A DNA stretch of 64,000 nt. It comes from Rodentibacter caecimuris (GTDB lineage: Bacteria; Pseudomonadota; Gammaproteobacteria; Enterobacterales; Pasteurellaceae). The notes beneath the pieces are model-generated. The model searched no databases. It saw nothing but the letters and a program-made list of their open reading frames with translations, and was not told the origin of the DNA. How positions within the stretch are numbered: the stretch's first letter is position 1; every line of letters starts with the position of its first letter. The DNA is taken from the NCBI RefSeq assembly GCF_001019715.1, contig NZ_BBXJ01000001.1, positions 1,922,001 through 1,986,000 on the forward strand, written 5' to 3'. Shown here one piece after another: positions 1 to 64,000 of the stretch. The position numbers were made by a program, and so were the translations under genes.

Positions 1-1
1 A

Positions 2-1003
2 AATGGTAATATAGCATTGAAATTAGATAATACGGATCTCACTAAAAGCAACGCCAATTTTGAACTCTTAGTGGGGAGTGTTAAACAAACACCGGAAGAT
101 AATGCCCAAAAATGGGATGCTAAAGATGGAAAACTTAGTGTTCAATTAAAAGACTATAATATTGCAAATGAGTTGAGTCTTATTCCATTCTTTTTGGAAA
201 CGCTTACTGTAAAGTCTCCGCCATCTAAAGATAATAAAGATTTCCTTCATTTAAAAGACAAATGGGTGAGGGAGTTTAAGGAAAATTCGAACATTGATTT
301 TTCACTGCATAGTTTAAATCTATTTGAAAATAAAATAACTGCTCTTACATTTAATAATAAATCTAGGTCAGAAAGTGATCAATATAGTACAAGTTTTACA
401 CTAAATACAAAAAAAATCAGTGTACCGGAACAAAGTATGCAAATTGAGGATTTGTCGATTTCAATTCCACTAAAGCTTAATGACCCTCGTTCGTATTGGT
501 CTTCAGCATTTTGTTTAGGAGCTTATGAGACGCTTTGTCAGACTTATTTAACAACAGCGACACAAGAAAAATATTTGAATAACGCATGGTCGGATCTAAA
601 TTTTATTTTAGATCATACCAATGTTACCTTTAATCTCAACACATCGCCCGAAACGAAAGCCTATCCGGTAAAATTTGAAGCCAATGGTATGATGACTAAA
701 GCACCGGAAGATGCGAAATCATCTCAGGATTGGTCTTTCCTAGATAGAACAGAAGGTTTATTAAGGATTTCCTTTGATAAAAGGTTAGTTGAAATTCAGG
801 ATGAAAAAACAAGTAAGATTAAAGAACAAAGCTTATTTTGGAATATGATTCAAAGTGAAATTAAACCATATGATACTATTCTTCCTGCTTTTGTAGCAGA
901 AGGTGAGAATTATGTGGCTAAGTTTGAAAAAAATGACAATGGCTATTTCATTAACGGCAAATCTTTTGAGGAGATAGAAGAAGAAAGTTCATCAGAGAAA
1001 TAA
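2..1003 (+). CDS. YdgA/DUF945-like protein, C-terminal part (5' end outside window)
   Basis: The reading frame is open to the first base of the window, so this is the C-terminal part of a longer gene; a TTG at 17 is only an internal codon. The 333 or so visible residues are hydrophilic, rich in Lys, Asp and Asn, with alternating beta-strand-like segments (for example ISFDKRLVEIQDEK) and no membrane segment. The pattern and the C-terminal 'NGYFINGKSFEEIEEE' ending resemble the YdgA/YihF (DUF945) family of periplasmic or inner-membrane-anchored proteins of unknown function. The family call is by remembered resemblance and is moderate only. A strong terminator follows directly, so this is the last gene of its transcript. 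Confidence 0.55.
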   Translation, partial: NGNIALKLDNTDLTKSNANFELLVGSVKQTPEDNAQKWDAKDGKLSVQLKDYNIANELSLIPFFLETLTVKSPPSKDNKDFLHLKDKWVREFKENSNIDFSLHSLNLFENKITALTFNNKSRSESDQYSTSFTLNTKKISVPEQSMQIEDLSISIPLKLNDPRSYWSSAFCLGAYETLCQTYLTTATQEKYLNNAWSDLNFILDHTNVTFNLNTSPETKAYPVKFEANGMMTKAPEDAKSSQDWSFLDRTEGLLRISFDKRLVEIQDEKTSKIKEQSLFWNMIQSEIKPYDTILPAFVAEGENYVAKFEKNDNGYFINGKSFEEIEEESSSEK

Positions 1004-1006
1004 TAA

Positions 1007-1042
1007 AAAAATGCCCACGGACGGTATGGTGGGTATTTTTTT
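1007..1042 (+). terminator. Rho-independent terminator after the DUF945-like gene
   Basis: The stem AATGCCCAC / GTGGGTATT (one G-T pair) encloses a ~10-base loop and is followed by a run of seven T. It starts 3-4 bases after the stop codon. Confidence 0.85.
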
Positions 1043-1178
1043 ATCGTTAATGAAAAACACTCCAAAATCTGACCGCACTTTATCCTTTACAAATAGTGAA
1101 ATAAACCTAAAATACGGGCTTTTAACACGACTTGCCTACGGGTAGGTTACTGACTTGAAATCAGAAAAAGAGTAGATT

Positions 1179-2558
1179 ATGACCACCTCATTTAAGCCCG
1201 AATTACTTTCTCCCGCCGGTTCTCTAAAAAATATGCGCTATGCCTTTGCCTACGGTGCAGATGCCGTCTATGCCGGTCAGCCCCGTTATAGCTTACGAGT
1301 GCGTAACAATGAATTTAATCATGCAAATTTAAAAATCGGTATTGATGAAGCGCACGCCCTTGGTAAAAAATTCTATGTCGTTGTGAATATTGCACCGCAT
1401 AATTCTAAACTCAAAACCTTTATTAAAGATTTACAACCCGTTATAAATATGGGACCGGATGCGTTGATTATGTCCGATCCTGGTTTGATTATGCTGGTGC
1501 GTGAGCATTTCCCCGATATTGATATTCATCTTTCCGTACAAGCCAATGCGGTAAACTGGGCAACGGTGAAATTTTGGAAACAAATGGGGCTAACCCGCGT
1601 GATTTTGTCCCGAGAACTTTCTTTGGATGAAATTGCCGAAATTCGCCAACAGGTGCCGGATATTGAACTTGAGATTTTCGTACATGGCGCATTATGTATG
1701 GCATATTCTGGTCGTTGCTTGCTTTCCGGCTACATTAATAAACGCGATCCAAACCAAGGCACTTGCACTAATGCCTGCCGCTGGGAATATAAAATGGAAG
1801 AAGGTACGGTTGATGAAGTGGGCAATATTGTGCCGAAAATTGATCCGGCACAACAAATCGAAGTCAAAAATGTTGCACCGACACTGGGTGAAGGAACGGT
1901 GACGGACAAAGTATTTCTTTATACGGAATCACAAAAGCCGGATGAACAAATGACCGCCTTTGAGGATGAACACGGCACTTATTTTATGAATTCAAAAGAT
2001 TTGCGTGCCGTACAACATGTAGAAAAACTCACCGCACTTGGTGTACATTCCTTAAAAATTGAAGGTCGAACCAAGTCTTTCTATTATTGTGCCCGCACGG
2101 CGCAGGTCTATCGAAAAGCTATTGATGATGCCGTGGCAGGTAAGCCTTTCGATGAGAGCTTGATGAATACCTTAGAATCTCTCGCACACCGAGGTTATAC
2201 CGAAGGATTTTTACGTCGCCATACACATGATGAGTATCAAAATTATGAATACGGCTATTCTATTTCCGATCGCCAACAATTTGTCGGAGAATTTACCGGA
2301 AAACGCAATGAACAAGGTATGGCGGAAGTCGCTGTAAAAAATAAATTTTTACTTGGCGATGAAGTAGAAATGATGACACCTCAAGGTAATATCAATTTTA
2401 AAATTGAAAAAATGCTAAATCGAAAAAATGAACAAGTAGAAGCTGCATTAGGTGACGGGCATTTCGTGTTCTTAGATGTCCCGCAAGATATCAATTTAGA
2501 ATACTCACTCTTGATGCGTAATTTAGTGAACAGCAATACCCGTAATCCACACAATTAA
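1179..2558 (+). CDS. trhP: tRNA 5-hydroxyuridine modification protein TrhP (peptidase U32 family, YegQ)
   Basis: This 459-residue protein belongs to the U32 'peptidase' family. Its best-studied member, E. coli YegQ/TrhP, supports prephenate-dependent hydroxylation of wobble U34 in tRNA (family knowledge). The U32 signature is visible around residues 164-182: EIFVHGALC, then SGRCLLS. It continues with the Cys-containing NQGTCTNACRW, and further conserved blocks include ELLSPAGSL at the N terminus and LKIEGRTKS near residue 290. Length fits the family. The upstream 130 bases contain two short palindromes (CCTAC-GG-GTAGG and CTGA/TCAG) with no obvious function. It appears to be monocistronic. 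The gene name rests on family resemblance; the U32 call itself is secure. Confidence 0.88.
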   Translation: MTTSFKPELLSPAGSLKNMRYAFAYGADAVYAGQPRYSLRVRNNEFNHANLKIGIDEAHALGKKFYVVVNIAPHNSKLKTFIKDLQPVINMGPDALIMSDPGLIMLVREHFPDIDIHLSVQANAVNWATVKFWKQMGLTRVILSRELSLDEIAEIRQQVPDIELEIFVHGALCMAYSGRCLLSGYINKRDPNQGTCTNACRWEYKMEEGTVDEVGNIVPKIDPAQQIEVKNVAPTLGEGTVTDKVFLYTESQKPDEQMTAFEDEHGTYFMNSKDLRAVQHVEKLTALGVHSLKIEGRTKSFYYCARTAQVYRKAIDDAVAGKPFDESLMNTLESLAHRGYTEGFLRRHTHDEYQNYEYGYSISDRQQFVGEFTGKRNEQGMAEVAVKNKFLLGDEVEMMTPQGNINFKIEKMLNRKNEQVEAALGDGHFVFLDVPQDINLEYSLLMRNLVNSNTRNPHN

Positions 2559-2574
2559 TTTTGTTAATAAAATG

Positions 2575-2602
2575 TTGCATTTATTTTAAATGTTATTATA
2601 AT
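2575..2602 (+). promoter_or_regulatory. Sigma-70 promoter of a short non-coding transcript
   Basis: A -35 TTGCAT at 2575-2580 and a perfect -10 TATAAT at 2597-2602 are separated by 16 bp. Transcription would start near 2609, and no protein gene on this strand follows before a terminator. Confidence 0.6.
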
Positions 2603-2607
2603 GCGTA

Positions 2608-2690
2608 CGCATACCTGATTTGTTTATTCAACAACTCATAGTATGACTCCAAATACTTTGCCCTTTCAAATTTTGAAAGGGCTTTTTTAT
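2608..2690 (+). ncRNA. Candidate small RNA of about 80 nt
   Basis: A good promoter (-10 TATAAT) and a strong intrinsic terminator bracket about 80 nt. There is no start codon with a ribosome-binding site and no ORF of note. The 5' part (GCGTACGC) can self-pair, the middle is a probably single-stranded A/C/U-rich stretch containing UUCAACAACUC, and the 3' end is a terminator hairpin with U tail, the layout of an Hfq-dependent trans-acting sRNA. I do not recognise it as a named sRNA. It could instead be a terminated remnant of a leader. Confidence 0.4.
2659..2690 (+). terminator. Rho-independent terminator of the candidate sRNA
   Basis: The stem GCCCTTTCAA / TTGAAAGGGC is followed by TTTTTT. 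The hairpin is near-symmetrical, so it could also slow transcripts on the other strand. Confidence 0.85.
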
Positions 2691-2771
2691 GCATTTTGAT
2701 TGAGAAATTTCGCTGATAGATAAAGCATAAAGGCTATTCTTTCGAATAGCCTTTGTTAATTTAAGTCACGA

Positions 2772-4442
2772 TTATAAATAACCAAATAAACCGATGAAAA
2801 CATAACCAAAAATACAGGAAGTAATGACCCCGATTAACCCCGGTAAAATAAAACTATGATTAATCACAAATTTACCAATTCGGGTAGTGCCGGAACGGTC
2901 AAATTGAATCGCAGCAAGATCACTCGGATAAGTCGGTAAAATATAGTAACCATAACATGCCGAAGCAAAGGCAAGGATAATTGCAGGATCAACGCCGATA
3001 TCTAATGATAACGGAACAAACGCTACTAATGCCGCAGCTTGAGAATTTACAAATTTAGAAATCAATAACAACATTACCGCATAAGTCCAAGGATAGGCCT
3101 TTACCACATCGCCTAATGTTGCTTTCATCATTGGGGTATGAACGGTAAACATCGTTTCAGCCATCCAAGAGATACCAAATACTGCGACTAATGCAATCAT
3201 ACCGGAACGGAAAATTTCATTTTTACTAATTTTACTTGGCTCCGTTTTGGTAAAGATAATAATTAATGCACCGGCTAATAGCATAAAAATTTGAATTACA
3301 TGAACCATACTAATGTTCACTTTTTTATTTATACTATCCTTTAAAATAATCTTTGCATTATCAATCGTTTCAATCTCATCGCCCGACTGGATCACAACAG
3401 AATTGTTATCTTTTACAGATATAGTTTGAGCAAGTTCCCCTTTTTTATTATAAATTTCGACATGACTATAAGTGGTTTTCGGTTTTGCCTTATTGTCTTT
3501 CACATCAAGAGACACTACACCGTCTTTTGCTACAGCAACAATTTTACCCTCTTTTACATTAAAACTTTTTACCGTTTCAGCATAGGAAACGACTTCAAGC
3601 ATTTGTGCCGGTACTGATTTCTCAAACGCCGGGCGTAATTCTTTAAAATAACCCAGTGATGCAACAACTAAGATCGCACCAAAGAAGATCCACATTGCAT
3701 TCCAACTGGATTGCGGCAATTTTTTATCAAGTAATGACGTACTCTCGCCATAGACATACTCTTTAAAACTAGGATCTTGTAGTTTCGTTTGAAATTCAAT
3801 ATCTTTATCCAAATCTTTACCACGAAACCAGCTAAAAATACCGATAGCCAATACCCCACAAAGAGTCGATGGAACAGTAATTTTTAATAAATCCAGATAA
3901 CCATCAAAACCTGCTAGCGGTGTTTTTGCATTAACCAAGAACGCCGTTAATGTTACAACCGCAACAGAAACCGGTGAGGCAATAATCCCCATTTGAGAAG
4001 CAATAGAACTCGCCGCCATCGGACGCTCAGGGCGAATACCATTTTTAATAGCAATATCATAAATGATTGGTAGCATGGTATAAACCACATGACCTGTACC
4101 ACAAAGAATTGTTAAGAAACAAGTAACAAATGGTGCAAGAATACTGACATATTTTGGATTTTTACGAAGCATTTTCTCTGCAATTTGTAACATCACATCC
4201 AAGCCGCCGCTCGCTTGTAATGTTGCAGAGGTAACGACCACTGCAAGAATTGTTAACATGACATCAATTGCAGGTTTACCCGGCTCAATACCAAAACCAA
4301 AGACTAAGACAATCAACCCTACACCGCCTAACATCCCTAATGCTATGCCTCCTTTTCTTGCACCATAAAACAAGCAGATGAGTACAATAGCAAGTTGAAT
4401 AACAAATTGGGAAACTTCACTTAAGTTAGTTAGAAAATCCAT
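2772..4442 (-). CDS. dcuB: Anaerobic C4-dicarboxylate transporter DcuB with an extra ~100-residue domain
   Basis: This inner-membrane antiporter exchanges fumarate, malate or aspartate for succinate in anaerobic respiration (Dcu family). The N-terminal half is strongly DcuB-like: [35 protein letters not shown], and [10 protein letters not shown] followed by [15 protein letters not shown]. The start is the ATG at 4442, 8 bases after GGAG; an ATG 54 bases upstream in frame has no such support. The protein is 556 residues, whereas E. coli DcuB is 446. The excess is a soluble, beta-rich, charged segment of about 100 residues (roughly 280-377, DNA ~3310-3605) between two hydrophobic segments. The second half continues as a normal Dcu transporter with [21 protein letters not shown] near the C terminus. 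Confidence 0.9.
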
Positions 4443-4615
4443 AGATACTCCAATAAATTTAAAATATAAACTAGAAAAACTAATAAATGCTAACACAAAG
4501 AATTAACACAAATTAAGTAGTATTCGATAACTTATTGTTCTATATCAATTTCAGAAAGCAGCAACGAAATAACTCATTAAAAATAAAGTGCGGTCTATTT
4601 TAAAGAGGGAATTAG

Positions 4616-4650
4616 GTAAAAAAATTAGGCGACCTAAAAAGGTCGCCCAA
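4616..4650 (-). terminator. Rho-independent terminator of acpP
   Basis: On the minus strand GGCGACC-TTTTTA-GGTCGCC is followed by TAATTTTTTT, just after the acpP stop codon. It closes the fatty-acid gene cluster. Confidence 0.88.
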
Positions 4651-4657
4651 CTTGAAA

Positions 4658-4888
4658 TTATTGATTATTTTGAACGTAGTCAATCGCAGATTGAACAGTT
4701 GTGATTTTTTCCGCTTCTTCATCCGGAATTTCAATATCAAATTCCTCTTCCAAAGCCATAACCAATTCAACTGTATCTAAAGAGTCCGCACCTAAATCTT
4801 CAACGAAAGAAGCTTCAGGTTTCACATCTTCTTCTTTAACACCTAATTGTTCAACGATGATTTTTTTTACGCGTTCTTCAATGCTCAT
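4658..4888 (-). CDS. acpP: Acyl carrier protein
   Basis: Acyl carrier protein of type II fatty-acid synthesis, the cytosolic carrier of growing acyl chains. It has 76 residues, very acidic, with the canonical phosphopantetheine attachment motif [18 protein letters not shown]; Ser36 carries the prosthetic group. It is almost identical to E. coli AcpP along its length. It is the last gene of the leftward cluster plsX-fabH-fabD-fabG-acpP but lies 259 bp below fabG, so it may have its own promoter. That gap contains a perfect GTGGT-CGC-ACCAC palindrome at 4968-4980 of unknown meaning. Confidence 0.98.
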
Positions 4889-5147
4889 TTGTTTTTCCTA
4901 TGTTGTTATAACTCATTGCTGAGCGGTTAGTGTATGAATTTTTAATATTCTTGCAATCTTTTCATAAGTGGTCGCACCACAAAAGCACAAGCAAAATACA
5001 TACAGAGAAAATAACGATATACCTTTTACACATTCAAGGCATAACCAAATTATGTTGCGAGGCTGATTTTAACATTATCTAAAATCTTTGGCTATGATTT
5101 TATAAGGAGAAATCGCCTAACAACAAATAACCAGCTCCATCAAGGAG

Positions 5148-5876
5148 TTAGCTCATATGTAGCCCACCATTCACATGTAAGGTCGTGCCAGTGATATAGG
5201 CCGCCTCATCAGATGCCAAGAACGCAACGGCTTTCGCAATATCTTTCGCATCTCCCAAACGTCCTGCCGGTACGTTAGAAAGAATACTTGATTTCTGTTC
5301 ATCCGTTAAAACTTCTGTCATATCCGTTGCGATAAAACCCGGTGCTACAACATTTACAGTAATCCCACGGGATGCGACTTCTTTTGCTAATGCTTTTGAG
5401 AATCCAATCACTCCTGCTTTCGCCGCACAATAGTTACTTTGTCCCGGATTTCCCGTTGAGCCAACCACAGAACCAATGTTAATAATACGGCCAAAACGCT
5501 TTTTCATCATTGAACGCAACATGGATTTAGAAAGATGATATATAGAAGTTAAATTAGTTTGCATAATATCAAACCATTCATCATCTTTCATACGCATGAG
5601 TAAATTATCACGTGTAATACCCGCATTATTCACCAAAATATCAATGTCGCCAAAATCATTTTTAATTTGTTCCAACATCGTTTCGATAGAGGCTTTATCC
5701 GCCACGTTTAATACTAGACCTTTACCTTTTTCACCCAAGTATGCAGAAATTGTTTCTGCGCCTTTTTCAGAAGTCGCCGTACCAATTACAAATGCGCCCT
5801 TTAAAACCAATTCTTCGGCAATCGCACGACCAATACCACGCGTTGCCCCCGTTACTAACGCAATTTTACCTTGCAT
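5148..5876 (-). CDS. fabG: 3-oxoacyl-[acyl-carrier-protein] reductase FabG
   Basis: NADPH-dependent reduction of beta-ketoacyl-ACP in fatty-acid elongation. It is a 242-residue short-chain dehydrogenase with the Rossmann motif TGATRGIG (residues 9-16), NNAG near 83-86, and the catalytic triad Ser136, Tyr149 and Lys153 in SNYCAAK. Length equals that of E. coli FabG. The start ATG at 5876 follows GGAG. It lies 11 bases downstream of fabD and is presumably co-transcribed with it. Confidence 0.97.
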   Translation of the reverse strand: MQGKIALVTGATRGIGRAIAEELVLKGAFVIGTATSEKGAETISAYLGEKGKGLVLNVADKASIETMLEQIKNDFGDIDILVNNAGITRDNLLMRMKDDEWFDIMQTNLTSIYHLSKSMLRSMMKKRFGRIINIGSVVGSTGNPGQSNYCAAKAGVIGFSKALAKEVASRGITVNVVAPGFIATDMTEVLTDEQKSSILSNVPAGRLGDAKDIAKAVAFLASDEAAYITGTTLHVNGGLHMS

Positions 5877-5887
5877 TTTTCTCTCCT

Positions 5888-6826
5888 CTATACTAATAGT
5901 TCTTCAACTGAATTAAGTGATGCAAGATCATTCACCGATATTGCCTGAAAATCACTCACAATACGTTTTGTTAATCCGTTTAATACCTTACCGGGACCTA
6001 TTTCCAGCAATACCTGTACACCGTCTTGCGCCATTTTTTCTACGGTTTCCGTCCAACGTACAGGACTGTAAAGTTGACGAATAAGAGCCATACGAATAGC
6101 GGCACTTTCAGATTCTGTTGCAACATCAACATTATTAATTACTGCGATCTCCGGAATATTCACTGCTATTGTTTCTAATGTAGTTGCTAATTTATCCGCA
6201 GCCGGTTTCATCAATGCACAATGTGATGGTACGCTCACTGCTAACGGCAATGCGCGCTTCGCCCCCGCCTCTTTACACAATGCAGCAGCGCGCTCTACTG
6301 CTGCTTTTGCTCCTGCAATCACCACTTGTCCCGGTGAGTTAAAATTCACAGCTGACACCACTTCACCTTGTTCTGCCTGTTTACAAGCATTAATAATAGA
6401 CTCATTGTCTAAGCCGATGATCGCATACATCGCACCAGTGCCCTCAGGTACTGCTTGTTGCATTAATTTACCACGTAATTCCACCAATTTAATGGCATCT
6501 TGAAAATTCAGTACGCCTGCGCAAACTAATGCGGAATACTCGCCTAAACTATGACCTGCCATCACTTCCGGCTTAAATTGCGGATATTTTTCTTGCCATA
6601 CACGATAAATAGCAACAGAGGCTGCCAACAATGCAGGCTGGGTTTGCCATGTTTTATTAAGCTCTTCTACCGGACCTTGTTGAGCAAGTTGCCATAAATC
6701 ATAGCCAAGCACATCAGAGGCTTGTTTAAAGGTTTCAATAACAATTGGATATTCGTCGGCAAGCTCAGCAAGCATACCAATACTCTGAGATCCCTGCCCT
6801 GGGAAGACCATTGCAAATTTTTTCAT
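5888..6826 (-). CDS. fabD: Malonyl-CoA:ACP transacylase FabD
   Basis: Transfers malonyl from CoA to ACP, supplying the extender unit. The 312 residues begin with FPGQGSQSIGM. The nucleophile elbow is GHSLGEYSA with Ser93, and the catalytic His lies in VPSHCALM around residue 200. GQVVIAGAK and the 'LEIGPGKVLNGL' block near the C terminus are typical of the family. It sits between fabH and fabG. An inverted uptake-sequence pair in the 132-bp gap upstream may weakly terminate fabH transcripts. Confidence 0.97.
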   Translation of the reverse strand: MKKFAMVFPGQGSQSIGMLAELADEYPIVIETFKQASDVLGYDLWQLAQQGPVEELNKTWQTQPALLAASVAIYRVWQEKYPQFKPEVMAGHSLGEYSALVCAGVLNFQDAIKLVELRGKLMQQAVPEGTGAMYAIIGLDNESIINACKQAEQGEVVSAVNFNSPGQVVIAGAKAAVERAAALCKEAGAKRALPLAVSVPSHCALMKPAADKLATTLETIAVNIPEIAVINNVDVATESESAAIRMALIRQLYSPVRWTETVEKMAQDGVQVLLEIGPGKVLNGLTKRIVSDFQAISVNDLASLNSVEELLV

Positions 6827-6894
6827 TCTTTTTTCCTATTTATTCTAAATTGAAATATTTCTTTGATAAAAATCGGTATTCATGATTGCATATA

Positions 6895-6928
6895 TCAAAA
6901 AGTGCGGTCAAATTTAACCGCACTTTCC
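6895..6928 (-). terminator. Inverted uptake-sequence pair between fabH and fabD
   Basis: AAAGTGCGGT and its complement ACCGCACTTT form a 10-bp stem with an 8-base loop, followed on the minus strand by TTTTTGATAT. The weak T run suggests partial termination inside the fab cluster. Confidence 0.5.
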
Positions 6929-6958
6929 AACAATTTCACTGCGATTCTAACAAAATTA

Positions 6959-7909
6959 TTAGAAACGCACCAATGCTGAACCCCAAGTCCAACCACCGCC
7001 AAAGGCTTCTAATAGTAACAACTGCCCTCGTTGAATACGACCATCACGCACTGCTTCATCCAATGCTACCGGTACTGTTGCCGCACTATTATTCGCATAT
7101 TTATCTAACGTAACAACCACTTGCGACATATTCATTTCCAGTTTTTTCGCCGTTGCGCTGATAATGCGTAAATTTGCTTGATGTGGCACAAGCCAATCTA
7201 AATCTTCTTTATCTAAATTATTTGCGGCTAAGGTTTCCTCAACTACATTGGAAAGTTCACGCACTGCAAGTTTAAAGGTTTCATTACCCTGCATTTCAAT
7301 ATAACCGGATTTTTCCACACCACGCTCAGGTTGAGACAAAACCAACCCATTGTGTTTATCTGCGGAAGCGTGTAGATGAGTAGAGATAATCCCCTCTTGT
7401 TCGCTTGCCTCTAAAATTACAGCACCGGCGCCATCACCAAATAATACAACCGTGCTACGATCTGTTTCATCTAATTTACGAGAATTAAGATCAGATCCCA
7501 CGACTAAAGCTGTTTTTACTTTACCCGTACGAATAAATTGGTCAGCAACACTTAACGCATAAACAAAACCGGTACAAGCAGCGGCTAAATCGAAAGAAAT
7601 AGCGTCATCAATTTCCAACAACCCTTGGATTTGACAAGCAGCACTCGGGTAAGCATGAGAGCTGCTAGTGGTAGCAACAATAATTAAATCAATATGTTGA
7701 GGGCTAATTTTGGCATATTCAATTGCTTTTTTTGCTGCCTCAAAACCCATTGTTGCCACAGTTTCATTTTCATCGGCAATACGACGTTCACGAATACCTG
7801 AACGAGTAACAATCCATTCGTCCGAAGTATCAACCATTTTCTCAAGATCCGCATTAGTGCGAATACGACTCGGTAAATAGCTACCGGTAGATAAAATTCT
7901 GCTATTCAT
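6959..7909 (-). CDS. fabH: 3-oxoacyl-[acyl-carrier-protein] synthase III FabH
   Basis: Condenses acetyl-CoA with malonyl-ACP to start fatty-acid synthesis. The start chosen is the ATG at 7909, because [13 protein letters not shown] aligns exactly with the E. coli N terminus; an in-frame TTG two codons earlier is less likely. Catalytic residues are Cys112 (AACTGF), His in VPHQANLRI and Asn in [10 protein letters not shown]. At 316 residues it matches the usual length. It lies 19 bases below plsX and is likely in one transcript with it. Confidence 0.97.
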
Positions 7910-7928
7910 AATCAAATAAATTAAGTCA

Positions 7929-8948
7929 TTAATAACGTGCTAAGCCCGCCAATATTTTTTCAGGGAATTGTAGGCGGGCTTGAAAAGCCGCATCAGCAAT
8001 GGCCTGAGCAAACGCATTCACATTTGCGCTACCGTGACTCTTTACCACCACTGAGTTTAAGCCAATAAGTGAGGCACCATTATATTCATCGGGATTAATA
8101 TGTTTCAAACGCTGATAGCCTCTCTGAAACAAGTGACGAACCGTCCACGAAAAAACGGGTTTTAAATAATGCTGTTTGGGTTGTTCGTTAAATAGGGACA
8201 ACACATTTTTCGCGGCCCCCTCTAAAGTTTTCAGTGCAATATTTCCTGAAAAACCGTCGCTGACAATCACATCCGCTTTGCCGTTCAGTAATAAATCGCC
8301 CTCAATAAACCCAATATAATTAAGTGCGGTCGATTTTTCTAATAGATTTGCTGCATCACGAATAAATTGATGACCTTTAATTTCTTCAACGCCAATATTT
8401 AATAATCCAATTCGGGGATAAACCAAATTCAGTCTATGCTCTGCAAAAATGCTTCCCATTATAGCAAATTGATAAAGGTTTTCTGCATCACATTCAACAT
8501 TCGCCCCTAAATCCAACATGACAGATTTTCCCTTCCCCATAGTTGGAATCATTGAGACTAAAGCCGGGCGGGCAATACCTTTAAGGGGCTGCAATAAAAT
8601 CTTCGACAATCCCATTAATGCACCGGTATTTCCCGCACTAACACAACCTTGTGCCAAACCATCTTTAACCGCTTCAAGAGCCAACCGCATGGAAGTACCT
8701 TTGCTATGACGTAAAGCGTAAGAAATACCCTGGTGGTTATCAATAACCCTTGTGCAATGTCGAATTTGTACGCGATCTAAAACTGCCTTAGAGCAATCTT
8801 TTAGCAAAGGAGAAATCTGTTGCTGATCACCGAATAGAAGTAAAGAAAGCCTTGGATTTTTTTCCAATGCAAGAAGAGATGCGGGGATAGTAATACGGGG
8901 ACCAATGTCCCCGCCCATCACATCTAACGCTAAGGTTAGACGAGTCAA
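7929..8948 (-). CDS. plsX: Phosphate acyltransferase PlsX
   Basis: Makes acyl-phosphate from acyl-ACP, the first committed step toward phosphatidic acid in the PlsX/PlsY route. The 339 residues begin [13 protein letters not shown], the family hallmark, and contain [28 protein letters not shown] and [15 protein letters not shown]. Initiation is from TTG at 8948 (no ATG nearby), with AGG about 9 bases upstream. This organism also has plsB (21,861-24,290), giving two routes to acylate glycerol-3-phosphate. It follows rpmF by 21 bases. Confidence 0.96.
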
Positions 8949-8969
8949 GTGAATACCTGTAAGTAAAAA

Positions 8970-9140
8970 TTACTTATTGATCACTTTACGACCACGGTAG
9001 TAACCGTCTGCAGTTACGTGGTGGCGTAAATGAGTTTCACCGCTTGCTTTATCCACTGATACTGCAGCGGTAGTTAACGCATCGTGTGAACGACGCATAT
9101 CACGACGTGAACGAGATTTTTTGTTTTGTTGAACAGCCAT
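8970..9140 (-). CDS. rpmF: 50S ribosomal protein L32
   Basis: This 56-residue basic protein starts [17 protein letters not shown] and ends [11 protein letters not shown], matching L32 of gammaproteobacteria. The zinc-ligand cysteines found in some L32 proteins are absent, as is usual in this group. It lies between yceD and plsX, the classic arrangement that couples ribosome and membrane-lipid gene expression. Confidence 0.97.
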
Positions 9141-9167
9141 TGGCTATACTCCTAAATTAAATTTAAT

Positions 9168-9692
9168 TTACTTTTGCTTTAAATTAGCTAATACAGCGAA
9201 CGGGTTCGGTTTTTTTGCCAATTCTTCCGGCAATTTGCCAAAAACCTGTTCCTGCGCGGACACTTCACAGTGTTCAGATGAATGCTTCGGTACAAGTGGT
9301 AGAGTTAAAATTAACTCATCCTCCACCGTGCCAAGTAAATCTATTTCACCAAACTCATTTAATTCGATTGGTTCATAAATTTCAGGCAATACATCAGCTT
9401 GATCCCAATTAACTACCGGACTGTATGTGAATTCACATTCCAATTTCTGTTTGAAAGGCTCTCCACAACGCTGACATTCCAATTCAACCTCAACCTGTGC
9501 TTTACCTTTCATCACCGCTAATTTTTGCGGATCAATATAAAACGATAATGTTACCTGTGCATCGCTAAGCACATTTACCACAGATTCAGCCAAACGCACC
9601 AATTGATTAATCGAATAATAGCCCTCATAATCAATTCTTTGTTGCGCATCTTTAACCGGATCAATGGTTAAGGGTAGTTTTACCTTTTGCAT
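9168..9692 (-). CDS. yceD: YceD (DUF177), 23S rRNA accumulation protein
   Basis: This 174-residue acidic protein of the DUF177 family is found immediately upstream of rpmF in most gammaproteobacteria. It has the family CxxC pair in ECQRCGEPF (around residues 73-81) and the C-terminal [10 protein letters not shown] block. In E. coli its loss affects 23S rRNA accumulation; the mechanism is not settled. It is the first gene of the yceD-rpmF-plsX-fab transcript. The 170-bp region upstream holds the pfkA terminator. Confidence 0.93.
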
Positions 9693-9821
9693 AGGGCGTG
9701 AATATTACCTGTTGTAACGAAAATAGTCAAAGGGAAATCACATTTTTATATTATAAAAACGCATGAATTTATCAATTGCAAGTCTTATCTTTAAAAGCGC
9801 TTTTTAAAACTTTACTTGTCG

Positions 9822-9851
9822 ATTAAAAATACGGTTGTAAAAACAACCGCA
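9822..9851 (-). terminator. Rho-independent terminator of pfkA
   Basis: On the minus strand GCGGTTGT-TTTT-ACAACCGT is followed by ATTTTTAAT, just after the pfkA stop. Confidence 0.85.
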
Positions 9852-9864
9852 CTCTTATTTTTTA

Positions 9865-10830
9865 TTACTCTAGGCGTTTCGCCATTTGTAACCAATCTTG
9901 TTTAAATTCACGCCGCATATTATTAATTGCATCAATAATATCGTGGTGAACAAGTTGCTCATTTTGAATGCCTACACAATAACCGCCTTTACCTTGAAGA
10001 AGAAGGTCTACCGCATACACTCCCATACGTGAAGCCAAAATACGGTCAAAAGCACAAGGTGCTCCGCCACGTTGAATGTGTCCTAATACGGTTGCCCGGG
10101 TTTCCTGGTTAACTCTCGCTTCAATCTCTTTTGCAAGAGAATGAACATCCGTAATTAACTCTGTGATCGCAACAATCGCATGGCGTTTACCCCGCATAAT
10201 ACTACTTTCAATTTGCTGAATAAGCTCTTCGCGATTAAACTCCACCTCAGAAGCTACGATATATTCACAGCCCCCAGCAATACCGGCAGAAATAGTTAAA
10301 TCACTACAGTGACGTCCCATAATTTCTACGATCGAAATCCGTTGGTGAGAACTTGACGTATCACGCAAACGGTCAATAGCATCGACTGCTGTTTGTAGTG
10401 CGGTTTGATAGCCAATCGTGTAATCGGTTCCCGCAACGTCATTATCTATCGTACCGGGAATCCCTACACAAGGAAAACCATGCTCTTCCGTTAAAAGTTT
10501 TGCCCCCATGTAAGAACCATCCCCACCAATAACCACTAATGCATCAATACCGTGTGAACGTAAAATCTTGGCACATTTCGTACGAACTGACTCATCCTTA
10601 AACTCAGGGAACCGCGCAGAACCTAAAAATGTACCGCCTCGATTAATAATATCGGACACGCTAAAGCGATTTAATTGCTTAATTTTGTTGTTATACAAGC
10701 CTTGGTAGCCGTCATAAATACCGAATACTTCCAAGCCTTCCGATAACGCTGAACGCACGACACCACGGATCGCGGCATTCATGCCGGGCGCATCACCACC
10801 ACTGGTCAATACTGCAATTTTTTTAATCAT
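9865..10830 (-). CDS. pfkA: ATP-dependent 6-phosphofructokinase
   Basis: Phosphorylates fructose 6-phosphate to the 1,6-bisphosphate, the committing step of glycolysis. The 321-residue protein starts [20 protein letters not shown], collinear with E. coli PfkA; AGGTGG precedes this ATG, and an in-frame ATG ten codons upstream is less likely. Other hallmarks are the [12 protein letters not shown] site, the catalytic [12 protein letters not shown] segment, and IMGRHCSDL with GHIQRGGAP for the sugar phosphate. It is monocistronic, with its own terminator. Confidence 0.97.
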
Positions 10831-10955
10831 ATACCACCTGTTTAAGTTAAATTTAATCAAATCGGAAATGTCGTTAAGATTACACCATTCACATATACTG
10901 CTCTATAAAAATTTGGAAATCTTATCCCTTGTTCTAAATATACTTTGATTCTAGG

Positions 10956-11537
10956 TTACTTTAGATTTTGGCAATACCATTGCCAATCCAGTTTTCCTAA
11001 AGTTTTCATTTCTTTATCAATCAAATATTTCTTTAAATGCTGTAACGCTTTTTTATTATTTAAGCGTCGGCTATTTTTTACTTTTTGTGAATACTGAAAT
11101 TGAACAAAACCGCATTGAGGAATATCTTTTCCCATCATGATATTCACTTGCCAAGAAGGTTCTTTATCCGTAGGTGCATAAACAACATAGCCCTTCAAGC
11201 CTTCATCTTTCTTTGTTTTTTCATTTCTAATCGGAAGCAATTTGAATGATACAACATCTGTATTACGATAAATTCGTTCGCGTAATGTAATACGTTCTTT
11301 AATATCACGATGTTGTTTATTACGATCCAACAACAATTCTATCTGGGATTGCCATTTTTCTAAGGTATCGGGCTTACTCAAATAAATGTAACGTACTACC
11401 GAGTCTAAATCTTGTCCACTCGCCATTTGGTAAATTTTACCGTGATATTTAACTTGATTCGGTGCATCCAATTGAGAAGGAGTGCCTACGCAAGCTGAAA
11501 GTAAAAGTGCGGTCAAAATAACAAGAATTTTATTCAT
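10956..11537 (-). CDS. Putative lipoprotein next to yaaA
   Basis: This ~193-residue protein starts with a lipoprotein signal: [16 protein letters not shown], with lipobox LLSAC and Cys at position 16. The mature part is basic with no recognised domain; [16 protein letters not shown] and the ending [10 protein letters not shown] are notable, with two further Cys possibly paired. The start overlaps the yaaA stop in ATGATGAATAA, so translation is probably coupled to yaaA. The pair pfkA / this gene / yaaA is syntenic with H. influenzae as I remember it. Function is unknown. Confidence 0.8.
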
Positions 11538-12306
11538 CATGGTCTCGCTTAAATACCAATTCATTTTCAGTAGAAGCCGTTGCATCAAACCAATATCCCC
11601 CAAAATCAAAGTCTTTTAATTGCTCAACCCGGGTTAAACGGTTTTGAATCATATAACGACACATTAATCCACGAGCTTTCTTCGCATAAAAACTAACAAC
11701 TTTATAGCGGCCATTTTTATTATCCAAAAAAATCGGTTTTACAATGTGTGCTTCAAGCCGACTTTCTTTTACAGACTTATAATATTCATCGGAAGCAAGA
11801 TTTACCAACACATTATCACCCTGATCATCAAGCGCTTGTTGCACGGCTTGGGTAATCACATCCCCCCAAAAGGCGTAAAGATCCTTACCTTTGGCGTTCG
11901 CTAATTTTGTCCCCATTTCCAAGCGATAAGGTTGCATTAAATCAAGAGGTCGAAGTAAACCATATAGCCCCGACAACATACGCAGATGAGACTGAGCAAA
12001 ACCAATATCTTCATCAGATAAGGTTTCTACCTCTAATCCAGTATAAACATCACCTTTAAAAGCAAAAATAGCCGCGCGGGCATTTTGTTCATTGTGTTCT
12101 TTCGTCCACTCGGTAAAACGGGCGGCATTTAGACCGGCAAGTTTATCACTAATGGACATTAATGAAGCAATATCTTGCGGCGAAAGCTGTCGGCAAATTT
12201 CAATTAATTGCTCGCTATAATCGGTTAAGTGCGGTTGAAAAAAAGGGAATTTTCTGACCGCACTTTCAAAATCTAAGGTTTTTGCAGGGGAAATAATAGC
12301 TAACAT
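11530..12306 (-). CDS. yaaA: YaaA (UPF0246), peroxide-stress iron-handling protein
   Basis: This 258-residue protein begins [15 protein letters not shown], the UPF0246 signature. It also has [23 protein letters not shown] and [11 protein letters not shown], both conserved in the family. In E. coli YaaA is OxyR-induced and lowers free iron and DNA damage under peroxide stress; a DNA-binding fold has been reported. It sits between dprA and the lipoprotein gene, and its last codons overlap the latter's start. Confidence 0.94.
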
Positions 12307-12347
12307 AGTTTATCCTCAATAAAATCGGTCGCTATCTTAACATATTT

Positions 12348-13469
12348 CTACACACGTTTATAAAGTCCATTTTCATTAAGAATCAAATCCTGTAACTCCA
12401 AATCTAAAAGTTGCACCAACAATACCTCTACATTCAAGCCAAACTCTTGCGCGAGATCATCAATGCTCACAGGGGTATAACCAATTCTGGCATAAAGTTT
12501 GGGATGACTTGGTGTTTCGGCTAACTGACGAGAAGTCGTTGCCAGAGTATGATTTTGACTTTCAATCCGGCTAAAATCAATCTCTGTTTGACTATGAATA
12601 GAATGTTGATACAACGTTTCTAAAATATCTTTCACATTTTCTACCAACATTGCCCCTTGTTTAATCAAACGATTACAACCTTGACTAAACTCACTTTGAA
12701 TATTGCCCGGTACGGCGAAAATTTCCCGATTTTGTTCTAGTGCATAACGTGCGGTAATCAGAGAACCGCTTTTTTCTGTTGCTTCGACCACCAACGTTCC
12801 CACAGAAAGACCGCTAATAATACGATTACGACGGGGAAAATTTGTTGCAATTGGGGGCTGATTTGGCACAAATTCAGAAACCAAAGCCCCATTATTTTCC
12901 AAAATTTGTTCGGCAAGCCGCCGATTTTTTGCAGGATAAACTTCCTCTAATCCACTACCTAAAACAGCAATAGTCTGCCCTTTTACGTCCACCACCGCTT
13001 GATGACAATATCCGTCAATACCTAATGCCAATCCGCTTGTAATGGTAAAACCGGCAAAAGAAAGTTCTGTGGCAAAATACTTTGCCCAATATTCACCGTA
13101 AGACGAACAATAACGACTACCTACCACTGCCATTTGACGCTGTGAAATTGCCGTCACATTTCCCTTAACAAACAAGATAGGGGGAAAACTTCCAATTTGC
13201 TTTAACAAAAAAGGATAAAAGGGTGAAAAATAGTTCACCAAATGATTTCCTTCTTTTTCCGCCCAAAGGAGAGCCGATTCCATAAATTTTTTTTCAGGTT
13301 TAAACCAACGACGAATCTGAATCGCCCCCCATCCCATTTGGCGAAAAACGTTTTCATCTGCCTTTAACAAGTCATCTAATGTCATGGCTGACAGAATTTT
13401 ATTAATCGCCACACCACCGAATTTGGGTATTTGCATCAAACGAAGTAAAGTTTCATTAATATGTTCCAT
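12348..13469 (-). CDS. dprA: DNA-processing protein DprA
   Basis: Loads RecA onto incoming single-stranded DNA during natural transformation, protecting it from nucleases. The start is the ATG at 13,469 preceded by GAGGA; an upstream ATG abuts its SD. The N-terminal helix-hairpin region is followed by the extended Rossmann core with [24 protein letters not shown], and GSGLEEVYP plus [10 protein letters not shown]-terminal winged-helix-like domain (about the last 70 residues) follows. The family length of ~370 is kept and there is no frameshift, so competence is likely functional, in keeping with the dense uptake sequences around it. Confidence 0.95.
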
Positions 13470-13741
13470 TATTTTCCTCATCCTTCCTGCAATAAATCCC
13501 TAATTATTCAAACAACTTAAAAAGTTGCGAGTGTTTCAGCGTATTTTTGCGAGAAAGATCGTAAAAATAAAAAAACTGATGATTTTTTTACACTCTTAGA
13601 AATAAATAAAAGACAGAGAAAAAACAGCCCGCCCCCAAAAACAACAGAATATTATTCTAAAAATAAAATAATAAAAAGATAATTTAACTATCAATGTATT
13701 ATCAATAACACAACAAGAGAGATAAAACGCTAAAAAATTAT

Positions 13742-13769
13742 TTGACAGTTTTTTATTTATTCGTAACAT
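13742..13769 (+). promoter_or_regulatory. Sigma-70 promoter of the leucine operon
   Basis: A perfect -35 TTGACA (13742-13747) and -10 TAACAT (13764-13769) are spaced by 16 bp, in an AT-rich stretch. The predicted start near 13,776 lies 30 bases before the leader peptide. The rest of 13,482-13,740 shows only AT-rich DNA and the dprA upstream region. Confidence 0.7.
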
Positions 13770-13805
13770 AACAAGCGTTTTACAACAAATTTTGATAGGA
13801 TTTTT

Positions 13806-13865
13806 ATGTTTTCTTCTGTTTCTTTATCCCTCAACCTGCTGCTCACACATTCTTTGTGCGGCTAA
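13806..13865 (+). CDS. leuL: leu operon leader peptide LeuL
   Basis: A 19-codon ORF, MFSSVSLSLNLLLTHSLCG, has six leucine codons (TTA, CTC, CTG, CTG, CTC, TTG), three of them consecutive. It is preceded by AGGA at the right distance and followed by a terminator hairpin before leuA. This is the classic ribosome-mediated attenuation leader: stalling at Leu codons when charged tRNA-Leu is scarce would spare the operon from termination. The peptide is too short for routine gene callers. It lies 30 bp below a TTGACA promoter. Confidence 0.85.
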   Translation: MFSSVSLSLNLLLTHSLCG

Positions 13866-13941
13866 GTTGTGGATGAAAAACAATTAAATATAAATCCCCT
13901 TTTTTGATAAACCCGCACTTCATAGAATTGCGGGTTTTTGT
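13856..13941 (+). promoter_or_regulatory. leu operon attenuator (antiterminator/terminator)
   Basis: The terminator stem AACCCGCA / TGCGGGTT (13910-13917 with 13929-13936) is followed by TTTTTG. The upstream GTGCGG (13856-13861), within the last leader codons, is complementary to CCGCAC in the terminator's 5' arm. A ribosome finishing leuL would cover GTGCGG and let the terminator form; one stalled at the Leu triplet would leave GTGCGG free to disrupt it. This mechanism is inferred from pairing. Confidence 0.75.
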
Positions 13942-13998
13942 TTAAAAAATTTTGCAAAAATAACCGCACTTTCGGAGTGATTTTAGAAGGATATTATT

Positions 13999-15546
13999 AT
14001 GACAGATCGCGTAATTATTTTTGATACCACCTTGCGTGACGGAGAACAAGCATTAAAAGCGAGCTTGACTGTAAAAGAAAAATTGCAAATTGCCTTGGCT
14101 TTGGAGCGCTTAGGGGTGGATGTGATGGAAGTCGGTTTTCCGGTATCCTCTCAGGGAGATTTTGAATCGGTACAAACTATTGCCCGTCATATTAAACGTT
14201 CCCGCGTGGCTGCCTTATCCCGTGCGGTTGATAAAGATATTGATGCCGCCTACGAAGCATTAAAAGTCGCGGAGGCCTTTCGTATTCACACCTTCATTGC
14301 CAGTTCCGCATTACACGTGGAAACCAAATTAAAACGCACTTTTGATGATGTCGTGGAAATGGCGGTCGCGGCGGTAAAACGTGCCCGCAATTACACGGAC
14401 GACGTCGAATTTTCCTGCGAAGATGCCGGGCGCACCGGCATTGATAATATTTGTCGTATTGTGGAAGCCGCCATTAACGCAGGTGCGACAACTGTCAATA
14501 TCCCCGATACCGTAGGTTACTGCTTGCCAACAGAATACGGCAATATTATTGCCCAAGTGCGTAATCGCGTACCGAATATCGATAAAGCCGTTATTTCCGT
14601 GCATTGCCACAATGACTTAGGTATGGCAACCGCCAATTCCTTAACTGCCGTACAAAATGGTGCGCGCCAAATTGAGTGTACCGTCAATGGTATCGGTGAA
14701 CGTGCTGGTAATACCGCGCTTGAAGAAGTCGTTATGGCGATTAAAACCCGCCAAGCATTGTTTGGCGTGGATACCCGCATTAATACGCAAGAAATCCACC
14801 GTGTTAGCCAAATGGTCAGCCAATTATGCAATATGCCAATTCAGCCAAATAAAGCCATCGTAGGTTCGAATGCCTTTGCCCATTCCTCCGGCATTCACCA
14901 AGACGGTATGTTGAAAAACAAAAATACTTACGAAATTATGTCACCGGAAAGTATTGGTTTGAAAAAAGAAAAATTAAACCTCACTGCCCGCTCCGGTCGT
15001 GCCGCAGTGAAAGGTCACATGAGCGATATGGGCTACACCGAGCAAGATTATGATTTGGATAAATTATATGACGCCTTCTTAAAATTGGCGGATAAAAAGG
15101 GGCAAGTATTCGACTATGACTTGGAAGCCTTAGCCTTTATCGATATGCAGCAAGGTGACGAAGATCGCTTAGTGTTGGATAAACTTTCCGCCCATTCTAC
15201 CAAGGAATATCCGGCAACAGCATTCGTTCAATTACAATTAGACGGCGAAAAATTAAGCACCTCCTCTATTGGTGGTAACGGTCCTGTGGATGCAGTATAT
15301 AACGCCATCTTAAACTTAACCGGCTTAGAGATCAAAATGTCCCACTATAATTTAACCGCTAAGGGAGAGGGGGCGGAAGCCTTAGGGCAAGTGGATATTG
15401 TAGTGGAGCATGAAGGCAGAAAATTCCACGGTGTCGGTTTGGCAACGGATATTGTGGAGTCCTCTGCGTTGGCCTTGGTTCATGCGATTAATGCGATTTA
15501 TCGATCTCAGAAAGTTGCGGATATTAAGAGTCATAAACATCATTAA
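13999..15546 (+). CDS. leuA: 2-isopropylmalate synthase
   Basis: Condenses acetyl-CoA with 2-oxoisovalerate, the first step of leucine synthesis. The 515-residue protein has the DRE-TIM barrel signature DTTLRDGEQ at residues 9-17 (metal/substrate site), HCHNDLGMA around 205, and the C-terminal allosteric (LeuA dimer) domain from about residue 380, where leucine feedback acts; [12 protein letters not shown] is its hallmark. The second signature [14 protein letters not shown] is present. GAAGGA precedes the ATG. The gene is controlled by the leuL attenuator. Confidence 0.97.
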
Positions 15547-15557
15547 CTTTAGTTTTG

Positions 15558-17163
<1,606 letters not shown>

Positions 17164-17167
17164 TCCA

Positions 17168-17215
17168 TAAAGTGCGGTCAAAATTTAACTTGTTTTTCAA
17201 CCGCACTTTCATCCT
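17168..17215 (+). terminator. Inverted uptake-sequence pair between leuB and leuC
   Basis: AAAGTGCGGT and ACCGCACTTT form a 10-bp stem with a ~20-base loop. There is no proper T run after the stem, so at most partial termination or mRNA 3'-end protection is expected. Confidence 0.4.
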
Positions 17216-17235
17216 AATTAAATAGAGAAAATCTT

Positions 17236-18645
17236 ATGGCAAAAACACTTTATGAAAAATTATTCGATGCACACGTCGTGTACGAAGCGGAAGGCGAAAC
17301 GCCGATTTTGTATATTAACCGTCATTTGATCCACGAGGTCACCAGCCCGCAAGCCTTTGACGGCTTACGTGTTGCCGGCCGCCAAGTTCGTCAGGTAAGC
17401 AAAACATTCGGAACCATGGATCATAGTATTTCAACCCAAGTACGTGATGTGAATAAATTAGAAGGGCAAGCAAAAATTCAGGTATTAGAGCTTGAAAAAA
17501 ATACCAAAGCCACCGGTATTCAGCTATTCGATATGAATACCAAAGAACAAGGCATTGTACACGTGATGGGGCCCGAACAAGGTTTAACCCTACCGGGTAT
17601 GACTATCGTTTGCGGTGACTCACACACCGCAACCCACGGCGCATTCGGCGCATTGGCATTCGGTATCGGCACATCAGAAGTCGAACACGTTTTAGCCACA
17701 CAAACCTTAAAGCAAGCCCGTGCCAAAAGCATGAAAATTGAAGTCCGTGGCAAAGTTGCACCGGGCATTACCGCCAAAGATATTATCCTTGCCATCATCG
17801 GCAAAACCACCATGGCGGGCGGGACAGGACACGTTGTAGAATTTTGTGGTGAGGCGATTCGTGATCTTTCGATGGAAGGCAGAATGACCGTTTGCAATAT
17901 GGCGATTGAAATGGGGGCAAAAGCAGGCTTAATCGCCCCGGATGAAACCACTTTTGAATACTTGAAAGGGCGTCCTCACGCACCTAAGGGCAAAGATTGG
18001 GATGATGCCGTTGAATACTGGAAAACCTTAAAATCCGATGAAAATGCACAATTTGATACCGTGGTTACATTGGAAGCAAAAGATATTGCACCACAGGTTA
18101 CTTGGGGAACCAATCCCGGTCAGGTGATCGGCATCAATCAGCTCGTGCCAAATCCAACGGAAATGGACGATCCCGTTACCCGTGCTTCAGCAGAAAAAGC
18201 CTTACAATATATTGGTTTGGCAGCCAATACTAATTTAAAGGATATTTCCGTCGATCAAGTCTTTATCGGTTCTTGCACTAATGCCCGTATTGAAGATTTA
18301 CGTGCCGCAGCAGCCGTGATGAAAGGGCGTAAAAAAGCAGATAACGTGAAACGTATTTTAGTCGTGCCGGGCTCCGGCTTGGTAAAAGAACAAGCGGAAA
18401 AAGAAGGCTTAGATAAAATCTTTATCGCAGCCGGTGCGGAATGGCGTAACCCGGGTTGCTCCATGTGTTTAGGTATGAACGATGACCGTTTAGGCGAATG
18501 GGAACGCTGCGCCTCTACCAGCAATCGTAACTTTGAAGGCCGCCAAGGTCGCAACGGACGCACACACTTAGTCAGCCCGGCAATGGCAGCAGCAGCAGGA
18601 ATGTTCGGTAAATTTGTCGATATTCGTGATGTGGTATTAAATTAA
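17236..18645 (+). CDS. leuC: 3-isopropylmalate dehydratase large subunit
   Basis: With LeuD it isomerises 2- to 3-isopropylmalate through a [4Fe-4S] cluster. The 469-residue aconitase-family protein has [14 protein letters not shown], and the three cluster cysteines in [12 protein letters not shown] and [11 protein letters not shown]. The C-terminal [12 protein letters not shown] binds substrate. The ATG is preceded by GAGA. It lies 13 bases before leuD, implying translational coupling. Confidence 0.97.
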
Positions 18646-18658
18646 GAGGAAAACAAAA

Positions 18659-19261
18659 ATGGCAGGATTTAAACAACTTTCAGGCTTAGTAGTCCCCTTG
18701 GATGCCGCCAATGTGGACACCGATGCCATCATTCCCAAACAATTTTTACAGGCCATTACCCGTGTAGGCTTTGGCAAACATTTATTCCACGAATGGCGTT
18801 ATTTAGATGTGGAAGGTACACAACCTAATCCGGAATTCGTGCTGAATTTTCCACAATATCAAGGGGCAACAATTTTGCTCGCCCGTAAAAATCTTGGTTG
18901 CGGTTCGTCCCGTGAACACGCACCATGGGCACTTGCCGATTACGGTTTTAAAGTGATGATTGCCCCGAGTTTTGCAGATATTTTCTACAACAATAGCTTG
19001 AACAATCACATGCTACCGATTCGTTTGAGCGAACAAGAAGTAGAAGAAATTTTCCAATGGGTATGGGCAAATGAAGGCAAACCAATTCATGTAGATTTGG
19101 AAGCCATGACGGTTACCACAGGCGACACAGTTTATCACTTTGAATTGGACGAATTCCGCCGTCATTGCTTATTAAACGGCTTAGATAATATCGGCTTAAC
19201 CCTTCAACACGAAGATAAAATCGCAGAATACGAAAAAAATATTCCGGCATTTTTGCGTTAA
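18659..19261 (+). CDS. leuD: 3-isopropylmalate dehydratase small subunit
   Basis: Swivelling aconitase-C domain that completes the LeuC active site. The 200 residues include [12 protein letters not shown] near the N terminus and the substrate-binding [15 protein letters not shown]. Length equals the E. coli enzyme. GAGGA precedes the ATG. It is the last gene of the leucine operon, with a terminator 22 bases after its stop. Confidence 0.97.
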
Positions 19262-19283
19262 TTTTTACTCGGAAAGTAAAATC

Positions 19284-19317
19284 GGCGGGCTTGCTATTCA
19301 GGCTCGCCATTTTTTTA
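19284..19317 (+). terminator. Rho-independent terminator of the leucine operon
   Basis: GGCGGGC / GCTCGCC (one G-T pair) with an 11-base loop is followed by ATTTTTTT. Confidence 0.85.
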
Positions 19318-19437
19318 TCAAAAACCTCTCGAAAATCAACCGCACTTTTCCCCAACAAATATTCCATCGTAGTGTTTGACACGCCCAACCCTTGTCTCTA
19401 TCATCTCCAACGATATTTTTTAAGAATTAGGAATGAC

Positions 19438-21096
19438 ATGATTGCTTACATTTTTTTAGCCTTATTCACAATCGCCGCAGTGATTTTTATCATCAACTCC
19501 CATTACCGCTGGGCGTACTTTTTCGCTATTTCGCTCTTTGTGTTTTTCTTCGGCGGTATGCTTGCGCTTTCCGGACAATGGCAACGCGCACTAAATTTTA
19601 CTTCAGTGCTTTTTGTGATACTGATGTTATTCCATCGCCTAAAAATTCATTATTACAAACAACCTTTGCTTATTTCTGATTTCTTTCTTGTTGTGGATTG
19701 GCGAAACTGGGAAACCTTAATGCACTATAAAGGAGCGCTTGGTGGTGTTATTAGCTTACTTGCTTTACTCTGTTTTGCAATTTTCGCTTGGTCTGATGTG
19801 GCATCCCTTGGCGCAATCGGGCATATTTTCGGTGCAATTTTATTTACAGTTAGCTTCGGCTTAATGTGGCATTACTCAAAAAATCCAAATGCGCTTCAAG
19901 TTTGGCTTGATTCGTTACCGGATGATGGTCGTGATGTGTTCTTGAATCTGCCGATGTCTTGCCGTGGTATTTTCTTTAAAGTACCGCAAGTTAGCGGAAA
20001 TGGTGAAAATTTTGCCGCCAAAATGACCGCACTTTCAGCTAATCAATCTCACAGCAATACTGAAACCAAACCGGACATTGTGGTTGCATTATTAGAATCC
20101 ACGCTTAATCCGCACCGGTTTGCTTTCACCAAACAAAACATTCCGCCATTACCTATGTTTGAACGCCAATCAGACACGGTGTTTATGTCGCCACTTCGCG
20201 TCCACACCTTTGCCGGAGCAACCTGGAAATCTGAATTTGCTTTCCTTGCCGGTGTACCTTCAACGGATTTCGGCGCCCTTGCCAGCGGTGTGTTTTATTC
20301 CGTTGTACCGCATATGCAATCCGGTTTAGTAAAAAATTTACGTGAGCAAGGTTATTTCTGTGTGGCGCTTTCACCCTTTACCAAGGGAAACTACAATGCA
20401 AAATCAGCCTATGATCATTTCGGTTTCGATTTAATGTTACAGCCACAAGATCTCGGCTATCCCGCGCCATTTAGCAAAAATTTGTGGACAATCAGTAGCG
20501 AAGAAATGATGGATTACACGTGTATGATTTTGGAGAAAAAACATCCGGCACTTGAAAAGGTTACTCAGCCGATGTTTGTTTATGTGCTCACTATGCGTGA
20601 ACACGGTCCCTATGATCTTGAGATGGAAAATATCTACAACCTTGAAATGCCAAATATTGGGGCAAAAAGCATTTCGTCATTAAACGACTACACGCAACGC
20701 ATCGTTGCGCTTAATGAAGCCATTGAAAAAATGGATGAATATTTACATCAACGCAACAAGCCCTTTGTTTTTGGCTATTTCGGTGATCATCAAGTGGCAT
20801 TCGATAACGCTATTCCGGCAAAAAAAGGCGATTTTCCTTTCCCTGATTACATCACTCAATTTGTCGTTAGAAGTAACGTAACAACACCATTCAAACAAGA
20901 ACAAGATTTCCTCGATCTTGCCTTTGCAGGAGGTCTATTGTTGGATGTTGCCGGATTAGCAGCACAAGATGATTTTATGAAAGCCAATAAAGCGATGCGT
21001 CGATTAAGTGAAGGAAAACTGGAAGATAGTCCGAATAACCAGTTCGTCAATGACTATCGCCACTATCTCTATCAAACATTAAAAATTGCGCAATAA
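19438..21096 (+). CDS. LtaS-like sulfatase-family inner-membrane protein, function unassigned
   Basis: The start chosen is the ATG at 19,438 (TAGGA upstream); an in-frame open stretch 49 codons longer runs back through the leu terminator and is unlikely. The 552-residue protein has several N-terminal transmembrane helices (within residues 1-150) followed by a large extracytoplasmic domain of the alkaline-phosphatase/sulfatase superfamily. Probable metal and nucleophile residues lie in VVALLEST, in FAGATWKSEFAFL (Thr nucleophile position as in LtaS TGQGKTSDAEF) and in FGYFGDHQ. Members transfer phosphoglycerol or phosphoethanolamine to envelope glycans. No partner genes are adjacent, so the substrate cannot be named. 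Confidence 0.75.
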   Translation: MIAYIFLALFTIAAVIFIINSHYRWAYFFAISLFVFFFGGMLALSGQWQRALNFTSVLFVILMLFHRLKIHYYKQPLLISDFFLVVDWRNWETLMHYKGALGGVISLLALLCFAIFAWSDVASLGAIGHIFGAILFTVSFGLMWHYSKNPNALQVWLDSLPDDGRDVFLNLPMSCRGIFFKVPQVSGNGENFAAKMTALSANQSHSNTETKPDIVVALLESTLNPHRFAFTKQNIPPLPMFERQSDTVFMSPLRVHTFAGATWKSEFAFLAGVPSTDFGALASGVFYSVVPHMQSGLVKNLREQGYFCVALSPFTKGNYNAKSAYDHFGFDLMLQPQDLGYPAPFSKNLWTISSEEMMDYTCMILEKKHPALEKVTQPMFVYVLTMREHGPYDLEMENIYNLEMPNIGAKSISSLNDYTQRIVALNEAIEKMDEYLHQRNKPFVFGYFGDHQVAFDNAIPAKKGDFPFPDYITQFVVRSNVTTPFKQEQDFLDLAFAGGLLLDVAGLAAQDDFMKANKAMRRLSEGKLEDSPNNQFVNDYRHYLYQTLKIAQ

Positions 21097-21164
21097 ATCT
21101 TATCGGATAATTGCCCAATATTTCATTATAATAACGGAGAATCTTCAACAACAAAGGAGTCTAT

Positions 21165-21713
21165 ATGAATCTCAAAACCCTCTTAGCATTAACATTAACT
21201 GCCGTGTGCACATCAGCCTTAGCAAATGCACAACAAGCAACCGATAAATCAATTGAAGTCAAAGTACACCAACTTGATCCGATCAACGGTAATAAACCTG
21301 TAGGAACAGTTACGATCACCGAATCTGCTTACGGTTTAGTATTCACACCGAATTTACAAGGTTTACCGGCAGGTTTACACGGTTTCCATCTACATCAAAA
21401 CCCAAGCTGCGAACCGAAAGAAAAAGACGGCAAACTCACTGCGGGTTTGGCAGCCGGCGGTCACTGGGATCCTAAAGAAACCAAGCAACACGGCTACCCT
21501 TGGCAAGATGACGCTCATTTAGGTGATTTACCCGCATTAACCGTATTACCTGACGGTAGTGCAATCGAGCCTATTCTGGCTCCTCGTATTAAACATTTAG
21601 ATGAAGTTCGCGGTCATTCCGTCATGATTCATACCAACGGTGATAATCACTCTGATAGCCCAGCACCACTTGGCGGTGGCGGCTCCCGTATGGCGTGCGG
21701 TGTAATTAAATAA
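21165..21713 (+). CDS. sodC: Periplasmic Cu/Zn superoxide dismutase
   Basis: Dismutates superoxide in the periplasm. The 182-residue precursor has a signal peptide ([19 protein letters not shown]). Copper ligands are in [12 protein letters not shown], zinc ligands in [20 protein letters not shown], and the last His in RGHSVMIH. The disulfide Cys are in NPSC and MACGVIK, and the [10 protein letters not shown] end with the catalytic Arg is intact, so the enzyme looks functional. AAAGGAG precedes the start. Confidence 0.96.
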
Positions 21714-21726
21714 TCTGTTAATAAAA

Positions 21727-21764
21727 ATAAAAGCGGGCTAACTAATTTAGCCCGCTTTTTTATA
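21727..21764 (+). terminator. Rho-independent terminator of sodC
   Basis: AAAAGCGGGCTA / TAGCCCGCTTTTTT with a short loop. The A/T-symmetrical hairpin lies between convergent sodC and plsB and may serve both. Confidence 0.88.
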
Positions 21765-21860
21765 GAGTACACCCTTTAATGAGTTGAAATAAAGGATACA
21801 ATTTATCCGTATCAATCAGTTTCACTTGATAATACAGGAAATTCTAACCGCACTTTTGCA

Positions 21861-24290
21861 CTATTTAATCTCTTCAGCCTTTTCAACAGTGCCTTTAATA
21901 GTCAAACTAATCTCTGTTGAAATGAGATGTTCAAGAACAGAAGCAAGCTCATCTAAAGCGGTAAAATTGCCGTTACCTTGTTCATCGAAATAGTCTTCGT
22001 TTTTCAGACTGGCGATAAAGGTAGAAAATACTGCTTTATCAAAAAATTCCGGTGCATTAATACCATGCAATACAGAAAGACGTTGCGCAACCAATTGGCT
22101 TTCTTTTTCCAATGTAGCACGAGAAATTTGCGGATCTTTTTGCAAAATTGTCACCGTAATATAATAGCGTTGTAAAATTTCACGGACTCCGGCTGCCCAA
22201 AGTTGTAGAATACGCACTTTCGGTCGATTCATTGAAAGTAAGTTTTCACTAGAATAAATGACTTCCTGACGAGTAAATTCAGCAATGATTTTACCAATTT
22301 GCACTCTTAATTCGTCTTGGTTGAAATGTAAAAACAATTCCCCTTTTAAGAACGGGTAAATTTTACTCATAGCGTCCAATAATAAATCTTTTTGAATGGT
22401 TTCATAATGCAAAATAATGCTGGCCACTAAAGACGGGAGTACAAAAGCGTGCTGAATATTGTTGCGATAGTAAGTCATTAATACTGCTGAGGTTCGTTCA
22501 AGGCGAACGATTTCACCAAAATTATCTTTTTCTACCAACACACCGACACGATCAAGGCTCAGCACATGCTCTAACATTGTTTCGGAAGAATCTTTTGGGA
22601 TCACCATATCTTCCGAATAAGGCGCTTGTTGTAACATTTGTTGATAACTATCAAGTTGTTCAACCAATTGTTCACGGGAAAGCGCGCGTTGACGAGAAGA
22701 AAGTAACGCCATTCCAACCAAATTCATCGCATTCACTGCCGCCGCTTTATTAATATTCACCATCACTTGATTGGAAATTTTATCCACTGCATGGTTAAAC
22801 CATTGCGGTTTTTCCTCATGGTGATTTTCTTTCCAATCGGGAAAATGCTGATTCAAATAATTTGATAATGTAATGGGTTCGCCAAAATTAACAAAACCTT
22901 GTCCTAAATTCCGCAATTTTTTAATCACACGTAACACTAAACCAGCGTTTTCTTTCTCTTTTTCCGCTCCACGTAATTCTTTGGCGTAAGTATCGACTTC
23001 TAACACGTGTTCATAACCGACATACACCGGCACAACGGAAATAGGTCTGGTTTGATGATGTTGCAGAGCTTGTAATGTCATCGACATCATACCGGTTTTC
23101 GGTGCAAGCAAACGACCGGTACGCGAGCGTCCACCTTCAATAAAATATTCCACAGAATAGCCACGATGGAATAATTCCGCTAAATACTCACGGAAAATTG
23201 CCGAATAGAGACGATTTCCTTTGAAAGTACGGCGAATAAAAAATGCCCCCCAGCTTCGGAACAGACGCCCAACCGGCCAGAAATTCAGATTAATCCCTGC
23301 CGCAATATGAGGCGGAACCAATCCTTGATGATAAAGTACATAGGAAAGCAATAAGTAGTCGATATGGCTACGATGACAAGGCACATAAACAATTTCATGG
23401 CCTTCAAGAGCAAGTTTACGAACGCGATCCGCGTTTTGTACATCAATACCGGAATATAATTTATTCCATAACCAACGTAAAAAACGATCCGCCGCACGCA
23501 AGCTAGAATGGCTAACATCCGCCGCAATTTCATCTAAAATTTTATACGCTTCTTTCTCGGCTTTTTCACGGCTGATATTTTTACTTTTTGCTTCATCATC
23601 AATCGCTGCTTGAATCGTCGCTGATTGCAATAATTTATTAAACATTGCCTCACGGTTTGGCAAGCGCGGACCTGTTGCGGAAATCCGCTGGCGTGCGAAG
23701 TGCATTTTGGCAACCCGTGCGAGTTTTTGCGCCATTTTTTCATCAGATCCATGCATATTTGCCATATCACGCAATGAAACCGCTTGAGAAAAACGCACAA
23801 AAGTATCGCGCCCAAACCAAATTGCCGCAAACGTTTTTTGTATGCCATTTAGTAAACGCAAATTAGGTAAGCCCGTTTTATCCTCATGCCCCGGAGAACG
23901 CCCCCAAAGTACCGAAACCGGCACAATTTGCACATCTAAATCTTCAAAAGTGCGGTGTAATTCCAAGTATTTATTAAAAATTTGAATGGTTTCATCTTTC
24001 GCTCCTTTGGATTTAAAAAAGCGACGACCTTCGTCCAGATACACATAGCGGGGCAACGTCATCCCTTGTATTTCATTTTTTTCTGCCGGATCAGGTAAAC
24101 CGACACTCAGACAATTACGGCGAAAAATAACAAAATCGGTTTGTGAAGTGTAAGGCAGAACATAGACAATAGGTTGCGAAAGATTAAGTTGAAGTTCTTC
24201 GGTAGGATTAGCAGGAATAGGATTATTTTTTACCAAGAATGACAGTGGAAATTCTAATAATTTACGATAAGCACTCACGATACTCGACAT
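21861..24290 (-). CDS. plsB: Glycerol-3-phosphate acyltransferase PlsB
   Basis: Inner-membrane-associated enzyme acylating sn-glycerol-3-phosphate with acyl-ACP or acyl-CoA, the first step of phospholipid synthesis. The 809-residue length matches E. coli PlsB. The acyltransferase motif I is [15 protein letters not shown] (HxxxxD). Other blocks are [16 protein letters not shown], the glycerophosphate site [11 protein letters not shown], and [12 protein letters not shown]. It is divergent from lexA across 160 bp. Confidence 0.96.
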
Positions 24291-24389
24291 AATTAGGTTC
24301 TCTTTTAGTTATTCAATTATCGTCGCAATGATACCACATAAGCCTGTTTAATCACGCCTTAAAATTTTTCTATGGAATAGAAATAACAG

Positions 24390-24417
24390 TTGCAATAGCT
24401 TGCCCTCTGTATATAAT
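24390..24417 (+). promoter_or_regulatory. lexA promoter
   Basis: -35 TTGCAA and -10 TATAAT are separated by 16 bp. The -10 falls inside an imperfect upstream SOS-like sequence (CTGTATATAATATCAA, 24407-24422). Confidence 0.65.
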
Positions 24418-24427
24418 ATCAAAAAAT

Positions 24428-24443
24428 CTGTATATAAGGACAG
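24428..24443 (+). promoter_or_regulatory. LexA operator (SOS box)
   Basis: CTGTATATAAGGACAG matches CTGT-N8-ACAG exactly, directly downstream of the -10 and overlapping the ribosome-binding site. With the imperfect copy 21 bp upstream this is the two-operator autoregulated lexA layout. Confidence 0.88.
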
Positions 24444-24451
24444 GAGTGGAT

Positions 24452-25075
24452 ATGAAACCATTAACCAATAGACAACAGGAAGTGTTGGATTTATTAAAGC
24501 GACACTTAGAAACTACCGGTATGCCCCCAACCCGTGCAGAAATTTCTCGTGAACTGGGGTTTAAATCCCCTAATGCGGCTGAAGAACATTTAAAAGCGCT
24601 CGCCCGAAAAGGTGCAATTGAAATTGTCGCCGGTGCATCACGCGGTATCCGTATCTTAAGCGATAGTGCTAATGATGAAATGGAAGGTTTACCATTAATT
24701 GGTCGGGTTGCAGCAGGCGAACCGATTCTTGCCGAACAACATATTGAAGCAACTTACAGCGTAGATGCCAGTATGTTCAAACCGCAAGCGGATTTTTTAT
24801 TGAAAGTTTACGGTCAATCAATGAAAGATATCGGTATTTTAGACGGCGATTTACTTGCGGTACATAGCACAAAAGATGTACGAAATGGGCAAGTCGTTGT
24901 TGCGCGTATTGAAGATGAAGTCACCGTAAAACGTTTTGAACGCAAAGGATCGATCGTTTACCTTCATGCCGAAAACGAAGAATTCCAGCCTATTGTCGTC
25001 AATTTGGCGGAACAACCCAACTTTGAAATTGAAGGCATTGCTGTTGGGATTATCCGTAACAATGCCTGGATGTAA
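24452..25075 (+). CDS. lexA: LexA SOS repressor
   Basis: Represses SOS genes and self-cleaves when RecA filaments form. The start is the ATG at 24,452 five bases after AGGAG (a GTG two codons earlier overlaps the SD). The 207 residues give [15 protein letters not shown], a winged helix with [10 protein letters not shown], the cleavage site Ala88-Gly89 in VAAGEP, nucleophile Ser123 (GQSMKD) and general base Lys160 (VTVKRF). All catalytic residues are intact. It is autoregulated through the SOS box. Confidence 0.97.
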
Positions 25076-25085
25076 ATCCTAACTA

Positions 25086-25122
25086 ATAAAGTGCGGTTAA
25101 AATCAACCGCACTTTTATTTTA
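25086..25122 (+). terminator. Uptake-sequence terminator of lexA
   Basis: An inverted uptake-sequence pair, AAAGTGCGGTT / AACCGCACTTT with a 6-base loop, followed by TATTTTA. Confidence 0.78.
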
Positions 25123-25205
25123 TCTCTTATTTTCATAAGTTTGCCATTCAATTCATTGCTTACTATAATGCCGAAGTATCGTTTTAAAAGAATTGAGGAT
25201 CGGAA

Positions 25206-26030
25206 ATGCAGTTTTCCAAAATGCATGGTTTAGGCAATGATTTTGTCGTGGTCGATGCCATTACACAAAATGTTTATTTCACCCCCGAAACCATTAAACG
25301 TCTTGCGGATCGCCATCGTGGAATTGGTTTTGATCAACTATTAATCGTAGAACCGCCTTACGATCCCGATTTAGATTTTCATTACCGTATTTTTAATGCC
25401 GATGGTAGCGAGGTATCACAGTGCGGTAATGGTGCTCGCTGTTTTGCACGCTTTGTCACACTTAAAGGTTTAACCAATAAAAAAGACATATCCGTCAGCA
25501 CGCAAAAAGGCAAAATGATTTTAACCGTAAAAGACTACGGGCAAATTCGGGTAAATATGGGAGAACCTATTTGGGAGCCGGCAAAGATCCCTTTTATAGC
25601 CAATAAATTCGAAAAAAATTATATTTTACGTACAGATATTCAAACGGTTTTATGCGGTGCGGTTTCTATGGGAAATCCCCATTGTGTAGTGCAAGTAGAG
25701 GATATTCATACGGCAAATGTCGAACAACTTGGGTCGCTATTAGAAAATCACGAACGTTTCCCAGAAAGGGTTAATGTCGGATTTATGCAAGTAATCAACC
25801 GTCAGCATATTAAATTACGTGTTTATGAACGCGGTGCCGGTGAAACCCAAGCCTGCGGTAGCGGAGCCTGTGCAGCAGCAGCAGTAGGAATAATGCAAGG
25901 CTTACTTGATAATAAAGTCCAAGTGGATTTACCGGGAGGCAGCCTTACCATTGAATGGCAAGGGGAAAATCATCCGCTTTATATGACAGGAGATGCTACA
26001 CATATTTATGATGGGAGCATTCAGCTTTGA
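25206..26030 (+). CDS. dapF: Diaminopimelate epimerase
   Basis: Converts LL- to meso-diaminopimelate for peptidoglycan and lysine. The 274-residue protein begins [18 protein letters not shown]. The two catalytic Cys lie in [13 protein letters not shown] and [24 protein letters not shown] is also conserved. GAGGATCGGAA precedes the ATG. It is monocistronic, with its own uptake-sequence terminator. Confidence 0.97.
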
Positions 26031-26034
26031 ACCC

Positions 26035-26067
26035 CAAAAGTGCGGTTAAAATCAACCGCACTTTTTT
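26035..26067. terminator. Uptake-sequence terminator between dapF and the XRE gene
   Basis: AAAAGTGCGGTT / AACCGCACTTTTTT with a 6-base loop, between convergent genes. The T run serves dapF, and the A run on the other side could serve the minus-strand gene. Confidence 0.8.
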
Positions 26068-26073
26068 GTCCGA

Positions 26074-26442
26074 TTATTCTTTATTTTCTAATAGTGAGAT
26101 CACTTTTTTTAACGCTTCAATCTCATTATCTTTGGCTGTAAGCAATTCCTTTAATTTATCATTTTCAATGGCAAGTTTCTCATTCGTGCCAAAATAATTG
26201 CTATAGTTAGAATGGTTATCACCAATAGAACAAATCACAAAGCGTTCATCGTCATCTAATAACTGTGCGACATTAACATTAAACACTTGCTCGATTTGCT
26301 TTAATTTCTCAACGCTCACATTCGTTTGTCCCCGTTCGATTTTGGCATAACCGGTTGTGGACATACCTAATTTTTCTGCGACCTCCTCCTGCGTCCACTG
26401 ATTCATTTCACGCATGATTTTAATTTTTTCTGATGATTCCAT
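26074..26442 (-). CDS. XRE-family regulator with C-terminal coiled coil
   Basis: This 122-residue protein has an N-terminal helix-turn-helix (about residues 6-62: MNQWTQEEVAEKLGMSTTGY, then ERGQTNVSVEKLKQI). After a short linker comes a Glu/Lys/Leu-rich heptad segment (residues 86-121) that should form a dimerising coiled coil. There is no cleavage or ligand domain. It is divergent from the two lipoprotein genes, so it may control itself or them; that is inference from position. Confidence 0.8.
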   Translation of the reverse strand: MESSEKIKIMREMNQWTQEEVAEKLGMSTTGYAKIERGQTNVSVEKLKQIEQVFNVNVAQLLDDDERFVICSIGDNHSNYSNYFGTNEKLAIENDKLKELLTAKDNEIEALKKVISLLENKE

Positions 26443-26489
26443 AACTTACCTTACTAGTCACTTTTTAACTCTTTCAGCCTTTTAAATAA

Positions 26490-26531
26490 CTCTTAGAGCT
26501 ACTGGATTAACTTTGGGCTAAATATAACATA
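26490..26531 (+). repeat. 42-bp repeat upstream of lipoprotein gene, copy 1
   Basis: CTCTTA..GC.A...GGATTAA.TTT.GGCTAAA.ATAACATA recurs at 26893-26934 with about nine mismatches. Both copies lie a similar distance before a small lipoprotein gene; a weaker third copy may start near 27,394. Confidence 0.55.
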
Positions 26532-26566
26532 GCAAGTGTTTTTTAACTAACCTTTGGAGCAATATA

Positions 26567-26881
26567 ATGAAAATCTCTAAATTAATTATTTTAACGACGA
26601 TTTGTGCTACTTTAACGGCTTGCGCCAATATGCAACCAATGCCGAAAAAACCGACTGAGAGATGGTTCAAAGACGGCGTGACTGCAAATCAAGCAAAGAA
26701 CAAATATCATAAATGCGTTTATGATGTGGGAATGAATAAAGTTGAAGTGACGGAGAAAGATACCCTTATAATAAGCTGTATGGCAGCTGATGGCTATCGT
26801 TATGGCGTTCCCACAAAAGAGTTGGAGGAATGGGAGCATAAAGTAAATTCATTGCAAAAACAGGGATACATACTTTACTAA
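26567..26881 (+). CDS. Small putative lipoprotein
   Basis: A 104-residue protein with lipoprotein signal MKISKLIILTTICATLTAC (lipobox LTAC, Cys19). The mature part has two more Cys (KYHKCVYDVG and IISCMAADGYRYG), possibly disulfide-linked. The DGYRYGVP motif recalls small outer-membrane lipoproteins of Pasteurellaceae; no function is known. The upstream 42-bp sequence is shared with the next lipoprotein gene. A GGAG ribosome site precedes the start. Confidence 0.75.
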   Translation: MKISKLIILTTICATLTACANMQPMPKKPTERWFKDGVTANQAKNKYHKCVYDVGMNKVEVTEKDTLIISCMAADGYRYGVPTKELEEWEHKVNSLQKQGYILY

Positions 26882-26892
26882 ACTTATTATTG

Positions 26893-26934
26893 CTCTTAAC
26901 GCAATAGGATTAAATTTAGGCTAAAAATAACATA
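26893..26934 (+). repeat. 42-bp repeat upstream of lipoprotein gene, copy 2
   Basis: See the copy at 26490-26531. Its position just after the first lipoprotein gene suggests a duplicated promoter-gene cassette. Confidence 0.55.
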
Positions 26935-26972
26935 ACTATCCCCTAAAACTAATTTTCATTAAGGAAATTACT

Positions 26973-27386
26973 ATGAAAAAACTATGCACAATAATCCTCT
27001 CTCTTACATTACTTTCTGCATGTAGCACAACCCTAGAAGGGAGTTCAAAATTAAGAGAACAAAACCTGACATCAATCGAAAATAAAATTATTGCTAATGT
27101 TACGACCAAAAATGAAGTAAGAGAATTTATGGGTGAACCCACACAAATTCATCAGCAGTCTAATTTAGATGAAATTTGGTATTATGAATCTTACGAAAAA
27201 CATAGCAATTATACTCCAGTAGCACTCTTTCCAATCACACTACCATTAAGTATTGTTTTCGGACACAATTTCATGAAACCAAGTGTTGAAAAGAAAAATG
27301 AAAAACAGCTAAGGGTAAAAATTGATACAGGTACAAATAAAGTCACCAACGTATCAACCGCAGTAACCAATAAATCTTGGTATTAA
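26973..27386 (+). CDS. Putative SmpA/BamE-like lipoprotein
   Basis: A 137-residue protein with signal MKKLCTIILSLTLLSAC (lipobox LSAC). The segment TTKNEVREFMGEPTQIH followed by DEIWYYES is the typical start of the SmpA/OmlA (BamE-like) fold. A hydrophobic patch (PVALFPITLPLSIVFG) sits between strands, and a short VTNVST C-terminal strand follows. AAGGAA precedes the start. It is convergent with dusC. Function is unknown; it is unlikely to be BamE itself, which normally sits elsewhere. Confidence 0.72.
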   Translation: MKKLCTIILSLTLLSACSTTLEGSSKLREQNLTSIENKIIANVTTKNEVREFMGEPTQIHQQSNLDEIWYYESYEKHSNYTPVALFPITLPLSIVFGHNFMKPSVEKKNEKQLRVKIDTGTNKVTNVSTAVTNKSWY

Positions 27387-27428
27387 TCTCTGGCTCTTTG
27401 AGCGATAGGAATATTCAACTCTAAAAAA

Positions 27429-27465
27429 ACAAAAGTGCGGTTAAAATTAACCGCACTTTTTCGTT
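27429..27465. terminator. Uptake-sequence bidirectional terminator
   Basis: AAAAGTGCGGTTAA / TTAACCGCACTTTTT lies between the convergent lipoprotein gene and dusC, with A and T runs on either side. Confidence 0.82.
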
Positions 27466-28398
27466 TTATATCTGGCTCAACCTTTCCCGCAAATCCGCCG
27501 CGGTTTGGCAAGTTCTAATCTTTTCAAACATCGCATTGGCTTCCTCATATTCCTTATTCAAATAACGCAACCATTGTTTAATCCGTGCGACATGATAAAA
27601 GCCCGAGTCGTGAGAATTCTCCATTTCGGCATATTTTTGTAACATTGTTTGAATTTCTGACCACGGCATTTTTGGCACGTTTAATTTTAAGACATGGCTT
27701 AAATTGGGTATGTTTAATGCGCCACGTCCTACCATAAGATCATGACAGCCTGTTTTGGCAAGACAATTTTGCCCATCTTGCCAATACCAAATTTCGCCGT
27801 TCGCAATGACAGGAATAGATAGGCGTTCGCAAATTTCGCCAATTTTTTCCCAATTAATGCGATCCTCCCGATAGCCATCAGCCTTAGTTCGACCATGAAC
27901 GGCAATTTCTGTCGCCCCGCCTTGTTCCACCGCATCGGCAATCTCAATGGCTTGAGAAATATCATCCCAACCCAATCGTACTTTTACGCTAACGGGCTGA
28001 TGATGAGGAACAGCTTTTCGCAAAGCCTGAGTGGCACGATAAATTAGTTCTGGTTGTTTGAGCAATGCGGCGCCGCCATGGCTACCGTTCACGGTTTTGG
28101 AGGGGCAACCACAATTTAAATCAATCCCGTGCGAACCGAGTTCAATTGCTCGAACGGCATTTTCGGCTAAATAATCGGGATGTTGGCCGAGTAATTGAAC
28201 CCGCACAGGTGTGCTTGAAAGCGTTAAGCCCTGATTTTTCAGTTCAGGGCATAAACGATAGAACACTTTATTAGGAAGAAGTTGATCAACTACGCGAACA
28301 AATTCCGTCACGCACAAGTCGTAGTCGTTCACCTCAGTAAGAAGTTGGCGTACAAGGGGATCCAGTACGCCTTGCATGGGTGCGAGAATCACACGCAC
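27466..28398 (-). CDS. dusC: tRNA-dihydrouridine(16) synthase DusC
   Basis: FMN-dependent reduction of uridine 16 in tRNA. The 310-residue protein has the Dus barrel with [13 protein letters not shown], the catalytic Cys region [42 protein letters not shown] and [11 protein letters not shown]. The N-terminal [13 protein letters not shown] and [12 protein letters not shown] favour the DusC subfamily over DusA or DusB. It is followed leftward by a terminator and overlaps nothing. Confidence 0.93.
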
Positions 28399-28401
28399 AA
28401 T

Positions 28402-29268
28402 TTATTTCCAACCCTTTGCTTTGCAAATCAAGTCGTAAGCCGATTGGATCTGTTGTGCTTTTTCTTTTGCCATTTCCATCATCTCCGGCGGTAAACCTTT
28501 TGCTACCAGTTTATCCGGATGATGTTCATTCATTAAACGACGATAGGCCCGTTTTACCGTACTTTGATCATCAGTCTCCGTTACCCCTAATACTTTATAA
28601 GCATCGCTTAAAGTCGGCCCTGAAGATTGCTGATACCCACCACCGTTTTGTTGGTATTGGTAATTCCCTTGTTGATAAGCTCCCTGTTGATATTGCTGAT
28701 AAAACCCACCTTGTGTGAAAGCTCGGGCTGCCATTTCCATGGCTATCATTTGCTCAAATTGCATACGGGAAAGCCCAAGTTCTTCCGCTATCACATAAAG
28801 TACCTCTTTTTCACCTTCATGTAATTGAGAATCCGAGAACGCCGCCTGCACTTGTACATGTAAGAACATCCGCAATAAATCTGCCCGTTGCCCACAACCG
28901 ATACGAAATTCACGAATAACCTGACGAATCGGAAAATCCGCTTCTTTACCACGTCGGAAAGCCTCTTGAGCGAGGCGGCGACCGTTATCATCCAATTTCA
29001 TCTGAGTCATTAACTGATTAGCAATTTGGATATCTTCTTCCGTCACCCGCCCTTTCGCTTTACTCAAATGCCCCAACACAGCAAAAGTCGTTTGCATAAA
29101 AAGTTCTTGGCGTGTGGTTTTACGTTTGAAAAAACTTGAATTCACGGCACCAAGTTCATATAACTTTTTATCGGCAATAGAACCCAAAATAAGACCGGCT
29201 ATTGCACCAAAAAATCCGCCCATTTTCCAGCCAATAAACACACCTAAAATTTTTCCAATAAAATTCAT
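28402..29268 (-). CDS. djlA: Co-chaperone DjlA (membrane DnaJ-like)
   Basis: A membrane-anchored J-domain protein that stimulates DnaK. The 288 residues show an N-terminal transmembrane segment with GxxxG-like motifs (MNFIGKILGVFIGWKMGGFF), a TerB-like helical domain (about residues 55-180), a Gln/Tyr/Gly-rich linker (residues 190-220), and a C-terminal J domain with MNEHHPDKL (HPD motif). Domain order matches E. coli DjlA. It lies 3 bp before dusC, and so is probably co-transcribed. Confidence 0.94.
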   Translation of the reverse strand: MNFIGKILGVFIGWKMGGFFGAIAGLILGSIADKKLYELGAVNSSFFKRKTTRQELFMQTTFAVLGHLSKAKGRVTEEDIQIANQLMTQMKLDDNGRRLAQEAFRRGKEADFPIRQVIREFRIGCGQRADLLRMFLHVQVQAAFSDSQLHEGEKEVLYVIAEELGLSRMQFEQMIAMEMAARAFTQGGFYQQYQQGAYQQGNYQYQQNGGGYQQSSGPTLSDAYKVLGVTETDDQSTVKRAYRRLMNEHHPDKLVAKGLPPEMMEMAKEKAQQIQSAYDLICKAKGWK

Positions 29269-29342
29269 TCTTTTCCTCTTAAAGTGCGGTTGATTTTTGC
29301 CATGTTTCTCTAAAATGGCGACAAAGATTGATTTATCAAGTT

Positions 29343-29984
29343 TTATACACCGAATTCAGATCGGTAGGCACGCATTGTCGGCAAATGATCGTGATATTGC
29401 GGATCTTGTTCAATAAATTGCATTAAATCATCTAAATCAATGATAGATAACACTCGACATTGATAATCGCGTTCAACTTCTTGAATCGCAGAAAGTGTAC
29501 CTTTGCCACGTTCTTTACGATTTAAAGCAATCAAGACGGCTGCCAATTCAGCATTATTTGCCTGAATAAGTTGCATGGATTCACGAATAGCCGTTCCCGC
29601 GGTGATCACGTCATCCACTAATAAAATTTTTCCTTGTAGCGGACTGCCGATTAAATTACCGCCCTCACCGTGATCTTTGGTTTCTTTACGGTTAAAACAT
29701 ACCGGTTTATCAATGTTGTAACGGTTGAATAATGCCACAGACACTGTCGTGCCAATCGGAATCCCTTTATAGGCAGGCCCAAAAATAACGTCAAAATCAA
29801 CCGCACTTGCTTGAACAGCAGCTGCGTAAAATTCACCTAAACGCGCTAAATCCGCCCCTGTATTAAATAAACCGGCATTAAAAAAATACGGACTTTTACG
29901 TCCAGATTTTAATGTGAACTCACCAAATTTTAATACATTACGGCTGAGTGCAAATTCAATAAAATCACGTTTATATTGTTCCAT
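29343..29984 (-). CDS. pyrE: Orotate phosphoribosyltransferase
   Basis: Forms orotidine 5'-phosphate from orotate and PRPP in pyrimidine synthesis. The 213 residues contain [15 protein letters not shown], the GPAYKGIPI loop, [14 protein letters not shown] and the PRPP-binding motif [17 protein letters not shown]. It lies directly after rph, an arrangement known from enterobacteria, where rph translation influences pyrE. Here the gap is 9 bases and there is no obvious attenuator hairpin between them. Confidence 0.97.
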
Positions 29985-29993
29985 TGTTTATCC

Positions 29994-30710
29994 TTATAAA
30001 CCGAGCGCTTCATGTTGCGCAGCAAAAATTTGCCAGCAGCCTTGTTTGGCTAAATCCAATAAAGTGAGTAATTCTTCATGGCTGAACGGCTCACCTTCTG
30101 CCGTACCTTGCACTTCAATCATACGGCCATCTTCCATCATCACGACATTCATATCCGTTTCTGCCGCCGAATCCTCTACATACTCTAAATCACAAACGGC
30201 TTGCCCTTCAACAATGCCTACTGAAACTGCCGCGACCAGCCCTTTAATCGGGTTCGTTTTTAGCGTGCCATTTTCAATTAAACCATTGATTGCATCACAT
30301 AATGCAACCGCTGCACCGGTAATCGAAGCGGTGCGAGTGCCGCCATCAGCCTGAATCACATCACAATCTAAGGTAATTGCCCGTTCGCCTAAGGCTTTTA
30401 AATCAATCATCGCACGTAAAGAGCGGGCAATTAAACGCTGAATTTCCATTGTACGTCCGCCTTGTTTACCCTTTGCCGCTTCACGTTGCATACGGCTATG
30501 CGTAGAGCGTGGCAACATACCGTATTCAGCGGTAACCCAACCTTGGTTTTGACCTTTTAAAAAACGCGGTACGGTCTCTTCCACCGTGGCAGTACAAAGA
30601 ACTTTCGTATCACCAAACTCGACAAGAACCGAACCCTCGGCATGTTTGGTGTAATGGCGGGTAATTTTAATTGGGCGGGATTGATGATTTTCTCGATTAT
30701 TCGGGCGCAT
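29994..30710 (-). CDS. rph: Ribonuclease PH
   Basis: Phosphorolytic 3'-exonuclease trimming tRNA and rRNA ends. The 238 residues include [37 protein letters not shown], the phosphate-site [17 protein letters not shown], and [20 protein letters not shown]. It keeps the full family length, unlike the frameshifted rph of some E. coli K-12 strains. Confidence 0.97.
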
Positions 30711-30729
30711 TGAAAATTCCTTAATATGT

Positions 30730-30764
30730 TATAAAAAAGCGCACTATTCTAGCACGCTTTTGTT
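30730..30764 (-). terminator. Rho-independent terminator of the SulP gene
   Basis: On the minus strand AAAAGCGTGCTA-GAA-TAGTGCGCTTTTTT forms a 12-bp stem with two G-T pairs and a T run, between the SulP gene and rph. Confidence 0.8.
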
Positions 30765-30768
30765 TTTA

Positions 30769-32511
30769 TTATGGATTAGATTGCTCAAAATCACGAATTT
30801 TATCAAAAGTTTCCTTTAAATCAGAAGCAAAATTAATTTTTTGTATTTCAGGCATCGTATTTGATTTCACCAACATTCTGAGCGGTTGGAACTGCATATT
30901 ACATAAGTAAAGCTGCTGATGCGGTAACATATGTTGCACAAATCTCGTAAGCGCATGAATCCCCCCTGCATCCAGTACGGTCACAGCATCACACTGCAAT
31001 ACGATATGCTTGATTTCATGATCGGTATGTACCGTTTTATCATGCAAATCAGAAAATAATTTATCTGCCGCGGCAAAAAATAAAGGGCCGCTAATCCGAT
31101 AGGCTAAAACGTCATTGAGATCATCCGGTACATTGTGTTCAATGGCTTTTGTCATTTCCGCAATGGTACGAATAAACAAGAGGCTCGCTAACAATACGCC
31201 TACACTGATCGCAATAACCATATCAAACAATACGGTCAAAATTAAGCAGGTAAGTAGTACAGTAAGCTCATTTTTGCTAGAACGGCGGGCAAGATTTATG
31301 ATTTCATGTACGCTTGCCATATTCCATGCCACGATCAAAAGTAACGCCGCCATAGAAGAAAGGGGCAAATAAGAAAGCGCTTTTGCGAAAAACAGCAACG
31401 CAAACAGCACAAGCAATGCATGCACTACACTGGCGATAGGTGAAACCGCGCCGGATTTGACGTTCGCAGCAGATCGCGCAATAGCTGCCGTTGCGGTGAT
31501 TCCGCCGAAAAACGGGGAAACAATATTGCCTAATCCTTGTGCTAACAATTCATTATTAGAATGATGTTTAGTATCCGTCATATTATCAAGCACGACTGCA
31601 CAGAGTAGCGACTCAATCGCTCCTAACATCGCCATAGAAAATGCCGCCGGCAATAGGGCTTGCAAACTATTAAAATCCCATTGAATCAACTCGCCTTGTG
31701 CGTTAGGGATATTCCACGGCAAGGCAAAATCAGGCAATACGCTCGGAATGCCTGAGCCGATTGAGCCGTCTGACAGAGTATATTGGAATGCCGAACCAAT
31801 AGTCGCAACATGAAACCCCAAATATTGTAAAACGAGCGCCAACATTGTGCCGATAATCACTGCCGGTAAATGTCCCGGTATCGCAAGGCGTAATTTATGC
31901 CATTGGGTTAATACCAACAACGTCGCCACTCCTACCAGAGTATCCGCCCAATTAATCGTCGGAAGTGCGGTAAAAATTGCATGAATTTTTTCTAAATAAT
32001 TCGACGGCATTTGCTCAATGCTCAAACCTAAAAAATCCTTAATTTGCAAAGTGCCGATGGTAATCCCAATCCCACAGGTAAAACCTAAGGTTACCGGCAG
32101 CGGAATATATTCAATCAATCGACCAAGACGAAATAACGCCATTAGAATGAGGATCACTCCGGAAAGCACCGTTGCCATTAATAAACCGCTTAACCCAAAT
32201 TGTTGGGTTACCGGATACAAAATCACTACAAAAGCGGCAGTGGGGCCTGAAATATTAAAGCGAGAGCCACCCGTAATTGCAATCACTGCCCCAGCGATAA
32301 TTGCTGTATAAAGCCCATGCTGAGGCGGTACGCCACTGGCGATTGCCAGCGCCATAGAAAGTGGAATAGCGATCACGCCTACGGTTAAGCCTGCAATAAT
32401 ATCCCGAAGAAATGATTTTTTTGTGTAACCGGCCCGAAAAGAATCTTTCAAAGCACTGAAAGGTTTTACGGATAAAAACACATTTTTAGAAAACAATGAT
32501 TTGAGATGCAT
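30769..32511 (-). CDS. dauA: SulP-family transporter with STAS domain (DauA-like)
   Basis: Inner-membrane SLC26/SulP transporter. E. coli DauA (YchM) carries C4-dicarboxylates aerobically and contacts fatty-acid enzymes (family knowledge). The ~580-residue protein follows DauA closely: [70 protein letters not shown]-like repeats and a C-terminal STAS domain (from about residue 450) with [10 protein letters not shown]. The ATG at 32,511 is chosen by comparison with DauA; an ATG 18 bases upstream in frame is possible, and neither has a clear SD. It is monocistronic. Confidence 0.85.
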
Positions 32512-32636
32512 AAAAAAACAACAAGACATGAATAAAATATCGCTATTTTAGCGAAAATTTAAGAAGATTTTTATATTCTAGCTCAAAAAACTTGACTAAA
32601 TTTATGCAAGTCTTTATAGTTTGCGCACCTCGACAC

Positions 32637-32726
32637 GGTGAGATGTCCGAGTGGTTGAAGGAGCACGCCTGGAAAGCGTGTATGTGGGAAACTGCATCGG
32701 GGGTTCGAATCCCCCTCTCACCGCCA
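32637..32726 (+). tRNA. tRNA-Ser (anticodon GGA)
   Basis: A 90-nt tRNA with CCA encoded: acceptor GGTGAGA / TCTCACC, anticodon stem CACGC-CTGGAAA-GCGTG giving GGA (decodes UCC and UCU), a long class II variable arm, and T-arm GGGGG-TTCGAAT-CCCCC. It lies at the chromosome side of the prophage junction but is intact and is not the attachment target seen here. Confidence 0.97.
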
Positions 32727-32940
32727 TTATTCATTCTGTTTATACACAAAAATCTTTCTCCAAAAATGGGGAAGTATCCCGTACCAACAATCTCTGATTA
32801 CTGTAAAGTCATATCAATGTCTTTAGGCTTTGTTAAGTATATTAATTGGGGAAAAGAAACCTTTGCTTATACAAAATAAGAAATTTCTTGGAATAAAGAC
32901 AACAACCAGCTAAGAATAATGAATGAATAAAAAAAGCAAA

Positions 32941-32985
32941 TGGCACGCCCTAAAGGATTCGAACCTTTGACCCACGCCTTAGAAG
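32941..32985 (-). other. Prophage left attachment site: 3' remnant of tRNA-Arg(UCU)
   Basis: Read on the minus strand this is the 3' 45 nt of a tRNA: CTTCTAA (anticodon loop, UCU), then the 3' anticodon strand, variable loop, T-arm AAAGG-TTCGAAT-CCTTT, acceptor AGGGCGT and GCCA. It closely resembles E. coli tRNA-Arg(UCU). Homology stops abruptly at the anticodon loop, so it cannot be a functional tRNA. This is what remains on the distal side when a phage integrates into a tRNA 3' end. The orientation predicts an intact tRNA-Arg and the integrase at the right end, beyond the window. The rest of 32,727-33,195 shows no credible gene. Confidence 0.78.
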
Positions 32986-33195
32986 TTCTCTATATATTTT
33001 TCATAAAGATAAAATTTCACATTAAAAACAATGACTTGCAAAGCTAATCATTTTGCATTTTGATAGTGTTCTACATCTATTTACCTCATTTCACTCCTTT
33101 TACGTCACATCTACGACACACTCTCCATTGCTTCATATCAAATTACCTTACTCATATTCTTCACAAGAATAGGACAATCAAGATTGACGCGTCAA

Positions 33196-33228
33196 AGAAA
33201 AAGTGCGGTAAACCTACCGCGCTTTTAT
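33196..33228 (-). terminator. Terminator at the end of the phage late operon
   Basis: On the minus strand AAAAGCGCGGTA-GGTT-TACCGCACTTTTTCTTT has one mismatch. It incorporates an uptake sequence. Confidence 0.72.
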
Positions 33229-33240
33229 CAAAAATTTATT

Positions 33241-33858
33241 TTAACGCTCAGACTCATTCCCGCCATCTTCTATGATGCTGGAATAAACCTCTACGCCGAG
33301 GTAATAGAGTTTAAAAGACTCACCTGCAAAGGCAAAACCAAACAACCCTGTTGTTTTCTGTTTATTATTGAGATTTTCAAAAGTAAATATTCCCACTTCA
33401 ATCGAGATTTTTTTAAATTCCTCAAAATCCATGTTCAGCACGTGATTGTCATCTGAGAGTGGATACCCCATTAGTTCACCAAATTGGTCAAAGCGGTAAC
33501 TGATATTCAATCTGCGCACAAGCTCCGGACTTGGCAATTCCACTTCGCTGTCTTGATTGTCACGTCTTAAATAGACCCGCTGGGTAAAAGGGTCTAACCA
33601 ATAGCCATCATTTGGTCTGTCACCATACCAAAAAATACCGTCTCTATACCCTGTCTGAACGAGCTTGATATTAGCCAAGTTCTTTACCTGTCTGTACACA
33701 GCATTGTCTGTTGCAACCAATCTGTTTTCTACTTCCATTACCCGTGGGACAGGCTGATTTTTTAATACTTCAATCTCGTTTTCAAGATTAACTATATCTT
33801 TTGCCACGTTGTAGGCAAACATTGCATCGACGGGTTGGTTTTTATTTATTCTCGCCAT
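33241..33858 (-). CDS. Phage protein, tail-fibre accessory or late structural, unknown
   Basis: The start is the ATG at 33,858, 7 bases after AGGAG; a longer in-frame reading exists but overlaps the preceding genes. About 205 residues: a short N-terminal helix region with VENRLVATDNAVYRQ, then GIFWYGDRPNDGYWLDP and RVYLRRDNQ, suggesting a beta-rich domain. It is the last gene of the leftward late operon, downstream of the receptor-binding tail tip gene, a usual place for tail-fibre assembly or host-range accessory proteins. No family is recognised. Confidence 0.6.
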   Translation of the reverse strand: MARINKNQPVDAMFAYNVAKDIVNLENEIEVLKNQPVPRVMEVENRLVATDNAVYRQVKNLANIKLVQTGYRDGIFWYGDRPNDGYWLDPFTQRVYLRRDNQDSEVELPSPELVRRLNISYRFDQFGELMGYPLSDDNHVLNMDFEEFKKISIEVGIFTFENLNNKQKTTGLFGFAFAGESFKLYYLGVEVYSSIIEDGGNESER

Positions 33859-33991
33859 TTCTAAGCTCCTGTTTTGTTTGTTGGTAAATTTTGTTGAGAG
33901 ATTCGTCATATTCCTTGTGGTTTAAGACGATATATTGGGTTTTAATTAACCGCACTTTGTACGGTTTTTTCTTTGAAAGAACATTAATCAT
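33842..33991 (-). CDS. Small phage protein (49 residues), overlapping neighbours
   Basis: An ATG-initiated frame (MINVLSKKKPYKVRLIK at its start, ending QELRNGENK) overlaps the previous gene's stop by 8 bases (GATGATTAA) and the next gene's start by 17. The tight overlap on both sides and the lysine-rich, evenly hydrophilic composition argue for a translated gene. It is too short for standard calling. Function is unknown; it carries an uptake-sequence-like AAAGTGCGGTT inside. Confidence 0.5.
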   Translation of the reverse strand: MINVLSKKKPYKVRLIKTQYIVLNHKEYDESLNKIYQQTKQELRNGENK

Positions 33992-34331
33992 CGTTCACCA
34001 CCGTAACATCTTGGATTAATGTCAATTCTCCACCGGCAATCGTGCGCACTTTGTGATATTGGTCGATACATTGCAAATCCCATTTGGCAGATTCCCACTT
34101 CACGCCCTGCGTTTTATCATGTGAGATTGAGATGTGGATAAGGTGATTTTCTACGGCAATTTCTCCTGTTTGAGTTGATAGTTTGATAACATCGCCCCGT
34201 TTGGGTTTGATGTGTAAATCAAGTCGGCAGCCGTCAAAATTGACCGCACTTTCTTGGTCGTCATCTTCCACAACCTCAAATGTAAAACCTTCATCGTCGC
34301 CCCGAACCATCTCTAAGTCGATTTGTTCCAT
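33984..34331 (-). CDS. Phage baseplate/tail-associated beta-sandwich protein, unknown
   Basis: A 115-residue acidic protein starting MEQIDLEMVRGDDEGFTFEV. The opening, with DGCRLDLHIKPKRGD and 'ISHDKTQGVKWESAKWDLQCID' strands, resembles the N-terminal immunoglobulin-like domain of BppU-type baseplate or tail-fibre adaptor proteins. GGAGCG precedes the ATG. It is located downstream of J, like other distal tail genes. The BppU likeness is by pattern only. Confidence 0.6.
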   Translation of the reverse strand: MEQIDLEMVRGDDEGFTFEVVEDDDQESAVNFDGCRLDLHIKPKRGDVIKLSTQTGEIAVENHLIHISISHDKTQGVKWESAKWDLQCIDQYHKVRTIAGGELTLIQDVTVVNDD

Positions 34332-34342
34332 TTTCGCTCCAA

Positions 34343-34367
34343 TAAAAAAGCCCTAGTTTGAGGGCTG
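34343..34367 (-). terminator. Terminator within the distal tail region
   Basis: On the minus strand AGCCCT-CAAACT-AGGGCT is followed by TTTTTTATT, directly after the 97-residue gene. It would limit expression of the last three late genes. Confidence 0.75.
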
Positions 34368-34370
34368 TGA

Positions 34371-34664
34371 CTAAACGTAAATTTGCTGCGTTTCTTTCAA
34401 ATGATTGTAGATTCGCGCAAGCATAATTTGTGTTGGCGTTTTGCCGATGTCCTCTTTAGTAAAAGGTGCGTCATTAATCGCTTTTGCCGCTTCGGCATCA
34501 ATCCATTTATATTCACTGATAATCGGTGTGAAATCTGTGACGACGCCGTCATTATCTGTGCCGGTGCCGATAACGTATTTTGCATTGATTGAACCGTCTT
34601 CTTGCGTACTGTAACTAGCAATCGCTGAGTACATTGGGTTTAAGATTTTGTTAAATGTTGTCAT
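34371..34664 (-). CDS. Small phage protein downstream of J, unknown
   Basis: 97 residues, starting MTTFNKILNPMYSAIASYSTQ. The C-terminal half (TPTQIMLARIYNHLKETQQIYV) is helical, the N-terminal half strand-rich. GGAG precedes the start. It lies between two terminators and so may have its own transcription. Comparable small ORFs follow J in many lambda-like phages of Pasteurellaceae; no function is known. Confidence 0.6.
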   Translation of the reverse strand: MTTFNKILNPMYSAIASYSTQEDGSINAKYVIGTGTDNDGVVTDFTPIISEYKWIDAEAAKAINDAPFTKEDIGKTPTQIMLARIYNHLKETQQIYV

Positions 34665-34689
34665 AAAAGACTCCTTGTTTTAGATAAAA

Positions 34690-34722
34690 GAAAACCCCGA
34701 CAGTTTGTACTATCGAGGCTAT
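34690..34722 (-). terminator. Terminator after the J gene
   Basis: On the minus strand GCCTCGATAG-TACAAA-CTGTCGGGGTTTTCTTTT: an imperfect stem with a T-rich tail, 50 bases below the J stop. Confidence 0.65.
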
Positions 34723-34769
34723 ATTGAAAAAATCGCCTAAATTTAACCGCACTTTTGTGTGGTCTGTGT

Positions 34770-37700
34770 TTAAACTTTAACCAAAAGCCTTGAATTGGAA
34801 TAGAGAATAGTTGTAATAAGCGGTTTATCTAGACTGTTCTCGTTACTAGCCCACGCTAATAGCTTTATATTTAATTGCTGATTTTCATTTAGAATGAATG
34901 TCGTATTGGTCACTTTCGAGAAACTTCCATTTGCAAGATGAGATAAATTTCCTCTTTTGTACAAAGTTAAATTCTCATTTTCTCCCATGTGGCTGTAATC
35001 CGATGTGGTAATATTAAACGGAACTTGTACCCATCGTTTTGCACCAGAAGGCAAAATATTGATTTTTGCTTCATACGCATAGTAATACTCACGTTTTATT
35101 ACCCCTGTACTATCTTTAGTATCAAAACGTACTCTTCTATCAAGAGCCTTCCATTTATCAACTAACAATGTTTCATAGATATTACCACCCACTAATTGAC
35201 TTATTCTTAGCGAACCAGTGAATTCACCTGTTATCCCCTCAATCCTTGCCCCTTTTATCAATCCTCCATTAATTGTTGAACCATTAATTGTTGTACCCGA
35301 TACCACTCCGCCACGAATGTTATTCCCTTCAATAGTCGTCCCTGTGATTGTTCCAGCTGTCACTCGTCCTAAATTCGCACTAATCGCTGATAAACTCGAT
35401 ATATTGAGTTTATCCGCAGTCAATGTCTTAGAGACAACATGCGAGGCATTGATACTGCCTGCTGCCATATTTCGAGCGACGATAGTACCGGCTGCGATCT
35501 GATTGCTTGTAATCGTATTGGAAGCAATTTGTTGCGCGGTGATGGTGTTTGTGACAATCGAGCCACCGTGAATCGCCGTTACACCGGCATTTTGCCAAGC
35601 AGACGGCTCTTTAGTATGTGCTGTGCATTCCTCAAGCATAGGGCGAGCCACGAACATCCAAGCCCCATTAGGATTAGACTTATCACCATCATAAAAGAAA
35701 AAGAATACATCAAGACTAACCGCCTTAGGAGGGGCTTGAAACTTAATAAATACTCTTTTGGCATTATTAATACCTTGAAAGCTATACCTGTTACTAAAAC
35801 CTTCTTTTTTATTTAATAAATATTCTCCATTAGCCCCTCTTACATCAATATATATTTCTACTCTTTTACAACTATGATTACCCATATACGCTGAAATCAT
35901 ATACCAATGACCTGCATTAATAGCCACATTTTGATGTATTCCACATCTTGAATCGTTACGATTAGTTATTTTATTATGCCACCTTAAAACATTTTCATTT
36001 TTTAAATATCCACCTAATTTAAATTCAGTATCTTGCCTACAATATCTTTCTCCTTTCTTATCTTCAGGAACACCTTTCTCAGTAGCAGTCCATCCATCAG
36101 GAACACCTTTTGTAGGATTTGCAAAAATCGGGTTATACAACAAATTCCCACCCAACCCAATCGCTAACTTATCCGCTGTTAATTCACCTGCGGCAACGTG
36201 ACTTGCACGAACCGCACCGGCTTGTAATGCTGCCGTGCTGACGGAATCCGCCGCCATTTTGTCCGCCGTCACAATATTGGCACCTAAGTGTTGAGTGCCG
36301 ATAACATTTGCACCGATTTGTTGTGCAGTGAGGGTGCCGGTGAGCTGTTTTGTCGGGATTTGTAATTTCCCAACATCAATGCTGTTGTCAACATACTTGG
36401 TTCCATTCCACGTGTACAACTTGCCGTCAGTGGTGTTATGGACTTGGTTATAGCCTGCAAACTCATTAACGTTTAATCCCGTCACCGTTTTGATTAGCTC
36501 AAGATTGCGTGCCGGCAATGCGGTATCAATCACTTCATTGACGATATTTTGTGACAACTTTTCATTAAGTAGCGCTAATTCTTCGTCAATATCGACCGCA
36601 CTTTCCGCCCTTAAGCCTGATTGTTGATAAAACGGGCCGACATTAATGCCACGGGTATGACGCAACCAATAGTAACGCACTTGTTTTGCGCCCACTTCGT
36701 GGGTGTACATTCGAGCGGTGACTTTTGCAATACGTTTTGCAGTTTGAATATCGTCCGTTTCTGCTGCGAAAATTTCGGTGGCTGTGGCATCGTTGATCCA
36801 ATCCCACTCAAGGGTAATATTGCCTAAACCACCTGTAGCACGCACGCCTGTTGGGGCAGGAGGGCGGTCGATGGTAAAGGGTTTTGCCTTTTCATTGAGT
36901 AGTTGTCCGTTTTGGTTTTTCGCACGAATTACAACGGTATATTCACCATTTTCGAGATCGTCTAAATCAAGTTCGGCTGTTTTTCTCCCTAATTTAGATG
37001 AATATAATTTTCCATCTTTATAAATAAAGATGTCATAGGTAACTAATCCAACCCCGCCGGTTGTGTCTGCTGACGCATGAACTTTACCGTCTGGTCCAAT
37101 GTTGATTTGGATATCACCGACTTTCGGAGTGTTGAGCAAAGTAGTTTCACGAGGTTCAAAATTCGCACCATTATCAACAATCGCCTCTTTTTGCGGTTCG
37201 TGTTGAATGGCAGAAATAGTAAATTGATCTTTGCCATCTTTTTCTTGAACTGTAATGCAACGATATAGCTTTGTGACAAGATTTTCATTTGAAATCGTCC
37301 ACGGGTACTGAACGGCAATACTTATCGGCGGATCAACCAAAGTAATTTGATTATTTTTTACCGCAGCGATTTTTGCGTGGCGCTCTTTGCCTTTGTTATC
37401 AACGTAAGAAAAAACTTGCTTTGTTCCAGAAAGAGTAACGTCACGATCCACTGTTATTATTTTTCCGGCTGCGGATATAATTCTTCCACCGATCTCTGTA
37501 CCAGCAAAATAACTATCAGCAATGCGGATAATATCGCCCGGAATATTGGCTAATCCCTCTCGCCCAACAGTAAATGTTACCATTTCAGTTTCAAGGCGTT
37601 CGGTTTCTAAAATCCATTTTGCCATGCGGTGTGCCTGCCCCCGTGAGGTACAACCAAAAGCCGCTTTTTTTAACTGTTTTAAGCCGTTTTTTGCCACATC

Positions 37701-38939
37701 TTGATCGTCTTGAACAAGCTCAATCGCACTTTTATAGCTATTGAGTTTGTCAAAATAGGTAATTTGGATCGAATTATGACGATCTTTATTAGCAGAAGAG
37801 GAATATTCAAATTCTCCATCTATCACATTTGCATTGGTATAAACCCATACCGGATCACTTGGTCGATCTAATACGATAGAAAATTCAGAACCATTCCACA
37901 CAGGCAAGCCACGGAAGCATGAGCAAATATCATTGATCAAGTCATAGGCTTTGCGTGATTCACTAATCCAAACATTACAAGTAAAGCGGGGTTCTTGTCC
38001 ACCAAAGCCGTCCGGCACAAGTTGATCACAATACTGCGCTGCAGTATAGAAAGCCCATTTATTGATAGAAAACCCGTCAATACGATGACCGAGCCCGTAA
38101 CGTTTGTTGGTCATTAAATCGTAAAGCACCCATAATGGATTGTCCGTCCATTCGGTTTTAAATGCACCGTCCCAATAATCGCCGGTGTAAGTACGGGTTA
38201 TCGGGTTATAGTTAGACGGAACAAGACACTCTATACCGTAGATCTCGTAGCTGCGGGTTGGAATTGCACTAAAATATTCTGAATCGAATTCAATCCCCAT
38301 TAATGCCGTGTGAGGGTAGGTGTATTCACCTTCAATGATCTCCGTGTAGCTCGCCCAAATGGTTTTATTTTGCAAACGTTGAGACTTGGAATCAGGCTCT
38401 ACACGTTCAACTTTAAGTAAAAATGGTACTGACGGTAAATTTTCAATATCAAGCTGACGCAAATATTGAGAGCTATATTTACCGGTAATGTTAAGAGGGT
38501 AAGTTTGATCTCCGACTGTAACAATGAAATTGACACTAGATCCGAGTGTATCACCTTGATCGTTTTGACTGAAAAGGCTACTTACGCCCAAATGTAAGCG
38601 CAATCTAGATACATTCTTATCTGTGATCGTGCGAGTAAGTGGAGATGATTTTTTTACTTCTTGCCCGACATTAACCTCTCTTTCCGAAGTATCAAAATCA
38701 GAAAGCTGATCTTGCACTGCAAGACCTTTTCGTCCTTGCCATGTCACGTTTGAAAAATTAAAACTGTTATCGGCATTCTGAATGGGCGTATCGTCTAAAT
38801 AGATGGATTTCATTCCATCAACCAACCCTTTTACAACACCCTCTGAAATACTTTCAACAACTCGCACGCTTTGTTTTGAGCGTCCTGTTTCAGGAGCTTC
38901 ATACGGAGTATGTCCGCCGCCACCGCCACCTTTACCCAT
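34770..38939 (-). CDS. J: Tail tip / host-specificity protein J
   Basis: A 1389-residue central tail tip protein of the lambda J family, which contacts the receptor and fires DNA ejection. The N-terminal GKGGGGGGHTPYEAPETGR and SISEGVVKGLVDGMKSIYLDDTPI are hallmark, followed by the conserved MTNKRYGLG and fibronectin-like segments (about 650-800). From ~880 there is a repetitive shaft (NIVTADKMAADSVSTAAL, AGTIVARNMAAGSINASHVV) and near 1160-1210 a GTTIEGNNIRGG-type beta-repeat. A ~190-residue AT-richer insert (residues ~932-1120, beginning GLGGNLLYNPIF) looks like a jelly-roll carbohydrate-binding module, probably the receptor-binding head. It lies directly after the gpI-like gene. Confidence 0.93.
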   Translation of the reverse strand: MGKGGGGGGHTPYEAPETGRSKQSVRVVESISEGVVKGLVDGMKSIYLDDTPIQNADNSFNFSNVTWQGRKGLAVQDQLSDFDTSEREVNVGQEVKKSSPLTRTITDKNVSRLRLHLGVSSLFSQNDQGDTLGSSVNFIVTVGDQTYPLNITGKYSSQYLRQLDIENLPSVPFLLKVERVEPDSKSQRLQNKTIWASYTEIIEGEYTYPHTALMGIEFDSEYFSAIPTRSYEIYGIECLVPSNYNPITRTYTGDYWDGAFKTEWTDNPLWVLYDLMTNKRYGLGHRIDGFSINKWAFYTAAQYCDQLVPDGFGGQEPRFTCNVWISESRKAYDLINDICSCFRGLPVWNGSEFSIVLDRPSDPVWVYTNANVIDGEFEYSSSANKDRHNSIQITYFDKLNSYKSAIELVQDDQDVAKNGLKQLKKAAFGCTSRGQAHRMAKWILETERLETEMVTFTVGREGLANIPGDIIRIADSYFAGTEIGGRIISAAGKIITVDRDVTLSGTKQVFSYVDNKGKERHAKIAAVKNNQITLVDPPISIAVQYPWTISNENLVTKLYRCITVQEKDGKDQFTISAIQHEPQKEAIVDNGANFEPRETTLLNTPKVGDIQINIGPDGKVHASADTTGGVGLVTYDIFIYKDGKLYSSKLGRKTAELDLDDLENGEYTVVIRAKNQNGQLLNEKAKPFTIDRPPAPTGVRATGGLGNITLEWDWINDATATEIFAAETDDIQTAKRIAKVTARMYTHEVGAKQVRYYWLRHTRGINVGPFYQQSGLRAESAVDIDEELALLNEKLSQNIVNEVIDTALPARNLELIKTVTGLNVNEFAGYNQVHNTTDGKLYTWNGTKYVDNSIDVGKLQIPTKQLTGTLTAQQIGANVIGTQHLGANIVTADKMAADSVSTAALQAGAVRASHVAAGELTADKLAIGLGGNLLYNPIFANPTKGVPDGWTATEKGVPEDKKGERYCRQDTEFKLGGYLKNENVLRWHNKITNRNDSRCGIHQNVAINAGHWYMISAYMGNHSCKRVEIYIDVRGANGEYLLNKKEGFSNRYSFQGINNAKRVFIKFQAPPKAVSLDVFFFFYDGDKSNPNGAWMFVARPMLEECTAHTKEPSAWQNAGVTAIHGGSIVTNTITAQQIASNTITSNQIAAGTIVARNMAAGSINASHVVSKTLTADKLNISSLSAISANLGRVTAGTITGTTIEGNNIRGGVVSGTTINGSTINGGLIKGARIEGITGEFTGSLRISQLVGGNIYETLLVDKWKALDRRVRFDTKDSTGVIKREYYYAYEAKINILPSGAKRWVQVPFNITTSDYSHMGENENLTLYKRGNLSHLANGSFSKVTNTTFILNENQQLNIKLLAWASNENSLDKPLITTILYSNSRLLVKV

Positions 38940-38940
38940 T

Positions 38941-39576
38941 TTAATACCTTCCTATAATTTTTCTTACTAAAGCCCCGTCTCGACGCTCAGCCGGTTTTTT
39001 CTCTGCTTCGCTTTCGGCATCGTATGTACGAATGCCTTGAGATAAAACGAGAGATCCGCATCGGAAGCGCCCATAACACAATGCCATAGCTCGACCTTGT
39101 GCCACCATGTTAGAAATATTAGAAAAACTTGTTGAACTTTGCTTATCTTGCCTGTCATTACCGTTATTTGAGTTTGGTGTTTTCGTTAGCATTTGTGCGA
39201 CACCGCTTGCCATCAAGCCGACCCCAGCGGCTATTAACGCCCCGCCGCCGGCCCACGACGTGAGAACCCCAACTACAACAAGCACAGCTCCAGCAATAGT
39301 CTGAAAAAGCCCTCCTTTTTTCGCTCCGGCTAATACCGGAGTAAAATGTACGGTGCAATTCTCACTAAGCTCTTGATGAATTTCATGTTCCGCATAACGA
39401 GAATCTAAATAAGTATTTCGCCCAATACGAACCTTAAAAAAACCTTTTAATAAATGATTTTTCAAGCCTCTACGTTGTTGTGTTAATGCTTCAACAATTT
39501 CTGCTACGGTTTTTACATTTAGCCTAAATTGGCTGCCAAATTGTTTAAGACTGCCGTAGAATTTGACATTGACCAT
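38941..39576 (-). CDS. I: Tail assembly protein I
   Basis: A 211-residue lambda gpI-like protein: N-terminal ubiquitin-like fold (VNVKFYGSLKQFGSQFRLNVKTVAEIVEAL begins it), then a Gly/Ala-rich hydrophobic middle (GAVLVVVGVLTSWAGGGALI) and a C-terminal tail conserved in the family (residues ~150-211). It is needed for tail tip assembly but is not in the mature virion of lambda. It overlaps the gpK-like gene by 58 bases, and ends one base before J starts, as in lambda K-I-J. Confidence 0.9.
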   Translation of the reverse strand: MVNVKFYGSLKQFGSQFRLNVKTVAEIVEALTQQRRGLKNHLLKGFFKVRIGRNTYLDSRYAEHEIHQELSENCTVHFTPVLAGAKKGGLFQTIAGAVLVVVGVLTSWAGGGALIAAGVGLMASGVAQMLTKTPNSNNGNDRQDKQSSTSFSNISNMVAQGRAMALCYGRFRCGSLVLSQGIRTYDAESEAEKKPAERRDGALVRKIIGRY

Positions 39577-40265
39577 TCTCTATGCCTCCATATTGAATGT
39601 GTATATTTGAGCCAATAACCATCATAAAGATCACGTTTTGAGAGCCTTTTCGGGGCGTGGTGCAATACTCGCTGATCCCCGACATAAATTGCCGCATGAT
39701 TCGGCACTGGAGATTCAATACGCACTAATACCACATCACCCACCTGAATGTTTTCAAGCGAGACTTGATAAAATCCGTTCTCTTCTAAATGCTCAAGATA
39801 AAGATTTTCGCCTTGCCACCACCACTCATCAGCACGGGGATAATCAGGAAAATCAAAACCGCACAAATAATAGAAATCACGAAAAAGCGTGTAACAATCC
39901 ATTTTGCCGTGTTCAAAAGTGCGGCTAATTAACGGCGCAATTTGGGGAAATTGATAAACCTCATCATCACAAATAAGCCACCAATCAAGAGCCGATAGAA
40001 GTTGCATTTGCCTATCTGCTAAACTCAATTTGGGATCTCCGTTAGGGTGGGAATGGACTAAGGCTAAAATTTCCCCTTTTTCTTCCGCCTTAATAAAATC
40101 GCCTGGTGAAACCTCAAAATAATTTTGCGGATCGGCTGCGATATTTTCACAATGAATAAGTTCAAGTTTTCCTTCAATAGATACAACAAAGCCGCACATT
40201 TCGAGCGGCTCACATTCTTTTGCCAGTGTCAGCAAGGTCTTTTTTAATTCATCAGGAATATTCAT
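39519..40265 (-). CDS. K: Tail tip assembly protein K (JAB + NlpC/P60)
   Basis: 248 residues with two domains. An N-terminal JAB/MPN metalloprotease-like domain has HSHPNGDPKLSLAD (His71, His73, Asp84) and Glu in EPLEMCG. A C-terminal NlpC/P60 cysteine peptidase has Cys124 (GKMDCYTLFRDFYY) and His190 (VPNHAAIYVGD). Domain order and length match lambda gpK. It probably acts in tip maturation and/or peptidoglycan penetration. It lies 2 bases below gpL. Confidence 0.93.
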   Translation of the reverse strand: MNIPDELKKTLLTLAKECEPLEMCGFVVSIEGKLELIHCENIAADPQNYFEVSPGDFIKAEEKGEILALVHSHPNGDPKLSLADRQMQLLSALDWWLICDDEVYQFPQIAPLISRTFEHGKMDCYTLFRDFYYLCGFDFPDYPRADEWWWQGENLYLEHLEENGFYQVSLENIQVGDVVLVRIESPVPNHAAIYVGDQRVLHHAPKRLSKRDLYDGYWLKYTHSIWRHREWSMSNSTAVLNNLAANLG

Positions 40266-40267
40266 GT

Positions 40268-40972
40268 TTACCCCAATTTATCAACGCTTGGGAATCCACC
40301 AAAATTAGCGAGATTTCGTCTAAGAGCACAACCTGTTTTACATCGGCTGCATTTATCTTTTTTCGGATCGGTTGTCGGTTGATCTTTTTCATCAGCCACA
40401 GGCGGACCGTCATAACCGCATTCAACTCCTCGATATGGCCAAGGACACATCGTCAGAATAGTTCGGCAAGGAATCTGCGCACCGTCCATTTCTACCGGCG
40501 TAGCGAGAACAAAGCTGACTAAATCCCGTTTGTGTGAAGATAGTTGTTCAATTACAAAAATTGAAACCGTTTCAATACTTGGATCTGCGTATGGATTGCC
40601 ATCTTCAAAATTGACTGCATCTAAGAACCGAACACAGACACGCCTACGTCTTACGATTGCGCCAAGGCATTGTTGGTAAGCGTAAATAATACGGGTCACA
40701 AATCCATTAATATTGCCTAAAGAAAGCGTAGGGCGATTGCTTGCACCCTGTGAAGACAATTTAAAACCGCTTGTTGCCACACCGTAGGGAACATATTCTT
40801 TACCTTGCCAGATGATAGGCTTGTCGTTTAATCCGGCACCGGCATAAAAGCGATAAAGCTCGCCGGCATTACCTTCTTTATCAAAATGTTTTCTTAAATC
40901 AATTTCCCATAGATCAATTAAGGCGGACTGTTCAAGTTTTGCCAGTTCCGCCTTTAGTTTTGGCTCACTCAT
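40268..40972 (-). CDS. L: Minor tail protein L
   Basis: A 234-residue lambda gpL-like tail tip protein. The C-terminal part carries cysteines in CPWPYRGVECGYDG and KCSRCKTGC, fitting the [4Fe-4S] cluster described for lambda gpL. ASNRPTLSLGNINGFVT is typical of the family N-terminal half. The stop overlaps no gene and the start codon overlaps the gpM stop by one base. Confidence 0.92.
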   Translation of the reverse strand: MSEPKLKAELAKLEQSALIDLWEIDLRKHFDKEGNAGELYRFYAGAGLNDKPIIWQGKEYVPYGVATSGFKLSSQGASNRPTLSLGNINGFVTRIIYAYQQCLGAIVRRRRVCVRFLDAVNFEDGNPYADPSIETVSIFVIEQLSSHKRDLVSFVLATPVEMDGAQIPCRTILTMCPWPYRGVECGYDGPPVADEKDQPTTDPKKDKCSRCKTGCALRRNLANFGGFPSVDKLG

Positions 40973-41334
40973 TACAGCACCTCTTTAAATGTCATTGTAA
41001 ACGTAGTAATGCCACCATTTTGTGTACTGCTCCAAGACGGGCAATAGACTTTTATATCTCGTTCTTCTTGACTGCAATACCACAGAAACGCCTGATATCC
41101 GCCACGTTTAGAAAGAAATGTACGTAAGGATTTGGCATTAGCTGAATTACAAATACAGCGTACGCCGGAAATATTCACCAAGTCGTGGTTTAATCCTTTC
41201 GGCGCACGTTGAGAATAGCCGTCCCCAAACTCATTATTGATAATATTGGGTTCGTGCGAGATGGAGTAGCCGCCTTGCACCGCCCAATTAAAACGCTCCA
41301 GCGTTCCCGTCACGTCTTGCCTCCCGTAACTCAT
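40972..41334 (-). CDS. M: Minor tail protein M
   Basis: A 120-residue lambda gpM-like protein at the tail tip. Conserved features are the beta-rich GGYSISHEPNIINNEFGDGYSQR segment and the FLSKRGGYQAFLW block. It overlaps the end of the tape-measure gene by 47 bases and leads into L, giving the standard H-M-L-K-I-J order. Confidence 0.9.
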   Translation of the reverse strand: MSYGRQDVTGTLERFNWAVQGGYSISHEPNIINNEFGDGYSQRAPKGLNHDLVNISGVRCICNSANAKSLRTFLSKRGGYQAFLWYCSQEERDIKVYCPSWSSTQNGGITTFTMTFKEVL

Positions 41335-43786
41335 ATTGAATCATGCCACGAATTTTATCGACCAAGTCGCTAGTCCATTCAGAATGATCGCTAGATTGAT
41401 CTTTTGACTCAAAGTGGTTTGTCATATTGATAGTAATCGTTTGTGATGAACCACCGCCAGCGTTCCGTTTACTGACTTCTTTATTGCTAAACATTCGCCC
41501 AGCATTACCCGGAATCATATATTGCATTCCGTTTCTCGCTTGGTAAATTTCAGGCTGGTTATTTTCACCGACACGATACATTTGATTGGCAGACATTACG
41601 CCGCCATTTTTTCGACCTGTAATAGCGAGAGCTTGGGCTGTAGCCATTGTCGCCGTCATACCGGCTTGAGCCGGAGCGGCATTTGCACCATAAGATGCCA
41701 AACTTACCATTGCCGCAGCCGGAGCATAAGCACTTGTTATCGTCGCAGCTTGAGCAATTTGCGCAGCCATTGTCGCTTTCGCCATTGCCTGCCCGATCAC
41801 CATTTGCCGTACTTGAGCCATACCCATTTCAACAAGACTGCTAATCACGCTATTTAAAACCGTATTAGCGATAGATCGAAACGCATCTCTTAATGACGTT
41901 GTACCGGAAAGCAATCCGGCTATCGCATTCCCCCCATTGGAAGCCATCGCATCTAACGCATTACCGAATATCGCTGCGCCATCAGACGACCGTTTCCAAG
42001 CCTCCCATTCTGCCGCAATACGCTGCTCTCGATACTCATCTTCAATCAGTTTTCTAGCTTCTTCCGCTTCCGTGATGTTGGCTAAATAGGTTGCTTTAGC
42101 GGCGGTAAGCTCGGCAAGTTGTTGTTCTGAATTAACCGATAGGGGATTGTTACCACTTGCAGCTTTGATTGCGGCAATTTCTTGCTCCGCTTCCGCAATT
42201 TTAGCTTTATAAATCGCAATGCCTTCATCAATAGATTGAGTATCACGGGCAAAATCAATATCAAGCTGATAAGTCGGTTTTACCTTACTCATCGCACTAT
42301 CAAAGTTACTCATTGCCGTTGTGACGTTATAAATTTTTTCGGCTAATTGTTCTGCTTGCTTTTTCTGTTCTTCAGTAGCGGCTGCGCCAAGTTGCAATCT
42401 GGCGGTATATTTTGCCGCCGAAAGCTCACCTTCATTTTGTCGAATGGTAACGATTTTATATTGCTCATTGAGCTGATTTAACTTATCAATGACTTGCTGT
42501 TTCGTTTGCAAATCTTTTTTGGCTGCTGATTCTGCCTCTCGGCTAGCTTTTTTAGCCGCGGCTTCTGCTTCTTTACGTTTTTTGTTTTGCTCTTCTAACT
42601 CCGCATTTTCACGGCTCATTGCAATTAACGTATTTTTTTGCTCCTGATTGAGATTTGCATGCTCAATAGCATATTCCTTTGCAGCTTGTGCCCCTTTTGT
42701 TAGCGCAATTTTTTGTTGCTCTAACCCTTTTTTAAGTGATTCAAAATTGGCATTTTGGGCGGCAGTTGCAAGTCCGCCCATTTCACCTTTAAGTTCTCGT
42801 AAATATTCCGTTACAAGACTGACATTGACCCCAGCATCAATGAGTTTTTGTGTAAATTTATGTAAGGCTTCCTTACCTGAATCTGTATTGCTTTCCAAAG
42901 AGTTTAAATAACCAACAAGATCATTAATACGTTCAGGGGTTGGGTTTTCCCCCACCTCAGCAAGCATTTTCCCGAACTTAAAGGCTTCATCTGTTGAAAG
43001 TCCAAAATTCTCAGCAAGCATTTCTGTTGTTTGCTTGATAGTCGAGGCTGCTGATGAAAATCTTGCATTTCCTGTTGTTGCCTCCATCATAGCTTCTGAA
43101 TAAGAGTTAGCCTCAACGCCAAGATTGGATAGCGCCACGCCCATTTCTTTAACAGATCGAACACCTTCGCTAAATGCGTCTTTTTTCCATGACTTTTGTT
43201 CTTCAACTAGCTCCTTAATCGCATTTTTGGCATTTTTAACATCATATTCAAACTTATTAATCGCAGCATTTTTCAAATGTTGAGCTAATTCACCATTGGC
43301 TTTAACTAATCTGGCGTATTCATTAGATAAACCGACTAATCCTGTTTCAGAAATTTTTATTACTTTATCCAATTCGCTCATCGCATTTTTGAGATTATTT
43401 GCCTCATTTTTTGACTCAGATAGACCTGATAGGAAATCGGCGAGTAACAATCCTCCCACGGAAATTAACATACCAGCGACAGGACCTAAAACAAAACCGA
43501 GAGAACTGATTGATTTAACAAAGCTTGCAACGGTAACATTACCGGTAGCGGCGGAACGGGCAAGATCTGAAAGTCCGTTTTTAATTTGATTTAAATGTCC
43601 ACCACTAAGTCGCACGGCTTGAGCTGTCTTTGTCATTTCGGTATCTAGTTTCTTAAACTCTTTCGCCGCTTTTCCAGTTGCTTTTTCCATGCCATCTAAA
43701 ACGGCATTGACCTTGTCACCGCCAGTAAGCAAAGATTCAAGCTCCATGCTTACCGTATATGAAATTTCGCCAATATTATTTGACAT
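41288..43786 (-). CDS. H: Tail tape measure protein
   Basis: An 832-residue protein, the largest tail gene after J, which sets tail length and helps DNA cross the envelope. It is mostly alpha-helical and Ala/Glu/Lys-rich with long coiled coils (residues ~350-600, for example ENAELEEQNKKRKEAEAAAK) and hydrophobic helices (VLGPVAGMLISVGGLLLADF; and 690-740). The C-terminal region (RNAGGGSSQTITINMTNHFE) is conserved in Siphoviridae tape measures. The long helix at ~1.5 A per residue predicts a tail of about 120 nm; this is inference. Confidence 0.93.
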   Translation of the reverse strand: MSNNIGEISYTVSMELESLLTGGDKVNAVLDGMEKATGKAAKEFKKLDTEMTKTAQAVRLSGGHLNQIKNGLSDLARSAATGNVTVASFVKSISSLGFVLGPVAGMLISVGGLLLADFLSGLSESKNEANNLKNAMSELDKVIKISETGLVGLSNEYARLVKANGELAQHLKNAAINKFEYDVKNAKNAIKELVEEQKSWKKDAFSEGVRSVKEMGVALSNLGVEANSYSEAMMEATTGNARFSSAASTIKQTTEMLAENFGLSTDEAFKFGKMLAEVGENPTPERINDLVGYLNSLESNTDSGKEALHKFTQKLIDAGVNVSLVTEYLRELKGEMGGLATAAQNANFESLKKGLEQQKIALTKGAQAAKEYAIEHANLNQEQKNTLIAMSRENAELEEQNKKRKEAEAAAKKASREAESAAKKDLQTKQQVIDKLNQLNEQYKIVTIRQNEGELSAAKYTARLQLGAAATEEQKKQAEQLAEKIYNVTTAMSNFDSAMSKVKPTYQLDIDFARDTQSIDEGIAIYKAKIAEAEQEIAAIKAASGNNPLSVNSEQQLAELTAAKATYLANITEAEEARKLIEDEYREQRIAAEWEAWKRSSDGAAIFGNALDAMASNGGNAIAGLLSGTTSLRDAFRSIANTVLNSVISSLVEMGMAQVRQMVIGQAMAKATMAAQIAQAATITSAYAPAAAMVSLASYGANAAPAQAGMTATMATAQALAITGRKNGGVMSANQMYRVGENNQPEIYQARNGMQYMIPGNAGRMFSNKEVSKRNAGGGSSQTITINMTNHFESKDQSSDHSEWTSDLVDKIRGMIQYELREARRDGNAGAF

Positions 43787-43805
43787 CTAATCACCTCAAA
43801 AAACT

Positions 43806-43856
43806 TACAAATTTGTATATACCTACACTTTACAAATATACATTTTTGTATATAAT
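43806..43856 (+). promoter_or_regulatory. hicAB promoter and probable HicB operators
   Basis: -35 TTTACA (43829-43834), 16-bp spacer, perfect -10 TATAAT (43851-43856). Two overlapping palindromic motifs, TACAAATTTGTA (43806-43817) and ATACATTTTTGTAT within the spacer, are plausible operators for the HicB DNA-binding domain. Confidence 0.65.
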
Positions 43857-43885
43857 AAAACTATCTTAAAAAACACGGAGGAATA

Positions 43886-44062
43886 ATGAAACAAAGTGAG
43901 TTTTTAAGATGGCTGAAAGAGCAAGGCGTAATAGCAGAAAACGGCAAAAAACACCTAAAACTTTATTACAACGGCAAAATCAGCAGACTGCCTAGACACC
44001 CAAGCGAAGAGCTGAAAACAGGTTTAGTAGAAGGTGTAAAAAAGCAACTAGGCTTAAAATAA
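43886..44062 (+). CDS. hicA: HicA-family mRNA interferase toxin
   Basis: A 58-residue basic protein, MKQSEFLRWLKEQGVIAENG at the N terminus and SEELKTGLVEGVKKQLGL at the end, of the HicA family (double-stranded-RNA-binding-like fold). The catalytic His is His23 in GKKHLKLYYNG. GGAGGAAT precedes the ATG. The gene is on the strand opposite the late operon, with its own promoter, and precedes hicB as in most hicAB loci. Confidence 0.88.
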   Translation: MKQSEFLRWLKEQGVIAENGKKHLKLYYNGKISRLPRHPSEELKTGLVEGVKKQLGLK

Positions 44063-44096
44063 TCCAAAGCCCCTGCTAAAGGGGGCTTTTCTTGAT
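44063..44096 (+). terminator. Terminator between hicA and hicB
   Basis: AAAGCCCC-TGCTAAA-GGGGGCTTTTC is a strong hairpin in the 43-base gap. Unless read through, it would lower HicB; a second promoter for hicB or partial read-through is expected. Confidence 0.65.
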
Positions 44097-44105
44097 AAGG
44101 AGTAA

Positions 44106-44525
44106 ATGATGTTATTTTATCCCGCTATCTTTGAACCCGACGAAAAAAGCGGCTATGTTGCCCACTTCCCACAATTCGGTGGCTTTACTCAAGGTGAAAC
44201 CATTGAGGAAACCAAAGAAATGTGCGAGGATTTGTTGATTTCTTATCTTGAGGATTACTTTGATATGGATAAAGAAATCCCAATGCCGGATAAAGTCCAA
44301 AAAGGACAATATGCGATCGCATTACCGACATTAATGGTGGCAAAAGTGCTACTACATAATGAATTGGTAAAGCGCAATATCAATAAGGCAAGTCTAGCAA
44401 GATTACTTGATGCAAGTCCGGCAGAAGTTCAACGTATAATGAACTTACGCCATAACACGAAAATTAATACGATTGATCGTGCTTTTGAAGCGTTAGGCAA
44501 ACAGCTAAAATTATCCCTCGCTTAA
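44106..44525 (+). CDS. hicB: HicB-family antitoxin
   Basis: A 139-residue antitoxin. The N-terminal degraded RNase H-like domain is FYPAIFEPDEKSGYVAHFPQ and then GETIEETKEMCEDLLISYL. The C-terminal helix-turn-helix is NKASLARLLDASPAEVQRIM. It neutralises HicA and probably represses the locus. GGAG precedes the ATG. It overlaps the end of the convergent tail-chaperone gene by 15 bases. Confidence 0.9.
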   Translation: MMLFYPAIFEPDEKSGYVAHFPQFGGFTQGETIEETKEMCEDLLISYLEDYFDMDKEIPMPDKVQKGQYAIALPTLMVAKVLLHNELVKRNINKASLARLLDASPAEVQRIMNLRHNTKINTIDRAFEALGKQLKLSLA

Positions 44526-45173
44526 CCGAGATTGTTCATATTCTGCCATTATCCGATCGTATTCGTCATCGGTGAAATGGCGGGATTTTTTCTGTGGTTG
44601 CTGGCTTTTAATTAACTGCTGAAACTCTGTCATTGTTAGATTTTCCGCATCTTGTCGGCTTAATCCAAATGCGGTTCTAGCAATACTAATATATTCAACC
44701 GCTTGAAATTCACTTGAATAACTCCCCGCGCTTTTATTTGCCGGTACATCCAACGGGCAACAACCAATCACTCCGTGCATCATTAAAAAACGTGCGATTG
44801 TAATAATGTCAGGATAAGGTAATGTTCCGCGAACATAAACCAAGCCATGTGTGCCTGATTTCCATTCTCCAATTAACCTCGAAACATCATCTTCACAACA
44901 GGCGCACAACACATTCATCGCATGTTGTAAAATTTTTCGTCCAAAAACAGGAGAGTGGATAACATCAAGCGCATATTCTTGAAGTGCAGTTGATTTTGCC
45001 CCTACTTTATCAAGCAACGCCCTAACTTCTGAACCGTGAAGTTCGGCATAGATTTGCACAATCTCAACGGGAGAACCGAGAACCGCCATTGCTTTCAATG
45101 ACGGTTTGAAAAAGTAATCCCGTTCTGCCGTACTAATCAGGCATTCGCCTATATTGGTGATTGGTTTCATCAT
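44511..45173 (-). CDS. Putative tail assembly chaperone
   Basis: This 220-residue protein lies between the tail tube gene and the tape measure gene, the position of lambda G/GT. The N-terminal 150 residues form a compact helical domain with paired Cys (LCACCEDDVSRL). The C-terminal 'ARTAFGLSRQDAENLTMTEFQ' block recalls tail-chaperone or minor tail proteins of Pasteurellaceae phages. I find no usable -1 slippery extension: the space where a T-like frame would lie is taken by hicAB. Its start overlaps the tube gene stop by one base. Confidence 0.65.
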   Translation of the reverse strand: MMKPITNIGECLISTAERDYFFKPSLKAMAVLGSPVEIVQIYAELHGSEVRALLDKVGAKSTALQEYALDVIHSPVFGRKILQHAMNVLCACCEDDVSRLIGEWKSGTHGLVYVRGTLPYPDIITIARFLMMHGVIGCCPLDVPANKSAGSYSSEFQAVEYISIARTAFGLSRQDAENLTMTEFQQLIKSQQPQKKSRHFTDDEYDRIMAEYEQSRLSEG

Positions 45174-45661
45174 TATGCCGTGATAATTTCAAGGGTTGAC
45201 GCATCGCCAACTTTAAACTCAACAGAGAAAGTAACAAGATCGTTTGTTGCTGACTCAGAGCTTAAAGCCGAGATAATCATTTTACCAATGAAAGTTAATG
45301 TGCCGTATTTTAGGCGCACCCATACATAAGGTTGCGTGCGGTTTTTAATTGCATTGACATAGATCGCTACAAGTGCATTAATCCCGATCGAATCTGATTT
45401 ATCACGCTTACGCCATTCTCCCTCACCTGAAATTGTGAAGTCTGAATTGGTTACTAAGGATTCAGGGAAGCCTCCGGCATCATCCGCTTCGGATGTCACC
45501 GTATTAGGGCTAAAGTCCCAAGATTTGGTTGTCATTGCCCCTGCCGCTTTCCAATCAGCATTTGCCGGTTTTGTATCACCCGTACCGTACTCAAGAACAA
45601 CGGTACGCCCCACCATTAAACCAGTATCAACAGTAGGTGTAGATTGAGCTGTTTCAGCCAT
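45173..45661 (-). CDS. Major tail tube protein
   Basis: A 162-residue protein with the tail-tube fold pattern: acidic N terminus, GRTVVLEYGTG, the loop TVTSEADDAGGFPESLVTNSDFTISGEGEWRK (position ~55-86) and a C-terminal strand VTFSVEFKVGD. Functionally equivalent to lambda gpV by position after the gpU-like gene. It should be the most abundant tail protein. Confidence 0.85.
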   Translation of the reverse strand: MAETAQSTPTVDTGLMVGRTVVLEYGTGDTKPANADWKAAGAMTTKSWDFSPNTVTSEADDAGGFPESLVTNSDFTISGEGEWRKRDKSDSIGINALVAIYVNAIKNRTQPYVWVRLKYGTLTFIGKMIISALSSESATNDLVTFSVEFKVGDASTLEIITA

Positions 45662-45672
45662 AATGTATTTCC

Positions 45673-46050
45673 TTACTCGATTTGAGTGTTAATTAATCGT
45701 AAAGATAACCGTAAAACCATTCGATTATCCGTGGTAAAAATAGGCATCGGCAAACCACCGGTACATTCCAGATAACCAAACTCGGTGATGGGATTAGCTA
45801 ATATTGCCTCCATAATTTCGCGTGCTTTTGATTCAATGGCATAGCCTGTACTTTTATCAGCGATAAGACTTAATAAGAAATAATGCTCATTGCTGTGATC
45901 GGGAATTTGAACACTTCCTCCGTCTGGTTGAATAACCAAATAGGGTGTTGAACCGCCTCGATCTTCCCATTGATATAGCTGCACAATAAAACCGTCAGAA
46001 AGTGCGGTAGATTCAAGCCATGTTTTTAAGGATTTTACAAAAGCAATCAT
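45673..46050 (-). CDS. Tail terminator-like protein (gpU-like)
   Basis: A 125-residue protein immediately before the tail tube gene. Pattern FVKSLKTWLES, YQWEDRGGSTPYLVIQPDGG and RLSLRLINTQIE fits the tail-completion protein of the gpU/minor tail fold. It overlaps the preceding gene by 4 bases (ATGA). Role inferred: caps the tail tube and joins it to the head. Confidence 0.72.
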   Translation of the reverse strand: MIAFVKSLKTWLESTALSDGFIVQLYQWEDRGGSTPYLVIQPDGGSVQIPDHSNEHYFLLSLIADKSTGYAIESKAREIMEAILANPITEFGYLECTGGLPMPIFTTDNRMVLRLSLRLINTQIE

Positions 46051-46415
46051 AAGCGCATTTCCTCTTTAATAATGCGATCGATCTCTTCTTTTGATTCCTC
46101 AAAACCTAACTTTAAGAACTCCTTCCGTGCAGAAGGTTTTTTAAAGGTTTGTTTTACACTTGGATCGTGAACAAAGAGAGCATAATTCGCAGAATAGCCC
46201 ACGCGCCCAATTAAACGCTTCCCACGCACTAAAATTTCGGTGTATTGACTATTAAGCAATGTTGAGGTATCAACCGGCGTATAATGTGCGGATTGCAGAG
46301 CAACGACTTTCAAAGAGCGATACATTGCACGATTCACTTTTTCCGCTCGAATTTCTCCGATTAATTCCGCCGTCATTCGTTTTGCCTTCTCAATTCCACG
46401 AACTCTTAACGCCAT
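46047..46415 (-). CDS. HK97 gp10-like head-tail joining protein
   Basis: The start is the ATG at 46,415 (GGGGGG 7 bases upstream); a longer reading exists. About 122 residues: VRGIEKAKRMTAELI, ALQSAHYTPVDTSTLLNSQ and VGYSANYALFVHDPS, the hallmark of HK97 gp10/lambda Z-type neck proteins. It lies between connector and terminator genes. Confidence 0.82.
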   Translation of the reverse strand: MALRVRGIEKAKRMTAELIGEIRAEKVNRAMYRSLKVVALQSAHYTPVDTSTLLNSQYTEILVRGKRLIGRVGYSANYALFVHDPSVKQTFKKPSARKEFLKLGFEESKEEIDRIIKEEMRL

Positions 46416-46416
46416 G

Positions 46417-46764
46417 TTATTGCCCCCCCGTGATCCAAGCAAAATCATCCGCTTTGCGAGAAAACGTATCAGCAAACCGCTGGATCTGAATAATTTCTTC
46501 CGCATCGACGGTCAAAGGATTAATAGAATCGCTTTCACCAATTAGTACAAAATCGCCTAATTTAGCTTCTGAGTATTCACTCCAGATCACATTTTTTACG
46601 GTTTTTTCTCGCCCTACATCAATATTTACTTTGCGCGAATCAGCTCCATAATCGCAATCAATGAGGATAGGGGAGGAAAACTGAATAATTCCGTCATCAT
46701 CTTTGCCTAGATTGCGCCATAAAGTAGCCTTTGCCGTATAAGACCAATTTGAAATATCAGACAT
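46417..46764 (-). CDS. Head-tail connector / stopper-like protein
   Basis: The ATG at 46,764 is preceded by GGTAGGTGG. About 115 residues: SYTAKATLWRNLGKDDDG, 'DCDYGADSRKVNIDVG' and LGDFVLIGESDSINPL, a beta-rich pattern of head-tail stoppers (lambda FII / SPP1 gp16 place). Its start overlaps the preceding gene's stop. Role is inferred mainly from position. Confidence 0.68.
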   Translation of the reverse strand: MSDISNWSYTAKATLWRNLGKDDDGIIQFSSPILIDCDYGADSRKVNIDVGREKTVKNVIWSEYSEAKLGDFVLIGESDSINPLTVDAEEIIQIQRFADTFSRKADDFAWITGGQ

Positions 46765-47140
46765 CGCAACCACCTACCACGCTAAAGAAACCGACATTTT
46801 TCTCTTTGGGTAATAGATCTGCTGTAATTCCCAACGGATCAAGCCCTCGTACCGCCGCTTTAAGATTTCCGATCACGTCTTCGCCAAAATCAAAAGAACG
46901 GCTTGCTCCACTTGGCGCACCTTCCGATTTAATCCGGCGTGCGCCCGAACTTACGGATAAAACCGCAACAAGATAGAGCTTAATCAATTCTTGTGTGACA
47001 TCAGGGTAGTCGCTTTTATCAAATGCCACATCAAGGGTATCCACTTGTTCAATAAACCGCTCAAGCAGCGATTTTGGCGGTGAATATCCCATCTCTTCAA
47101 GAAACGATTTAGCATCAGAACTCAAGATTGCCGCCGCCAT
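46757..47140 (-). CDS. Head-tail adaptor-like protein
   Basis: 127 residues, helical in the first 80 (SFLEEMGYSPPKSLLERFIEQVD; QELIKLYLVAVLSVSSGARRIKSEG) as in gp6/gp15 head-tail adaptors. It follows the small capsid-associated gene by one base. Role inferred from position and helical content. Confidence 0.68.
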   Translation of the reverse strand: MAAAILSSDAKSFLEEMGYSPPKSLLERFIEQVDTLDVAFDKSDYPDVTQELIKLYLVAVLSVSSGARRIKSEGAPSGASRSFDFGEDVIGNLKAAVRGLDPLGITADLLPKEKNVGFFSVVGGCDV

Positions 47141-47141
47141 T

Positions 47142-47348
47142 TTATTTATCCTTTTGAGGTTTTGGTTTAGTCCTAGAGTTTTCTTTTGGAATTTCTAATT
47201 CACCATCAGTTTCATTCAAAACAACGGCGCGCCCAACAAAAGCTGCCGGCATTTCGGCAACCGTCATTTCTGATCCGATAGGTAATGCTTGAAATTGCCC
47301 GTTTAATACACCATAGCAGCCACGATGGGTGATTTTGATTCGTTTCAT
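47142..47348 (-). CDS. Small head-associated protein
   Basis: The start is the ATG at 47,348 after GGAGT (an in-frame TTG is 4 codons upstream). About 68 residues: KRIKITHRGCYGVLNGQ and PIGSEMTVAEMPAAFVGRAV, ending in a basic Lys/Pro tail. Small proteins of this type often follow the capsid gene in siphophages; function unknown. Confidence 0.62.
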   Translation of the reverse strand: MKRIKITHRGCYGVLNGQFQALPIGSEMTVAEMPAAFVGRAVVLNETDGELEIPKENSRTKPKPQKDK

Positions 47349-47390
47349 TTGATACTCCAAAAATAAAGGGGCTTTCGCCCCTCATTGGTT

Positions 47391-48446
47391 TTAACCTTTA
47401 GCATTAAAGACTTTTGATTTACCGTTAAAATCACGCTTAACTTGTAAACCAAACGCAGACCACACCATTGATTGATAGTTATCAAATGGGTTTTGACGCG
47501 GAATCATAAACGTACCAATCGGCGCCGCAATACGAGTTTTTAAATACTGTGCATTGCGCACATAAGCAATGAAATGGTTATCTTTCAATGCAAATGTTGG
47601 CTCAATAGAGTCAACACGACCATATTTGAGAATATAGTCTTTGATCGTCCCCTCTTTATATCCGTTAGCATTGGAATAAGGACGATCAAGATTACGGTTG
47701 ATCTCAGGCGATACCCATACTTTCACTTTCTCGCCGACAAGATTATCATCAAGCACTTTGGCAAAATTACCGGTAAAGAATTTAATCACATCGTCTGCAT
47801 CCGCTGTGGTTAAGTTGATATTTAACCCGCTTCCGCCTAAATCAATCTGATTAGTGTTTTCGTGGTTAGTGATACCACGTGCAGCAAAGTTATTAACGAT
47901 GAGCTTGTCATCACCAAGTAACACATATTTCGCCATATTCTCACGTAGCGCAGCTACTGCTGCCTCTTGGTCATCTGACATAGCATCGATATTTTCAGAC
48001 TGTAACCCTTGCCATTCACGCCATTCGCGACCATAGCCGGTACTGAAAATCGGAATTGGATCACCGTATTGATCATAGATAACTTTATCCATTGATTCCG
48101 GTACTTGACCACTCATAGAACGAGTTACAACGCCAGCATCGCTTGATACACGATACATTGCCACGGTTTTACCGATAGAAATCGATGTACCAAGAGAGAG
48201 TAAATCATCTAAGATTGGATTACCTTGGTCATCACGGAAAACGCGGGTAGTGACCATATCGACTTCACGCCAATAGTCTTTATCAAGCAATGCGGCTTGG
48301 TTTACTGAAAGCGATTGCCCATATTCAGCAGCTAAGCGAGATTGATTAGTATTGAATACTTGGCGTTGTAATAACAACTGATCCCACGCTTGTTTTGCCT
48401 GAATTGAATTTGTGATTAGGTTCTTGTTAAAAATGATACGTTCCAT
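47391..48446 (-). CDS. Major capsid protein
   Basis: 351 residues. N-terminal MERIIFNKNLITNSIQAKQAWD, 'NQSRLAAEYGQSLSVNQAALL', later WREWQGLQSENIDAM and YILKYGRVDSIEPTFALKD, C-terminal MIPRQNPFDNYQSMVWSAFG. Order protease/scaffold - decoration - capsid - connectors is that of HK97-fold heads. It does not look like lambda gpE; it resembles capsid candidates of Pasteurellaceae phages assigned to a domain of unknown function. The identity is by position, size and abundance of structure-like motifs. Confidence 0.78.
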   Translation of the reverse strand: MERIIFNKNLITNSIQAKQAWDQLLLQRQVFNTNQSRLAAEYGQSLSVNQAALLDKDYWREVDMVTTRVFRDDQGNPILDDLLSLGTSISIGKTVAMYRVSSDAGVVTRSMSGQVPESMDKVIYDQYGDPIPIFSTGYGREWREWQGLQSENIDAMSDDQEAAVAALRENMAKYVLLGDDKLIVNNFAARGITNHENTNQIDLGGSGLNINLTTADADDVIKFFTGNFAKVLDDNLVGEKVKVWVSPEINRNLDRPYSNANGYKEGTIKDYILKYGRVDSIEPTFALKDNHFIAYVRNAQYLKTRIAAPIGTFMIPRQNPFDNYQSMVWSAFGLQVKRDFNGKSKVFNAKG

Positions 48447-48455
48447 TATTACCCC

Positions 48456-48893
48456 TTAAATTAATCGCACTTTTACCAATTCCGCACCATCAGATGACAC
48501 GGTGTAGGTTTCACGTGCAATGAAAATTGCTTGATCTGAATCGCCCGCTTTTTTTAGCGTACCATCACCATTTGAGGTTAGCTTATCGCCCTCAATTAAG
48601 GTTTCAGATGTATTAACTAACACATAATAATCCGTCAAACTGTCACAGATTACCGCCACCCCCGTTGTACCGGCTGGCACGACATGACGAATATCGCCGC
48701 CACCTAAGTAGTTAGGTTGTAATACAAGCGCTTGAGTAGATTTTCCGGCTTGGTTGTGTGTTTTAAGTTTATCGTCCTCTAAAAACACCAACGCACCGGG
48801 CTGAATACTTTCTGCTGTCGGTGCGTCTAAGGTTTGTGGACTGTTATTGCGAGCTGGGCCGGCAATAATTGTATGATATCGTAGTTTTGCCAT
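48456..48893 (-). CDS. Putative head decoration protein
   Basis: 145 residues, strand- and loop-rich, with TPTAESIQPGALVFLEDD-like start (DAPTAESIQPGALVFLE), GGDIRHVVPAGTTGVAVI and GDKLTSNGDGTLK. It sits between protease/scaffold and capsid, as lambda gpD does. Role inferred from position and from the 'Gly-rich, small beta' character. It overlaps the protease gene stop by one base. Confidence 0.68.
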   Translation of the reverse strand: MAKLRYHTIIAGPARNNSPQTLDAPTAESIQPGALVFLEDDKLKTHNQAGKSTQALVLQPNYLGGGDIRHVVPAGTTGVAVICDSLTDYYVLVNTSETLIEGDKLTSNGDGTLKKAGDSDQAIFIARETYTVSSDGAELVKVRLI

Positions 48894-50260
48894 TATTCTG
48901 GAGCCTCCATATTTAATAAATCATCATTAACGGTATTGCCATTAAAGGCAGCATTTACCGCTGTACTTTTCACGGTTTTAGCATAAAGCCCGTTTAACGC
49001 TTCATTTGAAAGTGAATTTACTGCAGTTTCATCTAAACCAAAGTGCGCTTTTACTGCTGAGCGTTTAGTTGCTAATTCAGCTTCTTGATTTGCTTCCATT
49101 CGAGCCTCAAATTCCTTGTTTACGGCTTTCTCGATTTTCTTATCAAGATCTTCTTCATCTTCCGATTCGTCTTTTTCAGTTTTATCGGTTGGTTTTTCTT
49201 TTTCACCGTCAGTCGGTTTCGCCTTGTCTTCCTGAAGTTTGTTATACGCCGCCAATAATTGATCGTCGTCTAAGCCTTCAGTTTTTACGCCAGCAGCGTT
49301 TAACGCATTAATAATTTTTCCTCGCATTTGCTGATTTTCCTCATTTGCTGTGATTGTGTGATATTCCACTTTTTTAACGACTTCGACCGGAGCGCCAACA
49401 AGATTAGCCAAGCCGTCATCATTAATTAAGTAGCTTTGTTTAAATCGCTTACCTTGATCTTCATAAATGAAATAATCAGGATAAACGGACTCAATATAAC
49501 GATAATATTCCTTATTTTTAGGGTTGAGTTGCTCTGATAGCGCACGATAAATCTCATCAAACGAAAAGGCAGAATTTGCCGTAAAAAACCACCGCACTCT
49601 ATCAAATAGCTTTTCTTTTCTACAGTCTGCCGCATTGTTGAGGCTAACTCGTTCAACATCTAGCTTTGCGCCATCTTGATTGACAAAAATCCCTACACCA
49701 TCATTTGGTGTGGCCGCCCCCGGTTCATCAAGCAAGATCGCAATGTGATCGAAAAACATATTTGTTGCGATCCATTGGTACTTTTTACCATTTGATGATT
49801 TACCACTGCAATCAACTTTATTTAGGATTAATCCTGTTGAAACATGGATAGGTTCGGCATCATCTGATGATTCCATCTCGTCAAGCCGAGACAATAGCCG
49901 CTTACCGTTTTCAGAACCTTCCGCAAAACGGATATTGATACACATATCTACAAGCACCCGTCCGTTTTCTTTTCGTGCGTTACTCGCCCAAGCCCCGACA
50001 TGGTGTTTATTTACCGCCCGAACATCTTGCGCAGAAATATAGCTACCTTCAATTTCAGGATGACCCAAGGGCATAAAATTCCCCTCAAGGGTTTTATAGC
50101 CTTTATCAATTTCATCAGCAGGGTAGAGACCACCATTCATCACGACATCATCGACTATCGGCACTACGCCTTTAATAATCAAATGCAGTTCATTATCAAT
50201 CGTTTCACGTGTGATATTTTTACTATTCACCGCAGATAAAACGTGAATATTACTTTTCAT
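48893..50260 (-). CDS. Prohead protease-scaffold fusion (DUF2213-like)
   Basis: 455 residues. The N-terminal ~200 form a protease-like domain (PLGHPEIEGSYISAQDV, ARKENGRVLVDMCIN, HVSTGLILNKVD, FFDHIAILLDEPGAA). The C-terminal third is very acidic and coiled (KPTDGEKEKPTDKTEKDESE, then KKIEKAVNKEFEARME), typical of a scaffold. This combination, next to portal and head genes, is the DUF2213 prohead protease/scaffold class. Residues 210-300 form an extra insert that I do not recognise. It should be processed away during capsid maturation. Confidence 0.82.
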   Translation of the reverse strand: MKSNIHVLSAVNSKNITRETIDNELHLIIKGVVPIVDDVVMNGGLYPADEIDKGYKTLEGNFMPLGHPEIEGSYISAQDVRAVNKHHVGAWASNARKENGRVLVDMCINIRFAEGSENGKRLLSRLDEMESSDDAEPIHVSTGLILNKVDCSGKSSNGKKYQWIATNMFFDHIAILLDEPGAATPNDGVGIFVNQDGAKLDVERVSLNNAADCRKEKLFDRVRWFFTANSAFSFDEIYRALSEQLNPKNKEYYRYIESVYPDYFIYEDQGKRFKQSYLINDDGLANLVGAPVEVVKKVEYHTITANEENQQMRGKIINALNAAGVKTEGLDDDQLLAAYNKLQEDKAKPTDGEKEKPTDKTEKDESEDEEDLDKKIEKAVNKEFEARMEANQEAELATKRSAVKAHFGLDETAVNSLSNEALNGLYAKTVKSTAVNAAFNGNTVNDDLLNMEAPE

Positions 50261-51195
50261 TTAGCTGTTTTCCTCTTTTTGATTGCTTGTACCCATTTTG
50301 TCCGCTCCTCATTTAATGTTTTAACCAATGGCTCTACATCGCTTGTACCATCATCATTTAAGACGATTACAGACTGCTTGCAGTAACAATTAAAGCGATT
50401 CCCGTCTTGCTGATACCATGCCTTCACTTCGTCCACATCGAAACATTTGCCGTGGCGTGCAGCATGGGTCAAACGGGTAGTGGGCTTTAAAGCAGAAAAG
50501 TGCAAAAGTTTAGTGTTAAGCCCTAATACTTCTTTCGCCTCAATTGCTTCGTCCCATTCCGCCCGACGATAAGCAGATAATTGTTCTGTTTGAGCAATTA
50601 ATTTGGCTCGCTTTGCGGATATATCCAAACGTTTCTTAATTGTGCGAGCTGTTGTTTTTACGTTATCACCATTTAAAACTGCCTCCGTGATCACGTTCGC
50701 CAATTCTTTACGCAACCCGTCAGATAACCCTTTCCAGTCGCTATAAGCTGCTGTACGAGCTATTGCAGCTCTATTGAAATAAGACGAAGAGAAAATAACA
50801 GATTGCAGATTGCGCTCATTACGATAACGCTCGGATTGCAACGATAGATCCGTTACTGCCGATTGTGTTCCCTTAAGCATTGCCTCATCAAGGTAACTGT
50901 CAAACCATAATTGCACACCTTGGTTGCTGGCAGACAACAAAGTACGGTCAATAATTCGTTGAATTTCCTCTAAGACCTCACCTAACTCGAAAGCCGTTAA
51001 ATCAGTCTCAATAAAATCCGCACGATTTATCATCTTTCGTTGCAATCGTTGATTAAGATATGCCAACAACTCTTTTGAAATAATGTGATAAAGCCCATCA
51101 ATATGTCGCCAAGCTAACGCAACGGATTTTCCCATATTGAGCGGATCGGCTTGATTAACAGGAAACCGTAACGGTTTAATCTTCCGTATCTTCAT
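50257..51195 (-). CDS. Phage head morphogenesis protein (SPP1 gp7 / Mu F-like)
   Basis: The start is the ATG at 51,195, seven bases after GGAG, inside the end of the portal gene. About 312 residues. The C-terminal part has the Mu F/gp7 minor head signature: RAKLIAQTEQLSAYRRAEWDEA, 'TRLTHAARHGKCFDVDEV' and FNCYCKQSVIVL with paired Cys/His. It overlaps the portal gene by 20 bases and the protease gene by 4 bases, so translation is coupled. Confidence 0.88.
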   Translation of the reverse strand: MKIRKIKPLRFPVNQADPLNMGKSVALAWRHIDGLYHIISKELLAYLNQRLQRKMINRADFIETDLTAFELGEVLEEIQRIIDRTLLSASNQGVQLWFDSYLDEAMLKGTQSAVTDLSLQSERYRNERNLQSVIFSSSYFNRAAIARTAAYSDWKGLSDGLRKELANVITEAVLNGDNVKTTARTIKKRLDISAKRAKLIAQTEQLSAYRRAEWDEAIEAKEVLGLNTKLLHFSALKPTTRLTHAARHGKCFDVDEVKAWYQQDGNRFNCYCKQSVIVLNDDGTSDVEPLVKTLNEERTKWVQAIKKRKTAK

Positions 51196-52519
51196 CATCA
51201 AGCTCCGGCGGTAGCATATTTTCTGGTAATGGCACAAATCCTAAAGATTCTCGCACTTCATTTGCACTGATAGCTGGTGTTCCGAAGGCAGATTGAGTAG
51301 TTGTTGCAACATTTGCAAGAGCTTGAGCGTTTGCGATTTTTTCTTTTTCACCCGGCGCAAGTAAATCTGACCAAGAAACCGTGATCTCATCTGTTGCTGG
51401 CGGCGGAATAATGCCAATTTGCCAGAACCTCGTAACAAGTTGAGCAATTACATCACTTAAAAAACCATTACGGCGAGTATTACAACGTTTAGCCCAATCC
51501 ATTTTATCTTCATCAGAGGCAAGTCGCCCCGTTTGCTGACCGAATAGAATTGTAAAAGGGATTTGAACGGAAGCCGCAAATTCATTCGCCGAAACCTCCC
51601 AAGTTGGTTTTGGATCTGCCGGTGATACGGATAATACCTGCGCATCACCTTCTTGTGTTACCAGTGCGGAATCTGTACCGCTGTTGAGTTTTTGAATTTG
51701 GCTATTTAACGCCTCATTGAAATTCTTAAATCCAAGTCGTTTTGAGGCATTTTCTAATTCCGAGAGATTTACTTCTTTAGAAACCTTAATGCCCAATTGA
51801 CGACTGGCATTTTTCAAGAATCCTTCCGCACTTCCTCCTGATGTTTTTTCTAGATCCAGCAGTTTGTTATAGCCGGGTTCTAATAGTGATATACCACTTT
51901 CAGGATTATTCGTTTCTCCACCCTCATTAAACAAAATGACACGGCTACGATGAATAATTAAAGATCGTCCTTTTTTACCCTTAGTGAAAGAAGATTCATT
52001 AAATTGATAAGTTAATGGCTCACCGTAATCTTCGGAAAGCGGGTCATCTTGCGTACTGGCGACTTTTAATTGTTCTTCCCATACAGGAATAAGTTTAACT
52101 AGCCCAAGCATACCAAGAGATGAAAGAGATTGAGGTTCAATTTCCTCTTTCCAGTCTTTTCCATCTCTCACTTGCAATAGTAAACCGGAATAACGCCCGA
52201 CTAAATTACGTAGATCCGCCTCCTTTACTGATCGCCAATGTTTTTTCATTAGAGATTCAATAAGCGCTTCCCACTCACTGGTTTCTTTTGACTCATTTTC
52301 TGTTCCGCCCTCTACAATGATAGGTAAATCAGCCCAAGAGCCATCTAAAAGACGAGTTACTGCCGCAAATGCAACTGCATTGCGTTTATAAGCACGATAG
52401 AAGTTACGAAAATCAAGTTTACTTGGATAACCAAATTCAGCCCACAATGTCCGCCGTTTGGCATTCCCTGTCCCAAAAAGCGCACTTAAAAAGGCTTGTC
52501 GTTGTTGTTCAAAATCCAT
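51176..52519 (-). CDS. Portal protein (DUF1073-like)
   Basis: 447 residues; forms the dodecameric DNA channel in the capsid vertex. Features: WAEFGYPSKLDFRNFYRAYKR, AAVTRLLDGSWADLPII, IIHRSRVILFNEGG, the PFTILFGQQTGRLASDEDKMDW block typical of the DUF1073/phage_portal_3 family, and an acidic C terminus (PPELDDEDTED). It lies 3 bases below the large terminase gene. Confidence 0.9.
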   Translation of the reverse strand: MDFEQQRQAFLSALFGTGNAKRRTLWAEFGYPSKLDFRNFYRAYKRNAVAFAAVTRLLDGSWADLPIIVEGGTENESKETSEWEALIESLMKKHWRSVKEADLRNLVGRYSGLLLQVRDGKDWKEEIEPQSLSSLGMLGLVKLIPVWEEQLKVASTQDDPLSEDYGEPLTYQFNESSFTKGKKGRSLIIHRSRVILFNEGGETNNPESGISLLEPGYNKLLDLEKTSGGSAEGFLKNASRQLGIKVSKEVNLSELENASKRLGFKNFNEALNSQIQKLNSGTDSALVTQEGDAQVLSVSPADPKPTWEVSANEFAASVQIPFTILFGQQTGRLASDEDKMDWAKRCNTRRNGFLSDVIAQLVTRFWQIGIIPPPATDEITVSWSDLLAPGEKEKIANAQALANVATTTQSAFGTPAISANEVRESLGFVPLPENMLPPELDDEDTED

Positions 52520-52522
52520 AAA

Positions 52523-53977
52523 TTACCCCAATAGAATCCCAACAGCTACCGGCTGATAAAGTTCCGTCAACGCATAAACCATCGCATCTAATCGGTCAGG
52601 AGATTTTTTTGCTGTTACCGGTACATATTCCATAAGCTGATTTTCTAGTTTGTATAGTGAGCCGGCGTGCCGAACCTTGCCCTGTGTATATAAAGCTGAG
52701 ATTGGCTCTGCCCGGGCAAATTTACTTTTATTAGCATGAATTCGAATAATTCGACCTCTGAAACCAGCATTCTTTAAAGTTTCTTCTGCCATATCGCCCC
52801 CTTGATTTGTTTCAATCACAATACAATCGGCATTGTGTTCTTGATAGGCGAGTATTGCTTTAGTTGCCCAATCACTTGGCGAGTATTTGCCTGAATAATC
52901 TGCATCAACAGAATAAAATTGATCACGTCCGTAACCATAGCCGCTTGCCACAACAATTCCGGTTTCATCGCTTTCATCAGAATTTGTTGCTTGCGGATCG
53001 ATAGCAACAACAGTGCGAGTTAATTCGAATGCTATGACAAGCTCTCGCGCAGCTACAATCATTGATTCGGTCCATAATGCACCTTCCGCATTAAATCGTC
53101 TTGGCGCTTGCATATACTGTGCTTCAGCGGTTCTGCGATGCGAAAACAAAGAGATTCGATGAGTTTCATTATGTTTCTTTTCCCATAACCAGCCATCGGG
53201 TAAGCCGTGTTCAATCTGAATGCCATGAGTATTTTCTTCCGGATATGGAAGTGAATTATCAATTAAAACCGGAAGATTTAAGTGATGCCATTTTTCACCA
53301 CTTCCGCCCCGCAATAGATAACCACTTAAATCGTGATAATGGATACGTTGCATAATCACAATAATTGGCGTGGTTTCTAACGCTAGGCGAGATTTAATCG
53401 TTTCATTAAAGCGATTATTTACGTCGTTACGAACCACATCAGAATAAGCCTCATCAGGCTTAACAGGATCATCAATGATCAATGCTCCTTGCCAACCACT
53501 CTCCATATGCCCGGCGCGAAACCCCGTCACCTGCCCCCCGGCAGATGAAGCATAAACACCGCCGTTTTGTTCTGTCCACCACATTGATTTACTATCGCTA
53601 TCATCACGAAGAGACATTGGCCACATAGACTGAAATGCGGCAGATTTAATCATTGAACGAGCCGTAGCAGAGTTAAGTAGCGCTAAATTATGCGAATAAG
53701 ATAAATGTAAAAAACGTGCACGGGGGTTTAACGCAAGCCCTCTCGCAATAAAATTGATAGAGGCTAATTCTGTTTTGGTGTAGCCCGGTGGCACATTGAT
53801 AATTAAACGATTAATTTCACCATCGATTACTTTCTGCAATGTTTGAATAATAACCCTATGATGAGCATTAATAATCATCTTTCCACCCGTTCGATGTTTA
53901 AAAAAATAACGGGCAAAATAAAGTCCGTCTAATTCGCATTCAAGTTTACGGGCTTGTGAAATATTATCAGCAATCAT
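52523..53977 (-). CDS. terL: Terminase large subunit
   Basis: 484-residue ATPase-nuclease that packages DNA. Walker A-like VPPGYTKTEL at residues 62-71; Walker B LIIDDPVKPDEA around 180; the ATPase coupling region TTPIIVIMQRIHYHDLSG. The RNase H-like nuclease domain starts at VAIDPQATNSDESDETGIV, with IVIETNQGGDMAEE as a further acidic site. It overlaps the small subunit stop by 11 bases. Confidence 0.95.
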   Translation of the reverse strand: MIADNISQARKLECELDGLYFARYFFKHRTGGKMIINAHHRVIIQTLQKVIDGEINRLIINVPPGYTKTELASINFIARGLALNPRARFLHLSYSHNLALLNSATARSMIKSAAFQSMWPMSLRDDSDSKSMWWTEQNGGVYASSAGGQVTGFRAGHMESGWQGALIIDDPVKPDEAYSDVVRNDVNNRFNETIKSRLALETTPIIVIMQRIHYHDLSGYLLRGGSGEKWHHLNLPVLIDNSLPYPEENTHGIQIEHGLPDGWLWEKKHNETHRISLFSHRRTAEAQYMQAPRRFNAEGALWTESMIVAARELVIAFELTRTVVAIDPQATNSDESDETGIVVASGYGYGRDQFYSVDADYSGKYSPSDWATKAILAYQEHNADCIVIETNQGGDMAEETLKNAGFRGRIIRIHANKSKFARAEPISALYTQGKVRHAGSLYKLENQLMEYVPVTAKKSPDRLDAMVYALTELYQPVAVGILLG

Positions 53978-54359
53978 CTTCTTTCAGCATTTGCCGCCTT
54001 ACTTCAGCATAATCCTCTTTATTCATTTGTTTAATTTCAATCGGCGCACCATTTATCCCAGCGTGTTCGGTAATTTGCGTTTCTTTCCAACCCGCTTGTG
54101 ACTTCAAAAAGAAAATCATTGCGGTAGTGTTACCACTTTTGATTTTCTCCATTAATTTATTTGTAACGATGGCAATACCTTTCGCTTTTCCTCTTTTTAT
54201 AGCATCGGCAAAATCGGCAAAATCTCCTTTTCTATTTCGCAGGGTTCTTTCGCTAATTCCCAAACTATCTGCTATTTGCTGCTGTGTTAATCCATTAGCA
54301 GCCAAAGCCTCAACTTGCTTTAAATCGATTTCTATTTTAGGTTTTGTTTGTTTTTTCAT
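53967..54359 (-). CDS. terS: Terminase small subunit
   Basis: 130 residues with a helix-turn-helix (residues ~15-50: LAANGLTQQQIADSLGISERTLR) followed by a helical oligomerisation part (KGIAIVTNKLMEKIKSGNTTAMIFFLKSQAGWKE). It recognises the packaging site, probably just upstream (54,381-54,442). It overlaps terL. Confidence 0.9.
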   Translation of the reverse strand: MKKQTKPKIEIDLKQVEALAANGLTQQQIADSLGISERTLRNRKGDFADFADAIKRGKAKGIAIVTNKLMEKIKSGNTTAMIFFLKSQAGWKETQITEHAGINGAPIEIKQMNKEDYAEVRRQMLKEDDC

Positions 54360-54380
54360 ATTTCCACCTAAAAGTTGGAG

Positions 54381-54442
54381 CGTATGGATCGGTGTTGCAC
54401 CGTCGCTGTTCGTATGGACTACGTCATCGCCTACTTCATACG
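54381..54442. promoter_or_regulatory. Candidate packaging site (pac/cos) upstream of terS
   Basis: The 90-bp gap before terS holds two direct CGTATGGA copies (54381-54388, 54411-54418) and an inverted related TTCATACG (54435-54442) around a CGGTG-TTG-CACCG hairpin (54390-54402). In lambdoid phages the site bound by the small terminase lies here. Assignment is inference. Confidence 0.4.
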
Positions 54443-54449
54443 CAATAAA

Positions 54450-55163
54450 TTACGTTCTTTTTTCTCCTTTATACATTCCGGCTCCTCGTTTTTGGATTTC
54501 ACTAAATGGTAGTATTGGACAAGTTAAGCGTCCTTTGGCTTCCGGATTTAAAAAATAAATATAACGTAACTGATAACCATCTAATTCTTTACCGCCTAGC
54601 GCTCGCCATTCAGAGATGTTTCTTGGCTTTACTTCAACACCTAGTCGTTTGCATAATTGAGCGACTGTATCAATATTCCAGTTTGCCGTTAATGTCATAT
54701 TGGCAATTCTTGTTCCATCGGGGAACTCAATCAAGGTTTTATTAGGATTGATTTGGGTTAAAACAAATCCGCTGGCACGATAAATTGTGCCATCTCCACA
54801 TTGTGAACCATCGCTAAAGCTCAGAATCCATTCGATATGCGGATAATGTTTTTTGATTAATTTAAAGGCTATGGATAATGCTCGGCTTTCGCTATTGCGG
54901 GGTAGTACATCGCTAAATGCCATTCTATTTAGTTCTAACATGCCATTCCAAGCGGTATCTTTGACTAAAGGTAAAACTTTGCGCTTATCCATTGGTGACC
55001 CGAAGGACATTACACCTTCTAACTTACCATTTAAGAAAACACCAAAATGTAAAACGCTATTATTGACCACTTTCCCGCTGTAATGAACTTTACGAACAAG
55101 AGCATTCGCAGCCGATGATTTTATCGGTTTTACAATAATATTTTTGGCACTAACTGTTTCCAT
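54450..55163 (-). CDS. Mom-like DNA adenine hypermodification protein
   Basis: 237 residues resembling Mu Mom, a GNAT-fold enzyme that converts adenine to N6-(methylcarbamoyl)adenine and blocks many restriction enzymes. The core here is VRKVHYSGKVVNNSVLHFGVF (in two parts, residues ~23-43), GVMSFGSPMDKRK, ELNRMAFSDVLPRNSESRALS (about 77-97) and ILSFSDGSQCGDGTIYRASGF (about 113-133), the conserved pattern of Mom-family phage proteins. No Com-like translational activator is adjacent; instead a ParB-like gene overlaps its start by 14 bases. Family assignment is from remembered motifs; chemistry may differ from Mu. Confidence 0.75.
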   Translation of the reverse strand: METVSAKNIIVKPIKSSAANALVRKVHYSGKVVNNSVLHFGVFLNGKLEGVMSFGSPMDKRKVLPLVKDTAWNGMLELNRMAFSDVLPRNSESRALSIAFKLIKKHYPHIEWILSFSDGSQCGDGTIYRASGFVLTQINPNKTLIEFPDGTRIANMTLTANWNIDTVAQLCKRLGVEVKPRNISEWRALGGKELDGYQLRYIYFLNPEAKGRLTCPILPFSEIQKRGAGMYKGEKRT

Positions 55164-55776
55164 TTTGTTTTAACCATTGTTCGCAAATATAGGCGATAGC
55201 ATTACCATTTGAATTTTCATTTAATCCCGTATCAATTAACGGGGATGTTTTTGCTTTTAAAATAGCATCATCAACAACTTGAGCCTGCTCATCATGTAAT
55301 GTAAATGTCTTGCGCTGAAAAGGATCTTTCCCTCCATCAGGTAGAACAGGCATTTCGGCTCCAATATCCAATAGCTTATCTAGCACATCATTTTCAAAAC
55401 CAATCAGAGATAAATTAAAGTCAAGTTCCGATAATTGCTCAACTTCAACCCGAAGCATATCAAGATCCCAGCCGGCATTTAAAGCAAGTTGGTTATCCGC
55501 AATAATATAGGCTTTTCGTTGTGCTTTCGTTAAACCAACTAAACGTACTGCCGGCACAGATTCTAAATTTAGCTTTTGGGCGGCTAATAATCGTCCGTGT
55601 CCGGCAATAATCCCATTATCTTCATCAATTAGAATAGGATTACAAAAACCAAATTCTTTAATGCTTGCTACAATTTGATTTACTTGATTGTCAGAATGTG
55701 TGCGGCTGTTATTTACATAGGGGATCAAATCCCGAATATTTAAATACTCAATTTCAAGATCTTGTTTAGTAGTCAT
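55150..55776 (-). CDS. ParB/Srx-like domain protein paired with the Mom-like gene
   Basis: The start is the ATG at 55,776 preceded by AAGGTG. 208 residues: LEIEYLNIRDLIPYVNNSR and VNQIVASIKEFGFCNPILID form the ParB N-terminal fold, with GIIAGHGRLLAAQKL (residues ~55-70) as the nucleotide/phosphate motif, and LTKAQRKAYIIADNQLALNAGWD, a segment typical of phage ParB-like proteins that accompany DNA modification enzymes. There is no centromere-binding HTH, so partitioning is unlikely. The 14-base overlap with the Mom-like gene implies a joint role. Confidence 0.8.
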   Translation of the reverse strand: MTTKQDLEIEYLNIRDLIPYVNNSRTHSDNQVNQIVASIKEFGFCNPILIDEDNGIIAGHGRLLAAQKLNLESVPAVRLVGLTKAQRKAYIIADNQLALNAGWDLDMLRVEVEQLSELDFNLSLIGFENDVLDKLLDIGAEMPVLPDGGKDPFQRKTFTLHDEQAQVVDDAILKAKTSPLIDTGLNENSNGNAIAYICEQWLKQNGNS

Positions 55777-55793
55777 TGGCTGGTTCACCTTTT

Positions 55794-56078
55794 TTATTTC
55801 TGTGCTTGTTCTACTCGCCACTCTCGAATCTTATCAACCCGATTCAGACACATATCACGCTCACGCTTGAGAATGACAGCATACTGTGTCACATCGCCGT
55901 AGGTGCTACCACTGAATGGGGTTTTGTCTAAATGAGAGATGAAAGCTGCAGGGAGCGTAGGACAAGCGGTAATTACCGGTTCATTCTTGGCGCAAGAAGT
56001 CGATAACAGAGCGAGGAGCATTGCTGTTATAGGCATCACTGCTTTTCTCTTGCTGAGAAATTGATTTAATAACGTCAT
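55794..56078 (-). CDS. Rz1-like outer-membrane spanin lipoprotein
   Basis: 94 residues with lipoprotein signal: basic SKRK then MPITAMLLALLSTSC (lipobox LSTSC, Cys29). The mature part has Cys and Pro (ITACPTLPAAF) and a helical end. The first 98 bases lie inside the Rz-like gene in another frame, the classic Rz/Rz1 nesting. It would link with Rz to fuse inner and outer membranes at lysis. Confidence 0.82.
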   Translation of the reverse strand: MTLLNQFLSKRKAVMPITAMLLALLSTSCAKNEPVITACPTLPAAFISHLDKTPFSGSTYGDVTQYAVILKRERDMCLNRVDKIREWRVEQAQK

Positions 56079-56319
56079 TGGCTTTATTCCTTGATTCGGT
56101 TTCTTGCTTACTGAGTTCTAGTGTCAATCGTTCATTTTCCTTGGCTTGTAATTCAAGCTTAGAAATGACCGCACTTTGTTGTGTAATAGTTTGGGCTTGC
56201 GTTTGATTCTTGGCTCTTAAGCTAGAGATTGTGTTGTGCTGAACCCTTAACCAAAAGCACAAGCCCAAAATAAGAAAAAGTGCGGTAAGTTTTATCTCAC
56301 TTTCAACTCTCTTAAACAT
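55981..56319 (-). CDS. Rz-like inner-membrane spanin
   Basis: 112 residues: one N-terminal transmembrane helix (LTALFLILGLCFWLRVQ, residues ~11-27) followed by a periplasmic coiled coil (SAVISKLELQAKENERLTLEL). It overlaps the endolysin stop by 28 bases and contains the Rz1-like start in another frame. Function: inner-membrane half of the spanin. Confidence 0.83.
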   Translation of the reverse strand: MFKRVESEIKLTALFLILGLCFWLRVQHNTISSLRAKNQTQAQTITQQSAVISKLELQAKENERLTLELSKQETESRNKANDVIKSISQQEKSSDAYNSNAPRSVIDFLRQE

Positions 56320-56825
56320 AATGCTTTTTCCTTTTCTCGCCGTATCTCAAGCCCACGTAATTTCTTACCGCCGGCATAAACCCACTTCGGTAATTCATTA
56401 CACGCTCCGATATAATCACCTGCGTTAGCTTTGCGGAACATTGTTGATTTACGCATTGCACCACAGCCAACGTTAAATACAATTGAAGTCATTGCATCAA
56501 ATGTGCCTTGAGATAGATTCTTACCGTTGCCGTATTGATTAACGCAGCGTTCTGCTATACGTAAGTCATTCGCCCAACGGTCAGCAATTTCTTTATCCGT
56601 GTAACGTTTATTGGGATTGATAGCACCTCCGCTTACTTCTGTCGAACCAATACCCACCGTTAATACATCAGACGGGCATTGATAAGGGTCACGGCGGCAA
56701 CCTTCCGCATTACCGATAATTTCCATTCCGACTTGACTGGTACGTAAGTCAGGGTGATTCAATTGAAGTAGCCCGATAATTACTGAGATTGAACAAGCTG
56801 CAATGATTTTCTTTTTATGTTTCAT
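56292..56825 (-). CDS. SAR endolysin (lysozyme, GH24), P1 Lyz-type
   Basis: 177-residue muramidase. N-terminal signal-anchor-release helix (IIAACSISVIIGLLQ, residues 7-21) without a cleavage site. Catalytic layout E-x8-C-x5-T: Glu41, Cys50, Thr56 in EGCRRDPYQCPSDVLTVG. Cys11 in the SAR helix, Cys43 and the catalytic Cys50 reproduce the three cysteines of P1 Lyz, where a 44-51 disulfide holds the tethered enzyme inactive until Cys13 swaps in after release. This regulation is inferred by residue match. It overlaps the holin stop by 4 bases. Confidence 0.9.
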   Translation of the reverse strand: MKHKKKIIAACSISVIIGLLQLNHPDLRTSQVGMEIIGNAEGCRRDPYQCPSDVLTVGIGSTEVSGGAINPNKRYTDKEIADRWANDLRIAERCVNQYGNGKNLSQGTFDAMTSIVFNVGCGAMRKSTMFRKANAGDYIGACNELPKWVYAGGKKLRGLEIRREKEKALCLRELKVR

Positions 56826-57049
56826 TCAATTAACTTCCCTTTCTTATCACGAATGCCAATTCGAATTTCTTCTAACTCTATCATTCGCTTTTTATGACGT
56901 GATTCGCGAATATAGCCGCAAATAGTCACAACAATACCGATTAATATTGCCCATTCGCTTAAGGTCAACACACCAAAAAATGAAGTGAGCCAACCATAGA
57001 CTTGAGATTCAATCGGAATGTCTTTTAATGTTTCTTTCATTCTGTTCAT
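56822..57049 (-). CDS. HP1-family holin/pinholin
   Basis: Start at the ATG at 57,049 (GGGGGCGGAG just upstream); an ATG three codons later is also possible. About 75 residues: amphipathic N terminus, a hydrophobic stretch LTSFFGVLTLSEWAILIGIVVTICGYI (split by a short polar turn) and a highly charged C terminus (ESRHKKRMIELEE). This resembles the HP1-type holin family. With a SAR endolysin, a small-hole pinholin that depolarises the membrane is expected. Overlaps the endolysin by ATGA. Confidence 0.8.
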   Translation of the reverse strand: MNRMKETLKDIPIESQVYGWLTSFFGVLTLSEWAILIGIVVTICGYIRESRHKKRMIELEEIRIGIRDKKGKLIE

Positions 57050-57073
57050 GCTCCGCCCCCTTTCTTTGAGGCA

Positions 57074-57102
57074 ATAAAAAAGCTCGCCTATTAAAGCGAG
57101 CC
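57074..57102 (-). terminator. Terminator just upstream of the lysis genes
   Basis: On the minus strand GGCTCGC-TTTAATAG-GCGAGC is followed by TTTTTTATTG, ending ~25 bases before the holin start. It would block leftward transcripts entering the lysis/late operon unless antiterminated. Confidence 0.82.
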
Positions 57103-57153
57103 ATAGTTCTGTTAAGATAAAGTTCCCACACAATAAAATAACAGAGGTTTAAA

Positions 57154-57696
57154 ATGAAATTAAATCGTACATTGCAAAAAGAAATCTTACTAAAACTTGC
57201 TGAAACCTATCCCCATCCTAATGGTGAAGAATTGGTTTACTATGCTAATAAGGGAATCGGATACACTGGTTTTAACAACTACCCCTACGATCATATTGTT
57301 GCTAATCTATTTTACCTACAAGAACATCAACTTGTTGATGGTTTTTCAATAAAATATGCATTGGGGGGAGGTTCCGTAGAGAATTTTTATAGTGCAAGAT
57401 TAACTAATAAAGGTGCTGACTTTTTGCTTGATGATGGCGGACTATCGTCAATATTAGGAACAATCACCGTAAAATTTCACGAAGACACATTAAAAGCATT
57501 ACTTACAAGCAAAATTCAATCAGCAAATATTCCAGAGTCAGAAAAATCTACTTTACTTTCTGCATTGAAGAATCTAAGCGGAAAAGCCCTAGAGCAGGTA
57601 ATAACGAAATTGGTTGATCTCGGCTTTGAGAATGCGGATCAAGCCATTCCTCTGCTGAAAATAGCGTTTGAGTCTTTACAGAAATCTGTTTCTTAA
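57154..57696 (+). CDS. Unknown phage cargo (moron) protein with N-terminal winged-helix look
   Basis: 180 residues on the strand opposite the late genes, with its own GAGG site. N-terminal half: LQKEILLKLAETYPHPNGEEL, HIVANLFYLQEHQLVDGF and ARLTNKGADFLLDDGGLS, the rhythm of a winged-helix domain. The C-terminal half is helical (ESEKSTLLSALKNLSGKALEQVITKLVDLG split), without membrane segments. It is AT-rich and bracketed by terminators of the late operon, as morons are. A role in lysogeny (defence or regulation) is a guess. Its last 149 bases overlap an antisense reading frame. Confidence 0.65.
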   Translation: MKLNRTLQKEILLKLAETYPHPNGEELVYYANKGIGYTGFNNYPYDHIVANLFYLQEHQLVDGFSIKYALGGGSVENFYSARLTNKGADFLLDDGGLSSILGTITVKFHEDTLKALLTSKIQSANIPESEKSTLLSALKNLSGKALEQVITKLVDLGFENADQAIPLLKIAFESLQKSVS

Positions 57697-57868
57697 AAAT
57701 AAGGCTCCCAATTAGCTTTCCGGTTTGATTGCGAATAGGTAGTGAAAATTGCTCAATTTCTTGTTTTCGGGAAGAATTAGGAATAGAGAGCATTAAGCGA
57801 TCTTTTTCATCTAACCAAACTTCAACACCTAAAAATGCGAAAGGCTGAACAAGTTTATTGTCTTCCAT
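57548..57868 (-). CDS. Small phage protein, antisense-overlapping the cargo gene (possibly truncated)
   Basis: 106-residue reading frame with a credible start (GGTGG five bases before ATG): MEDNKLVQPFAFLGVEVWLDEKD begins in two blocks and the first ~60 residues look like a compact beta domain. After FKKQISV the sequence runs antisense through the 3' end of the 57,154 gene and loses protein-like character. Likely the authentic C terminus was replaced when the plus-strand gene arrived. Function unknown. Confidence 0.45.
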   Translation of the reverse strand: MEDNKLVQPFAFLGVEVWLDEKDRLMLSIPNSSRKQEIEQFSLPIRNQTGKLIGSLIFKKQISVKTQTLFSAEEWLDPHSQSRDQPISLLPALGLFRLDSSMQKVK

Positions 57869-57881
57869 TTTTTACCACCAA

Positions 57882-57914
57882 CAAAAAAGCCCCAAGCATT
57901 CCAGCTCAGGGCTA
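57882..57914 (-). terminator. Terminator just 3' of tRNA-Arg(CCU)
   Basis: On the minus strand AGCCCTGAGC-TGGAA-TGCTTGGGGCT is followed by TTTTTTG, 12 bases below the tRNA 3' end. Confidence 0.78.
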
Positions 57915-57925
57915 TATCAGATTTA

Positions 57926-58001
57926 TGGCACTCTGTACCGGAATCGAACCAGTATCGATGACTTAGGAGGTCATTGCTCTATCCTGTTGAGCTAACAGAG
58001 T
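57926..58001 (-). tRNA. Phage-encoded tRNA-Arg (anticodon CCU)
   Basis: 76 nt including CCA. Acceptor ACTCTGT / ACAGAGT, D-arm GCTC...GAGC, anticodon stem ATGAC-CTCCTAA-GTCAT giving CCU (decodes AGG), and T-arm with TTCGATT. All stems pair, with one G-T in the T stem. It lies within the prophage between repressor and lysis genes and between two minus-strand terminators. Confidence 0.93.
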
Positions 58002-58011
58002 AAATATATAA

Positions 58012-58044
58012 TAAAAAGCCCCGACTATTTCTAAATCAGGGCTA
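58012..58044 (-). terminator. Terminator 5' of tRNA-Arg(CCU)
   Basis: On the minus strand AGCCC...GGGGCT with inner pairing (GATTTAGAAATAGTC) is followed by TTTTTATTA, only ~10 bases before the tRNA 5' end. It probably ends the repressor transcript. Confidence 0.7.
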
Positions 58045-58143
58045 CCAAAATTCACTTGTGCGTTGCTTACTTGCAAAAAACCTCACTGTACGGGAAATAA
58101 TAAACCTAAAGGGTACCCTTTTCAAGTATTTTTTATTAAAAAT

Positions 58144-58896
58144 TTACAAATCATGGCTTTTCATCTCAATAACCCGAATGCACTTACCTAAAAAAGTTAC
58201 CCGAACTAAGTTATTTTCAGCAATATCAAAACTTGATCCGGCATCTTCATTCATTGCTTTGGCTCTCAATATGCCGTCAGGAGACTGGAATAACCGTCTG
58301 ACATAAACCTCATTATTCATAATAAAAAGATAAACACCCTCGCCGGAATATTTGTCTAAGGTCGTATTAACTAAAACAATATCGCCTTTATTGATAGCAG
58401 GTTGCATAGAGTCATTAAACATCGTAATCATCGAGATTCCGTTAGTGTTACGTAATTTAGCGATCTCAATTAATCCGTCATCGGAAAACACAAGGCTTTC
58501 AAATAAATTGTGGAAATCGTCATTAATCACACCTTGATGAATCGGTAAATTATTAACAGTAGAATGTTCTAGACCTGTTTTCTGTTTTTCCCTCTGTGAT
58601 CTTAACTCATCTTTTGCCAATTTATCAGAGCTAAAAAAATTATTAGTAGTGGTTGTAATAGGGGAGTTTTCAGCATTTCCACCAATGTTTATAGCCCCTC
58701 TATCGCCATAAAGTAGCCAGTTTGGATCAACTCCAAGAACTGAAGCCATTTTTATTATTTTTCTGGGGTTTTTTGTTTCTCCCGAAAGAATTCTTTGCAT
58801 TGACGGCTGCTTAATTCCTACCATTTCTGCAAACTCCGTTTGATTTATATCCTTTTCTTTTAACAGTTTATTTAATCTTGTGGCAAGCGTACCCAT
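58144..58896 (-). CDS. CI-like prophage repressor (XRE HTH + S24 domain)
   Basis: 250 residues. HTH at residues ~8-60 (INQTEFAEMVGIKQPSMQRI), linker 65-125, and a LexA/S24 domain from ~150 with nucleophile Ser163 (NDSMQP). The general-base lysine position (LexA VTVKRF) is Arg200 here (VYVRRLF), and no clear Ala-Gly or Cys-Gly cleavage site is visible. AGGAAGAG precedes the ATG. It keeps early rightward genes silent; the shared intergenic region holds the operators. Autocleavage may be impaired, so induction could depend on an antirepressor. Confidence 0.9.
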   Translation of the reverse strand: MGTLATRLNKLLKEKDINQTEFAEMVGIKQPSMQRILSGETKNPRKIIKMASVLGVDPNWLLYGDRGAINIGGNAENSPITTTTNNFFSSDKLAKDELRSQREKQKTGLEHSTVNNLPIHQGVINDDFHNLFESLVFSDDGLIEIAKLRNTNGISMITMFNDSMQPAINKGDIVLVNTTLDKYSGEGVYLFIMNNEVYVRRLFQSPDGILRAKAMNEDAGSSFDIAENNLVRVTFLGKCIRVIEMKSHDL

Positions 58897-58952
58897 TTAT
58901 CTCTTCCTTTTTTCTCACCAAATTTTTCAATTTTATACTTTTTTTTATATTG

Positions 58953-59021
58953 TTCAAAATAGAATAAACTATTTACTAAACATAGAATCAACTATAAAAT
59001 ATGCATAAAACTATTCAAAAT
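58953..59021 (+). promoter_or_regulatory. Immunity-region promoter and candidate operators
   Basis: Rightward promoter: -35 TTTACT (58972-58977), 17-bp spacer, -10 TAAAAT (58995-59000), placing the start near 59,007. Direct repeats TTCAAAAT at 58953-58960 and 59014-59021 flank it and are operator candidates. Very AT-rich, as expected for such a switch. Confidence 0.5.
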
Positions 59022-59030
59022 GGTATGTAT

Positions 59031-59228
59031 ATGAATGAAATTATTAAACGTGTTCTTGATGAATGCGGAGGACAAAAAAAATTAGCTAATTTTTGCAAAG
59101 TTAAACAACCGACAGTGCATCGTTGGTTAAAAGGGGGCGGGATCAATGGCAAATATATCCACTTAATCGCCAAAGCCTCCAATGGAAAAGTGACAGAAAC
59201 TGACATTCTTCGTTCACTTTCTGAATAA
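59031..59228 (+). CDS. Cro-like / YdaS-type regulator
   Basis: Start at the ATG at 59,031: the predicted transcription start near 59,007 makes the longer in-frame start at 59,001 unlikely. About 65 residues: NEIIKRVLDECGGQKKLANFC then VKQPTVHRWLKGGG, a helix-turn-helix of the YdaS/Cro class, ending TETDILRSLSE. It lies divergent from the repressor and would shut off repressor synthesis during lytic growth. Confidence 0.82.
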   Translation: MNEIIKRVLDECGGQKKLANFCKVKQPTVHRWLKGGGINGKYIHLIAKASNGKVTETDILRSLSE

Positions 59229-59279
59229 AAGATAACGCAAGGTAAGAAAAAAATAACCATAAAAAGACAGGATTTTTTT

Positions 59280-59744
59280 ATGAAAGAAAATGAATCGCCA
59301 TTCGCTTATGTTCAACAGGCTCTGCACGTTCAATTGGCTAGTTCTCGCAATATTTCTAATTTTGCACCGACACTTGGCAAAGCTGAATCTCAATTAGCAC
59401 AAGAACTTAATCCTGATTACCCACGCAATAAATTAGGATTCATTGACGCTATTCATCTTATTTCTCTAACGGGGTCAGTGAATATTGTGGAAATGATTGC
59501 ACAAAGCGTGGATTGCACACTTATGCCAAAACCAAAGTGCGGTAGCAATTCCACCGATTTATTGCGTGATGTAGCAAGACTTTCTGCCACGGTTGGAAAA
59601 CTGTGTGGCGATACCGCAGAAGCCGTTTCAGCGGATTCTGATTTGGGCTATGAGGTTTCTGCAAAAGAGAGGGATAAATTAATGGAATCTGTTGAACACC
59701 TTCTTTCTCAGCTGGTGTGTTTAAAACAGGTTTTAGGGCAATAA
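59280..59744 (+). CDS. CII-like phage regulatory protein (CP76 type)
   Basis: 154 residues. PFAYVQQALHVQLASSRN, AESQLAQELNPDYPRNKLGFIDAIHLISLTG (in two parts) and a helical C terminus with KERDKLMESVEHLLSQL match the phage CII/CP76 family, which lies after cro in many lambdoid phages. Expected to favour lysogeny by activating repressor or integrase promoters. AGGA precedes the ATG. Confidence 0.8.
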   Translation: MKENESPFAYVQQALHVQLASSRNISNFAPTLGKAESQLAQELNPDYPRNKLGFIDAIHLISLTGSVNIVEMIAQSVDCTLMPKPKCGSNSTDLLRDVARLSATVGKLCGDTAEAVSADSDLGYEVSAKERDKLMESVEHLLSQLVCLKQVLGQ

Positions 59745-59758
59745 AGAGAGAGGTAACA

Positions 59759-59986
59759 ATGAAAGTGAAATCTAAAAATTTAAATGAATATCTATTTTTT
59801 CAAATAGAAAAGATTCTTGATGATGAAATAACCGGCGAAAAATTACAAGAGGAAATTGCTCGTTCTGAAGCATTATCTAATTTAGGTAAGCAAGTTATTG
59901 AAAATGCTCGATTAAGTTTAAAGGCATCTGATTTTGAAGCAGAGCATACAGGAAAAGCTAAGTTGCCCGAATATTTTGGAGATTAA
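59759..59986 (+). CDS. Small early phage protein, unknown
   Basis: Start at the ATG at 59,759 after GAGAGG. 75 residues, charged and helical: LNEYLFFQIEKILDDEITGEKL, then EEIARSEALSNLGKQVIENARLSL (in two parts). Small proteins with this 'SEALSNLGKQVIENARL' pattern occur in the early operons of many Pasteurellaceae and Gallibacterium-type phages; function not known. Two bases separate it from the HNH gene. Confidence 0.7.
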   Translation: MKVKSKNLNEYLFFQIEKILDDEITGEKLQEEIARSEALSNLGKQVIENARLSLKASDFEAEHTGKAKLPEYFGD

Positions 59987-59988
59987 AT

Positions 59989-60504
59989 ATGACACTGCGA
60001 ATTGGTCACACTCACTTTACACAAGAGCAACTTGATTTTATCTACGCCAGAAAAGAGCTGCCAAGAGATAAATTGGCTAAGTTATTTAATGAAGCGTTTG
60101 AGCGCCAAGTTACAAGACGTTCTTTAGTAATGTTGTGTTGTAAAAAAGGCTGGCATTTGGGAAAAACAGTAAATCAATATGGCGTTGCAGAAGAGGGAGA
60201 CATTAGACGAGCGAGAGACGGTAATTTTATTCGATTAAATGGCAAATGTATTTCACATGCTAGATATGTTTATGAACAACACCATGGGAAATTGCCTGAT
60301 GGGGTCTATGTTATTCATCGAAACGGAGATAAATACGATGACAAACTGGAAAACTTAGTTCCGGTTTCTTCCGCTGAAATCGGAATATTAAAAGGATTTA
60401 ATTATCGAGATTGTCCTGGTGAATTAAAAGTAAGCTGCGAATTGGCTGCAAAGTTAATCCACTTAACAAGAACTAGAAAAAAACACGGCGGCAACCGTGG
60501 CTAA
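59989..60504 (+). CDS. HNH endonuclease-like early protein
   Basis: 171 residues. The central block GNFIRLNGKCISHARYVYEQ, LPDGVYVIHRNGDKYDDKLENL is the HNH_3 type homing/phage nuclease core, with His in ISHARY and IHRNGDK and Asn in LENL. The N-terminal region (FTQEQLDFIYARKELPRDKLA) resembles an HTH used to bind DNA. Could be a free-standing homing nuclease or a phage function; no intron is seen nearby. Confidence 0.82.
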   Translation: MTLRIGHTHFTQEQLDFIYARKELPRDKLAKLFNEAFERQVTRRSLVMLCCKKGWHLGKTVNQYGVAEEGDIRRARDGNFIRLNGKCISHARYVYEQHHGKLPDGVYVIHRNGDKYDDKLENLVPVSSAEIGILKGFNYRDCPGELKVSCELAAKLIHLTRTRKKHGGNRG

Positions 60505-60514
60505 TTAGGATTAA

Positions 60515-60724
60515 TTAAACACGACGGTAACGGTAGTAGGGCTTGATGTAATCGGCAATGTAACCGCCTTTTGAGCCTGCCGACATAAGCCCGGTATAAC
60601 GGGATAGCGGAACATTGAGATATTGATAAGTTCCGCCACTACGAAATTTAACTTCAAGAATTTGAAAATTTTCATCATAAGCAATGGAGAGAACATTTGA
60701 TGAGTGAACAGGTATGTGGTGCAT
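60515..60724 (-). CDS. KTSC-domain protein
   Basis: 69 residues: VHSSNVLSIAYDENFQILEV, 'KFRSGGTYQYLNVPLSRY', GSKGGYIADYIKPYY. This is the KTSC domain, often in phages and next to RNA- or nucleic-acid-related genes; no established function. It is on the minus strand, against the early operon, with SD GGGGGC. Its first 25 bases overlap the start of the plus-strand gene at 60,700. Confidence 0.85.
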   Translation of the reverse strand: MHHIPVHSSNVLSIAYDENFQILEVKFRSGGTYQYLNVPLSRYTGLMSAGSKGGYIADYIKPYYRYRRV

Positions 60725-60870
60725 ATTCGCCCCCTAAATTTAATGAGATGTCGGTAAATGAGATTATGGCACATTTTGCCCGTTATCAGTTTGTCGATCA
60801 AGAACAGCATAAATTAGAGCAGTGTGATGATTTTGTGCGATTAGTCGAAATCGTAGCGAAAAAAGCTTAG
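60700..60870 (+). CDS. Small early phage protein (56 residues)
   Basis: MSEQVCGAYSPPKFNEMSV starts the frame, which ends FVRLVEIVAKKA. GGAGAG lies 8 bases before the ATG. Acidic and helical from residue 15. It overlaps the antisense KTSC gene start. A hairpin (GCCCACGTTGGCGCGTGGGC) follows at about 60,878-60,897. Function unknown. Confidence 0.62.
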   Translation: MSEQVCGAYSPPKFNEMSVNEIMAHFARYQFVDQEQHKLEQCDDFVRLVEIVAKKA

Positions 60871-60921
60871 TAAAAAGCCCACGTTGGCGCGTGGGCAGTA
60901 CTCAAAGGAGATTTTGTAAAC

Positions 60922-61158
60922 ATGGAAAATATTAATCCAAACGAAAAATCAAGTCAATCGCAGAATGCGAGGATTTTAAAGCATTTGCAATCAGGCGGAA
61001 AAGTTACCGCACTTTCAGCCTTTGATGATTTTCAGTGCATGCGATTATCGGCACGCATTAAAGATTTACGTGATCTGGGTTATACCACCACTGATGAATT
61101 TATCACCATGCCAAGCGGTAAGCGGGTTAAACAGTATTTTATTGAGGCGGGTGTATGA
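60922..61158 (+). CDS. Helix-turn-helix (HTH_39-like) early protein
   Basis: 78 residues: SSQSQNARILKHLQSGGKV, 'LSAFDDFQCMRLSARIKDLRDLG' in the middle and KRVKQYFIEAGV at the end. The 'N-A-R-I-L-x-H-L' opening followed by ALSAFDDF..RLSARIxDLR is the HTH_39 domain of phage early regulators. AAAGGAG precedes the ATG. The stop overlaps the next start in ATGA. Confidence 0.8.
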   Translation: MENINPNEKSSQSQNARILKHLQSGGKVTALSAFDDFQCMRLSARIKDLRDLGYTTTDEFITMPSGKRVKQYFIEAGV

Positions 61159-61370
61159 GTCAATTTATTCCCAACTCTTTTCAAGTACCCAACGCCATTA
61201 TTGATGAAATGATGGCGGAATTGAGTGGTTCAGAATTTAAAAGTCTATTGCTTTATTTTCGTTACGCAGAACTTGGCATAGAACCGCCAAGAGAGGTGAT
61301 TTTTAAAAATGGGTTGCAAGACCGCTATCACAGAACGATTTCCGCATTAAAGGCAAGAGGTTTGTTATGA
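61155..61370 (+). CDS. Small replication-region protein
   Basis: 71 residues: FIPNSFQVPNAIIDEMMAEL, 'SGSEFKSLLLYFRYAELG', ISALKARGLL. The NSFQVPN..IDE.M..LSG.EFK opening is like that of phage replication initiation proteins and DnaT-like regulators, so it may be a split-off N-terminal domain. It overlaps both neighbours by ATGA, which indicates tight co-translation with the O-like gene. Confidence 0.68.
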   Translation: MSQFIPNSFQVPNAIIDEMMAELSGSEFKSLLLYFRYAELGIEPPREVIFKNGLQDRYHRTISALKARGLL

Positions 61371-62125
61371 GCATAAAACTAATGGATCGGGCATTTAATG
61401 CCAAAGTGGGCAATCCTCTCACAAAATTATTGCTTATCAAGTTGGCAGACAATGCCAATGATGAGGGAATTTGTTATCCAAGCTACAAAAAAATTGCACA
61501 GCAATGTGAAATGTCTCGTCCAACAGCAATCAGCCACGCTAAAAAATTGGTTGAGATGGGATATTTAACGATTCAGGAACGAAAAACGCCAAAGGGAAAT
61601 AGCTCAAATTTATATATTTTACACCCTGAAAAATGGGAGGAATTACCGTCTTTAACTAGTAAATCTGCTTTACCACCCCTAGTAAACGAGCTTAACCCCC
61701 CTAGTAAATCTGCTTTACCACCCCTAGTAAACGAGCTTAACCCAGAACCGTCAATTGAACCATCAATTAACCCTAATAAAAAAACTACGCAAAAAAGCGA
61801 GGCTGAAATTTTGCTTGAGAAGTTTGGCGTAACTGGTCAGCTTGCTAAAGATTTTATTGCGCACCGTAAAGCCAAAAAGGGCGTGATTAGCGAAACGCAG
61901 ATGAATCGCTTGCAGAAACAAGCGGACAAGGCGGGCATTTCAATTTGCGAAGTGGTTGAAATTATGATTGATCGAAACTGGCAAGGCTTTAACGCTTCGT
62001 GGGATTGGCGAGATGAAAAACTGCGAGAGGTTATACCATCAAACAAGCCAAAATTTGACGATACGCAGACGGGTTGGTCTGCCGGAATGAAAATCACCGT
62101 GGATGGGCAACAATGGGAACTTTAG
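61367..62125 (+). CDS. Replication initiation protein (O-like) carrying the origin
   Basis: 252 residues. N-terminal winged helix: DRAFNAKVGNPLTKLLLIKL, then CYPSYKKIAQQCEMSRPTAIS, 'AKKLVEMGYLTIQERKTPKG'. A linker (residues ~97-135) contains a duplicated SKSALPPLVNELNP. The C-terminal part (AEILLEKFGVTGQLAKDFIAHR) binds or recruits partner proteins. In lambda the origin iterons lie inside O; four iterons lie here at 61,656-61,745. It is followed by a P-like gene overlapping by 13 bases. Confidence 0.82.
   Translation: MSIKLMDRAFNAKVGNPLTKLLLIKLADNANDEGICYPSYKKIAQQCEMSRPTAISHAKKLVEMGYLTIQERKTPKGNSSNLYILHPEKWEELPSLTSKSALPPLVNELNPPSKSALPPLVNELNPEPSIEPSINPNKKTTQKSEAEILLEKFGVTGQLAKDFIAHRKAKKGVISETQMNRLQKQADKAGISICEVVEIMIDRNWQGFNASWDWRDEKLREVIPSNKPKFDDTQTGWSAGMKITVDGQQWEL
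61656..61800 (+). other. Candidate phage replication origin: four iterons plus AT-rich tract
   Basis: CTAGTAAA occurs at 61656, 61679, 61701 and 61724, spaced 23, 22 and 23 bp, alternating CTAGTAAATCTGC and CTAGTAAACGAGC so that a 45-bp unit is tandemly duplicated. An AT-rich, A-run-containing stretch follows (~61,750-61,800). This matches the lambda ori layout inside the O gene. Confidence 0.65.
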
Positions 62126-62748
62126 CGACACAATCTCAATTAAATCAAATTTCGCCGGAGCGTGCGCAACGTGCCGAAGCGATGATTAATTGGCTCTTTC
62201 AGGAGTTGAAAGGTATTTTCCCCGGCTGGCGTACTGCATTTGAGACCGAAGCGGATTATCTTTCGGCAAAACAAACTTGGTTGCGTGTGTTGGTGCAAGA
62301 AAAAATCACAAAATCCCAGTTGCAGGATGGGCTAAATGCCGCAGAGAAATCCAAGGATAAATTTTTGCCAAGCGTAGGGTTGTTCGTTTCTTGGTGCAAA
62401 GCACTTGACTATCACGCGCTAGGCTTACCAAACGAAACGGAATTATACCAACGCTACCAAACTTTCTTAGGCTATGCCAGATTCAATCTGGACGAATTTC
62501 AATATCGCTCAAAAGTGGAGTATTGGTTGCTGAAAAATCTCTACGAAAAGTGCAAGAAAAAATCGGAAGAGGACACGTTGAAAGCCATTCCGAAATTACT
62601 CACGGAAGCGGCGGAAAAAGTGCGGTCAAATTTCCCTTTTGAGGAGATTCCAAAAGGGATTCCGGAGCAACCAAGTTTTTACGACAAGGACCGAGCAAAT
62701 CAAGCAAGAGACCGTTTAATGGCTGAAGTACGAGGAGCAATGCAATGA
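62113..62748 (+). CDS. Replication protein P-like
   Basis: Start at the ATG at 62,113, inside the end of the O-like gene. 211 residues: ERAQRAEAMINWLFQELKGIFPGW, 'SAKQTWLRVLVQEKITKSQL', PSVGLFVSWCKALDYHALGLP. This is the lambda P family layout; P recruits host DnaB helicase to the origin. The C terminus is charged. It overlaps the methylase start by 4 bases (ATGA). An uptake sequence lies inside (AAAGTGCGGT near 62,616). Confidence 0.85.
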   Translation: MGTLATQSQLNQISPERAQRAEAMINWLFQELKGIFPGWRTAFETEADYLSAKQTWLRVLVQEKITKSQLQDGLNAAEKSKDKFLPSVGLFVSWCKALDYHALGLPNETELYQRYQTFLGYARFNLDEFQYRSKVEYWLLKNLYEKCKKKSEEDTLKAIPKLLTEAAEKVRSNFPFEEIPKGIPEQPSFYDKDRANQARDRLMAEVRGAMQ

Positions 62749-63338
62749 CCGAATTTAACAAAGACCACTATCGCACGCCGAAGTATTTTTTTAACTGGTT
62801 ACAAAATAAATTTGGCTCGTTCGATCTTGATGGTTGTGCGGATTACCAAAACGCATTGTGCTATCGCTACATCGGTGAGCCTGCACCGGAAGGATATGGC
62901 AACGATGATATTCCGTTTCCGGACAATATTTCGATTGCCCCTGATTTTTTGGCGGATGATTTATTTGACAAGCTACTTGATGAAGTAGCCGAGCGTTGTT
63001 ATTTCCCATTGCGAATTTATGTTAATCCGCCTTACTCAAATGTTACGCCTTATCTTCAACGTGCAAAAGAATTAAGAGATGCCGGCTATATGGTGGTGAT
63101 GTTACTCAACAATGATAAATCTACCAAATGGTATCAAAACCATATTCATGGTGTGGCAAACGAAGTGATTGATATTGCCGGTGGACGAATTAATTTCTTG
63201 CATCCAGTTACAGGCAAAGAAGCGAAGGGAAACAGCAAAGGTCAAATGGTAATCGTGTTCGATCCAAGTATGGAAGATTTTGTGACTCGTTCAGTGAGTT
63301 TGGATTTTGTGAAAAAGGTCGGTGGGTATGGAGCATAA
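62745..63338 (+). CDS. Phage DNA N6-adenine methyltransferase (Dam-like)
   Basis: 197 residues of the phage adenine methylase family: KDHYRTPKYFFNWLQNKFG, 'DLDGCADYQNALC', the catalytic NPPYS motif at residues 94-98 (YVNPPYSNVTPYL), VVMLLNNDKSTKW and GRINFLHPVTGKEAKGNSKG. It should methylate adenine, possibly in GATC, affecting restriction sensitivity or timing of phage genes. It follows P and precedes ninB. Confidence 0.92.
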   Translation: MTEFNKDHYRTPKYFFNWLQNKFGSFDLDGCADYQNALCYRYIGEPAPEGYGNDDIPFPDNISIAPDFLADDLFDKLLDEVAERCYFPLRIYVNPPYSNVTPYLQRAKELRDAGYMVVMLLNNDKSTKWYQNHIHGVANEVIDIAGGRINFLHPVTGKEAKGNSKGQMVIVFDPSMEDFVTRSVSLDFVKKVGGYGA

Positions 63339-63756
63339 TTATCCTCCAATGTATTTAGTCAATGAATCGGTAAGAAATAGAGTGATTGAGACTATCCGCC
63401 AGTTACCGATTAACGACTCAGATCCGCTTGTAGTGGAAATTAAAGTTAAAACCCGTTCAATGGAACAAAACGATAAGTTTCATGCCATGTTGGGTGATAT
63501 ATCAAAACAGGCGTTATGGCAGGGTGATAAGTACGATTTATACGGCTGGAAAAACCTTTTAGTAAGCGGGCATACGATAGCGACTAAACTTCCTTATAAA
63601 TTGGTTGTTGGTATTGAGGGGGAGTTGGTCAATGTACGAGAGCAAACATCTAAAATGGGGGTGAAGCGTATGGCAAGCCTTATTGAATATACGACCGCTT
63701 GGGGCGTTCAAAACGGTGTGAAATTTAACGACAGATGGGGATTTTGGGGAAGATGA
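63328..63756 (+). CDS. ninB: Recombination protein NinB
   Basis: Start at the ATG at 63,328 (an in-frame GTG lies 2 codons before). 142 residues with EIKVKTRSMEQNDKFHAML, 'WQGDKYDLYGWKNLLVSGH', VREQTSKMGVKRMASLIEY, typical of NinB (lambda Orf), a RecFOR-like recombination mediator binding SSB-coated DNA. It overlaps the methylase gene end and, by 4 bases, the ninG start. Confidence 0.93.
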   Translation: MEHNYPPMYLVNESVRNRVIETIRQLPINDSDPLVVEIKVKTRSMEQNDKFHAMLGDISKQALWQGDKYDLYGWKNLLVSGHTIATKLPYKLVVGIEGELVNVREQTSKMGVKRMASLIEYTTAWGVQNGVKFNDRWGFWGR

Positions 63757-64000
63757 GAACTAAATCACTCAAACCAAAGAAGTGTAAATCCTGTGGCAAA
63801 TCGTTTACCCCGTTTAACTCACTACAAAAGGCTTGTTCACCTAAATGTGCTATTGAGTTAGTCAGAAATAACGCACAGAAAGCACGACATAAAGCCGAAA
63901 AACAAAAACTAAAGGAACGTAAGGCGAAATTAAAAAGCCGCTCAGAATGGTTGAAAGAGGCGCAATCGGTATTTAATAAATTTATCCGCCTACGAGATAA
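63753..64000 (+). CDS. ninG: NinG (Rap) recombination protein, truncated by the window end
   Basis: Open to the right edge, 82 codons visible. Starts MRTKSLKPKKCKSCGKSF, then SLQKACSPKCAIEL with four zinc-ligand cysteines, followed by a long basic helix (RHKAEKQKLKERKAKLKSR). NinG/Rap is a Holliday-junction-related endonuclease of lambda recombination. Overlaps ninB by ATGA. Confidence 0.92.
   Translation, partial: MRTKSLKPKKCKSCGKSFTPFNSLQKACSPKCAIELVRNNAQKARHKAEKQKLKERKAKLKSRSEWLKEAQSVFNKFIRLRD

Follow-up and report, generated by a model that had tools for sequence, protein, structure and literature searches.

A prophage of Rodentibacter caecimuris carries two overlapping genes, parB and mom, whose products probably make up a two-subunit DNA-modification enzyme of the phage. 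Mom would be the catalytic subunit, the head of the ParB-fold protein a DNA-engaging adaptor, and the ParB tail the part that holds Mom. The genes lie in a stretch of 64,000 nucleotides (the window) of a two-contig host assembly totalling 2.72 Mb (Table 1). By analogy with Mom of phage Mu, the GNAT-fold subunit would add a methylcarbamoyl or related acyl group to N6 of adenine. The ParB head may load onto DNA, perhaps in an NTP-regulated manner, and a complex of Mom with the tail, presumably expressed late, would allow Mom to act along the phage DNA prior to packaging. Because Mu Mom presumably works without a ParB, the ParB-fold protein should aid the targeting, extent or timing of modification rather than its chemistry.

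Organization of the locus and its two proteins

On the minus strand, the prophage genes are arranged in the order holin-like, endolysin, Rz-like, Rz1-like, parB, mom, small terminase, large terminase and portal. The first-pass annotation had described a Mom-like and a ParB-like gene overlapping by 14 bases and had read them as a possible DNA modification system. The coordinates confirm the overlap, both family assignments stand, and the system is supported, with the modification itself predicted. The slot between the lysis and terminase genes would fit DNA modification late in infection, before packaging. The two genes are separate open reading frames, and a ParB–Mom fusion is absent among the 215 loci examined. 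A phage Dam gene sits apart from the pair, between the replication P and NinB genes. Transcription of Mu mom is described as requiring host Dam (PMC10434257), and so a link of the prophage Dam gene to parB–mom is possible.

Table 1 Features of the parB–mom region, in positions of the window
Feature	Position	Strand	Basis or remark
Mom-family GNAT-fold DNA modification enzyme (predicted), 237 aa	54450..55163	-	
parB, ParB-fold partner gene, 208 aa with the ATG start (223 aa with GTG 55821)	55150..55776	-	
Overlap of parB 3' end and mom 5' end, 14 bases	55150..55163		parB last base 55150, mom first base 55163
Mom Ser93 codon, at the position of Mu Mom Ser124	54885..54887	-	alignment to Mu Mom
Stretch near the Mom C terminus bearing a GAGMYKG-type motif; may contact the ParB tail	54465..54527	-	
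ParB head, residues 1-138, GHGR and ADN motifs; common to partners of other DNA modifiers	55363..55776	-	
ParB tail A, residues 148-203, flexible linker end and two helices; invariant Q164, N186, N192	55168..55335	-	
Terminase small subunit	53967..54359	-	phrog_309, 4.5e-35
Terminase large subunit	52523..53977	-	PF17289, 5.1e-16
Lysis cassette directly upstream of parB: holin-like, endolysin, Rz-like, Rz1-like	55794..57133	-	
Phage Dam methyltransferase, early region, apart from parB–mom	62745..63338	+	PF05869, 6.1e-30

The downstream protein belongs to the Mom family. It scores 182 bits against the PF25680 profile, whose curated cut-off is 27 bits, has the GNAT-like fold of Mu Mom, and shares 20 of 23 invariant positions with Mu Mom at 35.5% identity. 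Ser93, which corresponds to Ser124 of Mu Mom, is invariant in all 91 aligned Mom proteins, and the structure 8bv8 is, by its title, that of the inactive Mu Mom mutant S124A. Among the matches listed, the nearest Mom of a named species in GTDB is that of Gallibacterium anatis (86%), and three viral contigs carry a Mom matching at 99-100%. Over 398 genomes of the phylum, PF25680 matches ten at E ≤0.001, five of them above the cut-off, the window included; these matches were left out of the linkage counts given below.

The upstream protein has the ParB-CTPase fold, with a ParB N domain bearing the GxxR and D/E-N motifs. Structure comparison, mainly over residues 2-144, places it in a fold common to the free serine kinase and sulfiredoxin. 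The model match stops at residue 144, with weak HTH-like matches for residues 102-144, and the neighbours of parB are lysis, mom and terminase genes, with no parA among them. A role in partition was rejected on these two grounds. Tail A matches no named family, the best E values being 0.017 in Pfam and 0.23 among the sequences of solved structures. It has a strand-helix-helix look, which would suggest a ribbon-helix-helix domain. This assignment is weak: the predicted model contains two helices and no strand, and no test spoke in its favour. The arginine of the GxxR nucleotide motif is present in all 157 ParBs of the partner survey described below and is missing in 12 of 79 Mom-linked ParBs, and hence NTP control may not be general.

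Linkage of ParB and Mom among relatives

The first-pass annotation had tied its proposal to the co-occurrence of Mom-like and ParB-like genes in relatives, and the two do recur together. Among the best 80 viral Mom loci, ParB lies directly upstream in 78, that is, in all 78 that are testable; the other two have fewer than 120 bases of upstream sequence, and in one of them, L061, the end of a ParB tail is visible. Among the GTDB matches listed, 55 Mom loci were inspected. ParB lies directly upstream in 34, upstream with a second Mom in between in 9 more, and 718 bases upstream, again beyond a second Mom, in L105, L113, L114, L117 and L118. This amounts to 48 of 53 testable loci, with L134 lacking sequence upstream and L136 lacking a Mom by profile. 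The five loci without an intact adjoining ParB are L087, L089, L095 and L129, all from Bradyrhizobium, and L135, a fragment. ParB pieces lie 1.1 to 2.4 kb away in L087 and L095, and the four Bradyrhizobium loci, with a broken or absent ParB, are possibly decaying prophages. The GTDB records, many of them metagenome bins, bear titles from Proteobacteria, Firmicutes, Bacteroidetes, Acidobacteria, Verrucomicrobia, Anaerolineae, Phycisphaerae, a treponeme, Actinobacteria and Saccharibacteria; for part of them the higher rank is that of the genus named.

The linkage is also seen from the ParB side. A search with the tail only gave, in its best 80 loci, Mom downstream in 79, with the Mom start at most 150 bases from the ParB end in 75 and at 259-278 bases in 4. 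The sequence of the remaining locus, L291, stops 149 bases past ParB, and 51 of the 80 contigs are absent from the Mom-first set. A search with the whole ParB added 79 new loci among the matches listed. Mom lies at most 900 bases away in all 14 of these that bear the tail and in 3 of the 65 that do not; by profile, Mom is the next gene in 4 of the 65 and belongs to another group. Because the linkage scans keep the best 80 matches, the linkage applies to close relatives. For Mu and other cultured phages, no ParB was found in the stretches examined around any of nine Mom genes (the eight records other than Mu were picked by hand from the list of Mom matches), indicating that the chemistry does not depend on ParB in every phage.

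The genes overlap in 119 of 138 pairs, 14 bases being the commonest overlap (48 pairs, repeats included). A terminase gene lies downstream in at least 92 of 172 tail-A loci and at least 33 of 51 other head loci, which are lower bounds because the iterative search misses many; in that search, none was found upstream in 75 tail-A loci or 59 other head loci. The overlap, terminase and motif counts span overlapping searches, so that one contig may count repeatedly, and the latter two also take in the copy of the window itself. Chance neighbourhood was rejected on the linkage from both Mom-first and tail-first searches. Unrelated modification genes also use the slot before the terminase, and parB and mom might be neighbours only because this slot gathers accessory genes. 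However, the near-total linkage from both directions, the overlap and the association of the tail with Mom make such an explanation extremely improbable.

This association appears first in a C-terminal motif of Mom. The GAGMYKG-type motif is present in 204 of 217 Mom proteins encoded downstream of a tail-A ParB (repeats included), and of the 12 listed that lack it, 9 are Mom proteins of another type. The motif occurs in none of 8 Mom proteins beside other ParBs and in none of the 9 of Mu and cultured phages. Two further classes, with no ParB upstream and with (23) or without (12) the motif, were excluded as evidence: their Mom reading frames were counted from the stop codon ahead of them, and L086, for example, was placed there though its ParB was detected otherwise. 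Tandem Mom genes follow ParB in L122 (966-1667), L124 (5207-5998), L126 (4476-5174) and L113 (1275-2129). In three of these four loci, the first Mom is of the other type, without the C-terminal motif and with a CGIVYQxS stretch.

Secondly, Mom distances correlate with tail distances at a rho of 0.54 and with head distances at 0.35 (82 pairs). The tail correlation was reached by none of 200 head subsets of the same size drawn at random and by none of 300 label shuffles. Head blocks near the tail track Mom no better than distant head blocks, which argues against plain distance along the DNA but not against a breakpoint at the joint between head and tail. Because tail and mom adjoin in the DNA, their co-tracking may reflect joint inheritance.

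Partners of the ParB head and their possible exchange

The ParB head is found with many other modification enzymes. In a survey of 158 loci from two head searches (among the matches listed, contigs partly shared, with L034, already counted, and one repeat left out), a known or predicted DNA-modifying enzyme is fused to or adjoins the head in 146. The partner is an N6/N4 methyltransferase in 83 loci, 79 of them fused, and Mom in 33, Mom being further on, beyond a spurious short open reading frame, in L143-L146. An ABC-ATPase-GNAT protein is the partner in 9 loci, a TET-associated glycosyltransferase (TAGT) in 9, a C5 methyltransferase in 7, a TET/JBP dioxygenase in 3, and a TGT-like protein and a D12 Dam methyltransferase in 1 each. 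The remaining 12 comprise four members of one family, two PAPS reductases, five singletons of other or unclear kind and one contig end. In Pfam, an N6_N4_Mtase match is present in all 77 fused proteins scanned, two with unread bases being left out. The 78 next proteins include 29 Mom, 9 TAGT, 9 ABC (8 of them also matching a GNAT family), 7 C5, 4 N6/N4, 3 TET/JBP and 1 D12. DNA modification by ABC-GNAT proteins is itself presented as a prediction (PMC7824862), and the TGT-like partner would also modify DNA.

The acyl donor of Mom might be made or fed by ParB as a nucleotide-using enzyme, and the fold that ParB has in common with the free serine kinase and sulfiredoxin is in line with this. However, the same head occurs with methyltransferases, TET/JBP dioxygenases and glycosyltransferases, whose cofactors differ, and the nucleotide-motif arginine is not kept in all Mom-linked ParBs. 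Such a role is therefore very unlikely, and the different cofactor route suggested in the first-pass annotation was rejected on the same evidence.

The head fusions also bear on whether ParB regulates the expression of mom, as DndB or Com does for other modification genes. The overlap of the two genes permits translational coupling, and a ParB-like protein, DndB, is described as repressing a modification operon (PMC12704722). A separate regulator, however, makes little sense in the 79 of 158 loci where the head is fused to a methyltransferase, and the tail follows the protein sequence of Mom, so that we regard regulation as unlikely. The earlier suggestion that ParB takes the place of Com is likewise weak: com–mom of Mu lies near the genome end and the present pair ahead of the terminase, and ParB bears no mark of a translation activator.

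In another scheme, ParB would be an NTP-dependent nickase or nuclease acting on unmodified host or rival DNA, with Mom protecting the phage, thereby forming a small restriction-modification pair. A ParB domain fused to an adenine methylase is described as nicking DNA non-specifically, and other ParB-like proteins as having DNase activity (PMC5512222). However, the head accompanies many chemically different modifiers, and an attack on unmodified DNA would need to spare the product of each of them. The DNase and NTPase activities were both placed at a conserved arginine (PMC5512222); if this is the GxxR arginine, as we read it, it is gone in the 12 Mom-linked ParBs, which keep the tail residues. 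We consider this scheme improbable.

The two-subunit modification enzyme thus remains the preferred reading, and its tail may be one of several. A CxxC tail is present in all 7 ParBs beside C5 methyltransferases and in all 8 beside the second Mom group, and so tail class is linked to the enzyme, although not one to one; apart from tail A and CxxC, the tail labels rest on a loose pattern. A tree of 222 heads, short and poorly resolved, requires 72 partner changes, compared with 106 on average and 95 at the lowest after shuffling; this suggests repeated partner exchange and nothing beyond it. Tentatively, a single exchangeable head of the ParB fold may serve tailed phages and prophages as an all-purpose adaptor, which might be a DNA clamp gated by NTP. 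The base modifiers that it would serve are chemically unrelated (Mom, ABC-GNAT, N6/N4 and C5 methyltransferases, TET/JBP, TAGT and TGT-like), and the tail or a fusion would fit the partner. ParB–Mom is the clearest case of this adaptor reading, because in the loci surveyed tail A is found with Mom only.

Several partners deserve mention in their own right. ParB adjoins an ABC-ATPase-GNAT gene in L150, L151, L154, L174, L192, L193, L199, L312 and L363, a candidate for another DNA acyl modification pair. CxxC-tail ParBs overlap a C5 methyltransferase gene in L167, L175, L185, L210, L320, L326 and L341, and four of these enzymes, when inspected, contain an SPPC motif; a motif of this name is given for the carboxymethyltransferase CmoX (PMC12783734). 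In L166, L176, L190 and L328, ParB is found beside a protein family of about 300-330 residues, which might be a new DNA modifier; the two members scanned matched nothing in Pfam or PHROG.

Comparison with known systems

ParB genes beside DNA modifiers are already known in print. Among the open-licence papers searched, none was found to describe the ParB–Mom pair, the tail dedicated to it or the pattern that links head, tail and enzyme; an earlier mention is possible in the 2009 and 2013 papers on predicted DNA modification systems, those of 2018 and 2021 on thymidine hypermodification, or the paper on the Mu Mom mechanism. ParB–Mom is a two-gene system whose ParB has a dedicated tail, structures are known for its enzyme family, and one example comes from a cultured phage, so that the role of ParB beside modifiers becomes testable, namely whether it docks, loads, clamps, cuts or regulates. 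It could also explain how enzymes without shared chemistry are aimed at phage DNA.

The window resembles phage Mu in the Mom family, the GNAT fold and the position of the catalytic serine, at the 35.5% identity given above. In Mu, com overlaps mom from upstream, whereas the overlapping upstream gene of the window is parB; Com is a zinc-finger activator of mom translation (PMC6483171). Mu Mom also differs in lacking the GAGMYKG motif, in having no ParB in the stretch examined, and in the position of com–mom near the genome end. The phage ParB-N6/N4 methyltransferase fusions have a closely related head and the same slot before the terminase, but the window has separate genes, Mom as the enzyme, and tail A. 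A survey of the ParB fold describes phage methyltransferase fusions as well as a single bacterial ParB-acetyltransferase fusion that binds GTP; the main text of that survey never uses the word Mom (PMC12704722). As with the ParBc proteins beside CmoX cytosine C5-carboxymethyltransferases, a ParB gene adjoins a DNA base modifier; 1660 ParBc sequences are reported in contigs with CmoX, where their precise function is called unknown (PMC12783734). The enzyme of the window is another one, and the surveyed ParBs beside C5 methyltransferases have the CxxC tail. A possible system of thymidine hypermodification with five genes likewise includes a parB-like gene (PMC11955845).

The same pair, in the same order before the terminase, is present as ORF16-17 of the Psychrobacter phage vB_PmaS_Y8A, with a Mom 55% and a ParB 79% identical to those of the window. 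In the description of that phage, the two are annotated as ParB/sulfiredoxin and a hypothetical protein, ORF16 is discussed in terms of chromosome partition, and the protein named Mom is ORF69 (PMC10434257). The annotation of such parB genes as chromosome partition genes would be corrected. Unlike partition ParB, Noc and KorB, the ParB of the window has a tail of another kind, a match that ends at residue 144, and no ParA among its neighbours.
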